From an uncultured Holophagaceae bacterium (GTDB lineage Bacteria > Acidobacteriota > Holophagae > Holophagales > Holophagaceae), in contig CAIZZF010000013.1 of assembly GCA_903937385.1 (NCBI GenBank), positions 62,001-126,000 of the forward strand: DNA of 64,000 nt. The letters run 5' to 3'. The notes below the pieces were generated by a model. That model searched no databases. It was not told the origin of the DNA and saw nothing but the letters and a program-made list of their open reading frames with translations. Both the position numbers and the translations under genes were made by a program. Every line of letters starts with the position of its first letter. Position 1 is the stretch's first letter. Positions 1 to 64,000 of the stretch are shown in pieces.

Positions 1-1
1 C

Positions 2-2029
2 CACATCCGGGAGGGGCGCCTCGTCGCCCAGGGCCACATCCGCCTGGAAGGTCCGGACCTCCGGCTGCGCTGCGAGCGGCTGGAGATGGGCTGGACCACC
101 CGCTCGGGCCAGGCCTGGGCCCTGCAGATGGACCTGCCCCCGACCTGGACCCTGCGCTCGGGCCACGTGGCCTTCACCACCCTGCGGACCTGGGCCTTCG
201 ACGCGGTGGAGCTGAGTCCCTGCCCGGAAGAGAAACCGGGCTGGCAGGCCAAGCTCTCGAGCCTCAAGGTCGATCTGGACGGCTTCGCCACCCTCCGGAA
301 CGCGCTCATCTACCTGGGACCGGCGCCCATCTACTACGTCCCCTGGGCCATCTACCCCGCCCAGGCGAACCGGGCCTCAGGCCTGCTGCCACCCACTCTG
401 GGGCTGTCCAGCGCCTTCGGGACCACCGTGGGCCTGACCTACTACCAGGTGCTGGGTCCCTCGGCGGATGTGACCCTGGCGCCGGAGTACTTCAGCAAAG
501 AGGGCACCCTGCTGGGCGGTGACCTGCGCTGGCGGCCCGACTTGACCCACGAAGGCAGCCTCTCCGGCCAGACCATCCACCAGCGCAGCCTGGACACCAC
601 CCGCTACCGCTACACCCTCAAGGAGGTCTGGCAGCGGGAGGATGGCTGGCAGCTCACGGCAGACGTGAACCAGGCCTCGGACAACCTGGTGGACGCCGAC
701 TTCGGGAAGGGGCTCGGCTACCTGGGCAACACCAGCTTCGACTCGGCGCTCTATCTGGGCCGCAGCTTCAGCTTCGGGAACCTCAGCCTGTCTGCCGCCG
801 AGCAGCGCAGCTTCTTCTTCACCAAGGACCAGGGCGATCCCTTCTACAGCAACGACTTTCCGGCCTCGCTGCGCCGGCAGACGCTGCCCCAGGCAGAGTT
901 CCGGTTTTTTCCCGTGCCTGTCTTGGGCCCCCTCTACCTGGACGGCGGCCTTCGCCTGGGCCGCTTCGCCTACCGCATCGAAGGCAGCGCCACCGGCAAC
1001 GACAAGGGCTATGCCTGGGACCGCCAGGACGCCAACGCGCGGCTGCATGGGCGGCTGGGGCAGTGGGGTCCGTTCCGGGCGGACTTCGAGTTCATGGGGC
1101 GGGGCACGCACTACAGCGGCACGCTGGCCGCACCGGTCTTCGACCCGGCGGGAGGGGTGAACGGCTCCTCCGTGAATCCCGCCACCAGCCCTTTCGAGGT
1201 GGACGGGGCCGCCGCGAACCGGTTCCTGCTCTCCACCCACTTGCGACTCTCGGGCCCGCAGGTGGGACGCTCGTTCCAGGACGTGTCGCTCCTGGGCTAT
1301 CACGGCGAGCTGAAGCACGTGGCCGAGCCGTACTTCGGCTTCACCGAGACCAGCCGCTATGGCCAGGTGGGCGTGGTGCCACGCTTCGACAGCGCGGACT
1401 CGAACCCCGGCGTGAACGACAGCGCCTCCGGCGAGCGCAGCTTCGAGCTGGGCCTCAAGCAGCACATCCTGGGCCGCTCCGGATCCGGCGTGAGCTTTGC
1501 CGACCTCGCCCGCCTCACCGTGTCCACCCGCTTCCATTTGACGCCCATCATCCTCAGCGACGGGCGCTACAAGCAGGGCTGGTCTTCCGTGAACACGGAC
1601 CTCGACGTGGAGCCGGACAACCGCTGGCGCATCAGCCTCCGCCGCTCCTCGGACCTGGGCACGGGCGGCTCGGACAACGCGATCAGCGTCGATGTAAAGG
1701 GCACTCAGGGGAACCGCTTCAACCTCGCCTACTTCTCCACGGGCATCAACAGCTTCCTGGTGCGCCAGCAGGGCCTGCAGTTCGGCGGCATCCAGCGCTT
1801 CCTGGACGACCGCTGCCGGCTGGAGTTCAGTGCCAATTACGACTACCGGACCCATGGCTTCGCCTCCAGCCAGGTGGCCCTGGCCTGGGTCCAACCCTGC
1901 GTGGCCTACGTGCTGAAGTTCACCCACGTGGCGCTGAACACGTCGCTGCTCTCCGGAGGACGGGAGGACCGGGTGGACCTCACCCTGACCCTGCGCGGCC
2001 TGGGCGACCTCTTCACCTATCGCTACTGA
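2..2029 (+). CDS. lptD: LPS-assembly protein LptD, 5' end outside window
   Basis: The reading frame is open through the left edge, so only the last 675 residues are present and the start lies upstream. LptD is the outer-membrane beta-barrel that, with LptE, inserts lipopolysaccharide into the outer leaflet. The visible part starts with beta-rich repeats of the periplasmic OstA-like region (about the first 60 residues). The long remainder has the alternating aromatic/polar strands of a barrel and ends in a hydrophobic/aromatic strand (TYRY). kdsB and gmhB nearby serve the same LPS pathway. Its last 7 bases overlap tail to tail with the convergent diguanylate cyclase gene. The family call rests on architecture and length; confidence is fairly high. 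Confidence 0.8.
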   Translation, partial: HIREGRLVAQGHIRLEGPDLRLRCERLEMGWTTRSGQAWALQMDLPPTWTLRSGHVAFTTLRTWAFDAVELSPCPEEKPGWQAKLSSLKVDLDGFATLRNALIYLGPAPIYYVPWAIYPAQANRASGLLPPTLGLSSAFGTTVGLTYYQVLGPSADVTLAPEYFSKEGTLLGGDLRWRPDLTHEGSLSGQTIHQRSLDTTRYRYTLKEVWQREDGWQLTADVNQASDNLVDADFGKGLGYLGNTSFDSALYLGRSFSFGNLSLSAAEQRSFFFTKDQGDPFYSNDFPASLRRQTLPQAEFRFFPVPVLGPLYLDGGLRLGRFAYRIEGSATGNDKGYAWDRQDANARLHGRLGQWGPFRADFEFMGRGTHYSGTLAAPVFDPAGGVNGSSVNPATSPFEVDGAAANRFLLSTHLRLSGPQVGRSFQDVSLLGYHGELKHVAEPYFGFTETSRYGQVGVVPRFDSADSNPGVNDSASGERSFELGLKQHILGRSGSGVSFADLARLTVSTRFHLTPIILSDGRYKQGWSSVNTDLDVEPDNRWRISLRRSSDLGTGGSDNAISVDVKGTQGNRFNLAYFSTGINSFLVRQQGLQFGGIQRFLDDRCRLEFSANYDYRTHGFASSQVALAWVQPCVAYVLKFTHVALNTSLLSGGREDRVDLTLTLRGLGDLFTYRY

Positions 2030-3396
2030 CCCCCCGGCGCCGTGGGGGGCTCGAGGCCACCGAAGACCACCACGCGGTTGCGCCCCAGGCTCTTGGCCCG
2101 GTAGAGCGCCCGGTCCACCTGGGACAGCAGCTCTGAGATCGTGGCGGCGCCGGGACCGCCGACGCCGAAGCTCATGGTGGGGAAGATCGCCTGGCCGCTG
2201 GGCAGCACGATGGGTTCCTCATCGATGCGGCTGCGCAGCTTCTCCCCCACCTCGGCCCCGGCTTTCAGGCTGGTCTCGGTCAGGAGGATGGCGAACTCCT
2301 CGCCCCCGATGCGGAAGGCCAGATCGGATTTGCGCAGGGCGCTGCGGAGGCGGCCCGACAGCTGCCGCAGCACCTCGTCGCCCACTGGATGGCCGAAGCG
2401 GTCGTTGATGAGCTTGAAGTGGTCGACATCCCCGATGAGCAGGACGAAGGCGCGGCGGTGGCGCTCCCACTGCCGCAGGGCGTGCTCGATGTTCTGGTCG
2501 AAGGCGCGCCGATTGAGCAGCTCCGTGAGCGGATCCGTGAGCACCTCGTTGCGCAGGGTCGCGGCCTCGACCTCGAGCACGCTCCGCCGGGCGCGGAGGT
2601 CGTGGAGGGCGGACTCGTATTCGGCCTGGATGCGCCGGGCATGCAGGAACTCGATGGCGCGCCTGCAGGCATGGATCAGCCGGGGGGCCGGGAGGGGCAG
2701 GGGCACCCAGTCCGAAATGCCCGCCAGGATCAGCTTCCGATGGTCCGCGTCCGTCTTCACCTGACCCACCAGGATCGTGTAGAGCAGGTGGTTCTGGTCC
2801 CGCAGCTGGGCCAGCGTGGACAGGGCTCCCTGCACACCGCCGGCCGAGAGTCCCAGCAGGAGCACAGGGGACTTCAGGCTCTGTTGGGCTTCAGAGGCGT
2901 TGCGGGCACGCGGGGTATACAGCTCCATGCCGACATGCTGGAGGATCTCCCGGGCCCGCCGGGCGAGGTCTGTCTGGAGGCCCAGTCCCAGCACGGGCAC
3001 CCGCTGGCACCCCTCCTTGCTGAGTCCCCCGGCCATGACGGGCCCCAGGCGGTTTAGCAGCTGCTGGAGGCTGCTGGATGTGAGGATGAACCCGTCCCCT
3101 TCGCTGGCCTTCAGGGCCAGGCGCTCCTGGTCGCTGGGGGGGTGGTCGAGGATCAGAAAGATGGGCAGGTTCTGGAAGAGCACCCGGGCCTCGCCCCGCA
3201 GCAGGCGGGTGAGCCGGAAGCCGTCCATGGGGTCCCCGATGGCATCCACCACCAGCACCTGGACGTCCCCCCAGGCATCCTTGGCGAGGGCCTCCAGGGG
3301 GTCCCCGGCCTGGATGACGGCATGGCCCGCTCCCTCGAAGGCCATGCGGAGGCGCTCGACGAGGTCGTCATGTCGGGAAATGACAAGCAGGTTCAT
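2023..3396 (-). CDS. Response-regulator-like diguanylate cyclase (REC-REC-GGDEF)
   Basis: Predicted cytoplasmic enzyme of about 457 residues making cyclic di-GMP from two GTP. Residues 1-120 resemble a receiver domain, with a candidate phospho-acceptor Asp51 (VVDAIGDPMDG), but the usual Lys near the end of the domain is not evident. Residues 135-250 look like a second, degenerate receiver with no clear acidic pocket. A coiled linker leads into a GGDEF domain with an intact GGEEF active site near residue 363 and an RxxD product-inhibition site (RKSD) five residues before it. The ATG at 3396 starts directly at the receiver fold; a TTG at 3420 would add eight residues and is less likely. It lies 86 bases downstream of trxB on the same strand. 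Confidence 0.85.
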   Translation of the reverse strand: MNLLVISRHDDLVERLRMAFEGAGHAVIQAGDPLEALAKDAWGDVQVLVVDAIGDPMDGFRLTRLLRGEARVLFQNLPIFLILDHPPSDQERLALKASEGDGFILTSSSLQQLLNRLGPVMAGGLSKEGCQRVPVLGLGLQTDLARRAREILQHVGMELYTPRARNASEAQQSLKSPVLLLGLSAGGVQGALSTLAQLRDQNHLLYTILVGQVKTDADHRKLILAGISDWVPLPLPAPRLIHACRRAIEFLHARRIQAEYESALHDLRARRSVLEVEAATLRNEVLTDPLTELLNRRAFDQNIEHALRQWERHRRAFVLLIGDVDHFKLINDRFGHPVGDEVLRQLSGRLRSALRKSDLAFRIGGEEFAILLTETSLKAGAEVGEKLRSRIDEEPIVLPSGQAIFPTMSFGVGGPGAATISELLSQVDRALYRAKSLGRNRVVVFGGLEPPTAPGGQ

Positions 3397-3482
3397 GGAA
3401 GGGCCAAAGGCAAAGGCCAACCCATGGTAAGGCGAAACAGGAGCTGATGCCGAAAAAGACGACCAGATTTCGACCTGATAGC

Positions 3483-4451
3483 CTACTCGGCGAGGCCCTT
3501 CTCGACCAGCCAGCGCTCGGCGTCGATGGCGGCCATGCAGCCGCTGCCGGCGGCGGTGATGGCCTGGCGGTAGGTGTGGTCCTGCACATCGCCGCAGGCG
3601 AAGACGCCCTCGATGCGGGTGCGGCTGGAGCCCTTCTCCACCTGCAGGTAGCCCGTCTCGTCCATGGGCAGCTGCCCTGCGAAGAGGCTGGTGTTGGGCT
3701 GGTGGCCGATGGCCACGAAGAGGCCGTCGATGGGCAGCTCGGAGATGGAGCCGTCCACGGTGTCCTGCAGCTTCAGGGCGCAGACCTTCTCGACCTTCTC
3801 GCCCATTGGGGTTTCCAGGACCGTGGTGAGCACGTCCAGGACAGTCTTGTTCCAGACGGGATGGATCTTTTCATTGGCCAGGGCGCGGTCCTGCATGGCC
3901 TTGGAGGCCCGGAGCCGGTCCCGGCGGTGGATGAGGTGGACCTTGGTGGCGAACTTGGTGAGGAAGATGGCCTCCTCGGCCGCGGTGTCGCCTCCGCCCA
4001 CCACGGCGATCTCCTTGCCGCGGTAGAAGAAGCCATCGCAGGTGGCGCAGGCGCTGACGCCCCCGCCGGACCTTGAGAGGTCCTCGTCCTTGCCGATGCC
4101 CAGCCACTTGGCCGAGGCCCCGGTGGCGATGATCACGGCATCGGCGGTGTAGTCGCCCTGGTCCGTGGTGAGGCGGAAGGGGCGGGCCTGCAGGTCCGCT
4201 GTAATGACCGTCTCAGACTTGATGACGGTGCCGAAGCGGAGCACCTGCTCGCGCATCTCGTCCATGAGGGCCGGACCCGCGATGCCGTGGCGGAAGCCGG
4301 GGAAGTTCTCCACTTCGGTGGTGATGGTGAGCTGGCCGCCGGGCTGGGCGCCTTCCAGCACCAGAGGCTCGAGGTTGGCCCGCGAGGTGTAGAGGGCCGC
4401 GGTGTAGCCCGCAGGGCCGGTGCCGATCACGACGACTTTATGGTGGCTCAC
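3483..4451 (-). CDS. trxB: Thioredoxin reductase
   Basis: NADPH-dependent flavoprotein that reduces thioredoxin in the cytoplasm. The 322 residues are the normal length for the low-molecular-weight type. An FAD-binding GTGPAG motif is at residues 10-15. The redox-active CATC pair is Cys135/Cys138, followed by the NADPH-binding GGGDTAAEEA. A second FAD motif, FACGDV, is near the C-terminus. The start is GTG at 4451, supported by AGGAG seven bases upstream. It follows kdsB on the same strand, separated by a stable hairpin, so it may have its own promoter. Confidence 0.96.
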   Translation of the reverse strand: MSHHKVVVIGTGPAGYTAALYTSRANLEPLVLEGAQPGGQLTITTEVENFPGFRHGIAGPALMDEMREQVLRFGTVIKSETVITADLQARPFRLTTDQGDYTADAVIIATGASAKWLGIGKDEDLSRSGGGVSACATCDGFFYRGKEIAVVGGGDTAAEEAIFLTKFATKVHLIHRRDRLRASKAMQDRALANEKIHPVWNKTVLDVLTTVLETPMGEKVEKVCALKLQDTVDGSISELPIDGLFVAIGHQPNTSLFAGQLPMDETGYLQVEKGSSRTRIEGVFACGDVQDHTYRQAITAAGSGCMAAIDAERWLVEKGLAE

Positions 4452-4465
4452 GAGCGCTCCTGGCG

Positions 4466-4492
4466 ATGAACGGGGCCCCCGGCCCCGTTCAT
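4466..4492 (-). terminator. Hairpin between kdsB and trxB
   Basis: A perfect 12-bp GC-rich stem (4466-4477 with 4481-4492) closes a CCC loop just after the kdsB stop codon and before the trxB ribosome binding site. On the minus strand it is not followed by a T run. It could therefore be a weak terminator, an RNA-stabilising hairpin or a bidirectional pause site. Confidence 0.45.
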
Positions 4493-4496
4493 GAGT

Positions 4497-5282
4497 CTAC
4501 CGCGCCAGGCCCCGCTCCCGGAGGAGGGCCTCGACGGCCGGGACATCGCCGGGCACGTCCACGCCAAGGCTCAGGTGGGGCGTGTCGGCGACACCGATGG
4601 GCATGCCCGCGGCCAGCGCCCGGAGCTGTTCCAGCATCTCCACCTGCTCCAGCGGGTGCTGGGGCAGCCGGGTGAAGGCCTGCAGGGCCTCGGGCCGGTA
4701 GGCGTAGAGTCCAAGGTGGCGCCGGAAGAGGGCCAGCTGGCCCGGCGCCAGCCAGGGCCGGAAGTCCGGCTCGAACACCGTGGCGTTCCGCAGGTAGGGA
4801 ATCGGGCTCCGGCTGAAGTAGAGGGCCCGCTGCCGGTCGTCCACCACCACCTTCACGGCGTTGGGGTTGAACAGCTCATCAGCGCTGGCAAAGGGGCAGG
4901 CGGCGGTGCCCAGGGGCAGGTCCGGCTGCGCCTGCATGAGCGCCACCACCGCAGCCACCGTCTCGGGATGCATGGCGGGCTCATCGCCCTGGAGGTTCAG
5001 CACGCAGTCGTAGGCCTCGCCCAGGGCCACCAGGGCCGCTGCGACGCGGTCCGTGCCCGAGGGCAGGGCAGCGTCGGTCATCACGGCCTCGCCCCCGAAG
5101 CCACGCACCACGCTGGCGATGCGGTCGTCGTCGGTGGCCACCACCACGCGGTCCACGCCCCGGGCGCGCTGGGCCGCCTCGAAGACCCACTGGATCATGG
5201 GCCGGCCAGCGATGAGCGCGAGGGGCTTGCCCGGGAATCGGGAGGCCTGGAAACGGGACGGGAGGACAGCGAGGGTGCGCAT
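4497..5282 (-). CDS. kdsB: 3-deoxy-manno-octulosonate cytidylyltransferase
   Basis: Activates Kdo with CTP to give CMP-Kdo, the donor for the inner core of LPS. The 261 residues match the family. The nucleotide-binding N-terminus LAVLPSRFQASRFPGKPL shows the conserved sugar-nucleotidyltransferase R-x2-S-x-R-x-P-x-K spacing. VVVATDD and NLQGDEP carry the metal and substrate ligands, and SRSPIPY is typical of KdsB. The ATG at 5282 fits the family N-terminus exactly. It is divergent from cheA, whose coding region begins about 70 bases away. Confidence 0.95.
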   Translation of the reverse strand: MRTLAVLPSRFQASRFPGKPLALIAGRPMIQWVFEAAQRARGVDRVVVATDDDRIASVVRGFGGEAVMTDAALPSGTDRVAAALVALGEAYDCVLNLQGDEPAMHPETVAAVVALMQAQPDLPLGTAACPFASADELFNPNAVKVVVDDRQRALYFSRSPIPYLRNATVFEPDFRPWLAPGQLALFRRHLGLYAYRPEALQAFTRLPQHPLEQVEMLEQLRALAAGMPIGVADTPHLSLGVDVPGDVPAVEALLRERGLAR

Positions 5283-5352
5283 GGGATCAGTCTATCGGGA
5301 GCGCCCAGATTCCAGCGCAGGGGGCCGTCTGCCGAATCGGAAGGCATCGGGA

Positions 5353-7380
5353 GTGCCATTGGATCAGTCTTTCGACGATGTCTGGGCGGAATGCGAGGAC
5401 CTGTTCGGGCAGGCCCGGCAGACGCTTGCCACGCTGAAGGAGCCGCAGCCCGCCCACGTGGTCCAGGCCTCGGTGAACGCGCTGTTCCGGGCCACGCACA
5501 CTCTCAAGGGGATGGCCGGCATGCTCGGGTATCCCGTATTCAGCAAGGCGGCCCACCGGCTGGAGGATATCTTCGACCTCATGCGGAAGGGGCGGCTCCG
5601 CTCCACGGACTCCCTGATCGAGACCCTGGAGGCAGGCATCCTGGCCCTTGAGTCCGGCCTCGACAGCCTCCGCCGGGGGCGGCCCGAGCCCGAGGACTAC
5701 CTCCAGCCCGTGCGCCGGCAGATCGGGGAGCTCGAGGCCATGGCCCGCCCTGCCGAAGGTCAGACCCAGGACCTGACGACCCTCCTGGACCTGCCCCTGG
5801 AGACCCTGAAGGCCCTGTCCGACTATGAGCGGCTGCGGGTGACGGCCGTGCTGCTGGCGGGGACCCCGATCCACGCCCTGGGGGTCTGTCTCGACTATGC
5901 GACCTTTGATGAGCGCCTCCGAGCAATCAGCGAGACCCTGGCGGCCCGGGGCGAGCTGATTTCCACCCTTCCCTGGGACCTGCCGCCAGATCGGGAGGGC
6001 CTCGCCTTCCTGCTGCTCTGGGCGGGGCTGACGCTGGAGCCGCTCCCCGTGGAAGCTGGGGAGGCCCTGGAGAGCCGGCAGCTGGTGGATCCCGCGGGGA
6101 TTCCGGCCAGCCTGCGGGCCCCGGTGCCGTTGCCCCCAGAGCCGGTCCCTGAGCGCCTGCCGGAGGGCCAAGCTGCGCCGGTGGCCCCGGTGCATGAGGC
6201 CGAGATCCTGCGGCTGCCCGCCCAGCGGGTGGAGGAGCTGGAGGCTCGCCTCATGACCGTGGGCCAGCTCCGGGACACCGCCAGCCGGCTGCTGCGGCGG
6301 GTTGAGGAGGCGGACCTGGAGGCGCCCCGGGCGCTGCTCTCCGAGATGGAGACGGGACTGCTGGACGTGCAGAAATCCCTCCTCCAGATGCGCATGGTCA
6401 AGGTCGAGAGCCTGTTTTCCCGGATCGAGCCCATGGTGAAGAACCTCAGCCGGGACCTGGGCAAGCCTGTGCGGTTGCAGCTACAGGGGGGTGAGCTCGA
6501 GGTGGAGCGGAGCCTGCTCAGCCGCCTGGCAGACCCCTTCCTGCACCTGGTCCGCAACGCTCTGGACCACGGTCTGGAGCTGCCATCCGAGCGCCTGGCC
6601 CAGGGCAAGACTGAGACTGGCACCCTGAAGCTCTCGGCCAGCCAGTGGGGGCGGAACCTGCGCTTCGACCTGCGTGATGATGGCCGGGGCTTCGATCTGG
6701 CCCGCATCGAGGCCCGGGGCCTGGAGCTCGGGCTGCTGGAGCCCGGTGAGCGGCCCGACCCGGAGCGGCTGCTCCGACTCTCCCTGGAGCCCGGCTTCTC
6801 GACCCAGGACCAGGCCTCCCAGATCTCCGGGCGCGGGGTGGGCATGGATGTGGTGCGGTCCGAGGTGGAGAGCCTCGGCGGCGAGATCCACCTTTCCACC
6901 GAGCCGCGCCGGGGCAGCCTCATCCGCCTGACCCTCCCCCTCAGCCGGGCGGTGGTGAACTGCCTCAAGGTCCGCTGCGAGGGGCAGGTCTTCGGCATCC
7001 CGCTGGCCAGTGTCCTGCGGGTCCAGACCGGCCAGGTCCCCTTGGTTGGCGGGATGCGGGTCGAGGTGCTGGGCGAGCGCCTTCCCCTGGAGTCCCTCCA
7101 GGCCTGCCTGGGCCTTCGAGACCCCGAGGCCCAGCGCACCTTCGTGGTGCTCACGCAGCGAGGTGGACCCGCCGGACGGGGCAGCTTCGAGGTAGCCATC
7201 GGGGTGGATCAGGTGCTGGGCAGGGGGGATGTGCTCCTGCGCAGCCTCCCGGAGCTGGCCCAGACCCCCGGCATCATGGGCGGCAGCCCCCAGGAGGACG
7301 GCATCCTCTGGGTGGTGGATCCGGAGGCAGTGCTGGGGCTGGCCATGGACTCGCTCATGCGGCGGGTGGCCAGTGTCTGA
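5353..7380 (+). CDS. cheA: Chemotaxis-type histidine kinase CheA
   Basis: Cytoplasmic kinase that couples receptor arrays to response regulators. About 675 residues. An HPt domain (1-110) carries the phosphorylated His49 in ATHTLKG. A middle region of about 200 residues has no clear CheY-binding P2 match. A dimerisation helix pair lies near 290-350. The ATPase domain has LVRNALDHG (N box), DDGRGFD and GRGVGMDVV (G boxes). A CheW-like domain ends the protein. Start choice: GTG 5353 with GGAAGG eight bases upstream; upstream codons in this frame encode low-quality sequence antisense to kdsB. It overlaps cheW by eight bases. No cheY, cheB or cheR lies in the window. Confidence 0.9.
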   Translation: MPLDQSFDDVWAECEDLFGQARQTLATLKEPQPAHVVQASVNALFRATHTLKGMAGMLGYPVFSKAAHRLEDIFDLMRKGRLRSTDSLIETLEAGILALESGLDSLRRGRPEPEDYLQPVRRQIGELEAMARPAEGQTQDLTTLLDLPLETLKALSDYERLRVTAVLLAGTPIHALGVCLDYATFDERLRAISETLAARGELISTLPWDLPPDREGLAFLLLWAGLTLEPLPVEAGEALESRQLVDPAGIPASLRAPVPLPPEPVPERLPEGQAAPVAPVHEAEILRLPAQRVEELEARLMTVGQLRDTASRLLRRVEEADLEAPRALLSEMETGLLDVQKSLLQMRMVKVESLFSRIEPMVKNLSRDLGKPVRLQLQGGELEVERSLLSRLADPFLHLVRNALDHGLELPSERLAQGKTETGTLKLSASQWGRNLRFDLRDDGRGFDLARIEARGLELGLLEPGERPDPERLLRLSLEPGFSTQDQASQISGRGVGMDVVRSEVESLGGEIHLSTEPRRGSLIRLTLPLSRAVVNCLKVRCEGQVFGIPLASVLRVQTGQVPLVGGMRVEVLGERLPLESLQACLGLRDPEAQRTFVVLTQRGGPAGRGSFEVAIGVDQVLGRGDVLLRSLPELAQTPGIMGGSPQEDGILWVVDPEAVLGLAMDSLMRRVASV

Positions 7381-7804
7381 GGCGGGGAGCTGGCTCCTGG
7401 TGAGGGCTGCGGGGCAGGACCTGCTGCTCTCCACCCGGGATCTGCGGGAGGTGGTGACGCCCTCGCCGCCCACCCCGCTGCCCGGCGGTCTCCCGGGCAT
7501 CCAGGGGGTTGTCATCCACCACGGCGAGTTCCTGCCGGTGCTGGCCTGGGAGGACCTGCCTGGCGGTCGACGCCTGGAGGGCCCCCCCGAAGCGCTGGCC
7601 GTGCTCCGCACGCGCTTGGCCCTGCCACTCGAGCGGCTGGTGCGCACGCTCGATGAGCTGCCGGGGCCGTGGTCGGAACCCGAGGACGCCGACCCGGCGC
7701 GGGCCTGGCTCGGGGCTTCAGTGCAGCTGGGCGGAGTGGGGGTCCGACAGCTTGATGTGGAAGGGATGCTGGACTTGCTGCGCCGGTTCCGGAGCGAGCG
7801 CTGA
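7373..7804 (+). CDS. cheW: CheW-like adaptor
   Basis: A 143-residue protein starting at GTG 7373, inside the end of cheA in another frame, so probably translationally coupled. The strand pattern SWLLVRAAGQDLLLSTRDL, then GGLPGIQGVVIHHGEFLPV, matches the CheW fold of two small beta barrels, which links CheA to receptors. The protein is a little short and divergent for CheW. The call relies on fold pattern plus position directly after cheA. A partner receptor gene is 1.5 kb downstream. Confidence 0.72.
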   Translation: MSEAGSWLLVRAAGQDLLLSTRDLREVVTPSPPTPLPGGLPGIQGVVIHHGEFLPVLAWEDLPGGRRLEGPPEALAVLRTRLALPLERLVRTLDELPGPWSEPEDADPARAWLGASVQLGGVGVRQLDVEGMLDLLRRFRSER

Positions 7805-7852
7805 CGGGCTGCGTCCTTCGTGCGACAATGGCTGTTTCGCTCCGGAGGCCCT

Positions 7853-8854
7853 TTGAACCGTCGCCTTGCCGCCCCCGTCGGAATCACCGCCACCGGGCAG
7901 TGTTTTCCCCCTCGCGTGGTCACCAACGACGATCTTTCCAAGATCATGGAAACCAACGACGAGTGGATCCGGAGCCGCACGGGCATCAGTGAGCGGCGCT
8001 GGGCCGAACCCGGCACCGGGGCCTCCAAGCTAGGGGCGCCCGCGCTGCAGATGGCCCTCGACAACCGGGGCATGAAGGCCACGGAGCTGGATGCGATCAT
8101 TGTTGCCACGGTGACGCCGGATACGCTCTTTCCTGCCACCGCTTGCCGCATCCAGGAGATGGTTGGAGCCACGAATGCCTTCGGGTTTGATGTAAGCGCT
8201 GCCTGCTCAGGGTTCTTGTATTCCCTCACCACCGCCGCCAGCCTGATCGCCGCCGGAGGGGTCCAGCGGGTAGCTGTGGTCGGCGTGGACATCATGTCGA
8301 CCGTCATCGATCTCGAGGATCGGACCACCTCGGTGCTCTTCGGGGACGGCGCGGGCGCGGTCATTATGGAGCGAGTCGATGAGGGCCTCGGCATCCTGGA
8401 CTTCGAGCACCGTATCGACGGCTCTGGGGGCTGCTTCCTCCACATGCCCGCGGGCGGTTCCGCGAGTCCAGCCACGGCGGAGACCGTCGCGGCCCGGGAT
8501 CACTACATCCACCAGTCCGGCAGCGAGGTCTTCAAGAAGGCCGTCCGGGAGATGGCTGACAACAGCCGCCTGCTCATGGACCGGAATGGCTTCGCGCCCG
8601 AGGAGCTCAAGCTCTTCGTGCCCCACCAGGCCAACATCCGGATCATGGATGCCGCAGCCAAGCGCCTGGAGCTGGACCCCGCGCGGATGATGGTCAACAT
8701 CGACAAGTTCGGCAACACCACGGCGGCGACCATTCCCACGGCGCTGCACCAGGCCTGGGAGCAGGGCCGCATGGCGAAGGGCGACCTGGTGGCCCTGGCC
8801 GCCTTTGGCGCCGGGTTCACCTGGGGGTCCACCCTCCTCCGCTGGGCCTACTGA
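7853..8854 (+). CDS. fabH: 3-oxoacyl-[acyl-carrier-protein] synthase III
   Basis: Starts fatty-acid synthesis by condensing an acyl-CoA primer with malonyl-ACP. About 333 residues with the complete catalytic triad: Cys118 (SAACSG), His258 (VPHQAN) and Asn288 (FGNTTAAT). The N-terminal TNDEWI and RTGI motifs are standard for FabH. TTG 7853 is preferred because GGAGG lies four bases upstream and the N-terminus then aligns with the family. A GTG at 7820 lacks a ribosome binding site. It sits between cheW and rsmD on the same strand; it has no obvious link to chemotaxis. Confidence 0.94.
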   Translation: MNRRLAAPVGITATGQCFPPRVVTNDDLSKIMETNDEWIRSRTGISERRWAEPGTGASKLGAPALQMALDNRGMKATELDAIIVATVTPDTLFPATACRIQEMVGATNAFGFDVSAACSGFLYSLTTAASLIAAGGVQRVAVVGVDIMSTVIDLEDRTTSVLFGDGAGAVIMERVDEGLGILDFEHRIDGSGGCFLHMPAGGSASPATAETVAARDHYIHQSGSEVFKKAVREMADNSRLLMDRNGFAPEELKLFVPHQANIRIMDAAAKRLELDPARMMVNIDKFGNTTAATIPTALHQAWEQGRMAKGDLVALAAFGAGFTWGSTLLRWAY

Positions 8855-8864
8855 GCCAACTACC

Positions 8865-9395
8865 ATGCGCGTCGTGGCCGGCACGCTGAAGGGACGCCGC
8901 CTGGTGGCGCCTCCGACTGACGACCTGCGGGTGCGCCCCACCTCCGACCGGGCGCGGGAAGCGCTGTTCTCCATCCTCCAGCGCTGGCCCCAGGGACCCT
9001 TCCTGGACCTCTGTGCCGGCACGGGGGCGGTGGGGCTCGAGGCCCACTCCCGCGGCTATGCGCCCGTGGTGTGCCTGGAAACCGCCGAGCCCGGCTGGAC
9101 CTGCCTCCAGAAGAACGTGGCGGGCCTGCCGGTCCAGGCCCTGCGGGGCGACCTCCGGCGGTTCGGGCCGAAGGCCTTTGCCGGGCAGGCCGTGATCTTC
9201 CTGGATCCGCCCTACGACCGCGGGGTGGACCTGTGGGTGCGCCTCGCGGCGACCCTGCGGGCCTGGATCGCCTCGGATGGCGTCCTGGTCTTTGAAACGG
9301 CCCGCGAGACCGCGCTGGAATTACAGACAGGCTGGAAGCTGGCCGAAATACGGGAATATGGCTCAGCCCGATTCCATCTCTGGATCCCTGCCTGA
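8865..9395 (+). CDS. rsmD: 16S rRNA (guanine966-N2)-methyltransferase
   Basis: S-adenosylmethionine-dependent enzyme that methylates G966 of 16S rRNA during small-subunit assembly. 176 residues. The RsmD N-terminus MRVVAGTLKGRRL is followed by RPTSDRAREALFSIL, the SAM site LDLCAGTGAVGLEA, and the catalytic DPPY (LDPPYDRG). The ATG at 8865 begins exactly at the conserved N-terminus. Its 3' end overlaps the start of the downstream receptor gene by 38 bases. Confidence 0.94.
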   Translation: MRVVAGTLKGRRLVAPPTDDLRVRPTSDRAREALFSILQRWPQGPFLDLCAGTGAVGLEAHSRGYAPVVCLETAEPGWTCLQKNVAGLPVQALRGDLRRFGPKAFAGQAVIFLDPPYDRGVDLWVRLAATLRAWIASDGVLVFETARETALELQTGWKLAEIREYGSARFHLWIPA

Positions 9396-11904
9396 ATTCA
9401 AGGCGGAGCCTGCGGTTCAGCTCGGGAAGGCCGACCGGGAGCAGGTGCTGCGGCATCTGAGCCTGGGGACCGGCATCATCTGGGTCCTGCTGTTCCTCGT
9501 GACGGCGATCCTGCTGGTCTTCGTGGCGCCCCCGGGCTTCCACTTCACCCTCAAGGGCATCCTGGTGGCGCTGGGGTTCCTCCTGCTGACCAGTGGCGGG
9601 AACCTCCTCCAGGTCCGGCACTTCGGGCGCCACCTCGCCAACCGTGAACTCGGCCCCGAGTCCTACCGGCTGCTGACCCGCTTCCCCCAGTCTTCCTCGC
9701 TCCTGTATTTCCTGCTGGGCTTGGGCCTGAGTGGCGGAGGCTACCTCTGGATGAAGCTCTACCTCGGCCAGAGTGTCTGGATCAGCTTCATCACCGCGGC
9801 GATGTTCTGCACCCTGGTGGCCGTCAGCGCCATCTGCCACTATTTCATCGCCAAACAGAACCTCATGAGACTCTACAAGCTGCTGGCGGGCCAGCCGGGC
9901 TTCAACGACTCCTTCGCGCGGTTCTCCACCAGCCTGCGGGCGAAGTTCGGGTTCGGGTTCCTGGGCATCACCGGCGGTGTGCTCCTCCTCTCCATTCTCG
10001 TGTCGGGCCTGACCCTGCAGACCTCGATCCGGGCGAAGGCCGCCCGGTATGCCCAGAACGAGCTCGTGAACCTCGCGGATTCCGTGGCCTTTGTGGCCGA
10101 GATGAACACCACCCCGGAGGACCTGGAAGCCTTTCTGGGAACGCTGAAGCTCGGCGCCGGGGGCGGTGTCTCGCTCCGCCTGCCGGCGGCTCGGGGCGGC
10201 CAGGTGCTGGGGTCGCGGCTCCAGCCCGCCGGTGGCGGGGACATCCTGGTGGTTCAGGCCCTGCCGGATGGTTCCGAGCTGCGCGCCGTCATCCCGGAAG
10301 CGGAATACGCTGATGCCATCTGGAAGGCCCTCCGGCCCAACCTGGCCATCCTCATCCTGGCGGCCGCCTTCCTTGCCTACTTCATTCCCCTGATCCTGCG
10401 GGATGTGCAGCGCCCCCTGCTGCTCCTGACCCGCAACACCCAGCGGGTGGGCGAAGGGCGCATCGATCGGCTGGAGCCCGTCTACAGCGACGATGAAGTG
10501 ACCGCGCTGGTACAGGGTTTTGGGCATATGGTGGGCAGCCTGCGAGGCATGGTGCTCCAGATCCGGTCCGCCAGCCGCGACCTGGCCAAGGCCAGCACCC
10601 TGATCCGCGAGTCCGGCGACGGGGTCCGGCACTCCAACTCCGGCCAGCGCGAGCTCATCGAGGCCTTTCACCACGAGATCAATGAGCTGACGGATACCTC
10701 CATTGGCATCAGCGCCAGCTCCATGCAACTGAGTCTCGCCTCCGAGAGCACCAACACCACCATCGTGGAGATGGCCGCCAGCGTTCAGCAGATCAACCAG
10801 AGCATGGACGAGCTCCTCCTGGTCGTGGAGGGCATCACCTCCGCCATCCGGGACTTCGATGTGGCCATCAAGAACGTGGGCAAGAACATCGACCACCTGG
10901 CCGGCCATGCGGAGCACACCAAGGAGTTCGCCGAGAACCTGGAGCAGAGCACCTCCGCCATTGACGACAGCGTGAAGATCGCCCAGCGCTACACCAAGAA
11001 GGTCATCCACAACGCGGGCCGGGGCATGGAGCTGGTCGCCCGGAACCGCGAGAAGATCCAGGTGATTGAGCGCGTCGTGCAGGACTTCCACGGCACCACC
11101 CGCACCCTCCTGCAACTCGGCGCGGACATCGCCAAGATCCTCGACTACATCGGCGATCACACCCAGCAGACCAACATGCTGGCCCTCAACGCGGCCATCA
11201 TCGCATCCCAGGGTGGCTCCGGGGTGGACCAGTCCAAGGGCTTCTCCGTGGTGGCAGACGAGATCAAGGTGCTCTCAGAACAGACCAGCCGCTCAACCCA
11301 GGAGATCCAGCAGATCATCGGCACCCTCCAGGCCGAGATCCGGAAGGCCTATCAGCAGGTGGAGCTGGGCCTGGACGCGGTCCGAGATGGCGCCGATTCG
11401 GTGGGCCAGAGCGAGCTGGCGCTGCAGGCCATCCTGGAGTCCGTGAGCGAGACAGACTGCGTGGTGGAGAGCATCCACTCGGAGACCCTCCAGCAGGCGG
11501 GGCAGGCCTCCCTGATCCATGAGGCCAATCGCAACATCCACAACCAGGTGGAGACCATCCGCACGGTCATCGAGGAGCAGCAGCAGACCAGCAACTACAT
11601 CCTGGCCCTGGCCATGAATGTGCAGCAGGCCACCGCCGTGGTGCGCGACTCCACCCGGGAGCAGAGCACGGGCAGCGATGAGATCGCCAAGGCTACCGAG
11701 CAGGTCCGCGCCCTGGCGAGCCACCTCCACGAGATCCTGGCCCGCCAGGAGGACCACGTGGTCTCCCTGAAAGAGACCATGAACCGGGTGCTCGGCAAGG
11801 CCCTGGAGAGTGAGCGGGCCATCGAGACCTCGAATGGCGCGGTGGAGGAGCTGGGGCTGCAGGTCCACATGCTCAACCGCGAGGTGAACCTCTTCAAGTT
11901 CTAG
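9358..11904 (+). CDS. Methyl-accepting chemotaxis-type membrane receptor
   Basis: An 848-residue signalling protein. The N-terminal half has five or six hydrophobic segments (about 37-56, 64-80, 107-125, 133-155, 187-207 and 330-350). A small extracytoplasmic region lies between the last two, then a HAMP-like stretch and a long helical cytoplasmic domain. The hairpin tip QTNMLALNAA and KGFSVVADEIKVLSEQTS identify the receptor signalling domain. The tip is unusual: three extra residues and loss of the conserved Glu/Ala-Arg pattern (IIASQGGSG where VEAARAGE is usual). The ATG at 9358 lies within the end of rsmD. Likely partner of the CheA/CheW pair upstream. Confidence 0.85.
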   Translation: MAQPDSISGSLPEFKAEPAVQLGKADREQVLRHLSLGTGIIWVLLFLVTAILLVFVAPPGFHFTLKGILVALGFLLLTSGGNLLQVRHFGRHLANRELGPESYRLLTRFPQSSSLLYFLLGLGLSGGGYLWMKLYLGQSVWISFITAAMFCTLVAVSAICHYFIAKQNLMRLYKLLAGQPGFNDSFARFSTSLRAKFGFGFLGITGGVLLLSILVSGLTLQTSIRAKAARYAQNELVNLADSVAFVAEMNTTPEDLEAFLGTLKLGAGGGVSLRLPAARGGQVLGSRLQPAGGGDILVVQALPDGSELRAVIPEAEYADAIWKALRPNLAILILAAAFLAYFIPLILRDVQRPLLLLTRNTQRVGEGRIDRLEPVYSDDEVTALVQGFGHMVGSLRGMVLQIRSASRDLAKASTLIRESGDGVRHSNSGQRELIEAFHHEINELTDTSIGISASSMQLSLASESTNTTIVEMAASVQQINQSMDELLLVVEGITSAIRDFDVAIKNVGKNIDHLAGHAEHTKEFAENLEQSTSAIDDSVKIAQRYTKKVIHNAGRGMELVARNREKIQVIERVVQDFHGTTRTLLQLGADIAKILDYIGDHTQQTNMLALNAAIIASQGGSGVDQSKGFSVVADEIKVLSEQTSRSTQEIQQIIGTLQAEIRKAYQQVELGLDAVRDGADSVGQSELALQAILESVSETDCVVESIHSETLQQAGQASLIHEANRNIHNQVETIRTVIEEQQQTSNYILALAMNVQQATAVVRDSTREQSTGSDEIAKATEQVRALASHLHEILARQEDHVVSLKETMNRVLGKALESERAIETSNGAVEELGLQVHMLNREVNLFKF

Positions 11905-11951
11905 CGCGCAAGCTACTGCTAGGCTGGTAACAGATTCCCCGGGCTTCGCGC

Positions 11952-13622
11952 ATGTACCGTCTCTCCATCAAGACCAAGCTGAGCACCGTCATCAGCATCC
12001 TGGTGCTCTCCTTCATCGCCTTCAACCTGCTCTACTACCCGCGCTGGGTGGAGCAGCAGATCCGCACCCAGGCCGAGCTCAGCGCCCGCCAGGTGGCGGA
12101 AACGGCCAGCTATGCCCTCGGACCCGCCGTCAGCGCCGGCAACACCCGGGACATCGCCCGGGTGCTCCAGGGGGTGCAGAACATCCCGGCCTTCCGGTTC
12201 AGTGCGGTCTTCGGTTCCCAGGGCGAGCCCCTGGACAGCACGCCGACCACGCCCGAGTGGGCCATGGGGCAGCTGCTGAAAGACGGCATCTCCCACACCT
12301 ACGCCCGGCGGGAAGACAACATGCTGGTGGCGGTGGCTCCCGTCTTCTACGAGGAGCCCCGGGCGGACCAGGTGGGAACGCTGGTCCTCGGCTTCACCAC
12401 GGAGGGCACCCAGCGGGCCGTGCGGGAGAACATCAGGGCCAGCCTGACCGTGGGCCTGGTCACCCTGGCGCTGGGCATCCTTGCGGCGGTGGTCCTCTCG
12501 AACCGCTACCTCCGCCCCGTGATCGAGCTCACCGAGGCGGCGCAGAAGGTGGCCTCGGGCAGCCTGGAGACCGTCTCCGTGAAGGTCACCACCCGGGACG
12601 AGATCCAGGACCTCAGCCACTCCTTCGAGGTGATGACGGACAAGCTCCGGATCTCCCGGGACGAGATCGAGCGGCAGAACCGGCTGCTCGAGTATCGCGT
12701 CCAGGAGCGCACCCGGCAGCTCATGGAGACCATCTGGGAGCTCGAGGAGATCCGCTCCAACCTGGAGCAGCTGGTGCTGGACCGCACCAAGGGCCTTGAG
12801 CAGAGCCGCACGGAGCTGAAGGCCTGGGCTGACACCCTGGAGGAGAAGGTCCACGAGAAGACCCAGGAGCTGCGGGAGCTCAACGAGGACCTGGTCGCCA
12901 GCTTCCAGAAGCTGAAGGAAGTGGACCACCTCAAGGACGAGTTCCTGGCCAACATGAGCCACGAGCTCCGGACGCCCCTGAACTCCATCATCGGCTTCTC
13001 CGGCATGCTGATGCAGGATGCGCAGGGGCGGCTGGGCGAGGAGGCGAAGGAGGATCTCCAGATCATCTACCAGAATGGCCGGTCCCTCCTGGGCCTCATC
13101 GATTCGATCCTGGACCTTTCCAAGATCGAAGCGGGCAAGATGGAGCTGCTGCTGGAGGAGGTCGATCCCATGCTTCTGCTCGACGAGGTGAAGGCCATGG
13201 CGGCCGGGCTCATCAAGGGCCGACCCATCACCCTCGAGTACCTGCGGCCCGCCGAAGAGATCCGGGTAATGGGCGACGCCGACCGCTTGCGCCAGGTCTT
13301 CACGAACCTGGCCGGCAACGCGGTCAAGTTCACCGAAGCCGGCACGGTGCGCATCTCGGCCGCCCGGGAGGGGCGGATGTTCCGGGTCCGCATCCAGGAC
13401 ACTGGCATCGGCATGAACGAGACCGAGCTCGGGCGTCTCTTTGTTCCGTTCCAGCAGGTGGATGGCAGCATCACCCGGCGCTTTGGCGGCACCGGTCTCG
13501 GCCTCGCCATCAGCCAGCGGTTCATGGGCCTGATGGCCGGCCGCATCACCGCCAGCAGCCGCAAGGGCGAGGGTAGCGTCTTCGTGATGGAGATGCCGAT
13601 CGTCCAGGGTGGGCGCCGATGA
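11952..13622 (+). CDS. Membrane sensor histidine kinase with HAMP domain
   Basis: A 556-residue inner-membrane kinase. A transmembrane helix at about 10-29 is followed by a periplasmic sensor domain (30-160), a second helix (163-183), HAMP (185-240), a long coiled coil (240-325) and a HisKA domain. The phospho-acceptor is His337 in NMSHELRTP. The HATPase domain has NLAGNAVKFTE, DTGIGM and FGGTGLGLAI. The coiled coil is longer than usual. It shares the ATGA junction with the next gene (4-base overlap), so the two are probably translated as a pair; the next protein carries the receiver domain. Confidence 0.92.
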   Translation: MYRLSIKTKLSTVISILVLSFIAFNLLYYPRWVEQQIRTQAELSARQVAETASYALGPAVSAGNTRDIARVLQGVQNIPAFRFSAVFGSQGEPLDSTPTTPEWAMGQLLKDGISHTYARREDNMLVAVAPVFYEEPRADQVGTLVLGFTTEGTQRAVRENIRASLTVGLVTLALGILAAVVLSNRYLRPVIELTEAAQKVASGSLETVSVKVTTRDEIQDLSHSFEVMTDKLRISRDEIERQNRLLEYRVQERTRQLMETIWELEEIRSNLEQLVLDRTKGLEQSRTELKAWADTLEEKVHEKTQELRELNEDLVASFQKLKEVDHLKDEFLANMSHELRTPLNSIIGFSGMLMQDAQGRLGEEAKEDLQIIYQNGRSLLGLIDSILDLSKIEAGKMELLLEEVDPMLLLDEVKAMAAGLIKGRPITLEYLRPAEEIRVMGDADRLRQVFTNLAGNAVKFTEAGTVRISAAREGRMFRVRIQDTGIGMNETELGRLFVPFQQVDGSITRRFGGTGLGLAISQRFMGLMAGRITASSRKGEGSVFVMEMPIVQGGRR

Positions 13623-15430
13623 GCGACCCGGTCCGGATCCTCTGCATCGAGGACAACCCCATGAACTGGCGTCTGGTCCAGCGGCTGCTATCCCAGGCCG
13701 GCTACGAGATGCACTGGGCCGCCGAGGGGCTCAAGGGCTGTGAGCTGGCCCTGAGGCTGATGCCCGCGCTCATCCTGCTGGACATCAACCTGCCGGACCT
13801 GTCCGGGTTCGAGGTGGCCACGAAGCTCCGCCAGAATCCCAACCTGGCGGACACCCTGATCGTGGCCTTGACGGCCAAGTCCATGCGCCATGACCGGGAG
13901 ACGGCCCTGGTCACGGGCTGCGACGGCTTCATCTCCAAGCCCATCGATCCCTTCGTCTTCGTCGCCCAGGTCGAGGCCTACCTCGGGGGGCAGCGCGACC
14001 ACCTCGAACTGGGCCGGGAGAAGGCCGCCCTGCGCCAGTTCAGCCAGCAGGTCGTGGATCATCTCGAAGTCCAGCTGCGGGAGGCCCAGGAGAGCAACCG
14101 CAAGCTGCTGGAGGTCCAGGGGCAGCTGGAGCAGCGGAGTCATAGCCTCTCCCGGCTGCTGTCCCTCAGCCAGGACATCATCCCCCTCCGGGACGCCCAG
14201 GCCATCCTCACCCGGGTGCTGGAGCAGCTGGCGACGGACCTCCGGTTTGAGCACCTCTGCTGCTACCACCTGCATGACAGTGGAGCCTATTTCCAGGGCC
14301 TGGCCCGCACCCCGGAAGGCTTCGCCGAGACCCCGGTCCTCCCCATGGATCATCCCCTGGCTGCCTGGGCCTCAGCGCTGGCCGGAGGCAAGGTGTGCTC
14401 AGGGGCGGAGCTCCGCCAATCCAGCTGCTGGCAGCAGGGCATCGAGCTGAAGCTCTGGTCTCCCCTGGCCCAGCCCCTGCTTATCCCCCTGCGCAGCCGC
14501 TCGGGCAGTGACCAGCTCTGGGGCTTCCTCGCCGCCGACCGGGCCCCGGAAGCCTACCAACCCTTCGAGCTGGAGCTGGCCGCCATGCACACCGGCCTCC
14601 TCCATGTGAGCCTGGAGAACGCCGGCCTCATCACGCACCTGGAGGAGACCAGCCGGGCCCTGGGAGCCAGCTACGAAGGGATCGAAGCCGCCTATGTCGA
14701 GCTGAAGGCAGCCCAGCTGGCCCTGGGAGCCCAGAACCAGAAGACCGCCCTGGGGGGCTTGTTCCTGAACATGGCCCGGCGCCTGGAGGGACCGGTGCAC
14801 AGCCTCAGGGAGGAGAGCGCCGCCCTGGCCGAATTCATGGACCGTCCCAACCTGCCGGCCCCTGCGGAGCGGGTGGAGTGCCACCGGGCCATGGGTGAGA
14901 TCCAGGGGGCCCTCGACCAGGTGGATCGCCTGGTTCGGGCCATGCTCCGGCGGGCGGGCCATGACCGGGCCAGCAGCCCGGAGTGGCTGAACCTCCATGA
15001 CCTTCTCGAAGAAGAACTGGAGCTGTCGAGGGCAGCGGGCCTGCTGCCGGTCGGTCAGCAGGTGGTGCTTGAGCTCGCGGCGCCGGTGGACCGGCTCTTT
15101 GGGGTGAGCGCCGACTTCACCGACGTGCTCAGTCACCTGCTTCTGCATGCCCTGGAGGGGGAACCCGAACGGATCACCCTGCGAACGGCTTCCGGTGAGG
15201 GGCGCTTCCAGATCGAAGTCGAGGACGACGGCGCCCCCATCGACACCGCCCTGCTGGCGGCCGCTTTCGAGCCGTTCCCGGCCCTGCGGCCGGAGCCCAT
15301 GGAGACGGGCCGCAGGCCCGGGCATGGGCTCTCTGCCTGCGTTCAGCTGCTGAACGCCTACGGCGGAACCGTGGAGATCCTGCCCCGGGACCGGGGCTCC
15401 CGGGTGCGGATCAGCCTGCCGCTGGAATGA
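13619..15430 (+). CDS. Response regulator fused to GAF and histidine-kinase-like domains
   Basis: A 603-residue cytoplasmic protein. Receiver domain 1-125 has the acidic pair (IEDN), the acceptor Asp in LLDINLPDLSGFE and Lys in ISKPIDP. A coiled coil leads to a GAF-like domain (about 180-340). A C-terminal region laid out like an NtrB-type kinase follows. At the place where AHEINNPL would stand it reads ARRLEGPV, so the phospho-acceptor His is replaced by Arg. The N box is also weak (DVLSHLLLHALE). It probably receives phosphate from the overlapping upstream kinase and acts as a pseudokinase or ligand-sensing output. Its real output partner is unknown. Confidence 0.85.
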   Translation: MSDPVRILCIEDNPMNWRLVQRLLSQAGYEMHWAAEGLKGCELALRLMPALILLDINLPDLSGFEVATKLRQNPNLADTLIVALTAKSMRHDRETALVTGCDGFISKPIDPFVFVAQVEAYLGGQRDHLELGREKAALRQFSQQVVDHLEVQLREAQESNRKLLEVQGQLEQRSHSLSRLLSLSQDIIPLRDAQAILTRVLEQLATDLRFEHLCCYHLHDSGAYFQGLARTPEGFAETPVLPMDHPLAAWASALAGGKVCSGAELRQSSCWQQGIELKLWSPLAQPLLIPLRSRSGSDQLWGFLAADRAPEAYQPFELELAAMHTGLLHVSLENAGLITHLEETSRALGASYEGIEAAYVELKAAQLALGAQNQKTALGGLFLNMARRLEGPVHSLREESAALAEFMDRPNLPAPAERVECHRAMGEIQGALDQVDRLVRAMLRRAGHDRASSPEWLNLHDLLEEELELSRAAGLLPVGQQVVLELAAPVDRLFGVSADFTDVLSHLLLHALEGEPERITLRTASGEGRFQIEVEDDGAPIDTALLAAAFEPFPALRPEPMETGRRPGHGLSACVQLLNAYGGTVEILPRDRGSRVRISLPLE

Positions 15431-15492
15431 CGGGGAGGCCCGGACTCTGCCATTCTGAGGGATACCTGTTCGTACGTGAAAAAGGAGTCCTC

Positions 15493-16539
15493 ATGAAACG
15501 CCTGCTGCTCGCCGCCCTCTGCCCGCTGCTCCTGGTCGCCCAACCCGCGCCCACGATGAGCCTGGTGGACACCCGGGAGACCCACCTCCGCAACCCCGCC
15601 AAGCTGACCGCCACCGGCTCCAATGCGGAGGCCTACTGGTCCACCGATGGCAAGAAGGTCATTTTCCAGAGCACCCGGGATGGCTATCCCTGCGATCAGC
15701 TCTACACCATGAACGCCGATGGCTCGGAGCAGAAGCGCGTCAGCACCGGCAAGGGGCGGGTCACCTGCGGCTGGTGGCTGCCGGGCGACAAGAAGATCAT
15801 CTTCGCCAGCACCCACGGCGCTGGCCCCGAGTGCCCGGAAGGGCCGCCCTACACGCCGGGCAAGTACCAGTGGCCCGTGTTCCAGGGCTTCGACCTCTAC
15901 ATCGCGAACGCTGACGGCTCCGACGCCAAGCCCTTCCTGCCGGCCACGGGCTACGATGCTGAGGCCACGACCTCCCCCAACGGCAAGTGGATCATCTTCA
16001 CGAGCGAGCGGGGCGGCGATGTCGACATCTGGCGCGTGGACCTGGACGGCAAACACCTGCTCCAACTTACAGATGGCGTGGGCTACGACGGTGGCGCCGT
16101 GTTCAGCCCCGACTCCAAGCTCATTGCCTGGCGCACGAACTACCCCAAGGGCGCTGAGGCCACGGCGAAATACAAGACCTTGCTGAAGCAGCACCTCGTC
16201 GAGCCCATGGCCATGGACATCTGGGTGATGAACGCCGACGGCACCGGCAAGCGGCAGGTCTCGAACCTGCCCGGGGCCGCCTTCGCGCCGATCTTCACCC
16301 CGGACGGGAAGGGCATCATCTTTGCCTCCAACCACCATGACGACCAGGGCAAGGGCCGCGGGTTCGACCTCTTCCGCATCAACCTCGATGGCACCGGCCT
16401 GGAACGCATCACCTGGACGGGTGGCTTCAACTCCTTCCCCCACTTCAGCCCCGATGGCAAGCGGCTGCTCTGGGTGAGTGGCCGGGCGCCCCGGGGGCCC
16501 CGCCAGTTCGATGTCTGCGTCGCCGAGTGGCTGCCTTGA
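15493..16539 (+). CDS. Exported TolB-like beta-propeller protein
   Basis: A 348-residue protein with a signal peptide (residues 1-16: MKRLLLAALCPLLLVA). At least five WD40-like PD40 repeats follow, for example STDGKKVIFQSTRDG, SPNGKWIIFTSERGG, SPDSKLIAWR, TPDGKGIIFASNHHD and SPDGKRLLWVSGR. The fold resembles the propeller of TolB, but the TolB N-terminal domain is absent, so it is not TolB itself. Probably periplasmic; substrate unknown. ATG 15493 is supported by AAGGAG. Its 3' end overlaps gmhB by 13 bases. Confidence 0.82.
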   Translation: MKRLLLAALCPLLLVAQPAPTMSLVDTRETHLRNPAKLTATGSNAEAYWSTDGKKVIFQSTRDGYPCDQLYTMNADGSEQKRVSTGKGRVTCGWWLPGDKKIIFASTHGAGPECPEGPPYTPGKYQWPVFQGFDLYIANADGSDAKPFLPATGYDAEATTSPNGKWIIFTSERGGDVDIWRVDLDGKHLLQLTDGVGYDGGAVFSPDSKLIAWRTNYPKGAEATAKYKTLLKQHLVEPMAMDIWVMNADGTGKRQVSNLPGAAFAPIFTPDGKGIIFASNHHDDQGKGRGFDLFRINLDGTGLERITWTGGFNSFPHFSPDGKRLLWVSGRAPRGPRQFDVCVAEWLP

Positions 16540-17087
16540 AGCCAGCCATCTTCCTGGACCGCGACGGCACGATCAACGAGGAAGTGGATCACCTGTGCGA
16601 CCCTGACAAGCTCGTCCTGATCCCCGGTGCCGCAGCTGCCGTGGCCCGGCTCAACGCCCTCGGCATTCCTGTGGTGGTCGTCACCAACCAGAGCGGTATC
16701 GGCCGGGGCCGCTTCAGCTGGGAGGACTTCGACGCTGTCATGGACCGCATGGCGGTCCTGCTGGCCGCGGAGCACGCCCGCGTCGACGCGATCTACGCCG
16801 CGCCCCACCACCAGGAAGGGCAGGGGGAATACGCCGTGGCCGACCACCCGGAACGGAAACCCAATCCGGGGATGCTGGTCCGGGCCGCGGATGAGCACGG
16901 CCTGGACCTCTCCCGCTCCTGGATGGTGGGGGACAAGGCCATTGACCTGGATGCCGGGCGCCGGGCCGGGTGCAAGGTTGCCCTGGTCCGCACGGGCTAC
17001 GGGCACAAGGTGGATGGCTCCCAGGCGGACCTGGTGGCGGCGGATCTGCCGGCGGTCCTGGACCAGATCCTGGCCCAGTGGCCATGA
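16527..17087 (+). CDS. gmhB: HAD phosphatase, heptose-1,7-bisphosphate phosphatase type
   Basis: A 186-residue HAD-IIIA phosphatase, probably removing the 7-phosphate of D-glycero-D-manno-heptose bisphosphate on the way to ADP-heptose for LPS. Motif I is FLDRDGTINE, motif II VVTNQSGIGRG, motif III RKPNPGM, motif IV MVGDKAIDLDAG. The zinc-binding Cys residues seen in many GmhB proteins around the PHH loop are missing: the segment reads APHHQEG then ADHPERKP. It may be a zinc-free variant or a related HAD enzyme. GTG 16527 is inside the previous gene, and its stop overlaps the sfsA start (ATGA). Confidence 0.82.
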   Translation: MAALKPAIFLDRDGTINEEVDHLCDPDKLVLIPGAAAAVARLNALGIPVVVVTNQSGIGRGRFSWEDFDAVMDRMAVLLAAEHARVDAIYAAPHHQEGQGEYAVADHPERKPNPGMLVRAADEHGLDLSRSWMVGDKAIDLDAGRRAGCKVALVRTGYGHKVDGSQADLVAADLPAVLDQILAQWP

Positions 17088-17824
17088 TCCTGGTCGAGAA
17101 GACAGATTTGGTCCCTGGCCTTCTCATCGAACGCTACAAACGCTTCCTGGCGGATGTGCGCCTGGCCGACGGCAGCGTGGTCACCGTCCACACCACCAAC
17201 ACCGGCTCCATGAAGACCTGCTGGGAGCCCGGCGACCGGGTGTTGCTGGAGCGGGCCGCGAACCCCGACCGCAAGCTGAAGTTCACCTGGCTGGCGGTGG
17301 AGCGCGGCGGCGGCTGGGTGGGCGTGGAGACCGGCATGCCCAACAAGGTGGTGGCCGAGGCTGCCCGCCAGGACGCCCTGCCGGGACTGCCCGGCCTGCG
17401 GGAGGTCCGCACCGAGGTCAAATACGGCGCCGAGCGCAGTCGCATCGACGTGCTGGCCCAGGACGGCGACGGCCGCCAGGTCTTCGTCGAGGTGAAGAAC
17501 ACCACCCTCAAGGACCGGGACTGGGGCCTCTTTCCAGACGCGGTCACGGAGCGCGGCACCAAGCACCTGCGGGAGCTCCAGGTCATGGTGCGCGAGGGTC
17601 ACCGCGCCGCCATCGCCCTGTTCGTCCACCGCACCGATGTGGACCGCTTCGACGCGGCGCGGGAGATCGATCCGGTCTATGCCGCGGAGCTGGACCGCGC
17701 GGCGGCGGCCGGGGTCCTGGTGCTCCCGCTGGCTGTGCGCCTTGTCACAACCGAGGGAGCCAATGGCCTGTGGAATCTGGGCTGGGGACTGCCAGGTCTT
17801 CTACCATGGGTGCGGCGGGGCTAG
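17084..17824 (+). CDS. sfsA: SfsA family protein (putative DNA/RNA-binding nuclease)
   Basis: A 246-residue protein matching SfsA (sugar fermentation stimulation protein A). An N-terminal OB-like domain contains KRFLADV and HTTNTGSMKTCW. A nuclease-like domain has RTEVKYGAERSRID, the acidic VFVEVKNTTL (metal-ligand Glu-x-Lys of a restriction-endonuclease fold) and FPDAVTERGTKHLREL. The biological role of SfsA is not settled; early work linked it to maltose regulation in E. coli. The ATG overlaps the gmhB stop by four bases and gcvT begins 23 bases after it, so these genes look cotranscribed. Confidence 0.9.
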   Translation: MILVEKTDLVPGLLIERYKRFLADVRLADGSVVTVHTTNTGSMKTCWEPGDRVLLERAANPDRKLKFTWLAVERGGGWVGVETGMPNKVVAEAARQDALPGLPGLREVRTEVKYGAERSRIDVLAQDGDGRQVFVEVKNTTLKDRDWGLFPDAVTERGTKHLRELQVMVREGHRAAIALFVHRTDVDRFDAAREIDPVYAAELDRAAAAGVLVLPLAVRLVTTEGANGLWNLGWGLPGLLPWVRRG

Positions 17825-17847
17825 ACTGGGACTTCAAGGAGCCCTTG

Positions 17848-18951
17848 ATGTCTGAGCTGATGAAGACCCCTCTCAATGCAGCACACCGGGCGCTGAACGC
17901 CAAGATGGTGGACTTCGGGGGTTGGGACATGCCCGTGCAGTATCCGGCGGGCATCATCGCCGAGCATGAGGCGGTTCGCACCAAGGCCGGCCTCTTCGAC
18001 GTCAGCCACATGGGCGAGATCCGCGTGAAGGGACCCGGCGCCCTGGCGCTGGTGGAGCACCTCACGCCCAATGCTGTCTCCCAGCTGGTCCTCGGCCAGA
18101 TCCACTACACGGCCTTCCTCTACGAGAACGGCACCTTCGTGGACGACCTGCTGGTCTACCGCGAGGGCGAGGAGGAGTTCCTGCTGGTGGTGAACGCTGG
18201 CAATTCCGACAAGGACTTCGCCTGGGTCCAGCAGCATGCGGGCGGCTACGACTGCACCGTGGTGAACGAGAGTCCGGCCACGGGCCAGATCGCCCTGCAG
18301 GGGCCGCTGGCCCTGGGCATCCTGCAACCACTCACGCAGACGCCCCTGGCGCCCATCGGCTACTACCACTACACCCACGGCGAGGTCGCCGGGATCAAGT
18401 GCCTCATCAGCCGCACCGGCTACACCGGCGAGGACGGCTTCGAGCTCTACTGCGCCGCCGGGGACACGGAAGCTATCTGGAACGCCGTGATGGCGGCCGG
18501 CACCCCCCAGGGACTGCTGCCTGCGGGACTCGGCTGCCGCAACACCCTGCGCCTGGAGTGCAAGATGGCCCTCTACGGCCACGAGATCGACGACACCATC
18601 CAGGCCCTGGAAGCGGGCCTCGGCTGGATCGTCAAGCTGGACAAGGGCCCCTTCATCGGCCGCGAGGCCCTGCTCGCCGCCAAGGCGACTCCGTCCCTCC
18701 GCAAGCTGGTCGGCTTCAAGACCCTGGAGAAGCGGGACATCGCCCGGGACCACATGGCGGTGGTCCAGGACGGCCAGCCCATCGGCTTCGTCACCAGCGC
18801 GGCCCCCTCGCCCACCTGCGGCATCAACCTGGGCCTGGCCTACGTCCCCACGGCGCTGGCCAAGGTCGGTGGCAGCATCCAGATCGACATCCGGGGGCGC
18901 GCCGTCCCGGCCGAGATCATCCCCACGCCCTTCTACAAGCGACAGAAATAG
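17848..18951 (+). CDS. gcvT: Glycine cleavage system T protein (aminomethyltransferase)
   Basis: Transfers the methylene group from aminomethyl-lipoyl GcvH to tetrahydrofolate and releases ammonia. 367 residues. MVDFGGWDMPVQYP and FDVSHMGEI are hallmarks of the N-terminal folate-binding domain; LISRTGYTGEDGFELY and AGLGCRNTLRLE follow, and FVTSAAPSPTCGINLGLAYV ends the C-terminal barrel. ATG 17848 is six bases after AAGGAG. gcvH follows after 56 bases containing a CTATCAG-type repeat. gcvP and lpd are not in the window. I saw no glycine riboswitch upstream, and there is no room for one. Confidence 0.96.
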   Translation: MSELMKTPLNAAHRALNAKMVDFGGWDMPVQYPAGIIAEHEAVRTKAGLFDVSHMGEIRVKGPGALALVEHLTPNAVSQLVLGQIHYTAFLYENGTFVDDLLVYREGEEEFLLVVNAGNSDKDFAWVQQHAGGYDCTVVNESPATGQIALQGPLALGILQPLTQTPLAPIGYYHYTHGEVAGIKCLISRTGYTGEDGFELYCAAGDTEAIWNAVMAAGTPQGLLPAGLGCRNTLRLECKMALYGHEIDDTIQALEAGLGWIVKLDKGPFIGREALLAAKATPSLRKLVGFKTLEKRDIARDHMAVVQDGQPIGFVTSAAPSPTCGINLGLAYVPTALAKVGGSIQIDIRGRAVPAEIIPTPFYKRQK

Positions 18952-18956
18952 CTGTC

Positions 18957-18974
18957 GGCTATCAGCTATCAGCC
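18957..18974. repeat. CTATCAG-type direct repeat between gcvT and gcvH
   Basis: The short gap contains GGCTATCAGCTATCAGCC, a tandem CTATCAG unit. The first 17 bases recur exactly at 54459-54475, near the thiolase gene. It lies between the gcvT stop and the gcvH ribosome binding site. Confidence 0.6.
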
Positions 18975-19007
18975 AAACCAAGTCATCCCACCTTTTTTGG
19001 AGGTCCC

Positions 19008-19391
19008 ATGTTCCCGGCCGACCTGAAATACACCAAGGATCACGAGTGGCTCAAGCCTGCCGCCGATGGCACGGCCCTGGTGGGCATCACCAGCTACGCC
19101 CAGGACGCCCTGGGTGACGTGGTCTTCGTGGACCTGCCGGAAGTGGGCGCCACCTTCGGCCAGGGCGAGGAGTTCGGCACGGTGGAGTCCGTGAAGACGG
19201 TCTCCGAGCTGAACCTGCCGGCCGCGGGGGAAGTGCTGGAGGTCAATGGAACCCTGGCCGATCACCCGGAAGCCGTGAACGAGGACCCCTTCGGCCGCGG
19301 CTGGATGGTGAAGATCAAGCTGACCGGGGATCTGGCCGGCCTGCTGGACGCCCCCGCCTACGAGGCGCTGGTCAGCGCTGAAAGCCACTAG
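19008..19391 (+). CDS. gcvH: Glycine cleavage system H protein
   Basis: Lipoyl carrier protein of the glycine cleavage system, shuttling the aminomethyl intermediate between GcvP, GcvT and the lipoamide dehydrogenase. 127 residues, standard length. It begins YTKDHEWLKP; GITSYAQDALGDVVFVDLP is the conserved core. The lipoylated Lys lies in VESVKTVSEL. The C-terminal NEDPFGRGWMVKI is also typical. ATG 19008 follows GGAGG by four bases. Its stop codon shares one base with the GTG start of the next gene. Confidence 0.97.
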   Translation: MFPADLKYTKDHEWLKPAADGTALVGITSYAQDALGDVVFVDLPEVGATFGQGEEFGTVESVKTVSELNLPAAGEVLEVNGTLADHPEAVNEDPFGRGWMVKIKLTGDLAGLLDAPAYEALVSAESH

Positions 19392-21379
19392 TGCCGAGCC
19401 CGCTCCTGGCCGCCCTCCTCTGGGGGTCGGCGCTGGGCCAGGTTCCGGCGCCGCCTCCCCAGGCTCTTGCGGTCGCGCAGGTCGTGCCGGCGGTCGATTC
19501 CGACTCCACCCGGATCCTGCGCCTGCAGGCCCTGGTGGAGGCGGCGGAGCACGCGCTGGAGGCTGATGACGAGGATGCCGCCGCGGACCGTGCGGACGAG
19601 GCGGATGTCCTCACCGCGGACTGGCCGCTGGAACTCCTCAAGCTGCCCGAGGTCCAGGCGCTGCTGCAGCGCCTGAAGGACGTCCAGGACCAGGTGGGCG
19701 TCGAAGAAGCTGCAGAGACTGAGCCGGGCCTGAAGGCTCCCGAGGAGGTCGTGACCCTCAGCGGGGACGAGCTGCGGGCCGAGCAGGAGCGGGTGAAGGC
19801 CGCGGAGAAGGGGGCCACCTACGACTACCCCATCGACCTCAACGACCGGGTGCTCACCTGGGTGAGTCTGTTTACCACCACCAAGCGCGGCTTCATGGAG
19901 AACGCCCTGGGCCGGGCCTCGATGTACATGCCCATGATCCGACAGGTCTTCGCCGAGGAGGGCGTCCCCGCGGATCTGGCCTACCTGGCCGTCATCGAAT
20001 CGGGCTTCCGCAATGAGGCCAACAGCAAGGCCAAGGCCGTGGGCATGTGGCAGTTCATCCGCTCCACCGGCCGCATCTACGGCCTCAACGGCAATGCCTG
20101 GCTGGAGGAGCGCCGCGACCCCATCAAGGCCACCCGCGCGGCCGCGCGCTACCTCAAGCGCCTCTATCAGATCAGCGGCGACTGGTACCTGGCGGCCTCC
20201 AGCTACAACGCCGGCCCGCTCACCCTGGACCGCGCCATCCAGAACGTGGGCAGCCGGAACTTCTGGGACCTGGCCCGGTCCCGCTGGCTGCGGACCGAGA
20301 CCAAGAACTACATCCCCGAGCTCTGCGCGGCCATCCTCGTGGGCCGGAACCCCGAGCGCTACGGCCTGCGCATCGTGCCGCTCACGCCCTATTCCTACGA
20401 GACCGTCGCGGTGACGAGCATGACCAGCCTCACGGTGCTGGCCCGCTGCGCCGACACGGATGCCGCGACCCTGAAGGCCCTGAACCCGGAGCTGCTGCGG
20501 GGCTCGACCCCGCCCGGCAGCTATCTGCTGCGCGTCCCGCCGGGCCGGGCCATGGACTGCCTGCGGCAGCTGGCCCGCATGCCCGCCAACAAGCGCCTGG
20601 ACTTCCAGAACTACACCGTCCGCAAGGGCGACACCCTGGCGAAGGTGGCCAAGCGCTTCAAGGTCACCGAGGAGGATCTGCTCGTCGCGAACGACCTCAC
20701 GGCCAAGCAGTTCAAGCCTGGCAAGCGCCTCCTGGTGCCGCCCGCGCCCTCCCTGGCCCTGGATGATCGGGATCTCGCCGCCAAGAGCACGAAGCCCAAG
20801 TCGCTCGGCGATCAGCCCCTGCCACCGCTGCCCGTGGTGCCCCGGGAGCTTGCCCCAGGAGATGAGGGCGAGAAGCCGGCCCCTGAGTCCCGTCCGGTGA
20901 CCCCGGCCCGGGAGCTGCCGGTTCCAGCGCCGGCGTCGGCCGTTCCTGTGCGGGAGCGCACGCCCGCGGTTGAGCCTCCCGCCGCCACGCGCAAGCCCGA
21001 GCCAGCGGCGCCCAAGGCCAAGGCGCAAGCCGAGGCTCCCGCCACCGTGCGGGCCAAGCCCGGCGATACCCTGTCGAAGCTCGCCCGGACCTATGACCTG
21101 TCCCTCAGCGAGCTGTTGCGCCTGAATCCCGAAGCCGCGAAGGCCCTGCATCCCGGCGATGAGATCCGCCTGCCCGGCGGCGCGGCATCGGCCAAGGTGG
21201 CCCCGGCCAGGACCAAGGCCGCGCCAGCCCCCCCGGCCGCCGCGCATCGCGTGGTGAAGGGGGAGACCCTTGCGGCCATCGCCCGGAGATACGACGTCGA
21301 GCTCAGCGACCTCCGCACCTGGAACCACCTCAAGGGTGACCGGATCCGGGTGGGGCAGAAGCTGCGGGTCGCACCATAG
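19391..21379 (+). CDS. mltD: Membrane-bound lytic murein transglycosylase with three LysM domains (MltD-like)
   Basis: Cleaves peptidoglycan glycan strands in the periplasm. 662 residues: hydrophobic N-terminal export signal (about 1-17), a low-complexity acidic region, then an SLT domain at roughly 165-330. This contains the catalytic Glu in AVIESGFRNEA, then AVGMWQFI and SSYNAGP. Three LysM glycan-binding repeats lie at about 415-460, 555-600 and 615-662 (YTVRKGDTLAKVAKRF, AKPGDTLSKLARTY, HRVVKGETLAAIARRY). A Pro/Ala-rich spacer separates LysM 1 from 2. GTG 19391 overlaps the gcvH stop. Functionally unrelated to the glycine cleavage genes. Confidence 0.93.
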   Translation: MPSPLLAALLWGSALGQVPAPPPQALAVAQVVPAVDSDSTRILRLQALVEAAEHALEADDEDAAADRADEADVLTADWPLELLKLPEVQALLQRLKDVQDQVGVEEAAETEPGLKAPEEVVTLSGDELRAEQERVKAAEKGATYDYPIDLNDRVLTWVSLFTTTKRGFMENALGRASMYMPMIRQVFAEEGVPADLAYLAVIESGFRNEANSKAKAVGMWQFIRSTGRIYGLNGNAWLEERRDPIKATRAAARYLKRLYQISGDWYLAASSYNAGPLTLDRAIQNVGSRNFWDLARSRWLRTETKNYIPELCAAILVGRNPERYGLRIVPLTPYSYETVAVTSMTSLTVLARCADTDAATLKALNPELLRGSTPPGSYLLRVPPGRAMDCLRQLARMPANKRLDFQNYTVRKGDTLAKVAKRFKVTEEDLLVANDLTAKQFKPGKRLLVPPAPSLALDDRDLAAKSTKPKSLGDQPLPPLPVVPRELAPGDEGEKPAPESRPVTPARELPVPAPASAVPVRERTPAVEPPAATRKPEPAAPKAKAQAEAPATVRAKPGDTLSKLARTYDLSLSELLRLNPEAAKALHPGDEIRLPGGAASAKVAPARTKAAPAPPAAAHRVVKGETLAAIARRYDVELSDLRTWNHLKGDRIRVGQKLRVAP

Positions 21380-21430
21380 ATCTGTGCTTGCAGAGGCGCA
21401 GAGGGAGTGGGATACTGAGTCTTCCCGATT

Positions 21431-21506
<76 letters not shown>

Positions 21507-21510
21507 AACA

Positions 21511-21536
21511 GAAGGCCACCTCACGGTGGCCTTCTT
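21511..21536 (+). terminator. Terminator after tRNA-Ala
   Basis: A perfect 10-bp stem (21511-21520 with 21525-21534) closes a TCAC tetraloop. Only a short T-rich tail follows. It ends the tRNA transcript just before the ABC-F gene. Confidence 0.7.
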
Positions 21537-21553
21537 GCTGAAAGCCCTCCCCG

Positions 21554-23533
21554 ATGCTCGCCTCCCTCAATCATGTCGACCTGCGCTTCGGCCCCCAGGA
21601 GGTGCTGAAGGACGTGACCTGGGCCATCCAGGAGGGCGAGTGCTGGGGCGTCATCGGCCGCAACGGCGCCGGCAAGAGCACCGTCTTCAAGCTGCTGCTG
21701 GCCCAGCTGGAAGCAGATTCCGGCACCGTGGTGCGACCCACCCGGGAGCGGGGCATCCGCATGGGGCACTACGCCCAGGACCTGATCCCCGAGACCCAGG
21801 GCAGCGTGCTGGAGGAGGCCTTGGCGGCCTTCGGCGACGTGGAGCGCCTGCAGCACGAGATGCGCGAGCTGGAGCACCGCATGGGCGAGGCCGGCGGCGA
21901 CCTGACGGAGGTCATGGACCGCTACCAGACAGTGACGGAGGCCTTCGAGCACCTGGACGGCTTCAGCATCCGCGCCCGCGCCGAGAGCATCCTGCAGTCC
22001 CTGGGCTTCAGCGCCGAGGACTTCGAGCGCCCAGTGGAGACCCTCTCCGGCGGCCAGAAGAGCCGCGTGATGCTGGCCAAGGCTGTGCTCCAGGGGCAGG
22101 ACCTGCTGCTGCTGGACGAGCCCACCAACCACCTGGACCTGCCCAGCCTGCGCTGGCTGGAGGGCTTCATCCAGGACACGGATGCCACCGTGGCCGTCAT
22201 CAGCCACGACCGCTACTTCCTGGACAAGATCGCCACCGAGATCCTGGAACTCGAGGCGGGCCGCTCCCGGGTCTACGAGGGCAACTACTCCGAGTTCATG
22301 GAAAAGAAGGAACAGGAGCTGGAGCTGCAGGAACGCCACTACGAGCAGCAGCAGACCTACATCAAGAAGCAGGAAGAATACATCCGCCGCAACATCGCGG
22401 GCCAGAACACCAAGCAGGCCCGGGGACGGCGCACGCTCCTGGGACGCCTCGACCGGATTCAGAGCCCGCTCCGCGACCGCCGGAAGGTGAAGTTCAGCTT
22501 CCCCGAGACCCAGCGGGGCGGGGATGTGGCCCTGGTGCTGGAGAACGCCAGCGTGGGCTGGGACGGCAAGGCCCTGTTTGCCCCCCTGGAGCAGCTGCAG
22601 ATCAAGCGGGGCCAGAAGCTGGGCATCGTGGGTCTGAACGGCACCGGCAAGTCGACGATCCTCAAGGCCATCTCCGAGGAGATCCCCTTCATCACCGGCC
22701 AGGCCCGCCTGGGCAGCCAGGTGAAGCTGGGCTACTTCGACCAGCACCACCGGAACCTGGATCCGCGCAACACCGTGTTCCAGCAGATCCACGCGGTGAC
22801 GCCCAATGCGGTGAAGCAGGACATCCTGGGCTTCCTGGCGAAGTTCCAGTTCCGCGGCGACGAGGTGGACAAGCCTGTCACGGCCCTCTCTGGCGGCGAA
22901 CGGGCCCGACTCAGCATCGCCACCCTCATCCGCAACGGCGTGAACCTGCTGCTGCTGGACGAACCCACCAACCACATGGACATCCCCAGCATGGAGGCCA
23001 TGGAGGACACCATCCTCAGCTTCAGCGGCGCCGCCATCGTGGTGACCCATGACCGCTACCTGCTGGGCCGCGTGGCGGACTCGCTGCTGCGCATCCACGA
23101 GGGTCGCGCAGAGTATCGCGAGGGGAGTTACGAGGAGCACCAGGCCTGGGTGGACCTGGACCTGGGCAGCGAAGACGAGGTGGGCAGCCAGGAACCCGAA
23201 GCCCCGAAGAAGGCCGACAAGAAGCCCGAGCCGCCCCCGGCCAAGGCACCATCCCGGCCCCAGCCGACCCCCAAGCCCCACACCCCCATCGACAAGGACA
23301 AGCAGCGGTCCCTGAAGCGCGCCGAGCGCCTGGTGGCCGAGGCCGAGGCCAAGGTCGCGGCCCTGGAGGCCCAGCTCACGGAGCACCAGAAGGGGTTGGC
23401 CGCGATGGACCCCGCCGACTGGCAGGCCTTCAGCACCCGCCTGGACGAGCAGAAGGCCCTTGAGGCGGACCTGGCCTATGCCATGAGCGACTGGGAAGCT
23501 GCCCAGGGGGCCCTCGAAGAGCTCCAGCGGTAG
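21554..23533 (+). CDS. ABC-F family ATPase (Uup/YheS type)
   Basis: A 659-residue soluble protein with two ATP-binding cassettes and no membrane segments, the mark of ABC-F ribosome-associated factors. Cassette 1: Walker A GRNGAGKST, signature LSGGQKS, Walker B LLLLDEPTNHLD. An arm/linker rich in Gln and Glu follows (QEEYIRRN). Cassette 2: Walker A GLNGTGKST, signature LSGGERA, Walker B LLLLDEPTNHMD. A Pro/Lys-rich spacer and a C-terminal coiled coil (about 585-659) resemble Uup. Such proteins act on stalled or E-site-empty ribosomes; the exact subtype is not certain. Confidence 0.93.
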   Translation: MLASLNHVDLRFGPQEVLKDVTWAIQEGECWGVIGRNGAGKSTVFKLLLAQLEADSGTVVRPTRERGIRMGHYAQDLIPETQGSVLEEALAAFGDVERLQHEMRELEHRMGEAGGDLTEVMDRYQTVTEAFEHLDGFSIRARAESILQSLGFSAEDFERPVETLSGGQKSRVMLAKAVLQGQDLLLLDEPTNHLDLPSLRWLEGFIQDTDATVAVISHDRYFLDKIATEILELEAGRSRVYEGNYSEFMEKKEQELELQERHYEQQQTYIKKQEEYIRRNIAGQNTKQARGRRTLLGRLDRIQSPLRDRRKVKFSFPETQRGGDVALVLENASVGWDGKALFAPLEQLQIKRGQKLGIVGLNGTGKSTILKAISEEIPFITGQARLGSQVKLGYFDQHHRNLDPRNTVFQQIHAVTPNAVKQDILGFLAKFQFRGDEVDKPVTALSGGERARLSIATLIRNGVNLLLLDEPTNHMDIPSMEAMEDTILSFSGAAIVVTHDRYLLGRVADSLLRIHEGRAEYREGSYEEHQAWVDLDLGSEDEVGSQEPEAPKKADKKPEPPPAKAPSRPQPTPKPHTPIDKDKQRSLKRAERLVAEAEAKVAALEAQLTEHQKGLAAMDPADWQAFSTRLDEQKALEADLAYAMSDWEAAQGALEELQR

Positions 23534-23569
23534 GGCCGTTATCACCGTTCATCTTTGTTCACGACTGGT

Positions 23570-23583
23570 TTGACCTAGCTCAA
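23570..23583. promoter_or_regulatory. Possible Crp/Fnr-family operator upstream of the SDR gene
   Basis: TTGACCTAGCTCAA is a 14-base inverted repeat with TTGA/TCAA half-sites, the spacing used by Fnr/Dnr-type regulators. Its centre is about 58 bases before the SDR start. A single site found by eye; no -10 element stands out. Confidence 0.35.
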
Positions 23584-23635
23584 GGCGGCGCAGCCCAAAA
23601 AGGGTGCTAGGGTATTTGCGACCTGGGTGGTGACT

Positions 23636-24445
23636 ATGACCCAATTTTTCGACGCTCACGTTCTAATCACCGGCGCGGCCAGCGGCCTGGGGCGCCTCAT
23701 GGCCCTGGACGCCCTGCACCGGAAGGCCCGCGTCACCCTGCTGGACCTGGACCCAGAGGGGCTGGACCGGGTCTGTGCAGAGCTCCGCCTGCTCGGGGGC
23801 GATGTCGGCGCCTTCGTGGTGGACCTCGCCGACCGCGCGGCGTTGCAGGCCGTCTGTGCCCAGGTGCTGACCTCCCGGGGCGGCGTGGACATCCTCATCA
23901 ACAACGCCGGCATCGTGTCGGGCAAGCCCCTGCTGGAGACCAGCGATGAGGCCATCGAGCGCACCTTCCAGGTAAACACCCTGGCCCACTTCTGGACCGT
24001 GCGGGCGTTCCTCCCGGGCATGCTGGGCCGGGGCAGGGGGCACATCGTCACCGTGGCCTCCGTGGCGGGCCTGGCGGGCACCTCCCGGCTGAGCGACTAC
24101 TGCGCCACCAAATTCGCCGCCGTGGGCTTCGACGAGTCGCTGCGGGTGGAGCTTAAGCGGCTGGGCAGCCCAGTCAGGACCACCGTGGTCTGTCCCTACT
24201 TCATCGACACGGGCATGTTCGAAGGCGCCAGCACCCGCTTCCCCTGGCTGCTGCCCATCCTCCAGCCGGACTATGTCGTGCGCCGGATCATGAAGGCCAT
24301 CGAAGGGAATCACTCCCGGCTGATCCTCCCCCGCTTCATCCTGGCCCTGCCCGTGGCCCGCGTGCTGCCGCCCGTCCTCTTCGATGCCGTGCTGCGCATC
24401 CTGGGCGTGAACCGGAGCATGGACCACTTCCGTGGGAGGCACTGA
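23636..24445 (+). CDS. Short-chain dehydrogenase/reductase
   Basis: NAD(P)-dependent oxidoreductase of about 269 residues. Rossmann motif TGAASGLG near the N-terminus, NNAG, active-site Ser in TVASVAGLAG and the Tyr-x3-Lys pair in SDYCATKFAA. The C-terminal part (PYFIDTGMFEG, then a hydrophobic LPRFILALPVARVLPP segment) resembles retinol-dehydrogenase/17-beta-HSD-like SDRs that sit on membranes. The substrate cannot be told. ATG 23636 was preferred; an in-frame GTG at 23627 is possible. A palindromic possible Fnr-type site lies upstream. Confidence 0.85.
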   Translation: MTQFFDAHVLITGAASGLGRLMALDALHRKARVTLLDLDPEGLDRVCAELRLLGGDVGAFVVDLADRAALQAVCAQVLTSRGGVDILINNAGIVSGKPLLETSDEAIERTFQVNTLAHFWTVRAFLPGMLGRGRGHIVTVASVAGLAGTSRLSDYCATKFAAVGFDESLRVELKRLGSPVRTTVVCPYFIDTGMFEGASTRFPWLLPILQPDYVVRRIMKAIEGNHSRLILPRFILALPVARVLPPVLFDAVLRILGVNRSMDHFRGRH

Positions 24446-24472
24446 AGTGGATCTGAACTGAAAAAACGGAAC

Positions 24473-24582
24473 ACCGATGAACACCGATAACTGCTGATCA
24501 AAAGCTGATAAAAAACAACAACCTGTCTCTATGTATTTCATGCATTATCGGTGTTTATCAGCTTTTATCGGTGTTCATCGGT
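24473..24582. repeat. Long extragenic inverted repeat
   Basis: Arms ACCGATGAACACCGATAA (24473-24490) and its exact reverse complement (24565-24582) enclose a 74-base AT-rich loop. Further copies of the CACCGAT and AGCTGATAA words lie inside. It is much more AT-rich than the flanking genes. On the plus strand it ends near a run of seven T (24591-24597), so it may also end transcription of the convergent SDR and MoaD-like genes. Confidence 0.7.
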
Positions 24583-24620
24583 GGTAAGTCTTTTTTTGTT
24601 TCGAAATAGGTGCGCCAGCC

Positions 24621-24878
24621 CTAGCCCCCTGCGGCGGCTTTGAGGAAGCTCACGCGGTCGCCGTCCTGCAGGGGGGTGTCCTGGCTGCGGCTGGCGATCA
24701 CGCCGTTCACGACCAGGGCTGTCACCCGGGTCAGCTTGTCGAAGGTCGCGCCCTCGGTGCCGAAGCTGTCCCGGGTCGCCTGCAGCACCTGCCGGAGCGT
24801 GGGTGTGCCTTCCAGCTCGAGGCGGCGGACGCCCAGGGCCTTGGCCAGGTCGTAGGTCAGCTCGACGGTGATGCTCAT
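24621..24878 (-). CDS. MoaD/ThiS-family sulfur carrier protein
   Basis: An 85-residue beta-grasp protein ending in Gly-Gly (KAAAGG), the C-terminus that is adenylated and thiocarboxylated in MoaD and ThiS. VELTYDLAKALG starts the fold and LVVNGVIASRSQDTPLQDGDRVSFL is split between the conserved strands. The ATG overlaps the stop of the AOR gene by four bases. Small MoaD-like proteins are often encoded beside AOR-family tungstoenzymes and are thought to supply sulfur for pyranopterin cofactor synthesis. The role in this operon is inferred from that pattern. Confidence 0.85.
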   Translation of the reverse strand: MSITVELTYDLAKALGVRRLELEGTPTLRQVLQATRDSFGTEGATFDKLTRVTALVVNGVIASRSQDTPLQDGDRVSFLKAAAGG

Positions 24879-26758
24879 GTCCGTACCTTCAGGCGATCCA
24901 GGGTGCGCTGCAGCGGCACCCCGCGCGCGTCCCAGCCCCGGATCCGGTAGTAGGTCGGCAGCAGCTGATCGAGGGGATGGCCCGAGTCCAGGTGCGGGAA
25001 GGTGGACTCGTGCCGCATCCGGTGGGGCAGGGTGTCGTCGGCGCCGGTGAGTCCTTCGCGCAGGTTGTACATGCGCTCGAGGTTGAAGATCCGCTCCCCG
25101 ATCTCCTGCAGGTGCCCCGAGGTGAAGGTCTGGCCGGTGACGTAGGTGAGCCACTGCTCGAACCAGGTCAGGGGCCGCAGCTTGAGCTTCGTGATGAGGC
25201 GGTACATCGGGCCGCTGCGCTCGAAGAAATAGGTGATCGTGCGATACAGGCGGCTCTTGGGGTCCAGCTCGTGGACCTGCTTGGGGATCATGCCGTAGGT
25301 GGTGAAGATGCACAGCACCATGGAGTTGATGGCGCAGGCCAGGTTCTGCTGCACCACCGGAATCTCAGCCTTGAGGCGCAGGCTCTGGGGGTCGATGGTG
25401 AGGGGGCCCGTGGACTCGAAGTACATGCTCGCGCCTTGGACATGGCAGCCGCCCCGGCTGGTGGTGGCGTATTCGACGCCCTGGGCGTAGGAGCCCCGGG
25501 GGTCGTAGGCCGAGAGCTCCAGGCCCTTCACGTGCATGGCGAAGTCGGCGCCGCCGTGCCGCTCGCTCATGCGCTTCACGCCATCCGCCAGATCATTGCC
25601 CAGGCCCCGGCGGTGGGCAATGTCCCGGATCATGGCGCTGATCCCCGTGGCATCCCCGAAGGTCAGGCCGCTCTGGAGGAGGCTCTTTTCCTGCAGCTCC
25701 ATGGCGAAGCCCAGCGTCACACCAAGGCTGATGCTGTCCATGCCCAGGTCATCCGCCAGCTCGTTCCATTCGTTGACCCAGCGCAGGTCTGTGATCTCAA
25801 GATTCGGGCCCAGCAGGGCCGCGGTCTCGTATTCGGGACCCTTGACCCGGCCCACCCCTTCCACGGTCACTTCCCGCCCGCAGGCCACAGGGCAGTGGAT
25901 GCAGCTGGACTTCACCCCGACGAGGCCGTGGTCCTCGAGGTATTCGCCCGAGACATCCATGGCGTCCGGATGGTGCCCGAGCTTGAAGTTGCGGGTGGGG
26001 AGAATGTTGCGGGCATTGGTGGTGTTGACGATACCCATGGTGCCGTAGCGCCGGAGCTTCTCCCCCAGCACCGGGTGAGCCCGGAAGAGCTTTCGGAGCC
26101 ACTTGGTGTAGTCATTGAACTTTTCCGGGTCTTCCAGCTCCAGCTTGCGGGTGCCGGTCACGGAGACAGCTTTGAGGTGCTTGGAGCCCATCACAGCCCC
26201 CACGCCGGTGCGTCCGGCGATGCGCTCGTCCGAGACGATGCCCGCGTAGAGGACCAGGTTCTCCCCCGCGGGGCCGATGACCGCGTGGTTCCGCCCCTTG
26301 CCCAGCGCCGCCTGGGTGGCGCGGGCGCCCTGGCCCCAGAGGTCGCTGGCATCCAGGAACGTGACGCTGTCCCGGTCGCCGTCGATCTCCAGGCGCACCG
26401 GCGTGGCGGACTGGTTCCGCACGATCAGGATGTCGATGCCCGCCTTCTTGAGCCCGAAGGCGAAGGAGCCGCCGCAGGCGCCACTGCCGATGCCCCCGGT
26501 GAGGGGACTCTTGCAGATCACCGCAAACCGGTTGGACTGGGGCGCCAGGGAGCCGTTCAAGGGGCCCGTCGCGAAGATCAGCGGGTTCTCAGGCCCCAGC
26601 GGGTCGATGCCCGGCGGGGTCAGGTCATAGAGCAGCCGGGTGCCGTAGCCCTTCCCCCCCAGGTAGAGCCGGGCCGTGTCCTCGTCCAGGGGACGGAAGG
26701 CGAAGGACCGGTTGCCCAGGTCCACGTCCAGGATGCGACCGGCATAACCCTTGATCAC
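24875..26758 (-). CDS. Aldehyde:ferredoxin oxidoreductase family tungstoenzyme
   Basis: A 627-residue AOR-family enzyme expected to carry a tungsto-bispyranopterin and one 4Fe-4S cluster and to oxidise an aldehyde to an acid with ferredoxin. The N-terminal domain shows LGGKGYGTRLLYDL and FATGPLNGS. Cluster ligands are Cys286, Cys289 and Cys293 (CIHCPVAC) plus probably Cys483. GPEYET and DDLGMDSIS are pterin-binding signatures. The substrate is unknown (aldehyde, glyceraldehyde-3-phosphate or aromatic). Start GTG 26758 with GGAG eight bases upstream. It lies 76 bases after tnaA and overlaps the MoaD-like gene, suggesting one transcript. Confidence 0.93.
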   Translation of the reverse strand: MIKGYAGRILDVDLGNRSFAFRPLDEDTARLYLGGKGYGTRLLYDLTPPGIDPLGPENPLIFATGPLNGSLAPQSNRFAVICKSPLTGGIGSGACGGSFAFGLKKAGIDILIVRNQSATPVRLEIDGDRDSVTFLDASDLWGQGARATQAALGKGRNHAVIGPAGENLVLYAGIVSDERIAGRTGVGAVMGSKHLKAVSVTGTRKLELEDPEKFNDYTKWLRKLFRAHPVLGEKLRRYGTMGIVNTTNARNILPTRNFKLGHHPDAMDVSGEYLEDHGLVGVKSSCIHCPVACGREVTVEGVGRVKGPEYETAALLGPNLEITDLRWVNEWNELADDLGMDSISLGVTLGFAMELQEKSLLQSGLTFGDATGISAMIRDIAHRRGLGNDLADGVKRMSERHGGADFAMHVKGLELSAYDPRGSYAQGVEYATTSRGGCHVQGASMYFESTGPLTIDPQSLRLKAEIPVVQQNLACAINSMVLCIFTTYGMIPKQVHELDPKSRLYRTITYFFERSGPMYRLITKLKLRPLTWFEQWLTYVTGQTFTSGHLQEIGERIFNLERMYNLREGLTGADDTLPHRMRHESTFPHLDSGHPLDQLLPTYYRIRGWDARGVPLQRTLDRLKVRT

Positions 26759-26834
26759 GAGGAGGCTCCGGAAAGCGATGCCTCAGCCTACCCCCTCGGC
26801 TGCCGGAGGGGGTAACACCTTTCCAGCTGCTCGG

Positions 26835-28205
26835 TCAGACCCAGTCCAGCTCGGCGGTGAAGTGCCGCAGGTATTTGCTCTGCTTGACGATCTTCACGCC
26901 GCGGATCTCCTTGGCCTTGGCCTTTACCTCGGCGATGACCTCGCCGGCGAAGTCAAAGTGGCTCTGGGTGTACATGCGGCGGGGGAAGGCCAGGCGGACC
27001 AGCTCCATGCTGTGGTAAGTCTCGCTGCCGTCCTCCTGGTGCTTGCCGAACATGACCGACCCGATCTCCACACCGCGGATGCCGCCCTCCAGGTAGAGCG
27101 CGTTGCAGAGCGCCCAGGCGGGGTAGTGCGCCACCGGCATGTCCGGCAGCACCGTGCGGGCGTCGATGTAGACCGCGTGGCCGCCTGTGGGTTTTACAAA
27201 GCCGACGCCGGCAGCCTCCAGCTTCTCGCCGAGGTACTCGGCGGTGCGGAGCCGGTAGCGCAGGTAGGACTCGTCCATGCCCTCCTCCAGGCCCACGGCC
27301 ATGGCCTCCAGGTCCCGCCCGGCGAGGCCGCCGTAGGTGGGGAAGCCCTCGGTGAGGATCAGCATGTTGCGCACGGGGTCCAGCCACTCGTCGCCGCGCA
27401 GCATGATGAAGCCGCCCATGTTCACCAGGGCATCCTTCTTGGCGCTCATGGTGGCGCCGTCGGCGTAGCTGAACATCTCCTGGCAGATGGCCCGGACCGG
27501 CGTGTCCTGGTACCCGTCCTCGCGGAGCTTGATGAACATGGCGTTCTCGGCGAAGCGGCAGACATCCATGATCAGCGGCTTGCCGTAGCGCTTCAGCAGC
27601 GCCGAGTAGGCGCGCAGGTTGGCCATGGAGACGGGCTGACCGCCCCCGGTGTTGTTGGTCACGGTGATCATGCCGAAGGGGATGCGGTGCCCTTCCGCCT
27701 TCAGGGTCGCCTCCACCCGGGCCAGGTCGATGTTGCCCTTGAAGGGGTGGATGAGGCTGGGGTGGAGCCCCTCCTCGATCACCAGGTCCACGGCCTCGAC
27801 GCCGTTGAACTCCAGGTTGGCGCGGGTGGTGTCGAAGTGGCTGTTGTTCAGCACCAGCTCACCCTGCTTGCAGACGGCGCTGAACAGCACCTTCTCTGCC
27901 GCCCGGCCCTGGTGGGTGGGGATGAAGTGCGCCATTCCGGTGATGTTCTGCAGGACAGCCTCCAGGCGGAAGAAGCTCTTGGCGCCCGCGTAGCTCTCGT
28001 CGCCCAGCATGATCGCCGCCCACTGGGCCGAGCTCATGGCGCCGGTGCCGGAGTCCGTGAGCCAGTCCAGCAGCACGTCCTCGGCCCTGAGCTTGAAGAC
28101 GTTGAGCTTCGCGGCCTCCAGCATCGCCAGGCGCTCCTGGGGCGTGGTCATGCGGATGGGCTCGATGGACTTGATGCGGAAGGGCTCGATCATGGTGCGC
28201 GGCAT
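26835..28205 (-). CDS. tnaA: Tryptophanase
   Basis: PLP-dependent beta-eliminating lyase that splits L-tryptophan into indole, pyruvate and ammonia. 456 residues. LTDSGTGAMS and PTHQGRAAE are family signatures; the PLP Lys is in MSAKKDALVNMGG. Tyrosine phenol-lyase is the close alternative, but substrate-site residues fit tryptophanase: Asp in HFDTT (Thr in TPL), Val in GVEIGS (Arg in TPL) and His in LRHFTAE (Phe in TPL). ATG 28205 follows AGGAG by eight bases. I found no TnaC-like Trp-containing leader peptide in the 122 bases upstream. It is divergent from coaX. Confidence 0.93.
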   Translation of the reverse strand: MPRTMIEPFRIKSIEPIRMTTPQERLAMLEAAKLNVFKLRAEDVLLDWLTDSGTGAMSSAQWAAIMLGDESYAGAKSFFRLEAVLQNITGMAHFIPTHQGRAAEKVLFSAVCKQGELVLNNSHFDTTRANLEFNGVEAVDLVIEEGLHPSLIHPFKGNIDLARVEATLKAEGHRIPFGMITVTNNTGGGQPVSMANLRAYSALLKRYGKPLIMDVCRFAENAMFIKLREDGYQDTPVRAICQEMFSYADGATMSAKKDALVNMGGFIMLRGDEWLDPVRNMLILTEGFPTYGGLAGRDLEAMAVGLEEGMDESYLRYRLRTAEYLGEKLEAAGVGFVKPTGGHAVYIDARTVLPDMPVAHYPAWALCNALYLEGGIRGVEIGSVMFGKHQEDGSETYHSMELVRLAFPRRMYTQSHFDFAGEVIAEVKAKAKEIRGVKIVKQSKYLRHFTAELDWV

Positions 28206-28264
28206 CGACAGACTCCTGACGGACGTTCCAGGCTACCGGATGCACGGAGGCGGGAGATCACAAG

Positions 28265-28289
28265 GGGGGTGGCGGCGCAGACCACCCCC
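28265..28289. other. Hairpin in the tnaA/coaX divergent region
   Basis: An 8-bp perfect stem (28265-28272 with 28282-28289) of G/C-rich arms lies between the two divergent starts. It could lie in the 5' leader of tnaA. Function unknown; no Trp codon-rich leader accompanies it. Confidence 0.3.
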
Positions 28290-28327
28290 GGCGATCCTAG
28301 AGGTTCCGAGCACTTCCGGGAGCGTTC

Positions 28328-29122
28328 ATGAGTCTTCTGCTGGCTGTCGATGTAGGCAACACCAACGTGGTCCTGGGGATCTTCGATCTCGCCCAGGGTC
28401 CGGACGCGCCCCTGGTGTGCTCCTGGCGCCTGGCCACCAGCCGGGAGCGGACCGTGGACGAGTATGGCCTGTCCGCCCTCGCGCTCATGCGGCACCAGGG
28501 CATTGAGGCCAAGCAGATCAAGCACGTGGCGATCTCCTGCGTGGTGCCGCCTCTGCATCCCGTGCTCATGAGCTGGGCCCGGAACTACTTCGGCGTGGAC
28601 GCCTTCTACGTCGAGCCCGGCGTGAAGACCGGCGTGAAGGTGCTCATCGACAACCCCTCGGAGCTGGGGGCGGACCGCCTGGTGAACGCCGTGGCCGGCA
28701 TCGAGAAGTTCGGGGCGCCGCTGATCATCGTGGACTTCGGCACCGCCACCAGCTACGACGTGGTCAACGCGAAGCAGGAATACCTGGGGGGCCTCATCAG
28801 CCCCGGCCTGAAGATCAGTGCCGAGGCTCTCTTCCAGCGGGCGAGCCGACTGCCCCGCGTGGAGATCGCCGAGCCCGAGCGGCTCGTGGGCAAGAACACC
28901 ATCCAGGCCATGCAGTCCGGCATCTTCTACGGCTACGTGGGCATGGTGGAGGGCATCCTCCGGCGCCTCCTGGAGGAGTGCCCGGGCTCCAAGGTGGCCG
29001 CCACCGGCGGGCTCGCCCGCGTCATCGCGCCCCACTGCCCACTGATCAATCACATCGCTCCGGACCTCACCCTGGACGGGCTGCGCATCCTCTGGTTCCG
29101 CAACCAGGGTGGGCGAAAGTAG
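28328..29122 (+). CDS. coaX: Type III pantothenate kinase
   Basis: Phosphorylates pantothenate in the first step of coenzyme A synthesis. 264 residues. AVDVGNTNVVLGIF is the phosphate-1 motif of the ASKHA fold; GADRLVNAV and DFGTATSYD hold the catalytic Asp and phosphate-2 motif; GGLISPGLKIS and ATGGLA complete the pattern. ATG 28328 is preceded by a GGGAGC-like site. birA starts three bases after its stop. This coaX/birA pairing is common, and in some bacteria the two are fused. Confidence 0.96.
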   Translation: MSLLLAVDVGNTNVVLGIFDLAQGPDAPLVCSWRLATSRERTVDEYGLSALALMRHQGIEAKQIKHVAISCVVPPLHPVLMSWARNYFGVDAFYVEPGVKTGVKVLIDNPSELGADRLVNAVAGIEKFGAPLIIVDFGTATSYDVVNAKQEYLGGLISPGLKISAEALFQRASRLPRVEIAEPERLVGKNTIQAMQSGIFYGYVGMVEGILRRLLEECPGSKVAATGGLARVIAPHCPLINHIAPDLTLDGLRILWFRNQGGRK

Positions 29123-29125
29123 GGG

Positions 29126-29806
29126 ATGGAGCCGCTGATCCACCTTGCCGTGGTCGACTCCACCCAGGCCTTTCTGCGGCGGAATCCCCAGCTCGGCTTC
29201 TGCACGGTCCTGGCTGACGGCCAGACCGAGGGGCGGGGTCGGCAGGGCAACGGCTGGGTGAGCCCGCTCGGGGCCGGGCTGTGGATGTCCGCAGCGCTGC
29301 CGGCCCACCTAGGGCAGGCCCCGGGGCTGGTGCTGCAGCGGGCCATGAGCGCCGTCGCCCGGGTGCTGGACCCCCTGGGGCAGGTCCTCGGCCTGAAGTG
29401 GCCCAACGACCTGGTGGCTTGGAAGGACGGCCAGTTGGTCAAGGTCGGCGGCATCCTGGGCGAGCAGATCGGTAACCGTCTGATCCTCGGCCTGGGCGTG
29501 AACCTGACCTCGGCCCCCGAGATTCCCGAGCGCCCCATTGCACCCGCCTGTCTGAAGGAGCTGGGGCTGCCCCTTCCTCCGACCGTGGAAATGGCGCTGG
29601 CTATCTCGAAGTACTGGAAAAACTTGGACGAGGATCTTCAACCGCTATTCCGGTGGCCCGAAGCAGGCACCCCCCTCTGCTGGGAGGAGGGGCAGGGCAC
29701 CTGCCTGGGCTGGGAACCCGACGGTCGGCTGAAAGTGGCCTGGGCGGAAGGCATCCGGCGACTCAGCGCCGGGGATGTCCATGGACTTTCCTCAATCCGC
29801 AAGTGA
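29126..29806 (+). CDS. birA: Biotin--[acetyl-CoA-carboxylase] ligase
   Basis: Activates biotin with ATP and attaches it to the carrier domain of acetyl-CoA carboxylase. 226 residues. DSTQAFLRR and the catalytic loop GRGRQGNGWVSPLGAGLWMS are diagnostic; KWPNDLV and KVGGILGEQ line the biotin and ATP sites. There is no N-terminal helix-turn-helix, so this is a catalytic-only (class I) enzyme and not a BirA repressor. It forms a pair with coaX. An AT-richer inverted-repeat tract follows. Confidence 0.93.
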   Translation: MEPLIHLAVVDSTQAFLRRNPQLGFCTVLADGQTEGRGRQGNGWVSPLGAGLWMSAALPAHLGQAPGLVLQRAMSAVARVLDPLGQVLGLKWPNDLVAWKDGQLVKVGGILGEQIGNRLILGLGVNLTSAPEIPERPIAPACLKELGLPLPPTVEMALAISKYWKNLDEDLQPLFRWPEAGTPLCWEEGQGTCLGWEPDGRLKVAWAEGIRRLSAGDVHGLSSIRK

Positions 29807-29809
29807 TCA

Positions 29810-29880
29810 AGAGACAGGAAGACAACGAAAGAAGGAAGTGGCGTCTTTCTTCGTGGTAAGCCTCTTGAGTTCTTGTCTTT
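29810..29880. repeat. Imperfect inverted repeat after birA
   Basis: The gap between birA and the convergent LeuA-like gene contains AAGAGACAGGAAGACAACGA and, further on, CTTTCTTCGTGG and GAGTTCTTGTCTTT, which pair imperfectly. Word content resembles the CACGAAGAC family at 38.8 and 48.8 kb. It probably acts as, or overlaps, a bidirectional terminator. Confidence 0.45.
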
Positions 29881-31081
29881 AGAGCGCGGCTCTGATCTCG
29901 GCTTCGCTGAGGATGCGGGTGCTGTTCTTGGCGGCCCGCAGGATGCGCTCGACCCGCTCGGCGTTGGGGTCGTAGCCGTTCATCTCCAGCCAGTAGATGA
30001 CGTTGCTGTGCCCGGCCATGGGGCCGATCTCGATCTCCTGGCGGCGGCCCACCAGGGCAGCGGGCACACCGGAATAGACGGCGTCCGCCAGCTCCACATC
30101 CCCCCGGTGGAGGGCCTTGACGATGGCGGCGGCGTGAACGCCGGTGCCCGTGCGGAAGGCATCGCGGCCCAGCACTGGGTAGTTCGCGGGGATCTCGACC
30201 TCGCACAGCTCGGCGACCCGCTCCGCCAGCGCGGGCAGGCCGGAGAGGTCGCCCTTGGGATGGCCCATCAGGTGCAGGTTGATCATGAGCTGGTCCAGGG
30301 CCACGTTGCCGCAGCGCTCGCCGATCCCGAGGATGCTGCCGTGGAGGCGGTCCGCGCCGGCTTCGAAGGCGGCCAGGGCGTTGGCCATGCCCAGGCCCCG
30401 GTCGTTGTGGCCGTGCCAGTCGATGCGCACGGGGTGGTCCTTCACCACCTCGTCCTTGATGAACCGCACCAGGCGGCGGACGCCGTCTGGGGTCGCGTGG
30501 CCGCAGGTGTCGGAGAGGCAGATGGCCTGGGCCCCCTCATCCAGGGCGGCGGTGTAGAGCGCCTTCAGCACCTCTGGCCGGGCCCGGGTGGTGTCCTCGG
30601 TCACCATCATCACCGGCACCTGCTGGAGCCGGCAGAAGGCCACGGCCTTGCGGGCATGGTCGACCAGGTAGGCCAGGTCCCAGCCTTCCACATCCATGCG
30701 GATCGGGCTGGAGCCGAGGAACGCGCCAGCCTCCAGGGGGATGCCCACCCGCTGCTGGACCTCGGCCACCTGCAGGAGATCCGCCTCGAGGGTGCGCACG
30801 GCCACGTTGGGGCTGATGGGCAGGCGATGGTCCCGGATCTCGACCATGAGGGCCTTCACAGCGGCCAGGGCCTTGGGACCAGCGCCGGGGATGCCCAGGT
30901 TCAGGGCGTCCACACCCAGGCGGGCGAGGCGGTGTGTGAGATCGCGCTTGGCGGCGATGTCCGGGTCCCGCACCGAGGGGCTCTGGAGGCCGTCCCGCAG
31001 GGTCTCGTCGTTGAGCAGGGGCACCCGGCCATCGTTTGAGGCCGGGCCGTTCCAGTCGTTGATGAGGTCGTCGAGGGTCAT
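29879..31081 (-). CDS. Isopropylmalate/homocitrate synthase family enzyme
   Basis: A 400-residue HMGL-like TIM-barrel enzyme that condenses acetyl-CoA with a 2-oxo acid. LLNDETLRDGLQSP supplies the catalytic Arg and metal Asp, DWHGHNDRGLGMANAL the two metal His, and GERCGNVALDQL the Cys/Asn loop. The usual C-terminal regulatory (LeuA dimer) domain is absent and only a short tail follows. Candidates are 2-isopropylmalate, homocitrate, citramalate or Re-citrate synthase; sequence alone does not decide. No other leucine genes lie nearby. Its start is seven bases downstream of the ppx/gppA stop, so they are likely cotranscribed. Confidence 0.82.
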   Translation of the reverse strand: MTLDDLINDWNGPASNDGRVPLLNDETLRDGLQSPSVRDPDIAAKRDLTHRLARLGVDALNLGIPGAGPKALAAVKALMVEIRDHRLPISPNVAVRTLEADLLQVAEVQQRVGIPLEAGAFLGSSPIRMDVEGWDLAYLVDHARKAVAFCRLQQVPVMMVTEDTTRARPEVLKALYTAALDEGAQAICLSDTCGHATPDGVRRLVRFIKDEVVKDHPVRIDWHGHNDRGLGMANALAAFEAGADRLHGSILGIGERCGNVALDQLMINLHLMGHPKGDLSGLPALAERVAELCEVEIPANYPVLGRDAFRTGTGVHAAAIVKALHRGDVELADAVYSGVPAALVGRRQEIEIGPMAGHSNVIYWLEMNGYDPNAERVERILRAAKNSTRILSEAEIRAAL

Positions 31082-31088
31082 GAGGAGA

Positions 31089-32588
31089 TCAGCCTACGGT
31101 GACTTCGAGCCTGCGGTCCAGCAGGGTGGCCAGGAGGACCCCCTTATCGAGGAACGCCTCCATCTCGGCATCCACATTCCCGGAGGCGCTGAGGGTGACC
31201 CGGAAGACCTGGTCGTCGAGCACTGTTGTGAGGCTCTGGACGGCCTGGTGGCGCCGGCGGTCGAGGGCATCTGCAACCCTGAGGATGGCCGCGAGCTTGC
31301 GCACCACCTGCCGGTGCCAGGGCGCCAGAGCCCGGAAGGCCTCGTGCTTCGCATGATGCGGCGGCTTGCCACGGTGGAAGCGCACCACCTGGGCCAGCAG
31401 GTCCACCTCCTCGGGCCAGAAGCCGGGCAGGGCGGCATTGCGGACCAGGTATTCGCCGTGCTTGTGGTGGCTCTTGTCAGAGATAGAGAAGCCGATGTCG
31501 TGGAGCCGCGCCGCGAAGGCCAGCCACTGGCGCTCGGGGTCCCCCAGCTCGAAGTGGGGTTGCAGGGCCAGGAACAGCTCGTCGGCCAGTCGGGCCACCT
31601 GACGGCTGTGGCCGGGATCCGGATCCAGCCGGGAGGCCAGCTGCTCGATGGAGGCGCGCCGCCGCTCGGCCAGGGGCGGGATGGCGGTGCCCCCATGCTT
31701 GAGGGCCTCCCAGATCATGCCTTCGCGAAGTCCCACGGGCAGGTGGCGCAGGGGCGGCGTTCCCAGCCACTCCATGAGGGACAAGGCCCAGATGGCGCCC
31801 ACGTGGAGCACCTCCGCCCGCTTGGGATCTACGCCCAGGCGCTCGGTGCGCTGCTGGGCATCGGCACGCCAGAGCTTCAGCGCGAAGACCCGCAGCTGCT
31901 CGGCGCTGCAGGCCTGGCCGCCGGGAGCCGCGCCCCGGACGAGGTCCTCCAGGGTGCCTGAGGTACCCAGGATCAGGGTGGGCTCCGGGAGCTCCGAAGG
32001 CAGGTCCCGACGGGCCTTCTTGAGAATCCTCCGGGTCATGCGGCGCAGCCGCCGGAGGTCCTGGGCCGAGGGCGGGTTCGCGGTCTGGGCCGAGTCCGCC
32101 AGGCGCTGGAGCCCCCAGGGCAGGGAGATGCTGGCGGCCACCCGGCCACCCTGCACCCAGGTCAGCTCGGTGCTGCCCCCGCCGATGTCCATCAGGGCAA
32201 TGGGCTCCACGGGGAAGGGGATGGCGTGGGAGACGGCCTGGTGGATCAGGCGGGCCTCCTCCTCGCCGGAGATCACCTGGATGGGCATGCCCAGCTGCTC
32301 CGCCGCCAGCACGAAGGCCTGGGCGTTCTTCGCATCGCGCAGCGCGGCCGTGCCGCAGGCCATGACCGTCTCGCACCCGAAGTCCCGGATCACCTTCGCC
32401 ATCTGGCCCAGGGCCTCCAGCCCGGCCTGGAAGGCCTCGGGGCTGATCTCGCCAGAGCGGGCCTGCCCCCGGGCCAGGCGCACCATGGCCTTCTCCCGCG
32501 CCAGCACCCGCTGGCCGCCCATGGGATCCGCCTCCACCACCACCATGTGGAGGGAGTTCGACCCGACATCAACCGCGGCAATACGCAT
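31089..32588 (-). CDS. Ppx/GppA family phosphatase (exopolyphosphatase / pppGpp phosphohydrolase)
   Basis: A 499-residue protein with an ASKHA phosphatase core and a C-terminal HD-type helical domain. AAVDVGSNSLHMVV is the first phosphate loop, ISGEEEARLIH and DIGGGSTEL follow, then LGTSGTLEDL. The C-terminal HD signature ARLHDIGFSI and HHKHGEYLV lies around residues 365-385. Members hydrolyse inorganic polyphosphate and/or pppGpp; which one cannot be told. ATG 32588 fits the family N-terminus. It is upstream of the LeuA-like gene in the same direction. Confidence 0.92.
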   Translation of the reverse strand: MRIAAVDVGSNSLHMVVVEADPMGGQRVLAREKAMVRLARGQARSGEISPEAFQAGLEALGQMAKVIRDFGCETVMACGTAALRDAKNAQAFVLAAEQLGMPIQVISGEEEARLIHQAVSHAIPFPVEPIALMDIGGGSTELTWVQGGRVAASISLPWGLQRLADSAQTANPPSAQDLRRLRRMTRRILKKARRDLPSELPEPTLILGTSGTLEDLVRGAAPGGQACSAEQLRVFALKLWRADAQQRTERLGVDPKRAEVLHVGAIWALSLMEWLGTPPLRHLPVGLREGMIWEALKHGGTAIPPLAERRRASIEQLASRLDPDPGHSRQVARLADELFLALQPHFELGDPERQWLAFAARLHDIGFSISDKSHHKHGEYLVRNAALPGFWPEEVDLLAQVVRFHRGKPPHHAKHEAFRALAPWHRQVVRKLAAILRVADALDRRRHQAVQSLTTVLDDQVFRVTLSASGNVDAEMEAFLDKGVLLATLLDRRLEVTVG

Positions 32589-32750
32589 GGGACGATTGTC
32601 ATCACAGTTGGCCGGGGTGGCCAGAGAATGTGGCAGGCGCCCGACTTATCAGAGCAGCCAGGAATCCTGGACGGCGAAAAATCAGGCTGTGATGGCCCCC
32701 GGCTCCGTGTTGGAATGGGAGGCTGTTCATTCATGAACAAGGAGTCGCAT

Positions 32751-33914
32751 ATGTTCTCCCGCTGGTGTCTTGGATTGACCCTCGGAGCCAGTCTGCTGGC
32801 GGCGCCGCCGACCTCGGTTCGGACTGAGGCATGGGTGCTGGCCCTGGACGCGAAGGGCGGCATGGTGGGCGACCTGAAGGCCGGCGAGCTTCAGGTGAAG
32901 GTGGACGGGAAGGTGCGACCGGTCCTGCAGTTCAAGACCCCCGCCCAGACCGCGGACGCAGCCCAGTCCTGGGTGCTGGTGTTCGAGCCCATCCGCGACA
33001 TCAACATGCGGGCCCTCGCTTTCGTGGCCGCCGCGGACTTCCTCAGCAAGGTCCCGGACGGCGATCGCGTCCTGATCGTGGCCCGGGGCAAGGACTCACT
33101 GGAGTCCCTGATGCCCGGCTTCTCCCTCCGGCGCGGCCTCTGGGCCGAGGCCCTGGCCAAGCTGCCGGACATGCTCCCCGAGGGCCTGGTGGGCTCTCCG
33201 AAGGAGACGCTTCAGGGCGCCGGCTTCAAGGCTGACTTCGCCGACGCTTCGGACGGACCCAAGGGCCAGGACGCGGTGAACGCCCTGCTGGGCCGGTTCA
33301 AGGCCGGTGCGCCGGGCTGGGCCAAGGGCACCAACGACCAGCGCGGCGTCAACGTCCTGGACCGGCTCAACTTCAACAACCCCACGTTCATCAGCGGCAT
33401 GGTGGCGACCATCACCCGCGAGGGCAAGGCCCTCGGCTCGATCTTCGACCTGGTGGCCCCGGTGCAGGGGCAGAAGCACGTGGTCGTCTTCTCCCGCTGC
33501 GAGGCCGACGACATGGCCCACCCCAGCGTGAAGCGAGCCATGAGCCAGAAGTTCACCCGGGAGAAGGGTGACTCCGGTGGCCCCGCCGAGGCGGCCCGCC
33601 TGGCCAACACCGATATGGTCATCCTCCAGACGGCCCTGAAGGAGAAGGCCGTGGCGGCCGGTGTCACCCTTTACTCCGTGGCGGGACCGGGCCAGAACAT
33701 CGTGGGCAACGTCGGCATCATCGCCCCCTTCACGGGCGGCATGGCCTTCCCGCTCACCGCTGGCGTGGACGCCCAGTTCGGGCAGGGCATCCAGATCTTT
33801 GGCTCCCGCTACTTCGTCCAGTGGAGTGAGGAGGCGACCCCTGCGGGTGTCACCGGACTGGAAGTCAGCGCCAGCCGGAAGGATGTGAAGCTCCTGGTGC
33901 AGTCCCTGCGGTAG
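32751..33914 (+). CDS. Exported VWFA-related protein
   Basis: A 387-residue protein with a signal peptide (hydrophobic stretch about residues 4-18). It resembles the VWFA-related family that is abundant in Acidobacteria: a short beta-rich N-terminal domain (DLKAGELQVKVDGK) and a Rossmann-like core with QSWVLVFEP where the metal-site DxSxS normally stands, so the MIDAS looks lost. HVVVFSRCEAD and TDMVILQTALKEKA belong to later strands. Function unknown. ATG 32751 is supported by AAGGAG seven bases upstream; an in-frame ATG at 32733 is less likely. The preceding 160 bases hold no gene. Confidence 0.75.
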   Translation: MFSRWCLGLTLGASLLAAPPTSVRTEAWVLALDAKGGMVGDLKAGELQVKVDGKVRPVLQFKTPAQTADAAQSWVLVFEPIRDINMRALAFVAAADFLSKVPDGDRVLIVARGKDSLESLMPGFSLRRGLWAEALAKLPDMLPEGLVGSPKETLQGAGFKADFADASDGPKGQDAVNALLGRFKAGAPGWAKGTNDQRGVNVLDRLNFNNPTFISGMVATITREGKALGSIFDLVAPVQGQKHVVVFSRCEADDMAHPSVKRAMSQKFTREKGDSGGPAEAARLANTDMVILQTALKEKAVAAGVTLYSVAGPGQNIVGNVGIIAPFTGGMAFPLTAGVDAQFGQGIQIFGSRYFVQWSEEATPAGVTGLEVSASRKDVKLLVQSLR

Positions 33915-33997
33915 CTCGAAGGAGCCTGACCTCTGGTAGTCGTTGCGCGGCTCCCGGCGGGGAGGCCATGCTCGATTTCACATTCTGAGGTGATCCC

Positions 33998-35212
33998 ATG
34001 GCCATGACGGTGGACGGCATTTTCTCACTCATGCCCGAGCTCTTCCTGCCGGAAAAGGCCCAGGGGCTCACGGTCTCGGTCTACTACCAGGTGACCGGCG
34101 AGGGGGGTGGCGACTACGCCTGCCTCATCGAGAACGGGGCCTTCTCGCTCAAGCGCGAGGCCAAGCCGGATGCCACCTCTGTGGTGGTCATCGGCGCCGA
34201 GGACTGGATCGCCCTGAGCGAGGGCAAGCTCGATCCCATGCAGGCCTTCATGACGGGCAAGCTCAAGGGCACCGGCGACCTGGGCCTGCTGCAGAAGTTC
34301 CCCAAGTTCTTCAAGAAACCCCAGAAGCAGGGGGGCCCCGTCAAGGCCCTCAAGGACCTGGTGTCCGCTCGCCTGGCACTGGTTGGCACCGGCCTCAAGG
34401 TCACCGTGGGCAGCGAGAGCTGGGGCGAGGGCGCTGAGCTGACCGGGGATGAGGCCGCGGTGCGCGGGCTGATCTGCGGCCTGTCCGAGCCCGGCCCGGC
34501 CCTGCTGGGCGGCCAGCTGCGCTTCGCTGGTGACCTGGGCCTGCTGCGGAAGGCCTGGAAGACCTGGGCCGCCGAGCCCGAGATCACCTACCCCGCCACC
34601 GCCGGCGGCAAGGCCCTGGCCACGCTGCGCAAGCGCTACAAGGGCGGCGCCAGCGGCACGCTGGAGGTCAAGGTGGATGGCGTGTCCTACCGCCTGGACT
34701 TCAGCCCCGAGGGCCTCTCTGTGCGCCCTGGCGAGGTCGAGGGCGGCTTCGCCCTGGGCATCACGGACGCCGACTTTGCGGCCCTCAATGCCGGCAAGCT
34801 GAACCTGGTCGCGGCGCTGCTCGCCGGCGCCATCACGGTCAAAGGCGACATGAGCCAGGTCGCCGCCTACACCGCCTACTTCGACGCGGATGTGAACCCC
34901 GCCCAGGGCCTGCTGGAATCCATGCCCGCGCGGTTCAACGCCGAGAAGGCCGGGGACCTGGAGGCCGCTGTGGGCTACCAGATCGAGGACCTGGGCTACA
35001 CCTTGTTCATCCGAAACGGCGTCTGCATGGTCTTCCCTCGCCTGCTGAAGCCTTGTGATACGATGCTGAAAGCAAAGGCGGAGGACTTCATCGCCTTGAG
35101 CACCGGAACGCTGAACGCCCAGGAGGCCTTCATGACCGGCAAGATCCAGATCGAGGGAGACCCGCTGCTCATGCAGAAAGTGGCGAAGTGCTTCAAGCGG
35201 CCCGAGGCCTGA
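33998..35212 (+). CDS. Protein with four tandem SCP2-like sterol-carrier repeats
   Basis: A 404-residue soluble protein built from four related blocks (about 1-109, 110-196, 197-302, 303-404). The clearest shared pattern is the SCP2 C-terminal helix: IALSEGKLDPMQAFMTGKL, ICGLSEPGPALLGGQL, ALNAGKLNLVAALLAGAI and ALSTGTLNAQEAFMTGKI, each followed by a Gly-Asp turn. SCP2 domains bind acyl or sterol-like lipids in a hydrophobic tunnel. Block 2 is shortened. No signal peptide is visible. GAGGTGATCCC precedes the ATG. Lipid storage or presentation is an inference; I know no named gene with this four-block layout. Confidence 0.8.
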   Translation: MAMTVDGIFSLMPELFLPEKAQGLTVSVYYQVTGEGGGDYACLIENGAFSLKREAKPDATSVVVIGAEDWIALSEGKLDPMQAFMTGKLKGTGDLGLLQKFPKFFKKPQKQGGPVKALKDLVSARLALVGTGLKVTVGSESWGEGAELTGDEAAVRGLICGLSEPGPALLGGQLRFAGDLGLLRKAWKTWAAEPEITYPATAGGKALATLRKRYKGGASGTLEVKVDGVSYRLDFSPEGLSVRPGEVEGGFALGITDADFAALNAGKLNLVAALLAGAITVKGDMSQVAAYTAYFDADVNPAQGLLESMPARFNAEKAGDLEAAVGYQIEDLGYTLFIRNGVCMVFPRLLKPCDTMLKAKAEDFIALSTGTLNAQEAFMTGKIQIEGDPLLMQKVAKCFKRPEA

Positions 35213-35220
35213 GACTGCCC

Positions 35221-35430
35221 ATGACCCGACCCCACACCTCCCGAGTGAGCACCCATCCGGACAACACCCGGGTGGCTCAGATGGGTGTGGTGCGCATGAC
35301 CCGAGCCATCCCCGACATGAGCCCGTCCAGGCTCCAGCCAGAGGGTGATACCGCCCTCAAGGCCAATGTCTGCATGGGCCGCTGCGGCCACTGCGACGTC
35401 CATCCCTGCCAGCTGCACGCCACCTTCTAA
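35221..35430 (+). CDS. Small Cys-rich hypothetical protein
   Basis: A possible 69-residue protein starting eight bases after the SCP2 gene. The C-terminal quarter reads NVCMGRCGHCDVHPCQLH, with Cys spacing C-x3-C-x2-C-x4-C plus His, suggesting a small metal or cluster site. The rest is polar and Met/Arg-rich. The ribosome binding site is weak and far away (GAGG 12 bases upstream). Third-position GC is moderately high, as expected for a gene here. It may be cotranscribed with the SCP2 protein. Not recognised as a known family. Confidence 0.45.
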   Translation: MTRPHTSRVSTHPDNTRVAQMGVVRMTRAIPDMSPSRLQPEGDTALKANVCMGRCGHCDVHPCQLHATF

Positions 35431-35475
35431 GGCTGTGCGTCACCAAGCGTAAAGAAGCCTGCTAAGCGGGGGACT

Positions 35476-35582
35476 GCCGAGGCGCGGAGGGATGCGGAGA
35501 AAAGTGAAAGCAGTGGTCTTCTCTGCTTTGCTGAGCTTTCCTCCGCTTCAAGCTTCTTTGCCCTGAGTGCCCTCGGCGCCTC
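35476..35582. repeat. Imperfect extragenic palindrome
   Basis: Nested pairs GAGGCGC/GCGCCTC (35479-35485 with 35576-35582), GCGGAGG/CCTCCGC (35484-35490 with 35540-35546) and AAAGCAG/CTGCTTT (35507-35513 with 35523-35529) could fold into a long interrupted hairpin. It fills most of the gap between convergent genes and just touches the 3' end of the lytR-type gene. Confidence 0.5.
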
Positions 35583-36336
35583 AGACGTCCTCCCACAGCT
35601 CCCGAAGGCGCTGGTAGCCGGCGCGGCTGACGGGCAGGCGGGTGCCGTCCCGGAGGACCGCGTCGCGGTGCTCCTTCGTGTCCTGCTCCACCCGCACAAG
35701 GCGGTCGAGGTTCAGGATGTAACTGCGGTGGGTGCGGATGAAACGGGCCGGATCCAGCTGGGTCTCCAGGCTGGCCAGGGTCTGCTGCTTGAGGATGTTC
35801 CGGCCCTCGGTGCGCAGCAGCACGTAGTCGTCCTGAGCCTGCACCCAGTCCAGGCGGTCCAGGTGGATGACCGTGACCTTGGGGCCGTCCTTCACCACGA
35901 TGCGCTCCAGGGGCCGGCCCTGGCGGGCAGCGGCGGCCAGCTCCGCGGCGGGGGGCGGCGGCACGGCGGGCTGGGCGGCCACCAGCAGGCGGGCCTTGGC
36001 CAGGGCCGCGTCGAACCGCTCCTTCGAGAAGGGCTTGAGCAGGTAGTCCACGGCGTGGGCCTCGAAGGCCCGCAGGGCGTGCTGGTCGTAGGCCGTGACG
36101 AAGATGACCGCCGGGCGCTTGCCCTCCGCCTCGAGCAGCTCCAGCACCTCAAAGCCGTCCAGCTTGGGCATCTGGATGTCCAGGAAGATCAGGTCCGGCT
36201 GGTGCTGGGCCGCGGCCTTCAGGGCCTCGAACCCGTTGGCGCACTCCGCCGCCACGGTCACGTCCGGATGGGCATCCAGGTGCTGGCGCACCACGGCGCG
36301 GGCCAGGTCTTCGTCGTCGATGATCAGGGCTCTCAT
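35581..36336 (-). CDS. LytTR-family response regulator
   Basis: A 251-residue DNA-binding regulator: receiver domain (1-120) with Asp53 in FLDIQMPKLDG and Lys in LLKPFSKE, a Pro/Ala linker, and a LytTR domain (about 150-250) with DWVQAQDDYVLLRTEG and FIRTHRSYILNLDRL. It overlaps the upstream LytS-type kinase by four bases (ATGA) and is the last gene of a five-gene coupled operon with a LiaF-like protein. Such regulators bind direct repeats with beta strands instead of helix-turn-helix. The targets are unknown. Confidence 0.93.
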   Translation of the reverse strand: MRALIIDDEDLARAVVRQHLDAHPDVTVAAECANGFEALKAAAQHQPDLIFLDIQMPKLDGFEVLELLEAEGKRPAVIFVTAYDQHALRAFEAHAVDYLLKPFSKERFDAALAKARLLVAAQPAVPPPPAAELAAAARQGRPLERIVVKDGPKVTVIHLDRLDWVQAQDDYVLLRTEGRNILKQQTLASLETQLDPARFIRTHRSYILNLDRLVRVEQDTKEHRDAVLRDGTRLPVSRAGYQRLRELWEDV

Positions 36337-37397
36337 GGCTCGGTCTCCAGGGGAAAGACGAGGGTCACGCGGTGGGTTTCTTCCAGGCTGGTGGCCTCGA
36401 AGCGGGCGCGGCTGCCGAAGCGGCCCAGCAGCCGCTGGCGTACCTGCCGCAGGCCCAGTCCCAGGCCCTGCGGCGTGGGGGCGTCGGGGTCCCGGGGGTT
36501 CTCCACCCGCAGGATGACGTGGCCCTCCACCAGCTCCGTGGTGAGGACCAGGGTGCCGCCCTCGGGCAGGGCCGCGATGCCGTGCTTGATGGCGTTCTCC
36601 ACCAAGGGCTGGAGCAGCAGGGTCGGCAGCAAGGCCGGCTCCGTGGCGGGGTCCACCTGGAGTGCCAGTCGCAGCCTGGACCCGAAACGGATCTGCTCGA
36701 TGGCCAGGTAGGCCCGGGCCAGGTCCAGTTCCTCCCGCAGGGCCACCAGGCGGCGCTCGCCCAGGCCGAGGCTGCGGCGCAGGAACTCGGAGAGCAGCAC
36801 GCACATCTCCCGGGCGCGGACGGGATCCACAGCCGTCAGGGCCGACAGCGAGTTGAGGCTGTTGAAGAGGAAGTGCGGGTTCAGCTGGGCGCGCAGGGCC
36901 TTCAGCTCGGACTCCTGGGCCAGCAGCTGCAGCTCGGCGCCCTTGCGCTCCGCCTCCAGGGCGCGGGCCTGGGCCAGCATCAGGTAGCTGAGCGCCACCG
37001 AGGCCAGGTAGAGCAGGATGCCCAGGCCCGTGATCACCGGCAGGGCAATCTGCACCCGCTGGGGCAGGGCGCCCAGCCCTGGGAGCAAGGCCAGCAGCCG
37101 GGCCAGCAGCCAGGCCAGGCCCGCCCAGAGACCGCCCATGAGCAGGGCGGCAGTGCCCCAGGCGGCGCTCTGGGAGGCCAGGCCCTCGGCGGTGTTCTGC
37201 AGGGGCATGGCCCGGCAGAGATACCAAGTGCCCAGGAAGAGCAGCGCCCCCAGCAGGCAGAGGGGCAGGGCGAGGCTGGTGGCCTCCAGCCAGTTCCAGC
37301 CCTGGCTGCGGGCGATGCCTGCCAGCAGCAGCGCGATGGGCACCCAACCCAGGAGGTAGGTGCCCAGCCGGGCGCGGCTGACCAGGAGCGGGTGCAT
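36333..37397 (-). CDS. LytS-type membrane histidine kinase
   Basis: A 354-residue sensor kinase of the His_kinase (LytS/YehU) class. Four hydrophobic segments (about 12-30, 42-60, 82-108, 118-142) are followed by a coiled coil and the kinase core. The phospho-acceptor His is in AQLNPHFLFNSLN. The ATPase part has LVENAIKHG and GLGLRQVRQRL. No extracytoplasmic sensor domain is seen, so it may sense through the membrane or the LiaF-like neighbour. It overlaps the regulator gene by four bases and shares one base with the LiaF-like gene. Confidence 0.93.
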   Translation of the reverse strand: MHPLLVSRARLGTYLLGWVPIALLLAGIARSQGWNWLEATSLALPLCLLGALLFLGTWYLCRAMPLQNTAEGLASQSAAWGTAALLMGGLWAGLAWLLARLLALLPGLGALPQRVQIALPVITGLGILLYLASVALSYLMLAQARALEAERKGAELQLLAQESELKALRAQLNPHFLFNSLNSLSALTAVDPVRAREMCVLLSEFLRRSLGLGERRLVALREELDLARAYLAIEQIRFGSRLRLALQVDPATEPALLPTLLLQPLVENAIKHGIAALPEGGTLVLTTELVEGHVILRVENPRDPDAPTPQGLGLGLRQVRQRLLGRFGSRARFEATSLEETHRVTLVFPLETEP

Positions 37398-38104
37398 CAG
37401 GACTTCACCTCGGTGCCGCCGAAGAGGATGAGCCCCGTGATCACCAGGCAGGGGCGGCCCTCGGCGGGGCTGGGACCGTGGTGCGTGTTGTCGTTCAGGG
37501 CCCCGGCGATGGCCGTGGCGCGGTTGGCGATCTCCCAGCCCTCGGGCACCCGGATCTCGCCGCCGCCGAAGAGCACGAAGACATCAATGCGGGCCTGACC
37601 GGACTCCAGGGCCGCCTGCCGGAGGTCCACCTCGTAGCCGCCGAAGATGGCCGTGAGCTCGCCGCCCCGGAAGGACTGGGTGCCCATGCGCCGCTTGAAG
37701 CCACCGAAGATGGCCGTCCCCGTCAGGAAATCCTCGGACCGGGCCAGCTCCGGCGAAATGCCCCGGTGCTGCTTCAGCGCCTTGGTGACGATGAAGATGC
37801 CCAGGGCCACCAGCAGCAGCGGCCCCAGGGAAATCGAGTGGTCGCCGCGGTCCAGGACGCCGATGAGGAGCACCGTGCCGAGGATCACCAGCACCCAGCC
37901 GCCGGTGGAGCGGCTACCCTCCTGGCGCAGCTTGGCGATGCCCATGGCCACCAGGACCAGGGGCCAGAGGCGCAGGATGGCGTGGGCGTCAAGGATCCCC
38001 AGGGTCTCCAGGGTCAGGACCAGGCCCGCCACGATGATGGCCACGCCCAGCACCAGCTTGGGGCTGAAGGGGCTGGGGGCCTTGGGTTCGAGGGGGGCGT
38101 TCAT
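37397..38104 (-). CDS. LiaF-like membrane protein
   Basis: A 235-residue protein. Residues 1-115 hold about four short hydrophobic segments in two pairs (LVLGVAIIVAGLVL, LWPLVLVAMGIA, WVLVILGTVLLIGVL, GPLLLVALGIFIV). The C-terminal half is a soluble beta-helix-like domain with repeated FGG turns (AIFGGFKRR, AIFGGYEVDL, VLFGGGEIRVP). This is the layout of LiaF / cell-wall-active-antibiotic response proteins, which inhibit or tune envelope-stress two-component systems in Firmicutes. Overlap with genes on both sides suggests co-translation with the kinase and regulator that follow. Confidence 0.85.
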   Translation of the reverse strand: MNAPLEPKAPSPFSPKLVLGVAIIVAGLVLTLETLGILDAHAILRLWPLVLVAMGIAKLRQEGSRSTGGWVLVILGTVLLIGVLDRGDHSISLGPLLLVALGIFIVTKALKQHRGISPELARSEDFLTGTAIFGGFKRRMGTQSFRGGELTAIFGGYEVDLRQAALESGQARIDVFVLFGGGEIRVPEGWEIANRATAIAGALNDNTHHGPSPAEGRPCLVITGLILFGGTEVKS

Positions 38105-38532
38105 GGTTTCACCTGGGGCGTGTCGGGACCGGGTTCAGCATCCCAGGAATGGGGCGCCGGTGGGGGCTGGGGCGGATTTTTCGGGGGGCTGTCTGGCTTG
38201 GACTGGGGCAGGAGAGCTCGGAGGGTGACCACGATTCCGGCCCAGACCAGGCCGATGGGCCACCAGCGTTCCAGCAGCCCCCAGGGACCAAACTGCTGAA
38301 CGAAGCCGGCCGCGGCAAAAGCCAGCAGGACGTGGCCGCGGAGGGCAAGGGGGCCGTCCTGAACGAGCCTGGCGAGGCCCAGGGCGGCCAGGGCCAGAGG
38401 CCACCAGGCCAGCACCTGCCAGGCCTCGAACCACTGCAGCTGCTCGCCCAGGAGGATGATGCCCAGGGCGACCACGAGCAGGCCGAAGACGAGCTTGACG
38501 GTGGGCAAGGGCGGGCGGTCCGGGGTGCTCAT
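38101..38532 (-). CDS. Small DUF5668-like membrane protein
   Basis: A 143-residue membrane protein with four hydrophobic stretches (about 11-27, 37-51, 62-76, 86-104) and a Pro-rich hydrophilic tail. The paired LLVVALGIILLGEQL and WWPLALAALGLARL pattern is shared with the N-terminal half of the LiaF-like neighbour. ATG 38532 has AAGGAG eight bases upstream, which lies within the end of the preceding micro-ORF. It overlaps both neighbours by four bases. Function unknown; probably a partner of the LiaF-like protein. Confidence 0.78.
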   Translation of the reverse strand: MSTPDRPPLPTVKLVFGLLVVALGIILLGEQLQWFEAWQVLAWWPLALAALGLARLVQDGPLALRGHVLLAFAAAGFVQQFGPWGLLERWWPIGLVWAGIVVTLRALLPQSKPDSPPKNPPQPPPAPHSWDAEPGPDTPQVKP

Positions 38533-38636
38533 GGACGGAACTCCTTTCGGCCAGACACAAAGGGGAAGGTCAGCGCCAGGGAGGGCACCCACAGCAGCCA
38601 CCAGCCGTTTTCGATGAGCCACTTGAGCTGGACCAT
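38529..38636 (-). CDS. 35-residue single-membrane-helix micro-ORF
   Basis: First gene of the LiaF/LytTR operon. ATG 38636 is preceded by GGAAGGAG with eight bases of spacing, a better ribosome binding site than most genes here. The peptide has one Trp-rich hydrophobic segment (WWLLWVPSLALTFPFV) and a basic C-terminus. Its stop overlaps the next start (ATGA), and its last codons contain the next gene's ribosome binding site, so translation is likely coupled. It may be a regulatory small membrane protein or a coupling leader. Longer starts upstream run into repeat sequence and are unlikely. Confidence 0.65.
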   Translation of the reverse strand: MVQLKWLIENGWWLLWVPSLALTFPFVSGRKEFRP

Positions 38637-38769
38637 GGGGATCTCCTTCCGCATGTTCAAGCTACGGGCTAGACGCCGCCCCCAAGGCCAAGGATCGGTG
38701 AATAGCGGCCAGCCACCGGCGAAAGGCACGCCTGGGTCCTGCGTGGGGGAGGGGGAAGACAAGCAAAAA

Positions 38770-38856
38770 TTCACCACGAAGACGGGAAGACCACGAAGAA
38801 GAGCAAATGGGGGGTGTTCAGCCTGTCTTTCCTTTGTGGTCTTCCCGTCTTGGTGG
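38770..38856. repeat. Extragenic palindrome, CACGAAGACGGGAAGACC family (copy 1)
   Basis: The left arm TTCACCACGAAGACGGGAAG-ACCACGAAG (38770-38798) is identical over 29 bases to 48842-48870. The right arm (38832-38856) is a near-perfect complement, giving a long hairpin over about 87 bases. The gap 38637-38921 has no gene otherwise; the rest of it is the presumed promoter region of the LiaF operon and the 3' flank of the YigZ gene. Confidence 0.8.
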
Positions 38857-38921
38857 TTATGCCCTTTTCTTTTCTTCGAGTCCTTCTTGGTGGGCCTGTT
38901 CACGTACTCCAGGCCATCCGC

Positions 38922-39530
38922 TCAGTCCCAGTCGATGGCCCCGCCGCGGCTGCGCTCGCGCCAGGCGTGGTCGAGGGCGGGGACCAGCTCGGGAGGGCAC
39001 TGGAAGCGCAGCAAGGCGTCGGTGCCGTCGAAGGTCTGGTCCAGGGCTTCACAGGCGGGGAACGCGCCCAGCAGGGCGAAGGGCAGGTGGGCTTGGGCCG
39101 CGGGCACCCGGAGCGCGCCGCTGCGAAGGATGCGCACCTCCTCCCAGGCGCCGGCCTCTTCCGCCACGACCAGGGCCCCCTGGACGCCCTCCGTGTAGGC
39201 CCGCACCAGCCCCCCGGTACCCAGCTTGGTGCCGCCGTACCAGCGGATGCAGACCGCGATCAGGTCCGTGACCTGAGCCCCCTCCAGCACGGCCAGCATG
39301 GGCCGCCCCGCTGTGCCCGAGGGCTCACCATCGTCGTCAGCCCCGTGGGCCGTGACCGGCACGCCCTCGCGCCAGGCGCTGCAGTGGTGCGTGGCGTCGA
39401 AGTCCCGCTTGCGCAGCAGGGCCAGCACCGCCGCCCGCTCCGCCGCGTCCCTGGCCGGATGCAGCTCCGTCAGGAAGACCGAAGCCTTCTCCCGGAGGCG
39501 GTGGACCACGGTTTCCTTGAGCCGACGCAT
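38922..39530 (-). CDS. YigZ/IMPACT family protein
   Basis: A 202-residue protein of the UPF0029 (IMPACT) family. The N-terminal domain shows FLTELHPARDAAER, then DATHHCSAW and DDDGEPSGTAGRPML, and VCIRWYGGTKLGTGGLVRAY, all signature motifs. Eukaryotic IMPACT modulates the Gcn1/Gcn2 translation-stress pathway; the bacterial role is uncertain. ATG 39530 was chosen because the conserved N-terminus begins there; upstream codons read into the idh terminator palindrome. Confidence 0.9.
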   Translation of the reverse strand: MRRLKETVVHRLREKASVFLTELHPARDAAERAAVLALLRKRDFDATHHCSAWREGVPVTAHGADDDGEPSGTAGRPMLAVLEGAQVTDLIAVCIRWYGGTKLGTGGLVRAYTEGVQGALVVAEEAGAWEEVRILRSGALRVPAAQAHLPFALLGAFPACEALDQTFDGTDALLRFQCPPELVPALDHAWRERSRGGAIDWD

Positions 39531-39592
39531 GACTTCAGCATGGAGGGGTCGGCACGCAGAGGCAACCAACCCAACTGGAGTTGGCCTTCCTG

Positions 39593-39630
39593 CATGAGAA
39601 ACGGCCCGCCAAAGCGGGCCGTTTCTCATG
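39593..39630. terminator. Perfect palindromic terminator after idh
   Basis: A 17-bp perfect stem (39593-39609 with 39614-39630) with a 4-base loop lies 29 bases past the stop codon of the minus-strand isocitrate dehydrogenase. The GGGCCGTTTCTC side gives a short T tract. It separates idh from the yigZ gene. Confidence 0.8.
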
Positions 39631-39658
39631 ATCCGGGATGGGCATCCCGGAGAAGCAC

Positions 39659-42034
<2,376 letters not shown>

Positions 42035-42048
42035 TCACGCCTGCCAGA

Positions 42049-42984
42049 TCAAGCCAGCACGGGCATGGCAGCTCCCGAGGCAGCGCGGACCTGGCCCCGG
42101 GCCACGGCGAAGTCCATGCGGCCCAGGTTCACGCCCCCGAAACCCACCTGGAAGACCAGCGTCTCGCCCAGGGCCTGGGGCACCCGGGTGGGGGTCTCCA
42201 GGAAGGTGTGGCTGTGACCGCCGATGACGGCATCGATGCCCGCCACCTGGCCCGGCAGGTGGAGGTCGTCGGGCCCCGTGCCGTTCAGGTTGTAGCCCAG
42301 GTGGGAGAGCACCACCACCAGGTCCACCTTCTCGACCTCGCGCAGCCGCTTCACGATGGGCTTGAGGCTCTCGTAGGGATCGCGCCAGCTGATGCCCTCG
42401 TGGTTCTTGGGGGCCACCAGCCCGGCGAAGGCCACGCCGATGCCCGTGAGGCCGACCCGAACGCCGGGGAAGTCCTTCACGAGATAGGGGCGAATCCGCT
42501 TCTGCAGCGCCGGGGCGCCCTTGCAGTCGAAGTTGCAGTTGAGGAAGGCGAAGGGGGCATTGGCGTGCTGCAGCTGCTCCATGGCCTCCATGGCCTCGAC
42601 CAGCATCCCCACGCCGTTGTCGAAGTCGTGGTTGCCCAGGGTGCCGGCGTCGTAGCCCATCATGCGCATGAGCTGGTAGTCGAGGCGCCCCTTGTAGCGG
42701 TTGAAGTAGGGCGTGCCCTGGAAGGTGTCGCCGGCGTCCAGCAGCAGGACGGGGCCCAGCTGCTGGCGGAGCTGGCGCACCAGGGTGGCCCGGCGGGAGA
42801 CGCCGCCCAGACCGCTGATGGCGCCGTTGCCGGGGCCGAAGGGCTCGATGCGGGAGTGAGTGTCGTTGGTGTGCAGCAGGGTAATGCGGCCGGAGGCCGC
42901 AGCTGGTCCCTCCTGGGCCCGCAGGGGCACCTGGCTGGCGAGGGCGGCGGAGCCGAGAGAGGCTAGGAAGGAGCGGCGTTCCAT
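42049..42984 (-). CDS. Tat-exported metallophosphatase (5'-nucleotidase N-terminal domain)
   Basis: A 311-residue periplasmic calcineurin-like phosphoesterase. The signal reads ERRSFLASLGSAAL, a twin-arginine type. Metal ligands: HTNDTHSRIEP, LDAGDTFQGTP, LGNHDFDNG, VVVLSHLGYN and IGGHSHTFL. This is the catalytic half of UshA/5'-nucleotidase proteins; the C-terminal substrate-binding half is missing here and is encoded by the adjacent upstream gene. Probable substrates are nucleotides or UDP-sugars. The two genes are separated by seven bases on the same strand. Confidence 0.9.
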   Translation of the reverse strand: MERRSFLASLGSAALASQVPLRAQEGPAAASGRITLLHTNDTHSRIEPFGPGNGAISGLGGVSRRATLVRQLRQQLGPVLLLDAGDTFQGTPYFNRYKGRLDYQLMRMMGYDAGTLGNHDFDNGVGMLVEAMEAMEQLQHANAPFAFLNCNFDCKGAPALQKRIRPYLVKDFPGVRVGLTGIGVAFAGLVAPKNHEGISWRDPYESLKPIVKRLREVEKVDLVVVLSHLGYNLNGTGPDDLHLPGQVAGIDAVIGGHSHTFLETPTRVPQALGETLVFQVGFGGVNLGRMDFAVARGQVRAASGAAMPVLA

Positions 42985-42991
42985 GGGAGTC

Positions 42992-43786
42992 CTAGAGCTT
43001 CAGTTTCTTGTCGCGGATGGCTTCGAGGATCGGAACCGGCAGGGTGTAGCGACCCAGGGCCGGGGGCAGCAGCTCCTGCTTGGCCTTGGCCAGGGCAGCG
43101 CACTGGTCCAGCAGCATCTGGCGCAGGGTGATGCCCGTGGTGAAGGGCTTGCGCCCCTTCCGGAGCGTGGGGATGGAGTCACCGCCGCCGTAGAGGTAGT
43201 CCGTGGTGGCGACCCGCACGGTCTCGGCGGGATCGATGGCGCTGCCGTCCTCCCAGGTCAGGACGATGACCGGCTGCTCGGGGCTACCATCCACCCGGGC
43301 CTTCACGCCGGAGCAGGGCTCGCCGCCGCGGCGGACGATGCCTTCCTTGACCACCTGGATCACCTCGGCGCCAGTGAGCTCCACCACCACCAGCTCGTTC
43401 TCGAAGGGCATCATCTCGAAGATGTCGGCCACCTTCAGCAGGCCCGGCCGCAGGTTCGAGCGCAGCCCGCCGGCATTGGTGATGGCGAAGCGCACCGGCT
43501 TGCCCACGATGCCCTGGGCGGCGGTCCGCATCACATCGGCAACCCAGTAGCCCAGCAGGTTCTCCTCGCCCCGGCGGCCGCGCAGCAGTCCCTGGGGTGC
43601 CTGGACCAGGGGCAGGTCGAAGCTGGCCTTGATCTCCGCCGCCAGGGGATCAATCACCTTCTGGAAAGCGGGATCATCCGGGATGGTGGGTCCCAGGGGC
43701 AGGACCTGGGCCTTGCCCGTCGGGGCCTGGGCAGCCAGGGACAGGGTCAGGAGGGCGCAGAGCAGGGCGCTAGAGGGCTTGAACAT
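42992..43786 (-). CDS. Exported 5'-nucleotidase C-terminal domain protein
   Basis: A 264-residue protein with an N-terminal signal peptide (hydrophobic SSALLCALLTLSLAAQ). The body is a complete 5'-nucleotidase C-terminal domain: GYWVADVMRTAA, FAITNAGGLRSNL, the aromatic/Gly loop DIFEMMPFENELVV, and VATTDYLYGGGDS. This domain binds the nucleoside in UshA-type enzymes and is normally fused after the metallophosphatase domain. Here it is encoded just upstream of that domain as a separate gene. ATG 43786 was chosen at the start of the signal peptide; an in-frame ATG at 43819 would overlap the previous gene further. Confidence 0.85.
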   Translation of the reverse strand: MFKPSSALLCALLTLSLAAQAPTGKAQVLPLGPTIPDDPAFQKVIDPLAAEIKASFDLPLVQAPQGLLRGRRGEENLLGYWVADVMRTAAQGIVGKPVRFAITNAGGLRSNLRPGLLKVADIFEMMPFENELVVVELTGAEVIQVVKEGIVRRGGEPCSGVKARVDGSPEQPVIVLTWEDGSAIDPAETVRVATTDYLYGGGDSIPTLRKGRKPFTTGITLRQMLLDQCAALAKAKQELLPPALGRYTLPVPILEAIRDKKLKL

Positions 43787-44723
43787 CGCTGGCGGTTTCC
43801 TTGAGGTCGGCGCGGACATCCCGCACGACGGCGTCGTGGTTCCAGAAGTGCGCGGTGGTGCGCAGCAGCCAGCCCAGGAGCCAGCCGTTGAGGGTCGTGA
43901 CGGAGAGCTGCAGCAGCAGGAACAGCCAGACCCGGAAGGTGGTGCCGCCGCCCATGCGCCAGGCCAGCAGCAGCAGCAGGAAGGGCAGCAGGGCGCGGAG
44001 GGCGGCGCCGCCCGCGGCGAGGAGGCCCCACTGGACCGGGTGGTTCCACAGACGGAAAAAGGAGTCGGTCAGGTGGGCGCGATAGCCCCGGGTCAGGCCC
44101 ACGGCGCGGCCCAGGCGGCAAAGCCACCACTGCACATTCAGGGTGCTGAGCAGGGCCATCCAGAGCAGGGGCCGGGCGATGAGGGCGGCCCAGCCAAGGC
44201 CGTCAAGGCCCAGCCCGCCCGCCCAGGCCAGGCTGCGGTCGATGGCGTAGGCCGTGAGCCCCAGGGGCAGGAAGCCGATCAGGACTGTGTCCAGGGCCCC
44301 CAGCAGCCAGGAGCCCAGTCGGGCCTTGAGGCCCACGGCCTCGGCCTGCATGCGCCAGCCGCACCAGAGCACCACCACCAGGCCCAGTCCGAAGAGGTGG
44401 ACTGTTGGTGAGTTCACCAGCTTGTTCTGGATGCCGCCGTTCTCCCAGAGCTCCCAGAGGTCCCGGGCCGAGAGCTGCTCCCCCCAGTGGGAGGGCAGGG
44501 CGCTCCAGCCCGCGGCTCGACGCAGGTGCCCGGCCCAGCCTACGGCGGGGCCGAGGAAGACCAGCACCCAGCCGCCCATGAGGCCCCAACCCCAGGGCGT
44601 GAAACCGCCGGGGAAGGCCCGCTTCAGGAAGGCCCAGGGTCCCCGTGGCGCGAGGGACTCCTCGGCAAGGATGGTGGTGGGGCGTTCCTCGAGGTCCATA
44701 TCCGTCCGCGTGCAATCCCCCAT
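43770..44723 (-). CDS. Multi-spanning membrane protein of unknown function
   Basis: About 317 residues (ATG 44723) or 309 (ATG 44699). Roughly six hydrophobic segments, including GLMGGWVLVFLGPAVGWA, LFGLGLVVVLWCGW, LDTVLIGFLPLGLTAYAI, LLAAGGAALRALLPFLLLLL and FRVWLFLLLQLSV, with an acidic N-terminal tail and a short charged C-terminus. I do not recognise the family. It overlaps the start of the downstream 5'-nucleotidase-domain gene by 17 bases, so it is probably the first gene of that operon. It is divergent from the trp operon, whose promoter begins about 50 bases away. Confidence 0.7.
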   Translation of the reverse strand: MGDCTRTDMDLEERPTTILAEESLAPRGPWAFLKRAFPGGFTPWGWGLMGGWVLVFLGPAVGWAGHLRRAAGWSALPSHWGEQLSARDLWELWENGGIQNKLVNSPTVHLFGLGLVVVLWCGWRMQAEAVGLKARLGSWLLGALDTVLIGFLPLGLTAYAIDRSLAWAGGLGLDGLGWAALIARPLLWMALLSTLNVQWWLCRLGRAVGLTRGYRAHLTDSFFRLWNHPVQWGLLAAGGAALRALLPFLLLLLAWRMGGGTTFRVWLFLLLQLSVTTLNGWLLGWLLRTTAHFWNHDAVVRDVRADLKETASDVQAL

Positions 44724-44773
44724 CAAACCACACTTTCCGCGGATGCGCCGGGTGGGCGTTCCCGCGTGGACCC

Positions 44774-44803
44774 TTGACAGAACCCCGCTGGGCCGGGTTT
44801 GAT
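44774..44803 (+). promoter_or_regulatory. Predicted trp operon promoter
   Basis: A perfect -35 box TTGACA (44774-44779) and a -10-like TTTGAT (44798-44803) with 18 bases between. Transcription would start near 44810, at or one base before the leader-peptide ATG (44811), so the leader RNA could be leaderless. Placement of the -10 is by eye. Confidence 0.55.
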
Positions 44804-44810
44804 AGGGGCC

Positions 44811-44903
44811 ATGAAGCTGTCTGCCTTGTCCATCTACCAGGGCCTCCCTTCCGGGGGCAGCTGGTGGCGTACGGGCTCGGACGGCTCCCTGCGCGAGGCC
44901 TAG
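44811..44903 (+). CDS. trpL: trp operon leader peptide
   Basis: A 30-codon ORF with tandem Trp codons at positions 18-19 (TGG TGG, 44862-44867; peptide context GGSWWRTG). It lies just downstream of a TTGACA promoter and upstream of a strong terminator and trpE. In known attenuators, ribosome stalling at such Trp codons when charged tRNA-Trp is scarce changes folding of the leader RNA. The peptide itself is not conserved and has no other expected role. Confidence 0.85.
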   Translation: MKLSALSIYQGLPSGGSWWRTGSDGSLREA

Positions 44904-44935
44904 CGGCCGACGCCTTTCCGGAACCTCCGAGCCCG
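44872..44935 (+). promoter_or_regulatory. trp attenuator: antiterminator pairing
   Basis: CGGGCTCGGA (44872-44881), starting four bases after the second Trp codon, is exactly complementary to TCCGAGCCCG (44926-44935). The latter overlaps the 5' arm of the terminator stem (44930-44938), so the two structures exclude each other. This is the expected 2:3 versus 3:4 switch of a trp attenuator. A clear 1:2 partner was not resolved. Confidence 0.75.
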
Positions 44936-44962
44936 ACCCCACGGTCGGGCTTTTTTGTTTTT
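44930..44962 (+). terminator. trp attenuator terminator
   Basis: A 9-bp G/C-rich stem (44930-44938 with 44943-44951) with a CCAC loop, followed by TTTTTTGTTTTT. This is a canonical intrinsic terminator, 10 bases before the trpE start. Confidence 0.92.
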
Positions 44963-44972
44963 GGATGACCCC

Positions 44973-46373
44973 ATGCCCCTCGCTCCCCGACATCTGATCC
45001 GTCACCCGCTGCCCGCGGACCTGCTGACCCCTCTGGCGGCCTACCTGGCCCTGCGGCCCGCAGGCGCCAGCCTGCTGCTGGAGTCCTGCGACCAGGGCGA
45101 GCGCGTGGGCCGCCACAGCTTCGTGCTGCTGGCCGGGGCAGACGAGTGCCGCCTGGAAGCCCCCGCGCACGGCTGGGTGGAGGCCCTGCGGGCCCTTTCC
45201 GGCCCCGCGCCCGAGTCCTGTCTGCACGACCCCGGCGCGGCCCTGCCGCCCCTGCGGGAGGTGCTGCCGGTGGGCGTGGGCTGCGCGGGCTACCTGGGTT
45301 TCGAGGCCATGGGGGCGGCCGAACCCACCCTGCCGCTGCCCGCCAAGAACAGCCTGGGCCTGCCGGGCCTCTGGGTCCGTCGCTTCGACACGGCCCTGGT
45401 CTTCGACCACCTGCACCAGGTGGCGGAGCTGCAGACCCTCGACCCCGATCCCGAAGCGGGCTACACGCGGCTCCGCGGCCTGCGGGCCCTGCTTCTGGCG
45501 GGCGTGAGCGACCCCGGTCCCTCCGCCGCCCAGCCCCGGGCCGTGCCGCTCATGGCCCGCGAGAAGTTCGAAGCCACCGTGCGGGAGGCCCAGGAGCTCA
45601 TCCTGGATGGCGACGTCTACCAGCTGGTGCCCAGCCAGCGCTTCCGCGTGGAGGAGCCGCCGCCGCCCCTGGAGGCCTACCGGCGCCTGCGCCGCCTCAA
45701 CCCCAGCCCCTACGGCTACCTGCTCGAGTGGGATGACTTCGCCCTGGTGGGCGCCTCCCCGGAGATGCTGGTGCGCGTGCAGGGCGGCGAGGCCGAGACC
45801 CTGCCCATCGCCGGCACCGTGCCCCGCGGCGCCAGCGCCGAGGAGGACGTGGCCCGCTTCGAGGCCCTCAAGCGGGACCCCAAGGAGCTGGCCGAGCACC
45901 AGATGCTGGTGGACCTGGCCCGCAATGACCTGGGCCGGGTGGCAGTGCCCGGAGGCGTGCGGGTCGAGCTGCCCCTGGCCCTCCAGCGCACCAGCCACGT
46001 GCTGCACCTGACCACCACCGTGAAGGCCCACCTCAAGCCCGGCGTGGACGCGCTGGATGTCCTGGCGGCGGCCTTCCCGGCGGGCACCGTCAGCGGGGCG
46101 CCGAAGCTCCGGGCCTGCCAGCGCATCGCCGAGTTCGAGGGGGAGGCCCGCGGCCCTTACGGCGGCGTGCTGCTGCGCCTGGGCGCCGACGGCGTGCTGG
46201 ACACGGCCCTGATCCTGCGCACCGCCGTCTACCAGGCCGGGGTGGCCTACATCCAGGCCGGTGCCGGAGTGGTGCGGGCCTCGAACCCCACCTCGGAATA
46301 CTTCGAGACCCTGCACAAGCTGGGGGCCATCGCCCAGGCCCTTGGGGTGACGCTGTCCGGAGGTGCCCGATGA
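44973..46373 (+). CDS. trpE: Anthranilate synthase component I
   Basis: Converts chorismate to anthranilate, using ammonia delivered by TrpG. 466 residues. The N-terminal LLLESCDQG is the tryptophan-binding feedback motif. The catalytic domain shows DGDVYQLVPSQRF, PSPYGYLL, GASPEMLVRV, PIAGTVPRG, EHQMLVDLARNDLGRV, FPAGTVSGAPKLRA and YGGVLL. ATG 44973 lies just after the attenuator T tract, with a weak GGATGA-type ribosome site. The ORF continues in frame a few codons upstream (TTG), but that would be inside the terminator. It overlaps trpG by four bases. Confidence 0.96.
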   Translation: MPLAPRHLIRHPLPADLLTPLAAYLALRPAGASLLLESCDQGERVGRHSFVLLAGADECRLEAPAHGWVEALRALSGPAPESCLHDPGAALPPLREVLPVGVGCAGYLGFEAMGAAEPTLPLPAKNSLGLPGLWVRRFDTALVFDHLHQVAELQTLDPDPEAGYTRLRGLRALLLAGVSDPGPSAAQPRAVPLMAREKFEATVREAQELILDGDVYQLVPSQRFRVEEPPPPLEAYRRLRRLNPSPYGYLLEWDDFALVGASPEMLVRVQGGEAETLPIAGTVPRGASAEEDVARFEALKRDPKELAEHQMLVDLARNDLGRVAVPGGVRVELPLALQRTSHVLHLTTTVKAHLKPGVDALDVLAAAFPAGTVSGAPKLRACQRIAEFEGEARGPYGGVLLRLGADGVLDTALILRTAVYQAGVAYIQAGAGVVRASNPTSEYFETLHKLGAIAQALGVTLSGGAR

Positions 46374-46948
46374 TCCTCCTCCTGGACGCCCTGGACTCCT
46401 TCACCTACAACCTGGTGCAGGCCTTCGAGACTCTGGGCGCAGAGGTGCTCGTGGTCCGCCACGACGCCATCACCCTGGCCGAGGCCCAGGCCCTGCGCCC
46501 CGAGGCCGTGGTGCTGTCGCCCGGCCCGGGCCATCCCACCGAGAGCCCCGCCCACATGGCCATGGCCCAGTCCGACTGGGCGGTGCCCCTCCTGGGTGTC
46601 TGCCTGGGCCACCAGGCCTTGGCCGCGGGCAGCGGCGGCCGGGTGATCCGCGCCCGGGAGCCCCTGCACGGCGAGGCCACGCCCCTGGAGCACGACGGCA
46701 CCGGCCTCTTCCAAGGCCTCCCCCCGGGCCTGCCCGTGGGCCGCTACCACAGCCTCATCGCCGAGCCGGACTCGCTGCCCGCCTGCTGGCGCGTGACCGG
46801 CCGTAGCCCCGGCGGCGAGATCATGGCCATGGCCCACCGGACGCTGCCGCGCTGGGGCGTGCAGTTCCACCCCGAGAGCATCCTCACGCCGGACGGTCCG
46901 GCCATGCTCGCCAACTTCCTCCGCCTCGCCAAGGATGCCCGCCCATGA
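46370..46948 (+). CDS. trpG: Anthranilate synthase component II (glutamine amidotransferase)
   Basis: Hydrolyses glutamine and channels ammonia to TrpE. 192 residues. N-terminal DALDSFTYNLV, the oxyanion loop LSPGPGHP, nucleophile Cys in LGVCLGHQAL, and the His/Glu pair in QFHPESILT form the class I amidotransferase site. The start overlaps the trpE stop (ATGA), and trpD in turn overlaps its stop, so stoichiometric production by coupling is likely. No pabA-like partner gene is in the window; it might serve both pathways. Confidence 0.96.
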   Translation: MILLLDALDSFTYNLVQAFETLGAEVLVVRHDAITLAEAQALRPEAVVLSPGPGHPTESPAHMAMAQSDWAVPLLGVCLGHQALAAGSGGRVIRAREPLHGEATPLEHDGTGLFQGLPPGLPVGRYHSLIAEPDSLPACWRVTGRSPGGEIMAMAHRTLPRWGVQFHPESILTPDGPAMLANFLRLAKDARP

Positions 46949-47982
46949 CGCTGCTCACGACCCACAACCCCAGCCGCCCACTGCCCGAGGCCACCGCCTC
47001 GGAGCTCATGCACATCTTCATCGACCAGGACACGGACGCCCTCCTGGTGGGCGCCTGCCTGGCCCTCCTGGCCCAGCGTGTGCCAGAGGCCCACGAGCTG
47101 GCGGCCTTCGCCGATGCCCTCTCGGAGGTGGCCGTGCCCTTTCCGGCGGTGCCGGAAGGCGCCTTGGACACCTGCGGCACCGGCGGCGACGGCTCCTCCA
47201 CCGCCAACCTCAGCACCCTGGCGGCCCTGCTGCTGGCCCACCTGGGCGTGCCGATCGTCAAACACGGCAACCGCGCCGCCACGGGTGTCTGCGGCAGCGC
47301 GGACCTGCTGGAGGCCCTGGGCTACGACCTGGCGCGGCCCAGCGCGGACCTCGCCGAGGATCTGCGCACCCGGAACTTCGCCTTCCTCTTCGCGCCCGCC
47401 TACCACCCGCTGCTGGGTCGCCTGCGGGAGATCCGCAAGCGCCTGGGCATTCCGACGATCTTCAACCTGCTCGGCCCCCTGCTGAACCCGGGCAACCCGC
47501 CGCTGCAGCTGCTGGGCGTGGCCCGCGAGGACCTGGTCGTCCCCATGGCCGGAGCCCTGGCCCGCCGACCCACCCTGAAGCGCGCCTACGTGATTCACGG
47601 CAAGGACGCCGAGGGGAAGGGACTGGACGAGGCCTCCATCGAGGGGCCGACCACCGTGGTGACCGCCATCGACGGCAAGGTGGCCGCGCCCCAGGTGCTG
47701 GTGCCCCGGGAGCTCGGCTTGCAGCCGCCGGTGCGCCATGCCCTCCGTGTGGCGGATCGCGCCGAGGCCCTGGCCGTGGCCCGGGGCCTCTTCGCCGGGG
47801 CCACCCACGCCGACTTCCGGCCCGCCGTGGCGGATGCCGTGGCGTTGCAGGCGGCCCTGGGCCTGCACCTGCACCGGGGGGCAGGACTGGAAGGCTTGGC
47901 CGAGACCCTGCGCGAGACCCGCGCCCAGCTGGACCGCGGCTTCCCGCTGCCCTTCGCCCCCGGCGGCGAGGTGCGCCAGTGA
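46945..47982 (+). CDS. trpD: Anthranilate phosphoribosyltransferase
   Basis: Joins anthranilate and PRPP to give phosphoribosyl-anthranilate. 345 residues. The PRPP loop is DTCGTGGDGSSTANLST, followed by VPIVKHGNRAATGVCGSADLLEALG and FLFAPAYHPLL; RKRLGIPTIFNLLGPLLNP completes the signature. The start overlaps trpG by four bases, and the stop overlaps the trpC GTG start by four. Fourth step order in the operon is E-G-D-C-F-B-A. Confidence 0.96.
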   Translation: MTLLTTHNPSRPLPEATASELMHIFIDQDTDALLVGACLALLAQRVPEAHELAAFADALSEVAVPFPAVPEGALDTCGTGGDGSSTANLSTLAALLLAHLGVPIVKHGNRAATGVCGSADLLEALGYDLARPSADLAEDLRTRNFAFLFAPAYHPLLGRLREIRKRLGIPTIFNLLGPLLNPGNPPLQLLGVAREDLVVPMAGALARRPTLKRAYVIHGKDAEGKGLDEASIEGPTTVVTAIDGKVAAPQVLVPRELGLQPPVRHALRVADRAEALAVARGLFAGATHADFRPAVADAVALQAALGLHLHRGAGLEGLAETLRETRAQLDRGFPLPFAPGGEVRQ

Positions 47983-48815
47983 GCACGCTCCCCGCGCCCG
48001 CCGCCTTCGTCCACGGCTCGGGCCTGCCCGCGAAGTCCCTGCTGCAGCAGGTGCTGGTGGCAGAGCTGGCCCGGGTGGAGTCGCTGCCGCCAGCCCCAGT
48101 GCCAGTCCGGGCTGCGCTCATGGGAAGCGGCCCCTTCGAGTCGGCCCTGCGTCGCGACGCCAAGCTGAAGGGCGGGGCGGTCATCGCGGAGTACAAGCAG
48201 GGCTCGCCCTCCCTGGGACCCTTCGCCGTGGGCACACCGCTGCTGCCCCAGCTGCGGGCCTATGCGGAAGGCGGCGCTGCGGCCTTCTCCATCCTCACGG
48301 AGCCTGCCTATTTCCGGGGCTCCGCCGGGCACCTCCAGGCCGCGGTCGAGCTGGGCGTGCCCCGGCTCTACAAGGGCTTCGTGATCGCCGAGGCGCAGCT
48401 GGCCGAGGCGGAAGCCGCCGGGGCCGAGGCGGTGCTGCTCATCGCCCGGGTGCTGAAGGAACACACCGCGGCCTTCGCTGATGCGGCTCGCAGCCGCGGC
48501 CTCGAGCCCCTCATCGAGCTGCACAACCTCACCGAAGTGGGCTTCGCCCAGGCTGCAGGTGCCCGCCTGGTGGGCATCAATGCCCGCAACCTCTCGACCT
48601 TCACCCTGGGTGCGCCCACGGCGGCCCCGCTGCGCGAGGCCTTCCCCGACGCGGTGCTCATCCGCGAGTCCGGTCTGGCCACCCCCGAGGACGCCCAGGT
48701 GGCGCTGAGGGCGGGCTTCGACGCGGTGCTCATCGGCGAGGCGCTCATGCGCAGTCCCGATCCCCGGGGGTTCCTGGCGCGGCTCCTGACGGGGCTCCGG
48801 GCGGAGGTGCTGTGA
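47979..48815 (+). CDS. trpC: Indole-3-glycerol-phosphate synthase
   Basis: Closes the indole ring from carboxyphenylamino-deoxyribulose phosphate. 278 residues starting at GTG 47979, overlapping trpD (GTGA). Catalytic features: Lys in AEYKQGSPSLG, ILTEPAYFRGS, the second Lys in PRLYKGFVI, Glu in LIELHN and the phosphate loop GINARNLSTF, then IRESGLATPEDA. EYKQGSPS differs slightly from the common EIKRASPS. It is a stand-alone enzyme, not fused to TrpF. It is followed by a 145-base gap with a palindromic repeat before trpF. Confidence 0.95.
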   Translation: MSTLPAPAAFVHGSGLPAKSLLQQVLVAELARVESLPPAPVPVRAALMGSGPFESALRRDAKLKGGAVIAEYKQGSPSLGPFAVGTPLLPQLRAYAEGGAAAFSILTEPAYFRGSAGHLQAAVELGVPRLYKGFVIAEAQLAEAEAAGAEAVLLIARVLKEHTAAFADAARSRGLEPLIELHNLTEVGFAQAAGARLVGINARNLSTFTLGAPTAAPLREAFPDAVLIRESGLATPEDAQVALRAGFDAVLIGEALMRSPDPRGFLARLLTGLRAEVL

Positions 48816-48841
48816 CTCGCCTTTGCACTCAAAGAAAAAGA

Positions 48842-48926
48842 TTCACCACGAAGACGGGAAGACCACGAAGTAGACAATACGGGCAGCGCCTTTTTCTTTT
48901 CTCGTGGTCTTCCTGTCTTCGTGGTG
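48842..48926. repeat. Extragenic palindrome inside the trp operon (copy 2)
   Basis: The left arm (48842-48870) is identical over 29 bases to copy 1 at 38770-38798. The right arm CTCGTGGTCTTCCTGTCTTCGTGGTG (48901-48926, 26 bases) is nearly its reverse complement; a T-rich CTTTTTCTTTTC precedes it. A long hairpin can form between trpC and trpF and may reduce read-through or act on RNA processing. Confidence 0.82.
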
Positions 48927-48960
48927 AGGAGACCATTTCCTCCTTTGCACGGTGCTCGCC

Positions 48961-49581
48961 ATGAGGCTCCTCGCCAAGGTCTGCGGCCTGGTGCAGGCGG
49001 GGGACGCGGCCCAGGCTGCCGCCATGGGCGCGGACCTGCTGGGCTTCGTCAGCCACCTGCCCAGCCCCCGGCACTGCGCAGACCTGACCGTGGCGGCGCC
49101 CTACCTGAACCGCGCGGTGCTGGTGATGGTGGCCGAGGAGGCGGAAGCGATCCTGGCCCTGGCCCGCCGCCACGGCTTCCGCCGCGTGCAGCCCTACCTT
49201 CCGGAGACCGGGCGCGCCGCAGGCGTGGCCCTGCTCCGGGCCGCGGGCCTCTTTGTGCTGCTGCCCTGGGCCGACGAGCCGCACCCGGAGGCGCCCGCCG
49301 CGGATCTCTATCTCTGGGAGGCCAGCCCCGCCCAGACCGGCCTGCCCGGCGGCTCGGGGCAGGGCCACGCCATGGCCTTCCCGCCGCCCGGTCCGTTCCT
49401 GCTGGCCGGGGGTCTCGACGCCAGCAACCTGCCCGGGCGCCTCGCCGCCCTGCCTGAGGCGGTGCTGCCGCAGCTGCGTGGCGCCGACGCCGCCAGCCGC
49501 CTCGAGGCCGCCCCCGGCCGCAAGGACCCCGTCAAAGTCTCCGCCTTCATCTTCAGCGTCCATGAACGGGAGTTCGCATGA
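48961..49581 (+). CDS. trpF: Phosphoribosylanthranilate isomerase
   Basis: Amadori rearrangement of phosphoribosylanthranilate. 206 residues. The N-terminal KVCGL holds the general-base Cys; GFVSHLPSPRH and FLLAGGLDASNL match the phosphate and substrate loops, and ADAASRLEAAPGRKDPVK is the C-terminal phosphate site. Where the general-acid Asp normally sits before the GGTG/GGSG loop, this protein reads LYLWEASP, suggesting Glu in that place. It is a divergent member. ATG 48961 was preferred over GTG 48952. Its stop overlaps the trpB start (ATGA). Confidence 0.88.
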   Translation: MRLLAKVCGLVQAGDAAQAAAMGADLLGFVSHLPSPRHCADLTVAAPYLNRAVLVMVAEEAEAILALARRHGFRRVQPYLPETGRAAGVALLRAAGLFVLLPWADEPHPEAPAADLYLWEASPAQTGLPGGSGQGHAMAFPPPGPFLLAGGLDASNLPGRLAALPEAVLPQLRGADAASRLEAAPGRKDPVKVSAFIFSVHEREFA

Positions 49582-50762
49582 CCCTCGGCTTCACCCTTCC
49601 CGACCGCTTCGGCAGCCAAGCCCTGGGCGGCTGCTATGCCCCGGAGACCCTCGTCCAGCCGCTCCTGGATCTGGAGGCCGCCTTCCGGTCTGCCCTCATG
49701 GATCCAGCCTACATGGCAGAACTCAAGGGCGAGCTGCGGCACTTCGTGGGCCGCCCCACACCGCTGACGCCTGCGCCGCGCCTGGCCGCGCAGCTGGGGC
49801 TGAAGGTCCTGTTCCTGAAGCGGGAGGACCTCACCCACACCGGCGCCCACAAGATCAACAATGCCCTGGCCCAGGCCCTCCTGGCCAAGCGCATGGGCAA
49901 GCACGAGATCATCGCCGAGACCGGCGCGGGCCAGCATGGCGTGGCCACGGCGGCGGCCTGCGCCCGGCTCGGGCTCTCCTGCACGGTCTACATGGGCGTC
50001 ACCGACATGGCGCGACAGGCCCCGAACGTGGCCCGCATGCGACTCTTCGGCGCCAAGGTTGAACCCGTCGAAGCGGGGCAGGGCACCCTCAAGGAGGCCG
50101 TGAACGAGGCCCTCCGCGCCTGGGCCGCCCGCTGCGACCGCGCCCACTACATCCTGGGCTCGGCCCTCGGCCCGCACCCCTTCCCGACCCTGGTGCGCAC
50201 CTTCCAGACCGTCATCGGCGAGGAGGCCCGCGCCCAGATCCTGGAGCAGGCGGGCGCGCTGCCCGAGGTGGTCATCGCCTGCGCCGGCGGCGGCAGCAAC
50301 GGCCTGGGCCTGCTGGTGCCGTTCCTGGGGGACCGCCTGCAGCGAATCGCCGTGGAGGCCGGGGGCCACGGCCCGGATCTGGGGGAGCACGCCGCCCGCC
50401 TCGACGGCGGCCGCATGGGCGTCCTGCACGGCTGCAAGACCCTCCTGCTGCAGGACGACCACGGCCACACGGCCGAGACGGCCAGCATCAGCGCGGGCCT
50501 GGACTACCCGGCCCTGGGGCCGGAGCTCGCGGCCCTGATCCTGGATGACAAGGTCGAGGTGCGCCGCGCCTCGGATGAAGAAGCCCTCACTGCCGCCCGG
50601 CTGCTCTGCCAGGCCGAAGGCATCCTGCCTGCCCTGGAGAGCAGCCACGCCCTGGCGCTGCTGCCCACCCTGGCCGCCGAGGGCGCCGCCACGGTCCTGC
50701 TCGGCCTCAGCGGTCGCGGCGACAAGGACCTGTCCACCTACCAGTCGCGCTCGGGGCTCTGA
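49578..50762 (+). CDS. trpB: Tryptophan synthase beta chain
   Basis: PLP enzyme condensing indole with serine to form tryptophan, in an alpha2-beta2 complex with TrpA. 394 residues, TrpB1 class. FGSQALGGCYAPETL starts the conserved region; the PLP Lys is in THTGAHKINNAL; ETGAGQHGVATA holds the catalytic Glu; CAGGGSNGLG binds the PLP phosphate; SGRGDKDLSTY is near the C-terminus. Coupled to trpF by a four-base overlap and followed by trpA after one base. Confidence 0.97.
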   Translation: MTLGFTLPDRFGSQALGGCYAPETLVQPLLDLEAAFRSALMDPAYMAELKGELRHFVGRPTPLTPAPRLAAQLGLKVLFLKREDLTHTGAHKINNALAQALLAKRMGKHEIIAETGAGQHGVATAAACARLGLSCTVYMGVTDMARQAPNVARMRLFGAKVEPVEAGQGTLKEAVNEALRAWAARCDRAHYILGSALGPHPFPTLVRTFQTVIGEEARAQILEQAGALPEVVIACAGGGSNGLGLLVPFLGDRLQRIAVEAGGHGPDLGEHAARLDGGRMGVLHGCKTLLLQDDHGHTAETASISAGLDYPALGPELAALILDDKVEVRRASDEEALTAARLLCQAEGILPALESSHALALLPTLAAEGAATVLLGLSGRGDKDLSTYQSRSGL

Positions 50763-50763
50763 C

Positions 50764-51519
50764 ATGAATCCACTGCTTCCCTTCCTCATGGCCGGTGATC
50801 CCTCCCTGGAGGCCTTGCCGGGGCTGCTCTCGGACGCCAAGGCCCTCGGCCTCGAAGCCGTGGAGCTTGGCCTCCCGCACTCGGATCCCATCGCGGACGG
50901 ACCGGTGCTCCAGGCCGCCGCGCACCGGGCCATCCAGCGCGGCGCCACGCCGCTGCGCGTGCTCCAGAGCCTCGCCGGCATCACGGACAGCCCGGATGTG
51001 GTGCTCTTCACCTACCTGAATCCCCTGCTCCAGCTCGGGGCCGCAGAGCTGAAGCGGCTGCTGGCGCCCACGCCGGTACGCGCCCTCCTGGTGGTGGACC
51101 TGCCCTTTGGCGAAGAGCCCGCCTTCGAGATGGATCTGAGAGTGGCGGGCTACCCCATGGTGCCGCTGCTGGCCCCCACCACCACCCTGGGGCGGGCAAG
51201 GCAGATCCTCGCCGAGCGGCCCGATCCCGGCGAGGGCGCGCCCTATGCCCAGCGCTTCGCCTACGTGGTGGCCCGGCTCGGGGTCACGGGCTCGGGGCAG
51301 GGCCTCGACCTGAAGCCGATCTCAGAGCGCGTTGCGGACCTGCTGCAGCTCACCTCACGCCCGCTGGCCGTGGGCTTCGGCCTGTCCGATCCCAGCAGCC
51401 TCAGGGCCATCCGGCGCCTGGGGGCGACCCCGGTCATCGGGTCAGCCCTGGTCCAGGAACTAGCGGCGGGGCGTAACCTCCGCGAGGCGCTGGCCGACAG
51501 GCTGGTTGACGATCTGTAG
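50764..51519 (+). CDS. trpA: Tryptophan synthase alpha chain
   Basis: Cleaves indole-3-glycerol phosphate to indole and glyceraldehyde-3-phosphate and passes indole to TrpB. 251 residues, slightly short. FLMAGDPSLE, then VELGLPHSDPIADGP with the two catalytic acids, VVDLPFGE, the flexible-loop region RLGVTGSGQGL and VGFGLSDPSS are diagnostic. The start codon lies one base after the trpB stop. Last gene of the trp operon; the next 144 bases before the porin gene contain no clear terminator. Confidence 0.95.
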   Translation: MNPLLPFLMAGDPSLEALPGLLSDAKALGLEAVELGLPHSDPIADGPVLQAAAHRAIQRGATPLRVLQSLAGITDSPDVVLFTYLNPLLQLGAAELKRLLAPTPVRALLVVDLPFGEEPAFEMDLRVAGYPMVPLLAPTTTLGRARQILAERPDPGEGAPYAQRFAYVVARLGVTGSGQGLDLKPISERVADLLQLTSRPLAVGFGLSDPSSLRAIRRLGATPVIGSALVQELAAGRNLREALADRLVDDL

Positions 51520-51663
51520 ATAGGGAATGACTGATCCCCCAGATTGCTTGCAGGAGTGGTTGCACCCCTGACGCGATTTGGTATCTTGGTCCATCACCAT
51601 CCTTGCCAAATCGGCTGGAGACAGCCACTCACCCCGGTCACTCGGGACAGGAGTCATGCCCCT

Positions 51664-53163
51664 ATGAGCCATCGTTCGCGTTTCACCCTCACGGCCCTGA
51701 CGTTGGTCGCTGCTGCGGCCTTCGCCCCCCAGGCGCAGGCCAGTGGTTTCCAGCTCCGGGAGCAGAGCCCGCTCTCCCTGGGCAACGCGTTCGGTGGCAT
51801 CAGCGCGGGTGGTGGTGACATCAGCTCGCTCTACTTCAACCCTGCGGTGATGACCCAGTACGACGGCATCCAGTTCTCCTCCGGTGGCACCTACATCGGC
51901 CTGAGCGCGAGCTTCAAGGACGCCACCGCGTCCCGCACGCCCGTGATCACGGGGCTCGGCTTCCAGGTCTCGCCCATCACCGGTTCCGCGCTGAGCCCGA
52001 TCTCGGGCCCCTCCGGCCACGGCAATGCGGCCATCTCGGCGGTGCTCCCTGAGTTCAACATCATGTACAGCGTGAGCGACGACCTGAAGATCGGGCTCTC
52101 GCTGAATGTCCCCTACGGCCTGGCCACGGAATACGACGCCAACTGGATCGGCCGCTACCACGCCCTGAAGACCGACCTGAAGACCATCGACATCAGCCCC
52201 AGCATCGCCTGGCGGCTGTCGAAGGAGTTCAGCTTCGGCGTGGCCCTGATCGCCCGCCGCGCGGACGCAGAGCTCTCCAACGGTGTGGACTTCGGCACCG
52301 CCCTGGCCCTGAAGGTGGCACCGGCGCTGGCCGCTGCTGGCATGTCTCCGGTCTCGCCCGGCGTGGGCCAGAACAGCCCCGTGGCGACTGTGGCCATGGG
52401 CGCCCCCAGCGCCGTGCTGGGCACGCCCGGCTACGCGATTCCCGGCGCCTGGGATGGGACCGCGGGCCTCAAGGGTGGCTGCTGGGCCTACGGCTACAAG
52501 CTGGGCCTGACCTACGAGCCCTCCAAGAACTTCCGCATGGGCCTGGCCTTCAACGCTTCCATGTCCATGACCCTCACGGGTGATGCCGAGTTTGCCTACC
52601 CCTCCGCCATTCCGGCCACGGACCTCGGGGCCCTCCAGGCTGCGGGCCTCAAGAACGGCGGCGGTCAGGCCGAGCTCAACCTCCCGGCCACCACGTCCCT
52701 GGGCTTCGACTGGAAGGTGAGTCCGACCGTTTCCCTGCAGGGCGAGCTGGCCCGCACGAACTGGTCCACCTTCAAGGAACTGCGTGTGCACTTCGCCTCT
52801 GGCGCACCGGACTCCGTCACGGACGAGAGCTGGAAGGACAGCACCTTCTCCTCCCTGGGAATCACCTGGAAGAAGAGTGACGCCCTGACCCTGCGGGCAG
52901 GCCTGGCCCTCGACACCAGCGCCGTGGATGACAACCACCGCACGCCCCGCATCCCCGACAACGACCGCAAGTGGGTCTCCATCGGTGCCAGCTACCAGCT
53001 GACCAAGAAGATGGCCGTCGACATCGGCTACAGCCGCCTCTTCATCGCGGATGGCAAGACCCAGCTCACCGCCGCCAACGACAACGTCACCCGCGGCACC
53101 CTCAACGGCACCATCGTGGCCAACATCCACTTGATGGGCGCCGCGCTGCGCTACACCTTCTAG
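51664..53163 (+). CDS. FadL/OmpP1/TodX-family outer-membrane transporter
   Basis: A 499-residue outer-membrane beta-barrel for long-chain fatty acids or other hydrophobic compounds. Signal peptide about residues 1-26 (ALTLVAAAAFAPQAQASG), then FQLREQSPLSLGNAFGG, the conserved FadL hatch segment, and YFNPAVM (NPA motif). It ends in an aromatic residue (RYTF) as OM barrels do. A Gly/Ala/Pro-rich insert lies about residues 215-265. ATG 51664 was chosen at the signal peptide; the ORF extends upstream without support. A convergent thiolase gene may use acyl products, but that is inference. Confidence 0.9.
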   Translation: MSHRSRFTLTALTLVAAAAFAPQAQASGFQLREQSPLSLGNAFGGISAGGGDISSLYFNPAVMTQYDGIQFSSGGTYIGLSASFKDATASRTPVITGLGFQVSPITGSALSPISGPSGHGNAAISAVLPEFNIMYSVSDDLKIGLSLNVPYGLATEYDANWIGRYHALKTDLKTIDISPSIAWRLSKEFSFGVALIARRADAELSNGVDFGTALALKVAPALAAAGMSPVSPGVGQNSPVATVAMGAPSAVLGTPGYAIPGAWDGTAGLKGGCWAYGYKLGLTYEPSKNFRMGLAFNASMSMTLTGDAEFAYPSAIPATDLGALQAAGLKNGGGQAELNLPATTSLGFDWKVSPTVSLQGELARTNWSTFKELRVHFASGAPDSVTDESWKDSTFSSLGITWKKSDALTLRAGLALDTSAVDDNHRTPRIPDNDRKWVSIGASYQLTKKMAVDIGYSRLFIADGKTQLTAANDNVTRGTLNGTIVANIHLMGAALRYTF

Positions 53164-53178
53164 TCGAACCTCTCAGTC

Positions 53179-53212
53179 AATAAGAAGGCCCGGCATGCCG
53201 GGCCTTCTTATT
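53179..53212. terminator. Bidirectional terminator between fadL-type and thiolase genes
   Basis: A perfect 34-base palindrome (17-bp arms, 53179-53195 with 53196-53212) with A-rich start and T-rich end sits 15 bases after the porin stop and 21 before the thiolase stop, so it can end both converging transcripts. Confidence 0.88.
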
Positions 53213-53233
53213 GCTGTTTGCCGAAAAGGGATA

Positions 53234-54406
53234 TCAGACGCGCTCGACGGCCATGGCAATGGCGTTGCCGCCGCCCAGGCAGAGGGCCGCGACACCACGC
53301 TGCTGGCCCCGGCGCTCCAGTGCGCTCAGGAGGGTGGCCATCACGCGGGCTCCGCTGGCACCGATGGGGTGGCCCAGGGCCACAGCGCCGCCATGGACGT
53401 TGATGCGGTCCGCTGGCAGCTGCAGCTCGTTCATGGTGGCCACCAGCTGCACGGCGAAGGCCTCGTTGATCTCCCAGAGGTCCACGTCCTGGGTGGCCCA
53501 GCCCACCTTGGCCAGCAGCTTGCGGATGGCCTCCACGGGGGCCATGAGCACCCACTCCGGGGCCAGGCCTGCGGTGGCGGTCCCGAGGATCCGCGCCTGG
53601 ATCTTCAGGCCGTGGGCCTTGGCGTAGTCCTCGGTGGTGACTAGGGCGGCGGCGGCGCCGTCGTTCACGCTGGGGGCGTTGCCGGCGGTGACGGAGCCAT
53701 TCTTCTGGAAGGCCGGCCGCAGCTTGGCCAGGGACTCGGCGGTGGTATCGGCGCGGGGGCTCTCGTCCTCGGTGACGATCAGATCGCCCTTGCGGCCGGG
53801 CACGGCGATGGGCACGATCTCCGCCAGAAAGGCCCCGGACCGGATGGCGGCGATGGCCTTGCGGTGGCTCTCGGCGGCCCAGGCGTCCTGAGTCTCCCGG
53901 CTGATGGCATATTTCTCGGCCACGCGCTCACCCGTGAGGCCCATGTGCTGGTCGGTCATGGCGCACCAGAGCCCGTCCAGGATCATGGCGTCCTTGGCCT
54001 CGGTGTGACCCATGCGGGCGCCCGTGCGGAGCTTGGGCATGAGGTAGGGAGCGTTGGACATGGACTCCATGCCACCCGCCAGCACCACCTCGTGATCGCC
54101 CAGGCGAACGGCATTGGCCGCGAGCTGGATGGCCTTGAGGCCGCTGCCGCAGACTTTGTTGATGGTGAGGGCCGAGCAGCTATCGGCCAGCCCACCGCGC
54201 AGCGCCGCCTGCCGTGCCGGGGCCTGGCCCACGCCCGCGCCCACCACGTTGCCGAAGATGGCCTCGGTGGGGGTCACGCCGGGCACGGCGGCCAGGAGGG
54301 CCTTCACCACCTGGGCCGCCAGATCCGGCGCGGCCAGGGGGGCAAAGGCGCCCTGGAACTTGCCGATGGGGCTGCGGAGGGTGTGCAGGATGACGGCCTG
54401 GGACAT
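53234..54406 (-). CDS. Acetyl-CoA C-acetyltransferase (thiolase)
   Basis: A 390-residue biosynthetic-type thiolase joining two acetyl-CoA or cleaving 3-ketoacyl-CoA. The acyl-enzyme Cys is in [28 protein letters not shown] holds the catalytic His; [11 protein letters not shown] carries the second Cys. NEAFAVQ is also typical. ATG 54406 fits the family start. Whether it works in fatty-acid oxidation, butyrate or acetoacetyl-CoA synthesis cannot be told from context. Upstream 104 bases carry CTGTCAG/CTATCAG repeats. Confidence 0.95.
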
Positions 54407-54430
54407 GGGGGCTCCGGGGTTGGCTAGCAG

Positions 54431-54485
54431 CTGTCAGCTGTCAGCGGTCTTGGGAAGGGGCTATCAGCTATCAGCTGTCAGTTAT
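54431..54485. repeat. CTGTCAG/CTATCAG direct repeats between divIVA-type and thiolase genes
   Basis: Contains two CTGTCAG units near 54431-54444 and a run CTATCAGCTATCAGCTGTCAG at 54461-54481. GGCTATCAGCTATCAGC (54459-54475) is identical to 18957-18973. It lies between two minus-strand genes. Confidence 0.65.
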
Positions 54486-54510
54486 AAAAAGAAAAGGAAG
54501 GGCGCAAGAA

Positions 54511-55035
54511 TTACTGGTCGGCGGGGTCGTCGAGGGCGCTGATGTCGAGGTGCTCGAGGTTGAGGGTGGGCGAGGCGGCCACGTAGAGGTCCGGGGCCTC
54601 TTCCTGCAGGTGCCGACGGGTGCGGTCCATGAGGGACTCGACCTCCCGGAGGAACTGGAGGCGCTCCATCTTCAGGCTGCGCAGCTGGACCTGCAGCTCC
54701 ACCACGTGCTGCTGGGCCTCGCGGATGATCTCATCGGCCTTGAACTGGGCCTCGCGGATGATCAGATCCCGCTCCCGGCTGGCGCCCTCCAGGACGTCCT
54801 CCCGGGTGCGCTGGGCCTGCAGCAGAGTCTCCCGGAAGATCCGGTCCTGGTCCTGGTACTGGCGGAGCCGCTCCCGGTTGTCGAGGATCTCTTCCTTGGC
54901 CTTCTGGTTCTCGGCAAGGAGCTCCTCCCACTCGCCCGCCACCTCGTGCAGGAAGGTGCGGACTTCAGACTCCTCCAGGCCTCGGAAGACCTTTTCGAAC
55001 TCCCGGCGCTGGATGTCGAGCGGGGTGAACTTCAT
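54511..55035 (-). CDS. DivIVA-domain coiled-coil protein
   Basis: A 174-residue cytoplasmic protein. Residues 1-35 (FTPLDIQRREFEKVFRGLEE, then SEVRTFLHEV) match the DivIVA membrane-curvature-binding N-terminus. A continuous coiled coil spans about 30-145, and a short acidic tail follows. DivIVA proteins mark cell poles or division sites and recruit partners. The upstream neighbour is a YggT protein (13-base gap), a pairing also seen in division clusters of Gram-positive bacteria and cyanobacteria (ylmG-divIVA). The specific role here is unknown. Confidence 0.85.
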   Translation of the reverse strand: MKFTPLDIQRREFEKVFRGLEESEVRTFLHEVAGEWEELLAENQKAKEEILDNRERLRQYQDQDRIFRETLLQAQRTREDVLEGASRERDLIIREAQFKADEIIREAQQHVVELQVQLRSLKMERLQFLREVESLMDRTRRHLQEEAPDLYVAASPTLNLEHLDISALDDPADQ

Positions 55036-55048
55036 GGCGCACCTCCAG

Positions 55049-55306
55049 TCAGGAGAACATGGCCTGTTCCAGGACCCTCTGGACCAACCACAGCAGTATC
55101 AGCGCGATGAAGATGTCCAGGCTGACCCCGCCGATGGCAGGGACGATGGCCCTGATGGGGTGTAGCACGGGATCCGTGATCTGGTGCAGCAGACGCACCC
55201 AGCGGTTCCTGGGATCGACGGGAAACCAGGAGATCAGGGCCGTGGCGATGAGCAGCCAACTCAGAACGGTCAGGGCGTAGTGGGCGATGCGAAACAGCAG
55301 AGGCAT
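55049..55306 (-). CDS. YggT family membrane protein
   Basis: An 85-residue inner-membrane protein with two helices (about 6-26 and 62-82). The signature SWFPVDPRNRWVRLLHQITD (positions 26-45) and DPVLHPIRAIVPAIGG sits between them. YggT/YlmG proteins are linked to cell division or nucleoid placement and osmotic tolerance. It is likely cotranscribed with the divIVA-type gene, which starts 13 bases downstream, and it is divergent from bshA. Confidence 0.92.
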   Translation of the reverse strand: MPLLFRIAHYALTVLSWLLIATALISWFPVDPRNRWVRLLHQITDPVLHPIRAIVPAIGGVSLDIFIALILLWLVQRVLEQAMFS

Positions 55307-55356
55307 GGGCAGGATCCCGGGAATCCGATCATGATAACGGGGAGTGAGGCTTCTAC

Positions 55357-56463
55357 ATGCGGATCGGTATTTCCTGCTACAGCACCTTCGGAGGCTCCGG
55401 CGTCGTCGCCACGGAGGTGGGCAAGGCCCTGGCGGCCCGGGGCCACGAGATCCACATCCTCAGCCCCAGCCTGCCGCCCCGGCTGGTGGGCTTCGAGGAC
55501 CGCATCAACTTCCATGAAGTCAGGGCTTCACCCTACCCCCTGTTCGAGGATGCCCCCTACTCCATCGCCCTGGGCTCCAAGATGGCCGATGTGGCCGATC
55601 ACTACGGCCTGGACATCCTCCACGCCCATTACGCCATCCCCCACGCCATGGCCGCCCTCCTGGCCCGCATGGCCATCCCCCGATTGAAGGTGGTGACCAC
55701 CCTCCACGGCACGGACATCACCGTGGTCGGCAGCGATCCCAGCTACCTGCCCATGGTCCGCATGGCCATCCGGGAGAGTGACGGCGTCACCGCCGTTTCC
55801 GAGTATCTGCGCCAGGAGACCCTGAGCACCTTCGGGGTCGACCGGGCGATCGATGTCATCGGCAACTTCGTGGAGCCCCCGGGCCCCGAGCACCCGGACT
55901 GCCGGGCCTGGCTGGCCCCCAAGGCCGCCTTCGTGCTCACCCACATCTCGAACTTCCGCCCGGTAAAGCGCGTCCTGGACGTACTCAAGATCTTTGAGCG
56001 GGTCCGTACCGAGGTCCCGGTCCGTCTGGTGATGGTGGGGGATGGCCCAGACCGCCTGGAGGCGGAAGCCTACTGCCGGGACCATGGCTTCGCCAGCGAG
56101 GTGCGCTTCACGGGCAAACAGCTGGACATCGGTACCGTGCTGAACTGCTCGGACCTCTTCCTGCTACCCAGCGCCACCGAGAGCTTCGGCCTGGCGGCCC
56201 TGGAGGCCATGGGCCACCGCGTGCCCGTCATCACCAGCCGGGTGGGGGGACTGCCGGAGGTGGTGCGCCACGGCATCGACGGCTACCTCGAGCCCGTCGG
56301 CGATGTGGAGGCCATGGCGGCCGACGCGGTGAAGCTGCTGCGGGACGAGGCGCTGCGCCTGCGCATGGGCGACTCTGCCCGGGAGCGCGCCCTGGACACC
56401 TTTGCAGAGGGCCCCATCGTGGATCAGTACGAGGCCCTGTATCGGCGGGTGCTGGAACGCTAA
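55357..56463 (+). CDS. bshA: N-acetyl-alpha-D-glucosaminyl L-malate synthase (bacillithiol synthesis)
   Basis: GT4 glycosyltransferase that adds GlcNAc from UDP-GlcNAc to L-malate, first step to bacillithiol. 368 residues. The N-terminal [19 protein letters not shown] and [14 protein letters not shown] are BshA-specific; [43 protein letters not shown] and GLPEVV match the family. ATG 55357 aligns with the known N-terminus. bshB and bshC are not in the window. A related GT4 enzyme with another acceptor is a smaller possibility. Confidence 0.9.
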
Positions 56464-56746
56464 GAGGGCCTCTCCTCGGCTTCGCTTCCCGCTGGTGAAT
56501 CTTTGCTGCGCCGCTGCTCCGCGGCCTGCCGCTGGCAGCTGGGGCAGTGGCCCCGGCAGTCCGGCCCGCAGCCCGCGCCTGGCTGGGTGGGCTGGGGCGG
56601 GGCAGGGGGCTTCGCGCCGGAAGGAGGCATACCTGATCATCTCACGGGCTTGCGCACTGGACGCCAAGCCTAAACCCTAAGCAATCAAGCGTATGGTGAA
56701 CTTCAAGCTGGATGCCGAAACTCATGGGATAGGAGATCCCCCGGTC

Positions 56747-56962
56747 ATGTCCACGCTCACGCTCTCGGATGAACGCAAACCTCAGGGCTCGCTCCGGTAT
56801 CTCTTCATGAACGTGGAAGATCTGGCCCGCATGGCCTGGGGCAGCGTCTTTGGCCAGGACGAGTGCACCAAGGATGACTTCGTGCCCCACCAGGAGCGTG
56901 AGTTGCAGCCCCCACCGGAAATCTGGCTGCCGCGGTCCAGCCGCAGCCGCCTGGATAGCTAG
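56747..56962 (+). CDS. Small hypothetical protein
   Basis: A 71-residue polar protein (ATG 56747, AGGAG 11 bases upstream; an in-frame ATG at 56693 would add 18 residues). The pattern RYLFMNVEDLARMAWGSVFG looks like one amphipathic helix, followed by acidic and Pro-rich stretches and an Arg/Ser tail. No family is recognised. Codon use (high GC at third positions) resembles real genes here. It stands alone between bshA and a tRNA; in the 283 bases before it I see no supported feature. Confidence 0.5.
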   Translation: MSTLTLSDERKPQGSLRYLFMNVEDLARMAWGSVFGQDECTKDDFVPHQERELQPPPEIWLPRSSRSRLDS

Positions 56963-57005
56963 CCCCTGCTTCTCGGCGGTTCGAGCCCGCCTCCTCTTCA
57001 GTCCA

Positions 57006-57041
57006 CCAATGAAAAGGGGCCCGAGGGCCCCTTTTCATTGG
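57006..57041. terminator. Perfect palindrome at the tRNA-Met 3' end
   Basis: 17-bp arms (57006-57022 with 57025-57041) and a 2-base centre. On the minus strand it starts with the encoded CCA of tRNA-Met and continues through GGGGCCC to TTTTCATTGG. It probably terminates the tRNA transcript and possibly the small plus-strand gene. Confidence 0.75.
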
Positions 57042-57115
57042 TGGCTGGAGGCGGACTCGAACCGCCGACCTGCGGATTATGAGACCGCTGCTCTAACCAG
57101 CTGAGCTACCCAGCC
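57039..57115 (-). tRNA. tRNA-Met (anticodon CAT, probably elongator)
   Basis: A 77-nt cloverleaf: acceptor GGCTGGG pairs with TCCAGCC (one G-U), D-arm TAGCTCAGCTGGTTAGAGCA, anticodon loop CTCATAA, T-arm GGCGGTTCGAGTCCGCC, discriminator A and encoded CCA. The loop and acceptor resemble elongator Met; an Ile tRNA with lysidine-modified CAT cannot be fully excluded. Confidence 0.92.
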
Positions 57116-57175
57116 ACGAAGGGACAGTCTAGCGGGGGCGCGGGTCTTCGTCCACTTGTGAGTTTGCGGGCGGCC

Positions 57176-59308
57176 CTACTCGAAACGGTCCTCGAGGCGC
57201 TCGGCGGTGTGCTCAACCTGGATGGGGGAGCCGTCCTTGTCGAGGCCGCCGCGGATCTGCATGACACAGCCGGGGCAGTCCATGACCACCTTGTCGGCAC
57301 CGGTGTCCTTGATGTTCTTGAGCTTGCGCTCCAGGATCGGGGCCGAGATCTCGGGCAGCTTCAGGGAGTAGGAGCCCGCCATGCCGCAGCAGGTGTCGCA
57401 CTCGTACATCTCGGCGATCTCATGGCCGGCCTTCTGGAGCAGCTCGCGCGGCTCGTCGGTGGCCTTGAGGGTGCGCTTCAGGTGGCAGGAGTCGTGGTAG
57501 GTGATCTTGCCGAGGTGCTGGCCTTCCTTGAAGGTGAGCCGCCCCTCGTCCACCAGCTTCTTGACCAGGCTGGAGAAGTCGATGGTGCGGTCGGAGAGGC
57601 GCTGGGCCTCGCCCAGGGCGTCGGTGATGCCCAGGGTCTTAAAGGTGTCGAGGAAGTCGTGTTTCAGCGCCACGGTGCAGGTGGGGCAGGCCGAGACCAC
57701 GTAGGTGGCGTCGGTCTCCAGCAGGGCCTTGATGTTGTCCCGGGCGTTCTGGGCGGCGACCTCATAGGCGCCGCTGTAGCGCGCCGGGGCGCCACAGCAG
57801 GTCTGGTCCTCAGGGAAGACGACCTCGATGCCGGCCTTGTTGAGGATCTTGACCAGGGCCGTGCCGGTCTCGGGATAGGCGAAGTCGATGAGGCAGCCAG
57901 CGTAGAAGACGACCTTCTCGGCCTGCTTGGGCTGAGCGATGGCCTTGATCTTGTCCCGGAAGGGCTCGGGAGCGATGGCGGGCAGGCTGCGGAAGTCCGT
58001 CATGTCCGACAGGAACAGGGGCAGGTGGCGGATGAAGCGGCCCTGCTTGAAGGGCTTCTGGGTCACCGAGGCCATGCGCAGCATGGAGTGGAACAGGCGC
58101 CGGTTGTTCACCACGCCGAAGATGGCCTTCATGGCCAGGGACTGGCCCTGCTCGACCACCAGGCGCCGCCGCAGCTCCAGGATGAGCCCGGGAATATCGA
58201 TCTTGCCCGGGCACACGGGGACGCAGCTGCCGCACTGGATGCACAGGCCCTGGATGTCCTCGGACTTCTTTAGCTCATCAAACCAGGCCGTGAGGATGGT
58301 GCCGATACCGCCGGTGTAGGTCTTGCCGAAGACGTGGCCGCCCACCAGCCGGAACACGGGGCAGACGTTGAGGCAGGTGGCGCAGCGGATGCACTGGAGG
58401 GCCTCCTTGAACTTAGGGTCCTTGACCATGTCCGACCGGTGGTTGTCCATGAGGATGATGTGCAGGTCCTTGGGCGAGCCATCGGTGTTGGGCACCTGAC
58501 CCGAGAGCATGGACACGTAGCTGGTGAGCAGCTGGCCCGTGGCGCTGCGGGGCAGGGCGGTGAGGATGGGGTCGATGTCAGCGACCTGGGCGACGAGCTT
58601 CTCGATGCCCACGATGGCCACGTGGATGCGGGGCAGGGTGGTCACCAGGCGGGCGTTGCCCTCATTGGTGATGATGACCAGGCTGCCGGTCTCGGCCACG
58701 GCGATGTTGGCGCCGGTGATGCCCATGTCCGCGGCCAGGAACTTGGGGCGCAGCTTGCCCCGGGCGAACTTCACCAGCTTGGGGATGTCTGGCGCCTGGC
58801 CAGCTTCCACTTCCTGGCTGAAAACCTCGGCGACCTCCTCCTTGGTCATGTGGATGGCGGGCATCACCATGTGTGACGGGGTCTGGTGGGCCAGCTGGAT
58901 GATCCACTCGCCCAGGTCCGTCTCGTCCACCTGGATGCCGGCCTGCTCAAAGGCCTTGTTCAGGTGGATCTCCTCCGAAGCCATGGACTTGGACTTCACC
59001 ACGGCCTGGACGTTCTGGGCCTTGGCCAGGTCCAGGATGTAGCGCTTCACCTCGGCGGGGTCCGAGGTGCGGAAGACCTTGGCGCCGCGCCGCTCGGCGT
59101 TGGCCTTGAACTGCTCGGCCAGCTCCTCGAAGCGGGAGGAGGCATTGCCCTTGACCTCGGCGATGCGGTCGCGCACGGCCTCGAAGTCGATGCCCTCGTA
59201 GGCCTTGGCGCGGCTGATGCGGTAGGCCTCGGAGAAGCGGCCCAGGGCCCCGGTCAGGTTGGGGTTGTGCAGCGCGGTCTCAATGGAGTCCTTGAACTCG
59301 GTGGTCAT
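57176..59308 (-). CDS. LutB-LutA fusion, L-lactate oxidation iron-sulfur protein
   Basis: A 710-residue fusion. Residues 1-310 form a LUD domain (AETGSLVIITNEGNARLV). Then come two 4Fe-4S ferredoxin motifs (CIRCATCLNVCP and CIQCGSCVPVCPGK). From about 450 on there is a LutA-like half with two CCG domains (FYAGCLIDF..CCGAPARYSG and YHDSCHLKR..CCGMAGSYSLK). LutA/LutB (LldE/LldF) are normally separate; with LutC they oxidise L-lactate to pyruvate in Bacillus and Shewanella. It overlaps lutC by four bases and lies downstream of a D-lactate dehydrogenase and lactate permease. Electron acceptor unknown, presumably the quinone pool. Confidence 0.92.
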   Translation of the reverse strand: MTTEFKDSIETALHNPNLTGALGRFSEAYRISRAKAYEGIDFEAVRDRIAEVKGNASSRFEELAEQFKANAERRGAKVFRTSDPAEVKRYILDLAKAQNVQAVVKSKSMASEEIHLNKAFEQAGIQVDETDLGEWIIQLAHQTPSHMVMPAIHMTKEEVAEVFSQEVEAGQAPDIPKLVKFARGKLRPKFLAADMGITGANIAVAETGSLVIITNEGNARLVTTLPRIHVAIVGIEKLVAQVADIDPILTALPRSATGQLLTSYVSMLSGQVPNTDGSPKDLHIILMDNHRSDMVKDPKFKEALQCIRCATCLNVCPVFRLVGGHVFGKTYTGGIGTILTAWFDELKKSEDIQGLCIQCGSCVPVCPGKIDIPGLILELRRRLVVEQGQSLAMKAIFGVVNNRRLFHSMLRMASVTQKPFKQGRFIRHLPLFLSDMTDFRSLPAIAPEPFRDKIKAIAQPKQAEKVVFYAGCLIDFAYPETGTALVKILNKAGIEVVFPEDQTCCGAPARYSGAYEVAAQNARDNIKALLETDATYVVSACPTCTVALKHDFLDTFKTLGITDALGEAQRLSDRTIDFSSLVKKLVDEGRLTFKEGQHLGKITYHDSCHLKRTLKATDEPRELLQKAGHEIAEMYECDTCCGMAGSYSLKLPEISAPILERKLKNIKDTGADKVVMDCPGCVMQIRGGLDKDGSPIQVEHTAERLEDRFE

Positions 59309-59868
59309 GCGGTCACCTTCTCGAAGTCGTCCACCACCACCACGATCAGCCGCTCGGGTCCGTGGACGCCGATGGTGAGCACCCGCTCGATGTCAGCGGT
59401 CCGGCTGGGGCCGGTGATGAAGGCGATGTAGTTGATCTGCTCGGGCTGCAGGCGCTGGAGGACGCTGTTGAAGTCCGCCAAGATGCGCTCGGTGCCTATT
59501 ACCGCGAGGTGGATCGGGGGCAGGGTCGAGACCAGCCGCTTCTCCACGGCCGTGGCGTCCTGGACCAGGGTGCCGGTTCCGGCGATGGCCCAGTCCAGCT
59601 GGCTGATGCCCACCTTGGCGACGGCGGCGGCTTCGCGGGTGACCTCGAAGCTGACCCCCGGCACCTGGCTGGCCACGTGCGCGGACCCGATGCCCTCCAG
59701 GAAGCTGCCCTCAACCCAGACGGCCCCGGAGCCGGGCGTCTCGGAGACGCCCACCTCCCGGAGGAAGCCCTCGATGAAGGCCAGGGCCTCGTGCCGGCTG
59801 GCGAATCGGTGGACTTCCGCGCTGACGGCGGCGGCGCGGGTTTCGAAGGCTTCAAAGGTGGTGCTCAT
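59305..59868 (-). CDS. lutC: LUD-domain protein LutC/LldG
   Basis: A 187-residue LUD-domain subunit of the L-lactate oxidation complex. GISQLDWAIAGTGTLVQDATAVEKRLVS is split across the conserved central strands; STLPPIHLAVIGTERIL and FITGPSRTADIERVLTIGVHGPE are the signature region near the C-terminus. It starts 10 bases after the D-lactate dehydrogenase stop and overlaps the LutBA gene by four bases, so all three are likely one transcript. Confidence 0.92.
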   Translation of the reverse strand: MSTTFEAFETRAAAVSAEVHRFASRHEALAFIEGFLREVGVSETPGSGAVWVEGSFLEGIGSAHVASQVPGVSFEVTREAAAVAKVGISQLDWAIAGTGTLVQDATAVEKRLVSTLPPIHLAVIGTERILADFNSVLQRLQPEQINYIAFITGPSRTADIERVLTIGVHGPERLIVVVVDDFEKVTA

Positions 59869-59878
59869 GGACTCTCCC

Positions 59879-62719
59879 CTAACGGGTGGCGGATTCCAGC
59901 AGGTACAGGAAGCTCCGGTAGACCTGGCCCGTGGAGCGGGTCAGACCCACCTCGCAGGTGCGGCTGCTGGCGAAGTGGCCGTCGAAGCTCTGGGACTGCA
60001 CTTCCCGGGCCTCGTGCTTGGTGGCCGAGGCGGTCAGCTCCGGGTGGGTGAAGCCGCGGTCGCCCGCGAAGCCGCAGCAGCCCGCGTCCCGGGGCACCAC
60101 CACCTTGTCGGCGCAGGCCTTGGCCACGCCTTCCAGCGCGGGCAGCAGGTTCATCTTGGTGACGGAACAGACCGGATGCAGCACCACAGAGCCGAGCTTG
60201 CGCTTCACCTCCAGCTTGGGCAGCAGCACCTCGTAGGCGAAGGCCGTGCTGTCGATGATCTTGAGCTGGTCGAACCTGGTCTGGTTCTCGGGCGTCAGGT
60301 AGGCCCGGCTGCTCAGCACCCCGTAGGTGCAGGGACTGGTGTCCATGACCACGGGCAGGCGGCCGCTCTGGCTCCACTCCCAGAACTTCTCGATGGCGTG
60401 GTTGATGGTGTAGCGATGGGCCTCGTCGAAGCCCTTGGAGCTGAAGGGGACGCCGCAGCAGGTGCCTTCCACATCGAAGGGGATGTGCACCGGGTGACCG
60501 GCGCGGGCGGCAACGTTGACCAGGGCTTCCACCAGACTCAGGTCCTCGGGCTCCCCGGGGAGGTGGCCCATCATGCGGGAGATGCAGGCGGGGAAGTAGA
60601 TGGCCGCGGCGCCCTCGAGGTTGGTGCTGGGCAGGGGGGCCTTGGCGGCCTTGGGCATCTCCGGGCTCCAGAGGTGCGAGGAGCCAAAGGACTTCATGAC
60701 CCGGGTCAGGAAGGGCATGGCCCGGTCGCCGAAGAGGGACTGGACCGTGTGGCCCGCCCGCAGGGCCACACGCATGACCGGCTCCACCGTGGCGAAGTTG
60801 CGGGCCACGGAGAGGGCGATCTTCTGGGCGCGGCGGCTGTGGCTGGCCCGGCGGAAGCGCTTGGTCAGCTGGCCCGTGTCGATGCTGACGGGGCAGGCGG
60901 TGGCGCAGAGGCCGTCCGCGGCGCAGGTCTCCAGGGCCATGTAGGGGAAGGCCTCCTGGAGCGAGGCCAGCAGGGCCGGGTTCTCCTTGTTGCCTTCCAG
61001 GCGGGCGATCTCGCGGCGCACCACGATGCGCTGGCGGGGCGTGAGGGTGAGCTCGCGGCTGGGGCACTTGGGCTCGCAGTAGCCGCACTCGATGCACTTG
61101 TCGACTTCCTCCTCCACGCCGGGCATGGGCTTGAGGTCGGCCAGGTGGCAGTTGGGATCGGCGTTGAGGATGACGCCCGGGTTCAGCAGGCGCTGGGGAT
61201 CCACCAGGTTCTTGAGCTGCTCCATGACGGCCTTGGCCTCGGGGCCCCACTCGGCCTCCACGAAGGGCGCCATGTTGCGGCCCGTGCCGTGCTCGGCCTT
61301 GAGGGCGCCGTCATACTTCTTCACCACCAGCTCCACCACGTCGTCGATGAACCGCGCGTAGCGGTCCACCTCGGCCTGGTTGTTGAAGGACTGGGTGATG
61401 ACGAAGTGGAGGTTACCGTCCTTGGCGTGGCCGAAGAGGATGGCTTCGTCGTAGCCGTGCTTGGCGAAGAGCTTGGTGAGGTCCACGGAGGCGTCGGCCA
61501 GGCTGGCGATGGGGAAGGCCACATCCTCGATGAGCACCGTGGTGCCGCGCTTGCGGACCGCGCCCACGGAGGGGAAGGTGCCCGAGCGGATCTTCCACAT
61601 GAGGGCCTGCTCCACGGGGTCGTGGGTGAAGCGGGCGGGCTCCAGCAGGTCCAGGCTGGCGGCCGAGGAGACGGCCAGGCGCTCCAGCTCGGCGCGAACG
61701 GACTCGTCGGGGCCGTGAAACTCCACCAGCAGGGCCGCGGCGGCGGGGGGCAGGGTCTTGATGCTGGCGGGGCTGCCGGCCTGGTTCTCGACCGAGCGCA
61801 GGGAGGCGCGATCCAGCAGCTCCAGGGCCGCGGCGCCGGCATCGCGCAGGGGGATGATGGCCGCGCAGGCCGCATGCAGGTCGGGGAACATCAGGAAGCC
61901 GGTGACCTTCACGGGCAGATCGGGCACGGAGTTCAGCACCGCCTCCGCGATGAAAGCCAGGGTGCCCTCGGAGCCCACCAGCACGTTCCGGAAGATGTCC
62001 ACGGGCCGGTCAAAGTCGATGAAAGCGTTCAGCGAGTATCCCGTGGTGTTCTTGGTCAGATACTTGGACCGGATGCGCTGGGCCAGGGCGGGGTTGCCCA
62101 GGAGGTCCGCCTTCAGCTTGAGCAGGCCCTCGGCCAGGGCGGGCTCGGCGGCGCGGAAGCGCTCGTCGGCATCAGGCGCGCCGGTGTCGATGACCGTGCC
62201 AGAGGGCAGCACGAAGGTGAGGGACTCCAGCGTGTGGTAGGCGTTCTGCGCGACGCCGCAGCACATGCCGCTGCTGTTGTTGGAGAGGATGCCGCCCACG
62301 GTGCAGGTGTTGATGGACGCGGGGTCGGGGCCCATCTTGGCGCGGTAGCCCTTGAGGGCGTGGTTCACGTGGGCGCCGATGACGCCGGGCTGCACCTTGA
62401 CCTTGGCGCCGCCCTCGAGGACCTTGATGCCCCGCCAGTTGCGGGCCACTTCCACCAGGATGCCGTCCGAGATGGACTGTCCCGAGAGGCTGGTGCCGGC
62501 GGCGCGGAAGGTCATGGGGATCTGGCGCTCATGACTCAGCCGGAACAGGGCCTGCACGTCCTCGATGCTGCCGGCGAAGGCCACCGCCTTGGGGATCAGC
62601 CGGTAGAAGCCGGCATCCGACGCGAAAGCGATGAGGTCCACGGGCCGGTCCAGGACGCGGTCCTGGCCCACGATGGCGGAAAGGGAGTCACGGAGGGAGG
62701 TGGCTGTTTCGGTGGTCAT
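59879..62719 (-). CDS. FAD/iron-sulfur D-lactate dehydrogenase (Dld-II type)
   Basis: About 946 residues. Residues 1-500 are a GlcD-like FAD-linked oxidase (RAAGTSLSGQS, GGILSNNSSGMCCG, VGSEGTLAFI, HAKDGNLHFV). Then follow 4Fe-4S motifs (CIECGYCEPKCPS and CAADGLCATACPV) and a GlpC-like half with CCG domains (GTCCGVPFSSKG, PVCS, GCCGFAGDRGF). This matches the quinone-linked D-lactate dehydrogenase Dld-II of Shewanella. ATG 62719 has AGGA eight bases upstream; ATG 62728 is an alternative. It sits between the lactate permease and lutC, an order close to the Shewanella lactate locus. Confidence 0.92.
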   Translation of the reverse strand: MTTETATSLRDSLSAIVGQDRVLDRPVDLIAFASDAGFYRLIPKAVAFAGSIEDVQALFRLSHERQIPMTFRAAGTSLSGQSISDGILVEVARNWRGIKVLEGGAKVKVQPGVIGAHVNHALKGYRAKMGPDPASINTCTVGGILSNNSSGMCCGVAQNAYHTLESLTFVLPSGTVIDTGAPDADERFRAAEPALAEGLLKLKADLLGNPALAQRIRSKYLTKNTTGYSLNAFIDFDRPVDIFRNVLVGSEGTLAFIAEAVLNSVPDLPVKVTGFLMFPDLHAACAAIIPLRDAGAAALELLDRASLRSVENQAGSPASIKTLPPAAAALLVEFHGPDESVRAELERLAVSSAASLDLLEPARFTHDPVEQALMWKIRSGTFPSVGAVRKRGTTVLIEDVAFPIASLADASVDLTKLFAKHGYDEAILFGHAKDGNLHFVITQSFNNQAEVDRYARFIDDVVELVVKKYDGALKAEHGTGRNMAPFVEAEWGPEAKAVMEQLKNLVDPQRLLNPGVILNADPNCHLADLKPMPGVEEEVDKCIECGYCEPKCPSRELTLTPRQRIVVRREIARLEGNKENPALLASLQEAFPYMALETCAADGLCATACPVSIDTGQLTKRFRRASHSRRAQKIALSVARNFATVEPVMRVALRAGHTVQSLFGDRAMPFLTRVMKSFGSSHLWSPEMPKAAKAPLPSTNLEGAAAIYFPACISRMMGHLPGEPEDLSLVEALVNVAARAGHPVHIPFDVEGTCCGVPFSSKGFDEAHRYTINHAIEKFWEWSQSGRLPVVMDTSPCTYGVLSSRAYLTPENQTRFDQLKIIDSTAFAYEVLLPKLEVKRKLGSVVLHPVCSVTKMNLLPALEGVAKACADKVVVPRDAGCCGFAGDRGFTHPELTASATKHEAREVQSQSFDGHFASSRTCEVGLTRSTGQVYRSFLYLLESATR

Positions 62720-62749
62720 GGGAGGCATCCTGGCCCCGGGCTGGGGCAG

Positions 62750-62787
62750 AAAAAAGTCCCGCCGACTGATGATGACGTCGGCGGGAC
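62750..62787 (-). terminator. Terminator between lactate permease and D-lactate dehydrogenase
   Basis: On the minus strand, an 11-bp perfect G/C-rich stem (62756-62766 with 62777-62787) with a 10-base loop is followed by six T. It is a good intrinsic terminator 28 bases after the permease stop. It may limit read-through into the dehydrogenase genes. Confidence 0.88.
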
Positions 62788-62815
62788 CCGGGTCGTGCTT
62801 CGGAATTCCGCCTGG

Positions 62816-64000
62816 TTACTTCTTGGCCGGGGCGGGGGCGGGCAGGGCAGCCGGAGCTGCAGGAGCGGCCGGAGCGGTCACGCCAGGAGCGGGTACGGCG
62901 ACTGCGGGAGCCGCGGGCGGCAGCTGGGGCATCCAGTTGGCGGGGAGGACCCGCGCGTAGAGGAAGATGACCACGCCCACCATGGCGGCCAGCGCCAGGC
63001 TGTGGAAGAAGACGTAGCGGAGGATGGTGCCCTCCTCGCCCTGCTGGTTGGTGGCCACGGAGGCGACCACGAGGCTCTGGGCGTCGATCATCTTGCCCAT
63101 GACGCCGCCGGTGGTGTTGGCCGCGGCAGTGAGGATCGGGTTCAGGCCCAGCTGCTCGGCAGTGATCTTCTGCAGACCGCCGAAGAGCACGTTGGAGGAG
63201 GTATCACTGCCCGTGAGGGCCACGCCCAACCAGCCCAGCATGGCGCTGAAGAAGGGGAAGAGCAGGCCGGTGCTGGCAAAGGCCAGACCCATGGTGGCGT
63301 CCAGACCCGCGGCCTTGGACACGAAGCCCAGGGCCAGCATGGCGGCGATGGTGAGCAGGGAGATCTTCACGCGACCGACGGTGCGGGCCCAGATCTTGAC
63401 GAGCTCCAGGGGGCCGAAGCCGGCCACGAGGCCGCTGAGGATGCCCGCCAGCATGAGGCTGGTGCCGGTGAGGGAGAGCCAGTTGAAGGTCCAGACGGCG
63501 GCTTCCTTGGACTTCTTGGCGACGACGGGAGGAGCCTTCTCGACGCGGTTGTGGAGGCGGGGGATCTCGAAGGTCTTGACCGACTTGCCGTAGAGGAAGT
63601 TGGGCTGCCCCTTGGGGCCGCCGTTCAGGAAGGTCTTGACCTGAGGGGTGCCCCAGGCGAACACGAAGATGGACAGGAAGACCCAGGGGAGCCAGGCCTT
63701 CATGACCTTGCTGCTGCTCTGCTCGACCACGGCTCCTTCAGCTTCTTCCCGCTCGTGCTCGTAGCGCCAGATGGTCTTGGGCTGCCAGACCTTCAGGAAC
63801 AGGACCGTGGCCACCATGGAGACGATGGCGCCAATGATGTCCACCAGCCAGGGGCCGTGGAAGTTGCTGACCCCGAACTGGGCGATGGCGAAGCTGCCAC
63901 CGGCCACGAGGCAGGCGGGCCAGACTTCCATCATGGCCTTGCGACCGGCCATGGTCCAAATGATCCAGAAGGGCACGATCAGGGAGAAGATGGGCAGGAT
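62816..64000 (-). CDS. lldP: L-lactate permease, 5' end outside window
   Basis: The C-terminal 394 residues of an LctP-family proton-coupled lactate/glycolate transporter; the frame stays open through the right edge. At least seven hydrophobic segments are visible, with LFFPFFSAMLGWLG-like helices, VALTGSDTSSNVLFGGLQ, NTTGGVMGKMIDAQSLVVA and TILRYVFFHSLALAAMVG, all typical. A charged loop near EREEAEG and an Ala/Pro-rich C-terminal tail (about 35 residues) are present; the tail is unusual. First gene of the lactate cluster on this strand. Confidence 0.93.
   Translation of the reverse strand: MLPIFSLIVPFWIIWTMAGRKAMMEVWPACLVAGGSFAIAQFGVSNFHGPWLVDIIGAIVSMVATVLFLKVWQPKTIWRYEHEREEAEGAVVEQSSSKVMKAWLPWVFLSIFVFAWGTPQVKTFLNGGPKGQPNFLYGKSVKTFEIPRLHNRVEKAPPVVAKKSKEAAVWTFNWLSLTGTSLMLAGILSGLVAGFGPLELVKIWARTVGRVKISLLTIAAMLALGFVSKAAGLDATMGLAFASTGLLFPFFSAMLGWLGVALTGSDTSSNVLFGGLQKITAEQLGLNPILTAAANTTGGVMGKMIDAQSLVVASVATNQQGEEGTILRYVFFHSLALAAMVGVVIFLYARVLPANWMPQLPPAAPAVAVPAPGVTAPAAPAAPAALPAPAPAKK

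Follow-up and report, generated by a model that had tools for sequence, protein, structure and literature searches.

The hairpin that separates trpC from trpF in the window (the whole stretch of 64,000 nt analyzed here) has inserted into the trp operon of the source genome and belongs to a family of palindromes dispersed through that genome. It is read here as a non-autonomous, MITE-like derivative of cassettes in which similar inverted arms enclose a gene of the GxxExxY family, whose predicted nuclease would move or convert the palindromes; the probability of this reading is put at roughly two in three. The comparison of arms lends good support to a derivation from GxxExxY cassettes; that the GxxExxY nuclease moves the hairpins is a tentative hypothesis that may well prove wrong. 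The link between arms and GxxExxY genes, drawn from sequence comparison, is new relative to the original prediction for this DNA.

An insertion between trpC and trpF

Pfam matches give the gene order trpE-G-D-C-F-B-A. The features of the trpC-trpF junction, in window positions, are as follows.

47979-48815 (+): trpC, IGPS match at E 1.1e-52, with GTG 47979 taken as start
48816-48960 (+): insert between trpC and trpF, lineage-specific and missing in 29/29 relatives
48820-48828 (+): direct repeat CCTTTGCAC, left copy, 9 nt, possible target duplication
48843-48868 (+): left arm, units ACCACGAAG-ACGGGAAG-ACCACGAAG, the last unit extending to 48870
48869-48901 (+): loop, 33 nt without a gene, in the position of the GxxExxY gene in full-length cassettes (compare loci L129 and L155)
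48902-48927 (+): right arm, complement of the left arm
48942-48950 (+): direct repeat CCTTTGCAC, right copy, 9 nt, possible target duplication
48961-49581 (+): trpF, PRAI match at E 8.5e-7 (a weak assignment, 29.3 bits against a cut-off of 22.7), with the ORF intact 3' of the insert

As originally described, the other trp junctions overlap or abut: 4-nt overlaps join E/G, G/D, F/B and, with the GTG 47979 start, D/C, and a 1-nt gap separates the trpB TGA (50760-50762) from the trpA ATG (50764). The reported 145-nt gap with its 85-nt hairpin is also confirmed, lying between the trpC end at 48815 and the trpF ATG at 48961, with an in-frame GTG at 48952 as a possible alternative start. The hairpin (48843-48927) has 26-nt arms that are 96% complementary around a 33-nt loop, and the spacer RNA folds at -67.2 kcal/mol (z -8.3), a stability equaled by 0/200 shuffles. 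The identity noted between the left arm and a stretch some 10 kb away is exact over the 29-mer 48842-48870, which recurs at 38770-38798, 10,072 nt distant (0 in 100 shuffles). A typical intrinsic terminator was rejected on account of the 33-nt loop and the missing T run after 48927; a terminator scan confined to loops of 3-8 nt does not list the hairpin. A known RNA family was likewise rejected, all Rfam matches in the spacer being sub-threshold microRNA models and none lying near the cut-off, and a DNA similarity search of the trp region gave no plasmid match.

For comparison, trpF was searched in 46 other genomes of the genus; 44 gave a match, and the best 29 were compared together with their flanks. 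The nearest relatives by trpF share 91% protein identity (among the best 29 of 44). Because all 29 keep a 4-nt trpC/trpF overlap and the insert occurs in the source genome (G000) only, the trp hairpin is, on this comparison, a lineage-specific insertion that postdates the divergence from the relatives sampled. The earlier suggestion that a small mobile palindrome inserted recently is supported by the very comparison of related junctions proposed for it: the gap is not conserved, 29/29 relatives lack the insert, and dozens of copies lie elsewhere in the genome.

Whether the 9-nt repeat CCTTTGCAC represents a target duplication was considered at the junction and across the family. Flank repeats of at least 9 nt occur in 0.4% of mismatched flank pairs. 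The word is absent from the trpC/trpF junctions of 29/29 relatives (24 nt each) and present in the trp locus of one of the 29, away from the junction. No general target duplication was found in the family, repeats of at least 8 nt flanking 1/28 copies vs 2% of mismatched pairs. A clean target duplication at trp is doubtful, since CCTTTGCAC is missing at the relatives' junctions and no rule emerges over 28 copies. The words GGTGCT and CTCGCC also occur on either side of the insert, so that a duplication of the junction is conceivable.

The original prediction had also proposed that the element may tune trpFBA expression relative to trpEGDC. As read from the sequence, the insert abolishes the trpC/trpF overlap and adds a 26-bp RNA stem; because the overlap is removed, translational coupling of the two genes is probably lost, and both decoupling and RNase III cleavage at the hairpin are possible. 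A regulatory element selected for lowering or separating trpFBA expression, as an RNase III site, attenuator or decoupler, would fit the very stable stem, the removal of the overlap, and the lack of an obvious Shine-Dalgarno sequence directly 5' of ATG 48961 on inspection. A conserved regulatory role is nevertheless argued against by the absence of the insert from all 29 relatives, and the presence of the same hairpin at dozens of further places and the lack of any Rfam family near its cut-off also make selection for regulation improbable. An altered trpF dose is plausible as a by-product, and any tuning of trpFBA is probably a side effect of the insertion.

A dispersed family of palindromes

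A search of the source genome, in which 40 of the 50 first-look candidates were scored, returned at least 63 matching stretches, which merge into 32 places and, with the trp copy, give at least 33; further searches list a few more. Family matches were found in 20/24 relatives of the genus and in 0/16 genomes outside it. According to a crude gene finder, 16 of the 32 places lie between convergent and 15 between co-directional genes, none between divergent genes and none within a gene, with one side of the remaining place off the contig, the class being less sure for 5/32 places that have, on one side, no called gene within 400 nt. The trp hairpin is thus one copy of a dispersed extragenic palindrome that is short and non-coding, with inverted ends and many copies. 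Two further hairpins lie in the window.

38765-38857 (+): another copy of the trp-type palindrome; at the orthologous position, three relatives have other hairpins
24461-24594 (+): hairpin built of units of a second type, GAACACCGATGAACACCGATAACTGCTGAT; in the relative G023, arms of this type surround a GxxExxY gene (L167)

In GTDB genomes, from which the own or near genomes may be excluded, the exact 29-nt pattern occurs in 51 stretches, 44 of them in records named Holophagaceae or Geothrix. The other seven lie in an Odyssella MAG (two), Methylobacter, Sumerlaeota, Latescibacterota, Acetobacteraceae and a gammaproteobacterial MAG; contigs of the outlying MAGs may be mis-binned, and Methylobacter tundripaludum is a named strain. 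Its hairpin (L114:5216-5365) has a left arm enlarged to several tandem ACCACGAAG units.

In size, hairpin form, copy number and position, with no copies in divergent spacers and none within genes, the family resembles REP elements, which are moved by RAYT (Y1) transposases, and relative G014 combines hairpin matches with a Y1 gene. The transposase profile PF01797, however, has no match in the source genome (97.8% complete) and is present in only 5/47 genomes of the genus, none being found in the hairpin-rich G000, G005, G019 and G008. An origin by RAYT was rejected for lack of a PF01797 transposase in the source genome and is considered very improbable.

Two other inverted structures were seen in the window. 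An inverted pair at 56973-57068 adjoins tRNA-Met (57039-57115, minus strand), whose 3' end stands opposite a reverse-complement copy of itself lying outside the tRNA; this pair is possibly the trace of an integrated element. A perfect, loopless 18-bp palindrome at 53178-53213 lies just 3' of the ORF 51544-53163.

Inverted arms around GxxExxY genes

GxxExxY genes often adjoin repeats of this kind. A profile search places TIGR04256 in 40/47 genomes of the genus, and in G001 a GxxExxY gene lies between two trp-type arms at carA-carB. Loci were scored by the best ungapped inverted repeat between the 220 nt upstream and the 220 nt downstream of the gene. In an exploratory set of 40 loci from 12 genomes of the genus, on which the threshold of 14 was itself chosen, 33 reached that score, compared with 0/29 trpF controls and 1/111 shifted positions. 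Because this set was exploratory, the test was repeated on other genera under the same rule: from the 30 best loci of the phylum, one already included and three of the genus were dropped, and 22 of the remaining 26 were armed (shifted positions 0/159, shuffles 0/580). The genes below threshold accordingly number 7/40 in the genus and 4/26 in the phylum set.

Beyond the phylum, 4/8 plasmid-borne GxxExxY genes are armed (Bacteroides, Sphingomonas, Bernardetia and Gemmatirosa), those of Fusobacteria, Prevotella, Treponema and Persicobacter being unarmed. The Sphingomonas cassette sits between fabD and fabG, and the Gemmatirosa locus has an additional complete hairpin downstream. A single-protein query found no GxxExxY gene in viral contigs; a profile search of IMG/VR gave five loci, two of them armed. 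None was found in a phage collection.

Each arm typically comprises some three tandem units, 8-12 nt long, whose type varies among loci; this build was judged by eye, and a few passing loci (L141, L160 and L208) do not look unit-like. Protein identity and arm similarity are correlated (Mantel r 0.51, pairs across genomes among 61 loci scoring at least 14), a value reached in 0/5000 permutations (maximum 0.25). With a self-chosen clade cut-off, the largest protein clade has mainly units that resemble ACCACNNAG or ACCGCNNAG, as in trp, along with some arms like ACGGAA, GCGGAG and AACGGAG. Units in the smaller clades resemble GAACACCGAT or CATCACCG, CAGGATTAA, or CGCAGAT, with ACGAAGG-like units also present in the CGCAGAT clade. 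Co-inheritance of arm and gene accounts for part of the correlation and could by itself produce it. Since the motif is kept while the proteins diverge to about 50% identity, the data point to constraint on the arm motif.

In G152 (L216-L234), the GxxExxY palindrome lies within a longer repeat, several hundred bases in size and insertion-sequence-like by eye, and near-identical GxxExxY fragments, truncated to different lengths, have multiplied along with it. That these fragments are amplified deletion forms was rejected; they are hitch-hikers in the longer repeat.

The trp arms are shared with GxxExxY cassettes at the carA-carB junction. Positions 48845-48870 of the left arm agree in 26/26 nt with cassettes L155, L099 and L283 and in 25/26 with L108 and L109, and positions 48901-48926 of the right arm agree in 25/26 nt with all five, the AGG middle unit included. 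The five loci represent four genomes, L099 and L283 being the same DNA and L109 separate (among further duplicates, L108 is the G055 locus and L115 the G001 locus). In these trp-like cassettes, the GxxExxY frame opens at an ATG overlapping the carA stop. The trp copy is classed as a derivative, not as a full cassette, because its loop holds only 33 nt and no GxxExxY gene.

Among the best 30 carA-carB loci from 47 genomes searched, 15 are empty with an 8-nt overlap, 12 hold a hairpin, and 3 a hairpin with a GxxExxY gene. The hairpin-only loci span 82-102 nt and, by eye, have units of CGCAGAT (6), CGCAGAG (5) or CACAGAT (1); the three loci with the gene have ACCACGAAG arms. On the carB tree, the empty state needs nine changes, at least eight of which are forced by well-supported branches, and is no more clustered than shuffled labels (127/500 as low). 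These changes may reflect recurrent insertion, loss or exchange between species. The junction has the appearance of a hot site, its three states alternating among close species (L273-L302).

Turnover is also seen between G000 and G023. For 8 of the 32 sites in the source genome, both flanks were present in the G023 DNA searched (40 pieces and three loci). At five of the eight, the G023 hairpin scores at least 14, as do six of the eight source-genome copies, compared with 3/300 random stretches. The other three G023 sites hold a weaker CGCAGAT hairpin (L031), a one-armed remnant (L027) and another repeat type (L021). The flanks are 89-99% identical, and the unit type, judged by eye, often differs. 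Shared flanks with differing unit types fit homing or conversion, which would give sites that persist while the palindrome is exchanged whole; repeated loss and insertion is a possible alternative.

In the source genome, the sole GxxExxY gene found (G000:C8:225025, L138) has no arms, and the hairpins of this strain are therefore tied to a putative GxxExxY mover through the identity of their arms with the relatives' cassettes. The carA-carB junction of G000 is uninformative on the presence of a cassette because the N-terminus of carB is missing from the assembly (best match E 2.1e-6), which is otherwise 97.8% complete.

These observations bear on whether other machinery, such as host repair or another transposase, moves the hairpins, GxxExxY being a passenger or a homing-type nuclease settled in palindromes. 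The numbers of hairpin matches and GxxExxY genes per genome show no correlation (rho 0.08, p 0.70, 25 genomes), and no GxxExxY gene was found in the hairpin-bearing G005, G012 and G002, the first two being only about 85% complete. The same arm design also surrounds the unrelated PF05635 family (23S_rRNA_IVP, a four-helix bundle), whose genes lie between inverted arrays of tandem units, about 7 nt per unit. Among the best 30 PF05635 loci of the phylum (L348-L377), 28 are armed, with 0/195 shifted positions and 0/600 shuffles; in the genus, 4/5 testable loci are (L132-L136), L137 being too short. Cassettes with tandem-unit arms thus appear to follow a general design, common to GxxExxY and PF05635 alike. 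An arm type that tracks GxxExxY similarity across genomes and the arming of 22/26 GxxExxY genes outside the genus are, however, hardly expected of a casual passenger, so that other machinery is considered unlikely, though less so than the REP or regulatory explanations.

The predicted nuclease and comparison with known systems

To our knowledge, no clear role has been established for GxxExxY or PF05635, two widespread families of small proteins. GxxExxY corresponds to PF13366 (PDDEXK_3; match at E 2.9e-43) and TIGR04256. The residues G, E, Y, D, E, K, Q and Y are invariant in 32 diverse rows and form E, D, ExK and QxxxY motifs. An AlphaFold model from an eight-row alignment has a pLDDT of 94. 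Foldseek against the PDB gives no match at E ≤ 0.001; the best is 4ic1 (SSO0001), a Cas4 protein, at E 0.02 and TM 0.56-0.59. VIA-align also ranks 4ic1 first (Z 9.7), all other rows reaching at most 7.6, rated middling by the tool, and comprising restriction-type, Hjc, Cas4 and AddAB-type nucleases with a few non-nucleases. A sequence search of the PDB found no relative (best 2f8l at E 0.24). With the modeled PD-(D/E)XK fold and the E/D/ExK active site, GxxExxY qualifies as a predicted nuclease, and a minimal nuclease of Cas4/RecB type is the natural reading of the model.

Comparison across genomes shows that arms and GxxExxY gene form one unit in many of them, that hairpins are placed 3' of genes and at operon junctions, and that a single junction, carA-carB, can be empty, hold a hairpin, or hold a hairpin with the gene. 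In the mechanism proposed for the derivation from GxxExxY cassettes, the nuclease would recognize the arms, probably as a hairpin or cruciform, and cut; repair would copy the palindrome into a new site or convert a resident one; and gene-less copies would be mobilized in trans or persist as relics. More broadly, the loci could represent a new class of mobile elements, a proposal that is conceivable yet open to considerable doubt: palindromic cassettes with clade-specific tandem units, moved or used for homing or conversion by a minimal Cas4-like GxxExxY nuclease, with hairpin-only copies as non-autonomous members, a parallel class built on PF05635, and unit types of both arms swapped whole between species at occupied sites. 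The association would give GxxExxY and PF05635 a testable role and dispersed hairpins candidate partner genes, with GxxExxY as the leading candidate for the mover or keeper of these palindromes; the three states of carA-carB in close relatives offer a natural experiment.

The literature searched, a limited library beyond which the link may be published, yielded no connection between GxxExxY and palindromic arms and no match for the name PDDEXK_3. Arm sequences searched as text matched only a fish eDNA paper, and the mention of GxxExxY in the available part of PMC8934634 is unrelated. Geobacter genomes contain multicopy nucleotide sequences, described in the available parts of three papers as intergenic families of palindromes or short direct repeats (PMC2996986; PMC2700814; PMC3543383). 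The same parts of these papers (PMC2996986, PMC2700814, PMC3543383) draw no link to GxxExxY, and the likeness to the trp family is one of description only.

Among known systems, the GxxExxY/PDDEXK_3 loci share their arm type with the trp hairpin, which differs from them in having no gene. REP, BIME and REPIN elements with their RAYTs are short dispersed palindromes found mainly 3' of genes and within operons, and the trp family is likewise dispersed as short palindromes 3' of genes and in operons. Unlike the REP/RAYT system, it has arms of about three units and no Y1 transposase was found with it, and similar arms elsewhere enclose GxxExxY. MITEs are non-coding, multicopy elements with inverted terminal repeats, whose ends are common to a gene-bearing relative. 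The trp family departs from them in that no general target duplication was found and its partner gene encodes a nuclease-like GxxExxY protein instead of a DDE transposase; it is MITE-like in that the trp hairpin shares its ends with gene-bearing, putatively autonomous GxxExxY cassettes at carA-carB.
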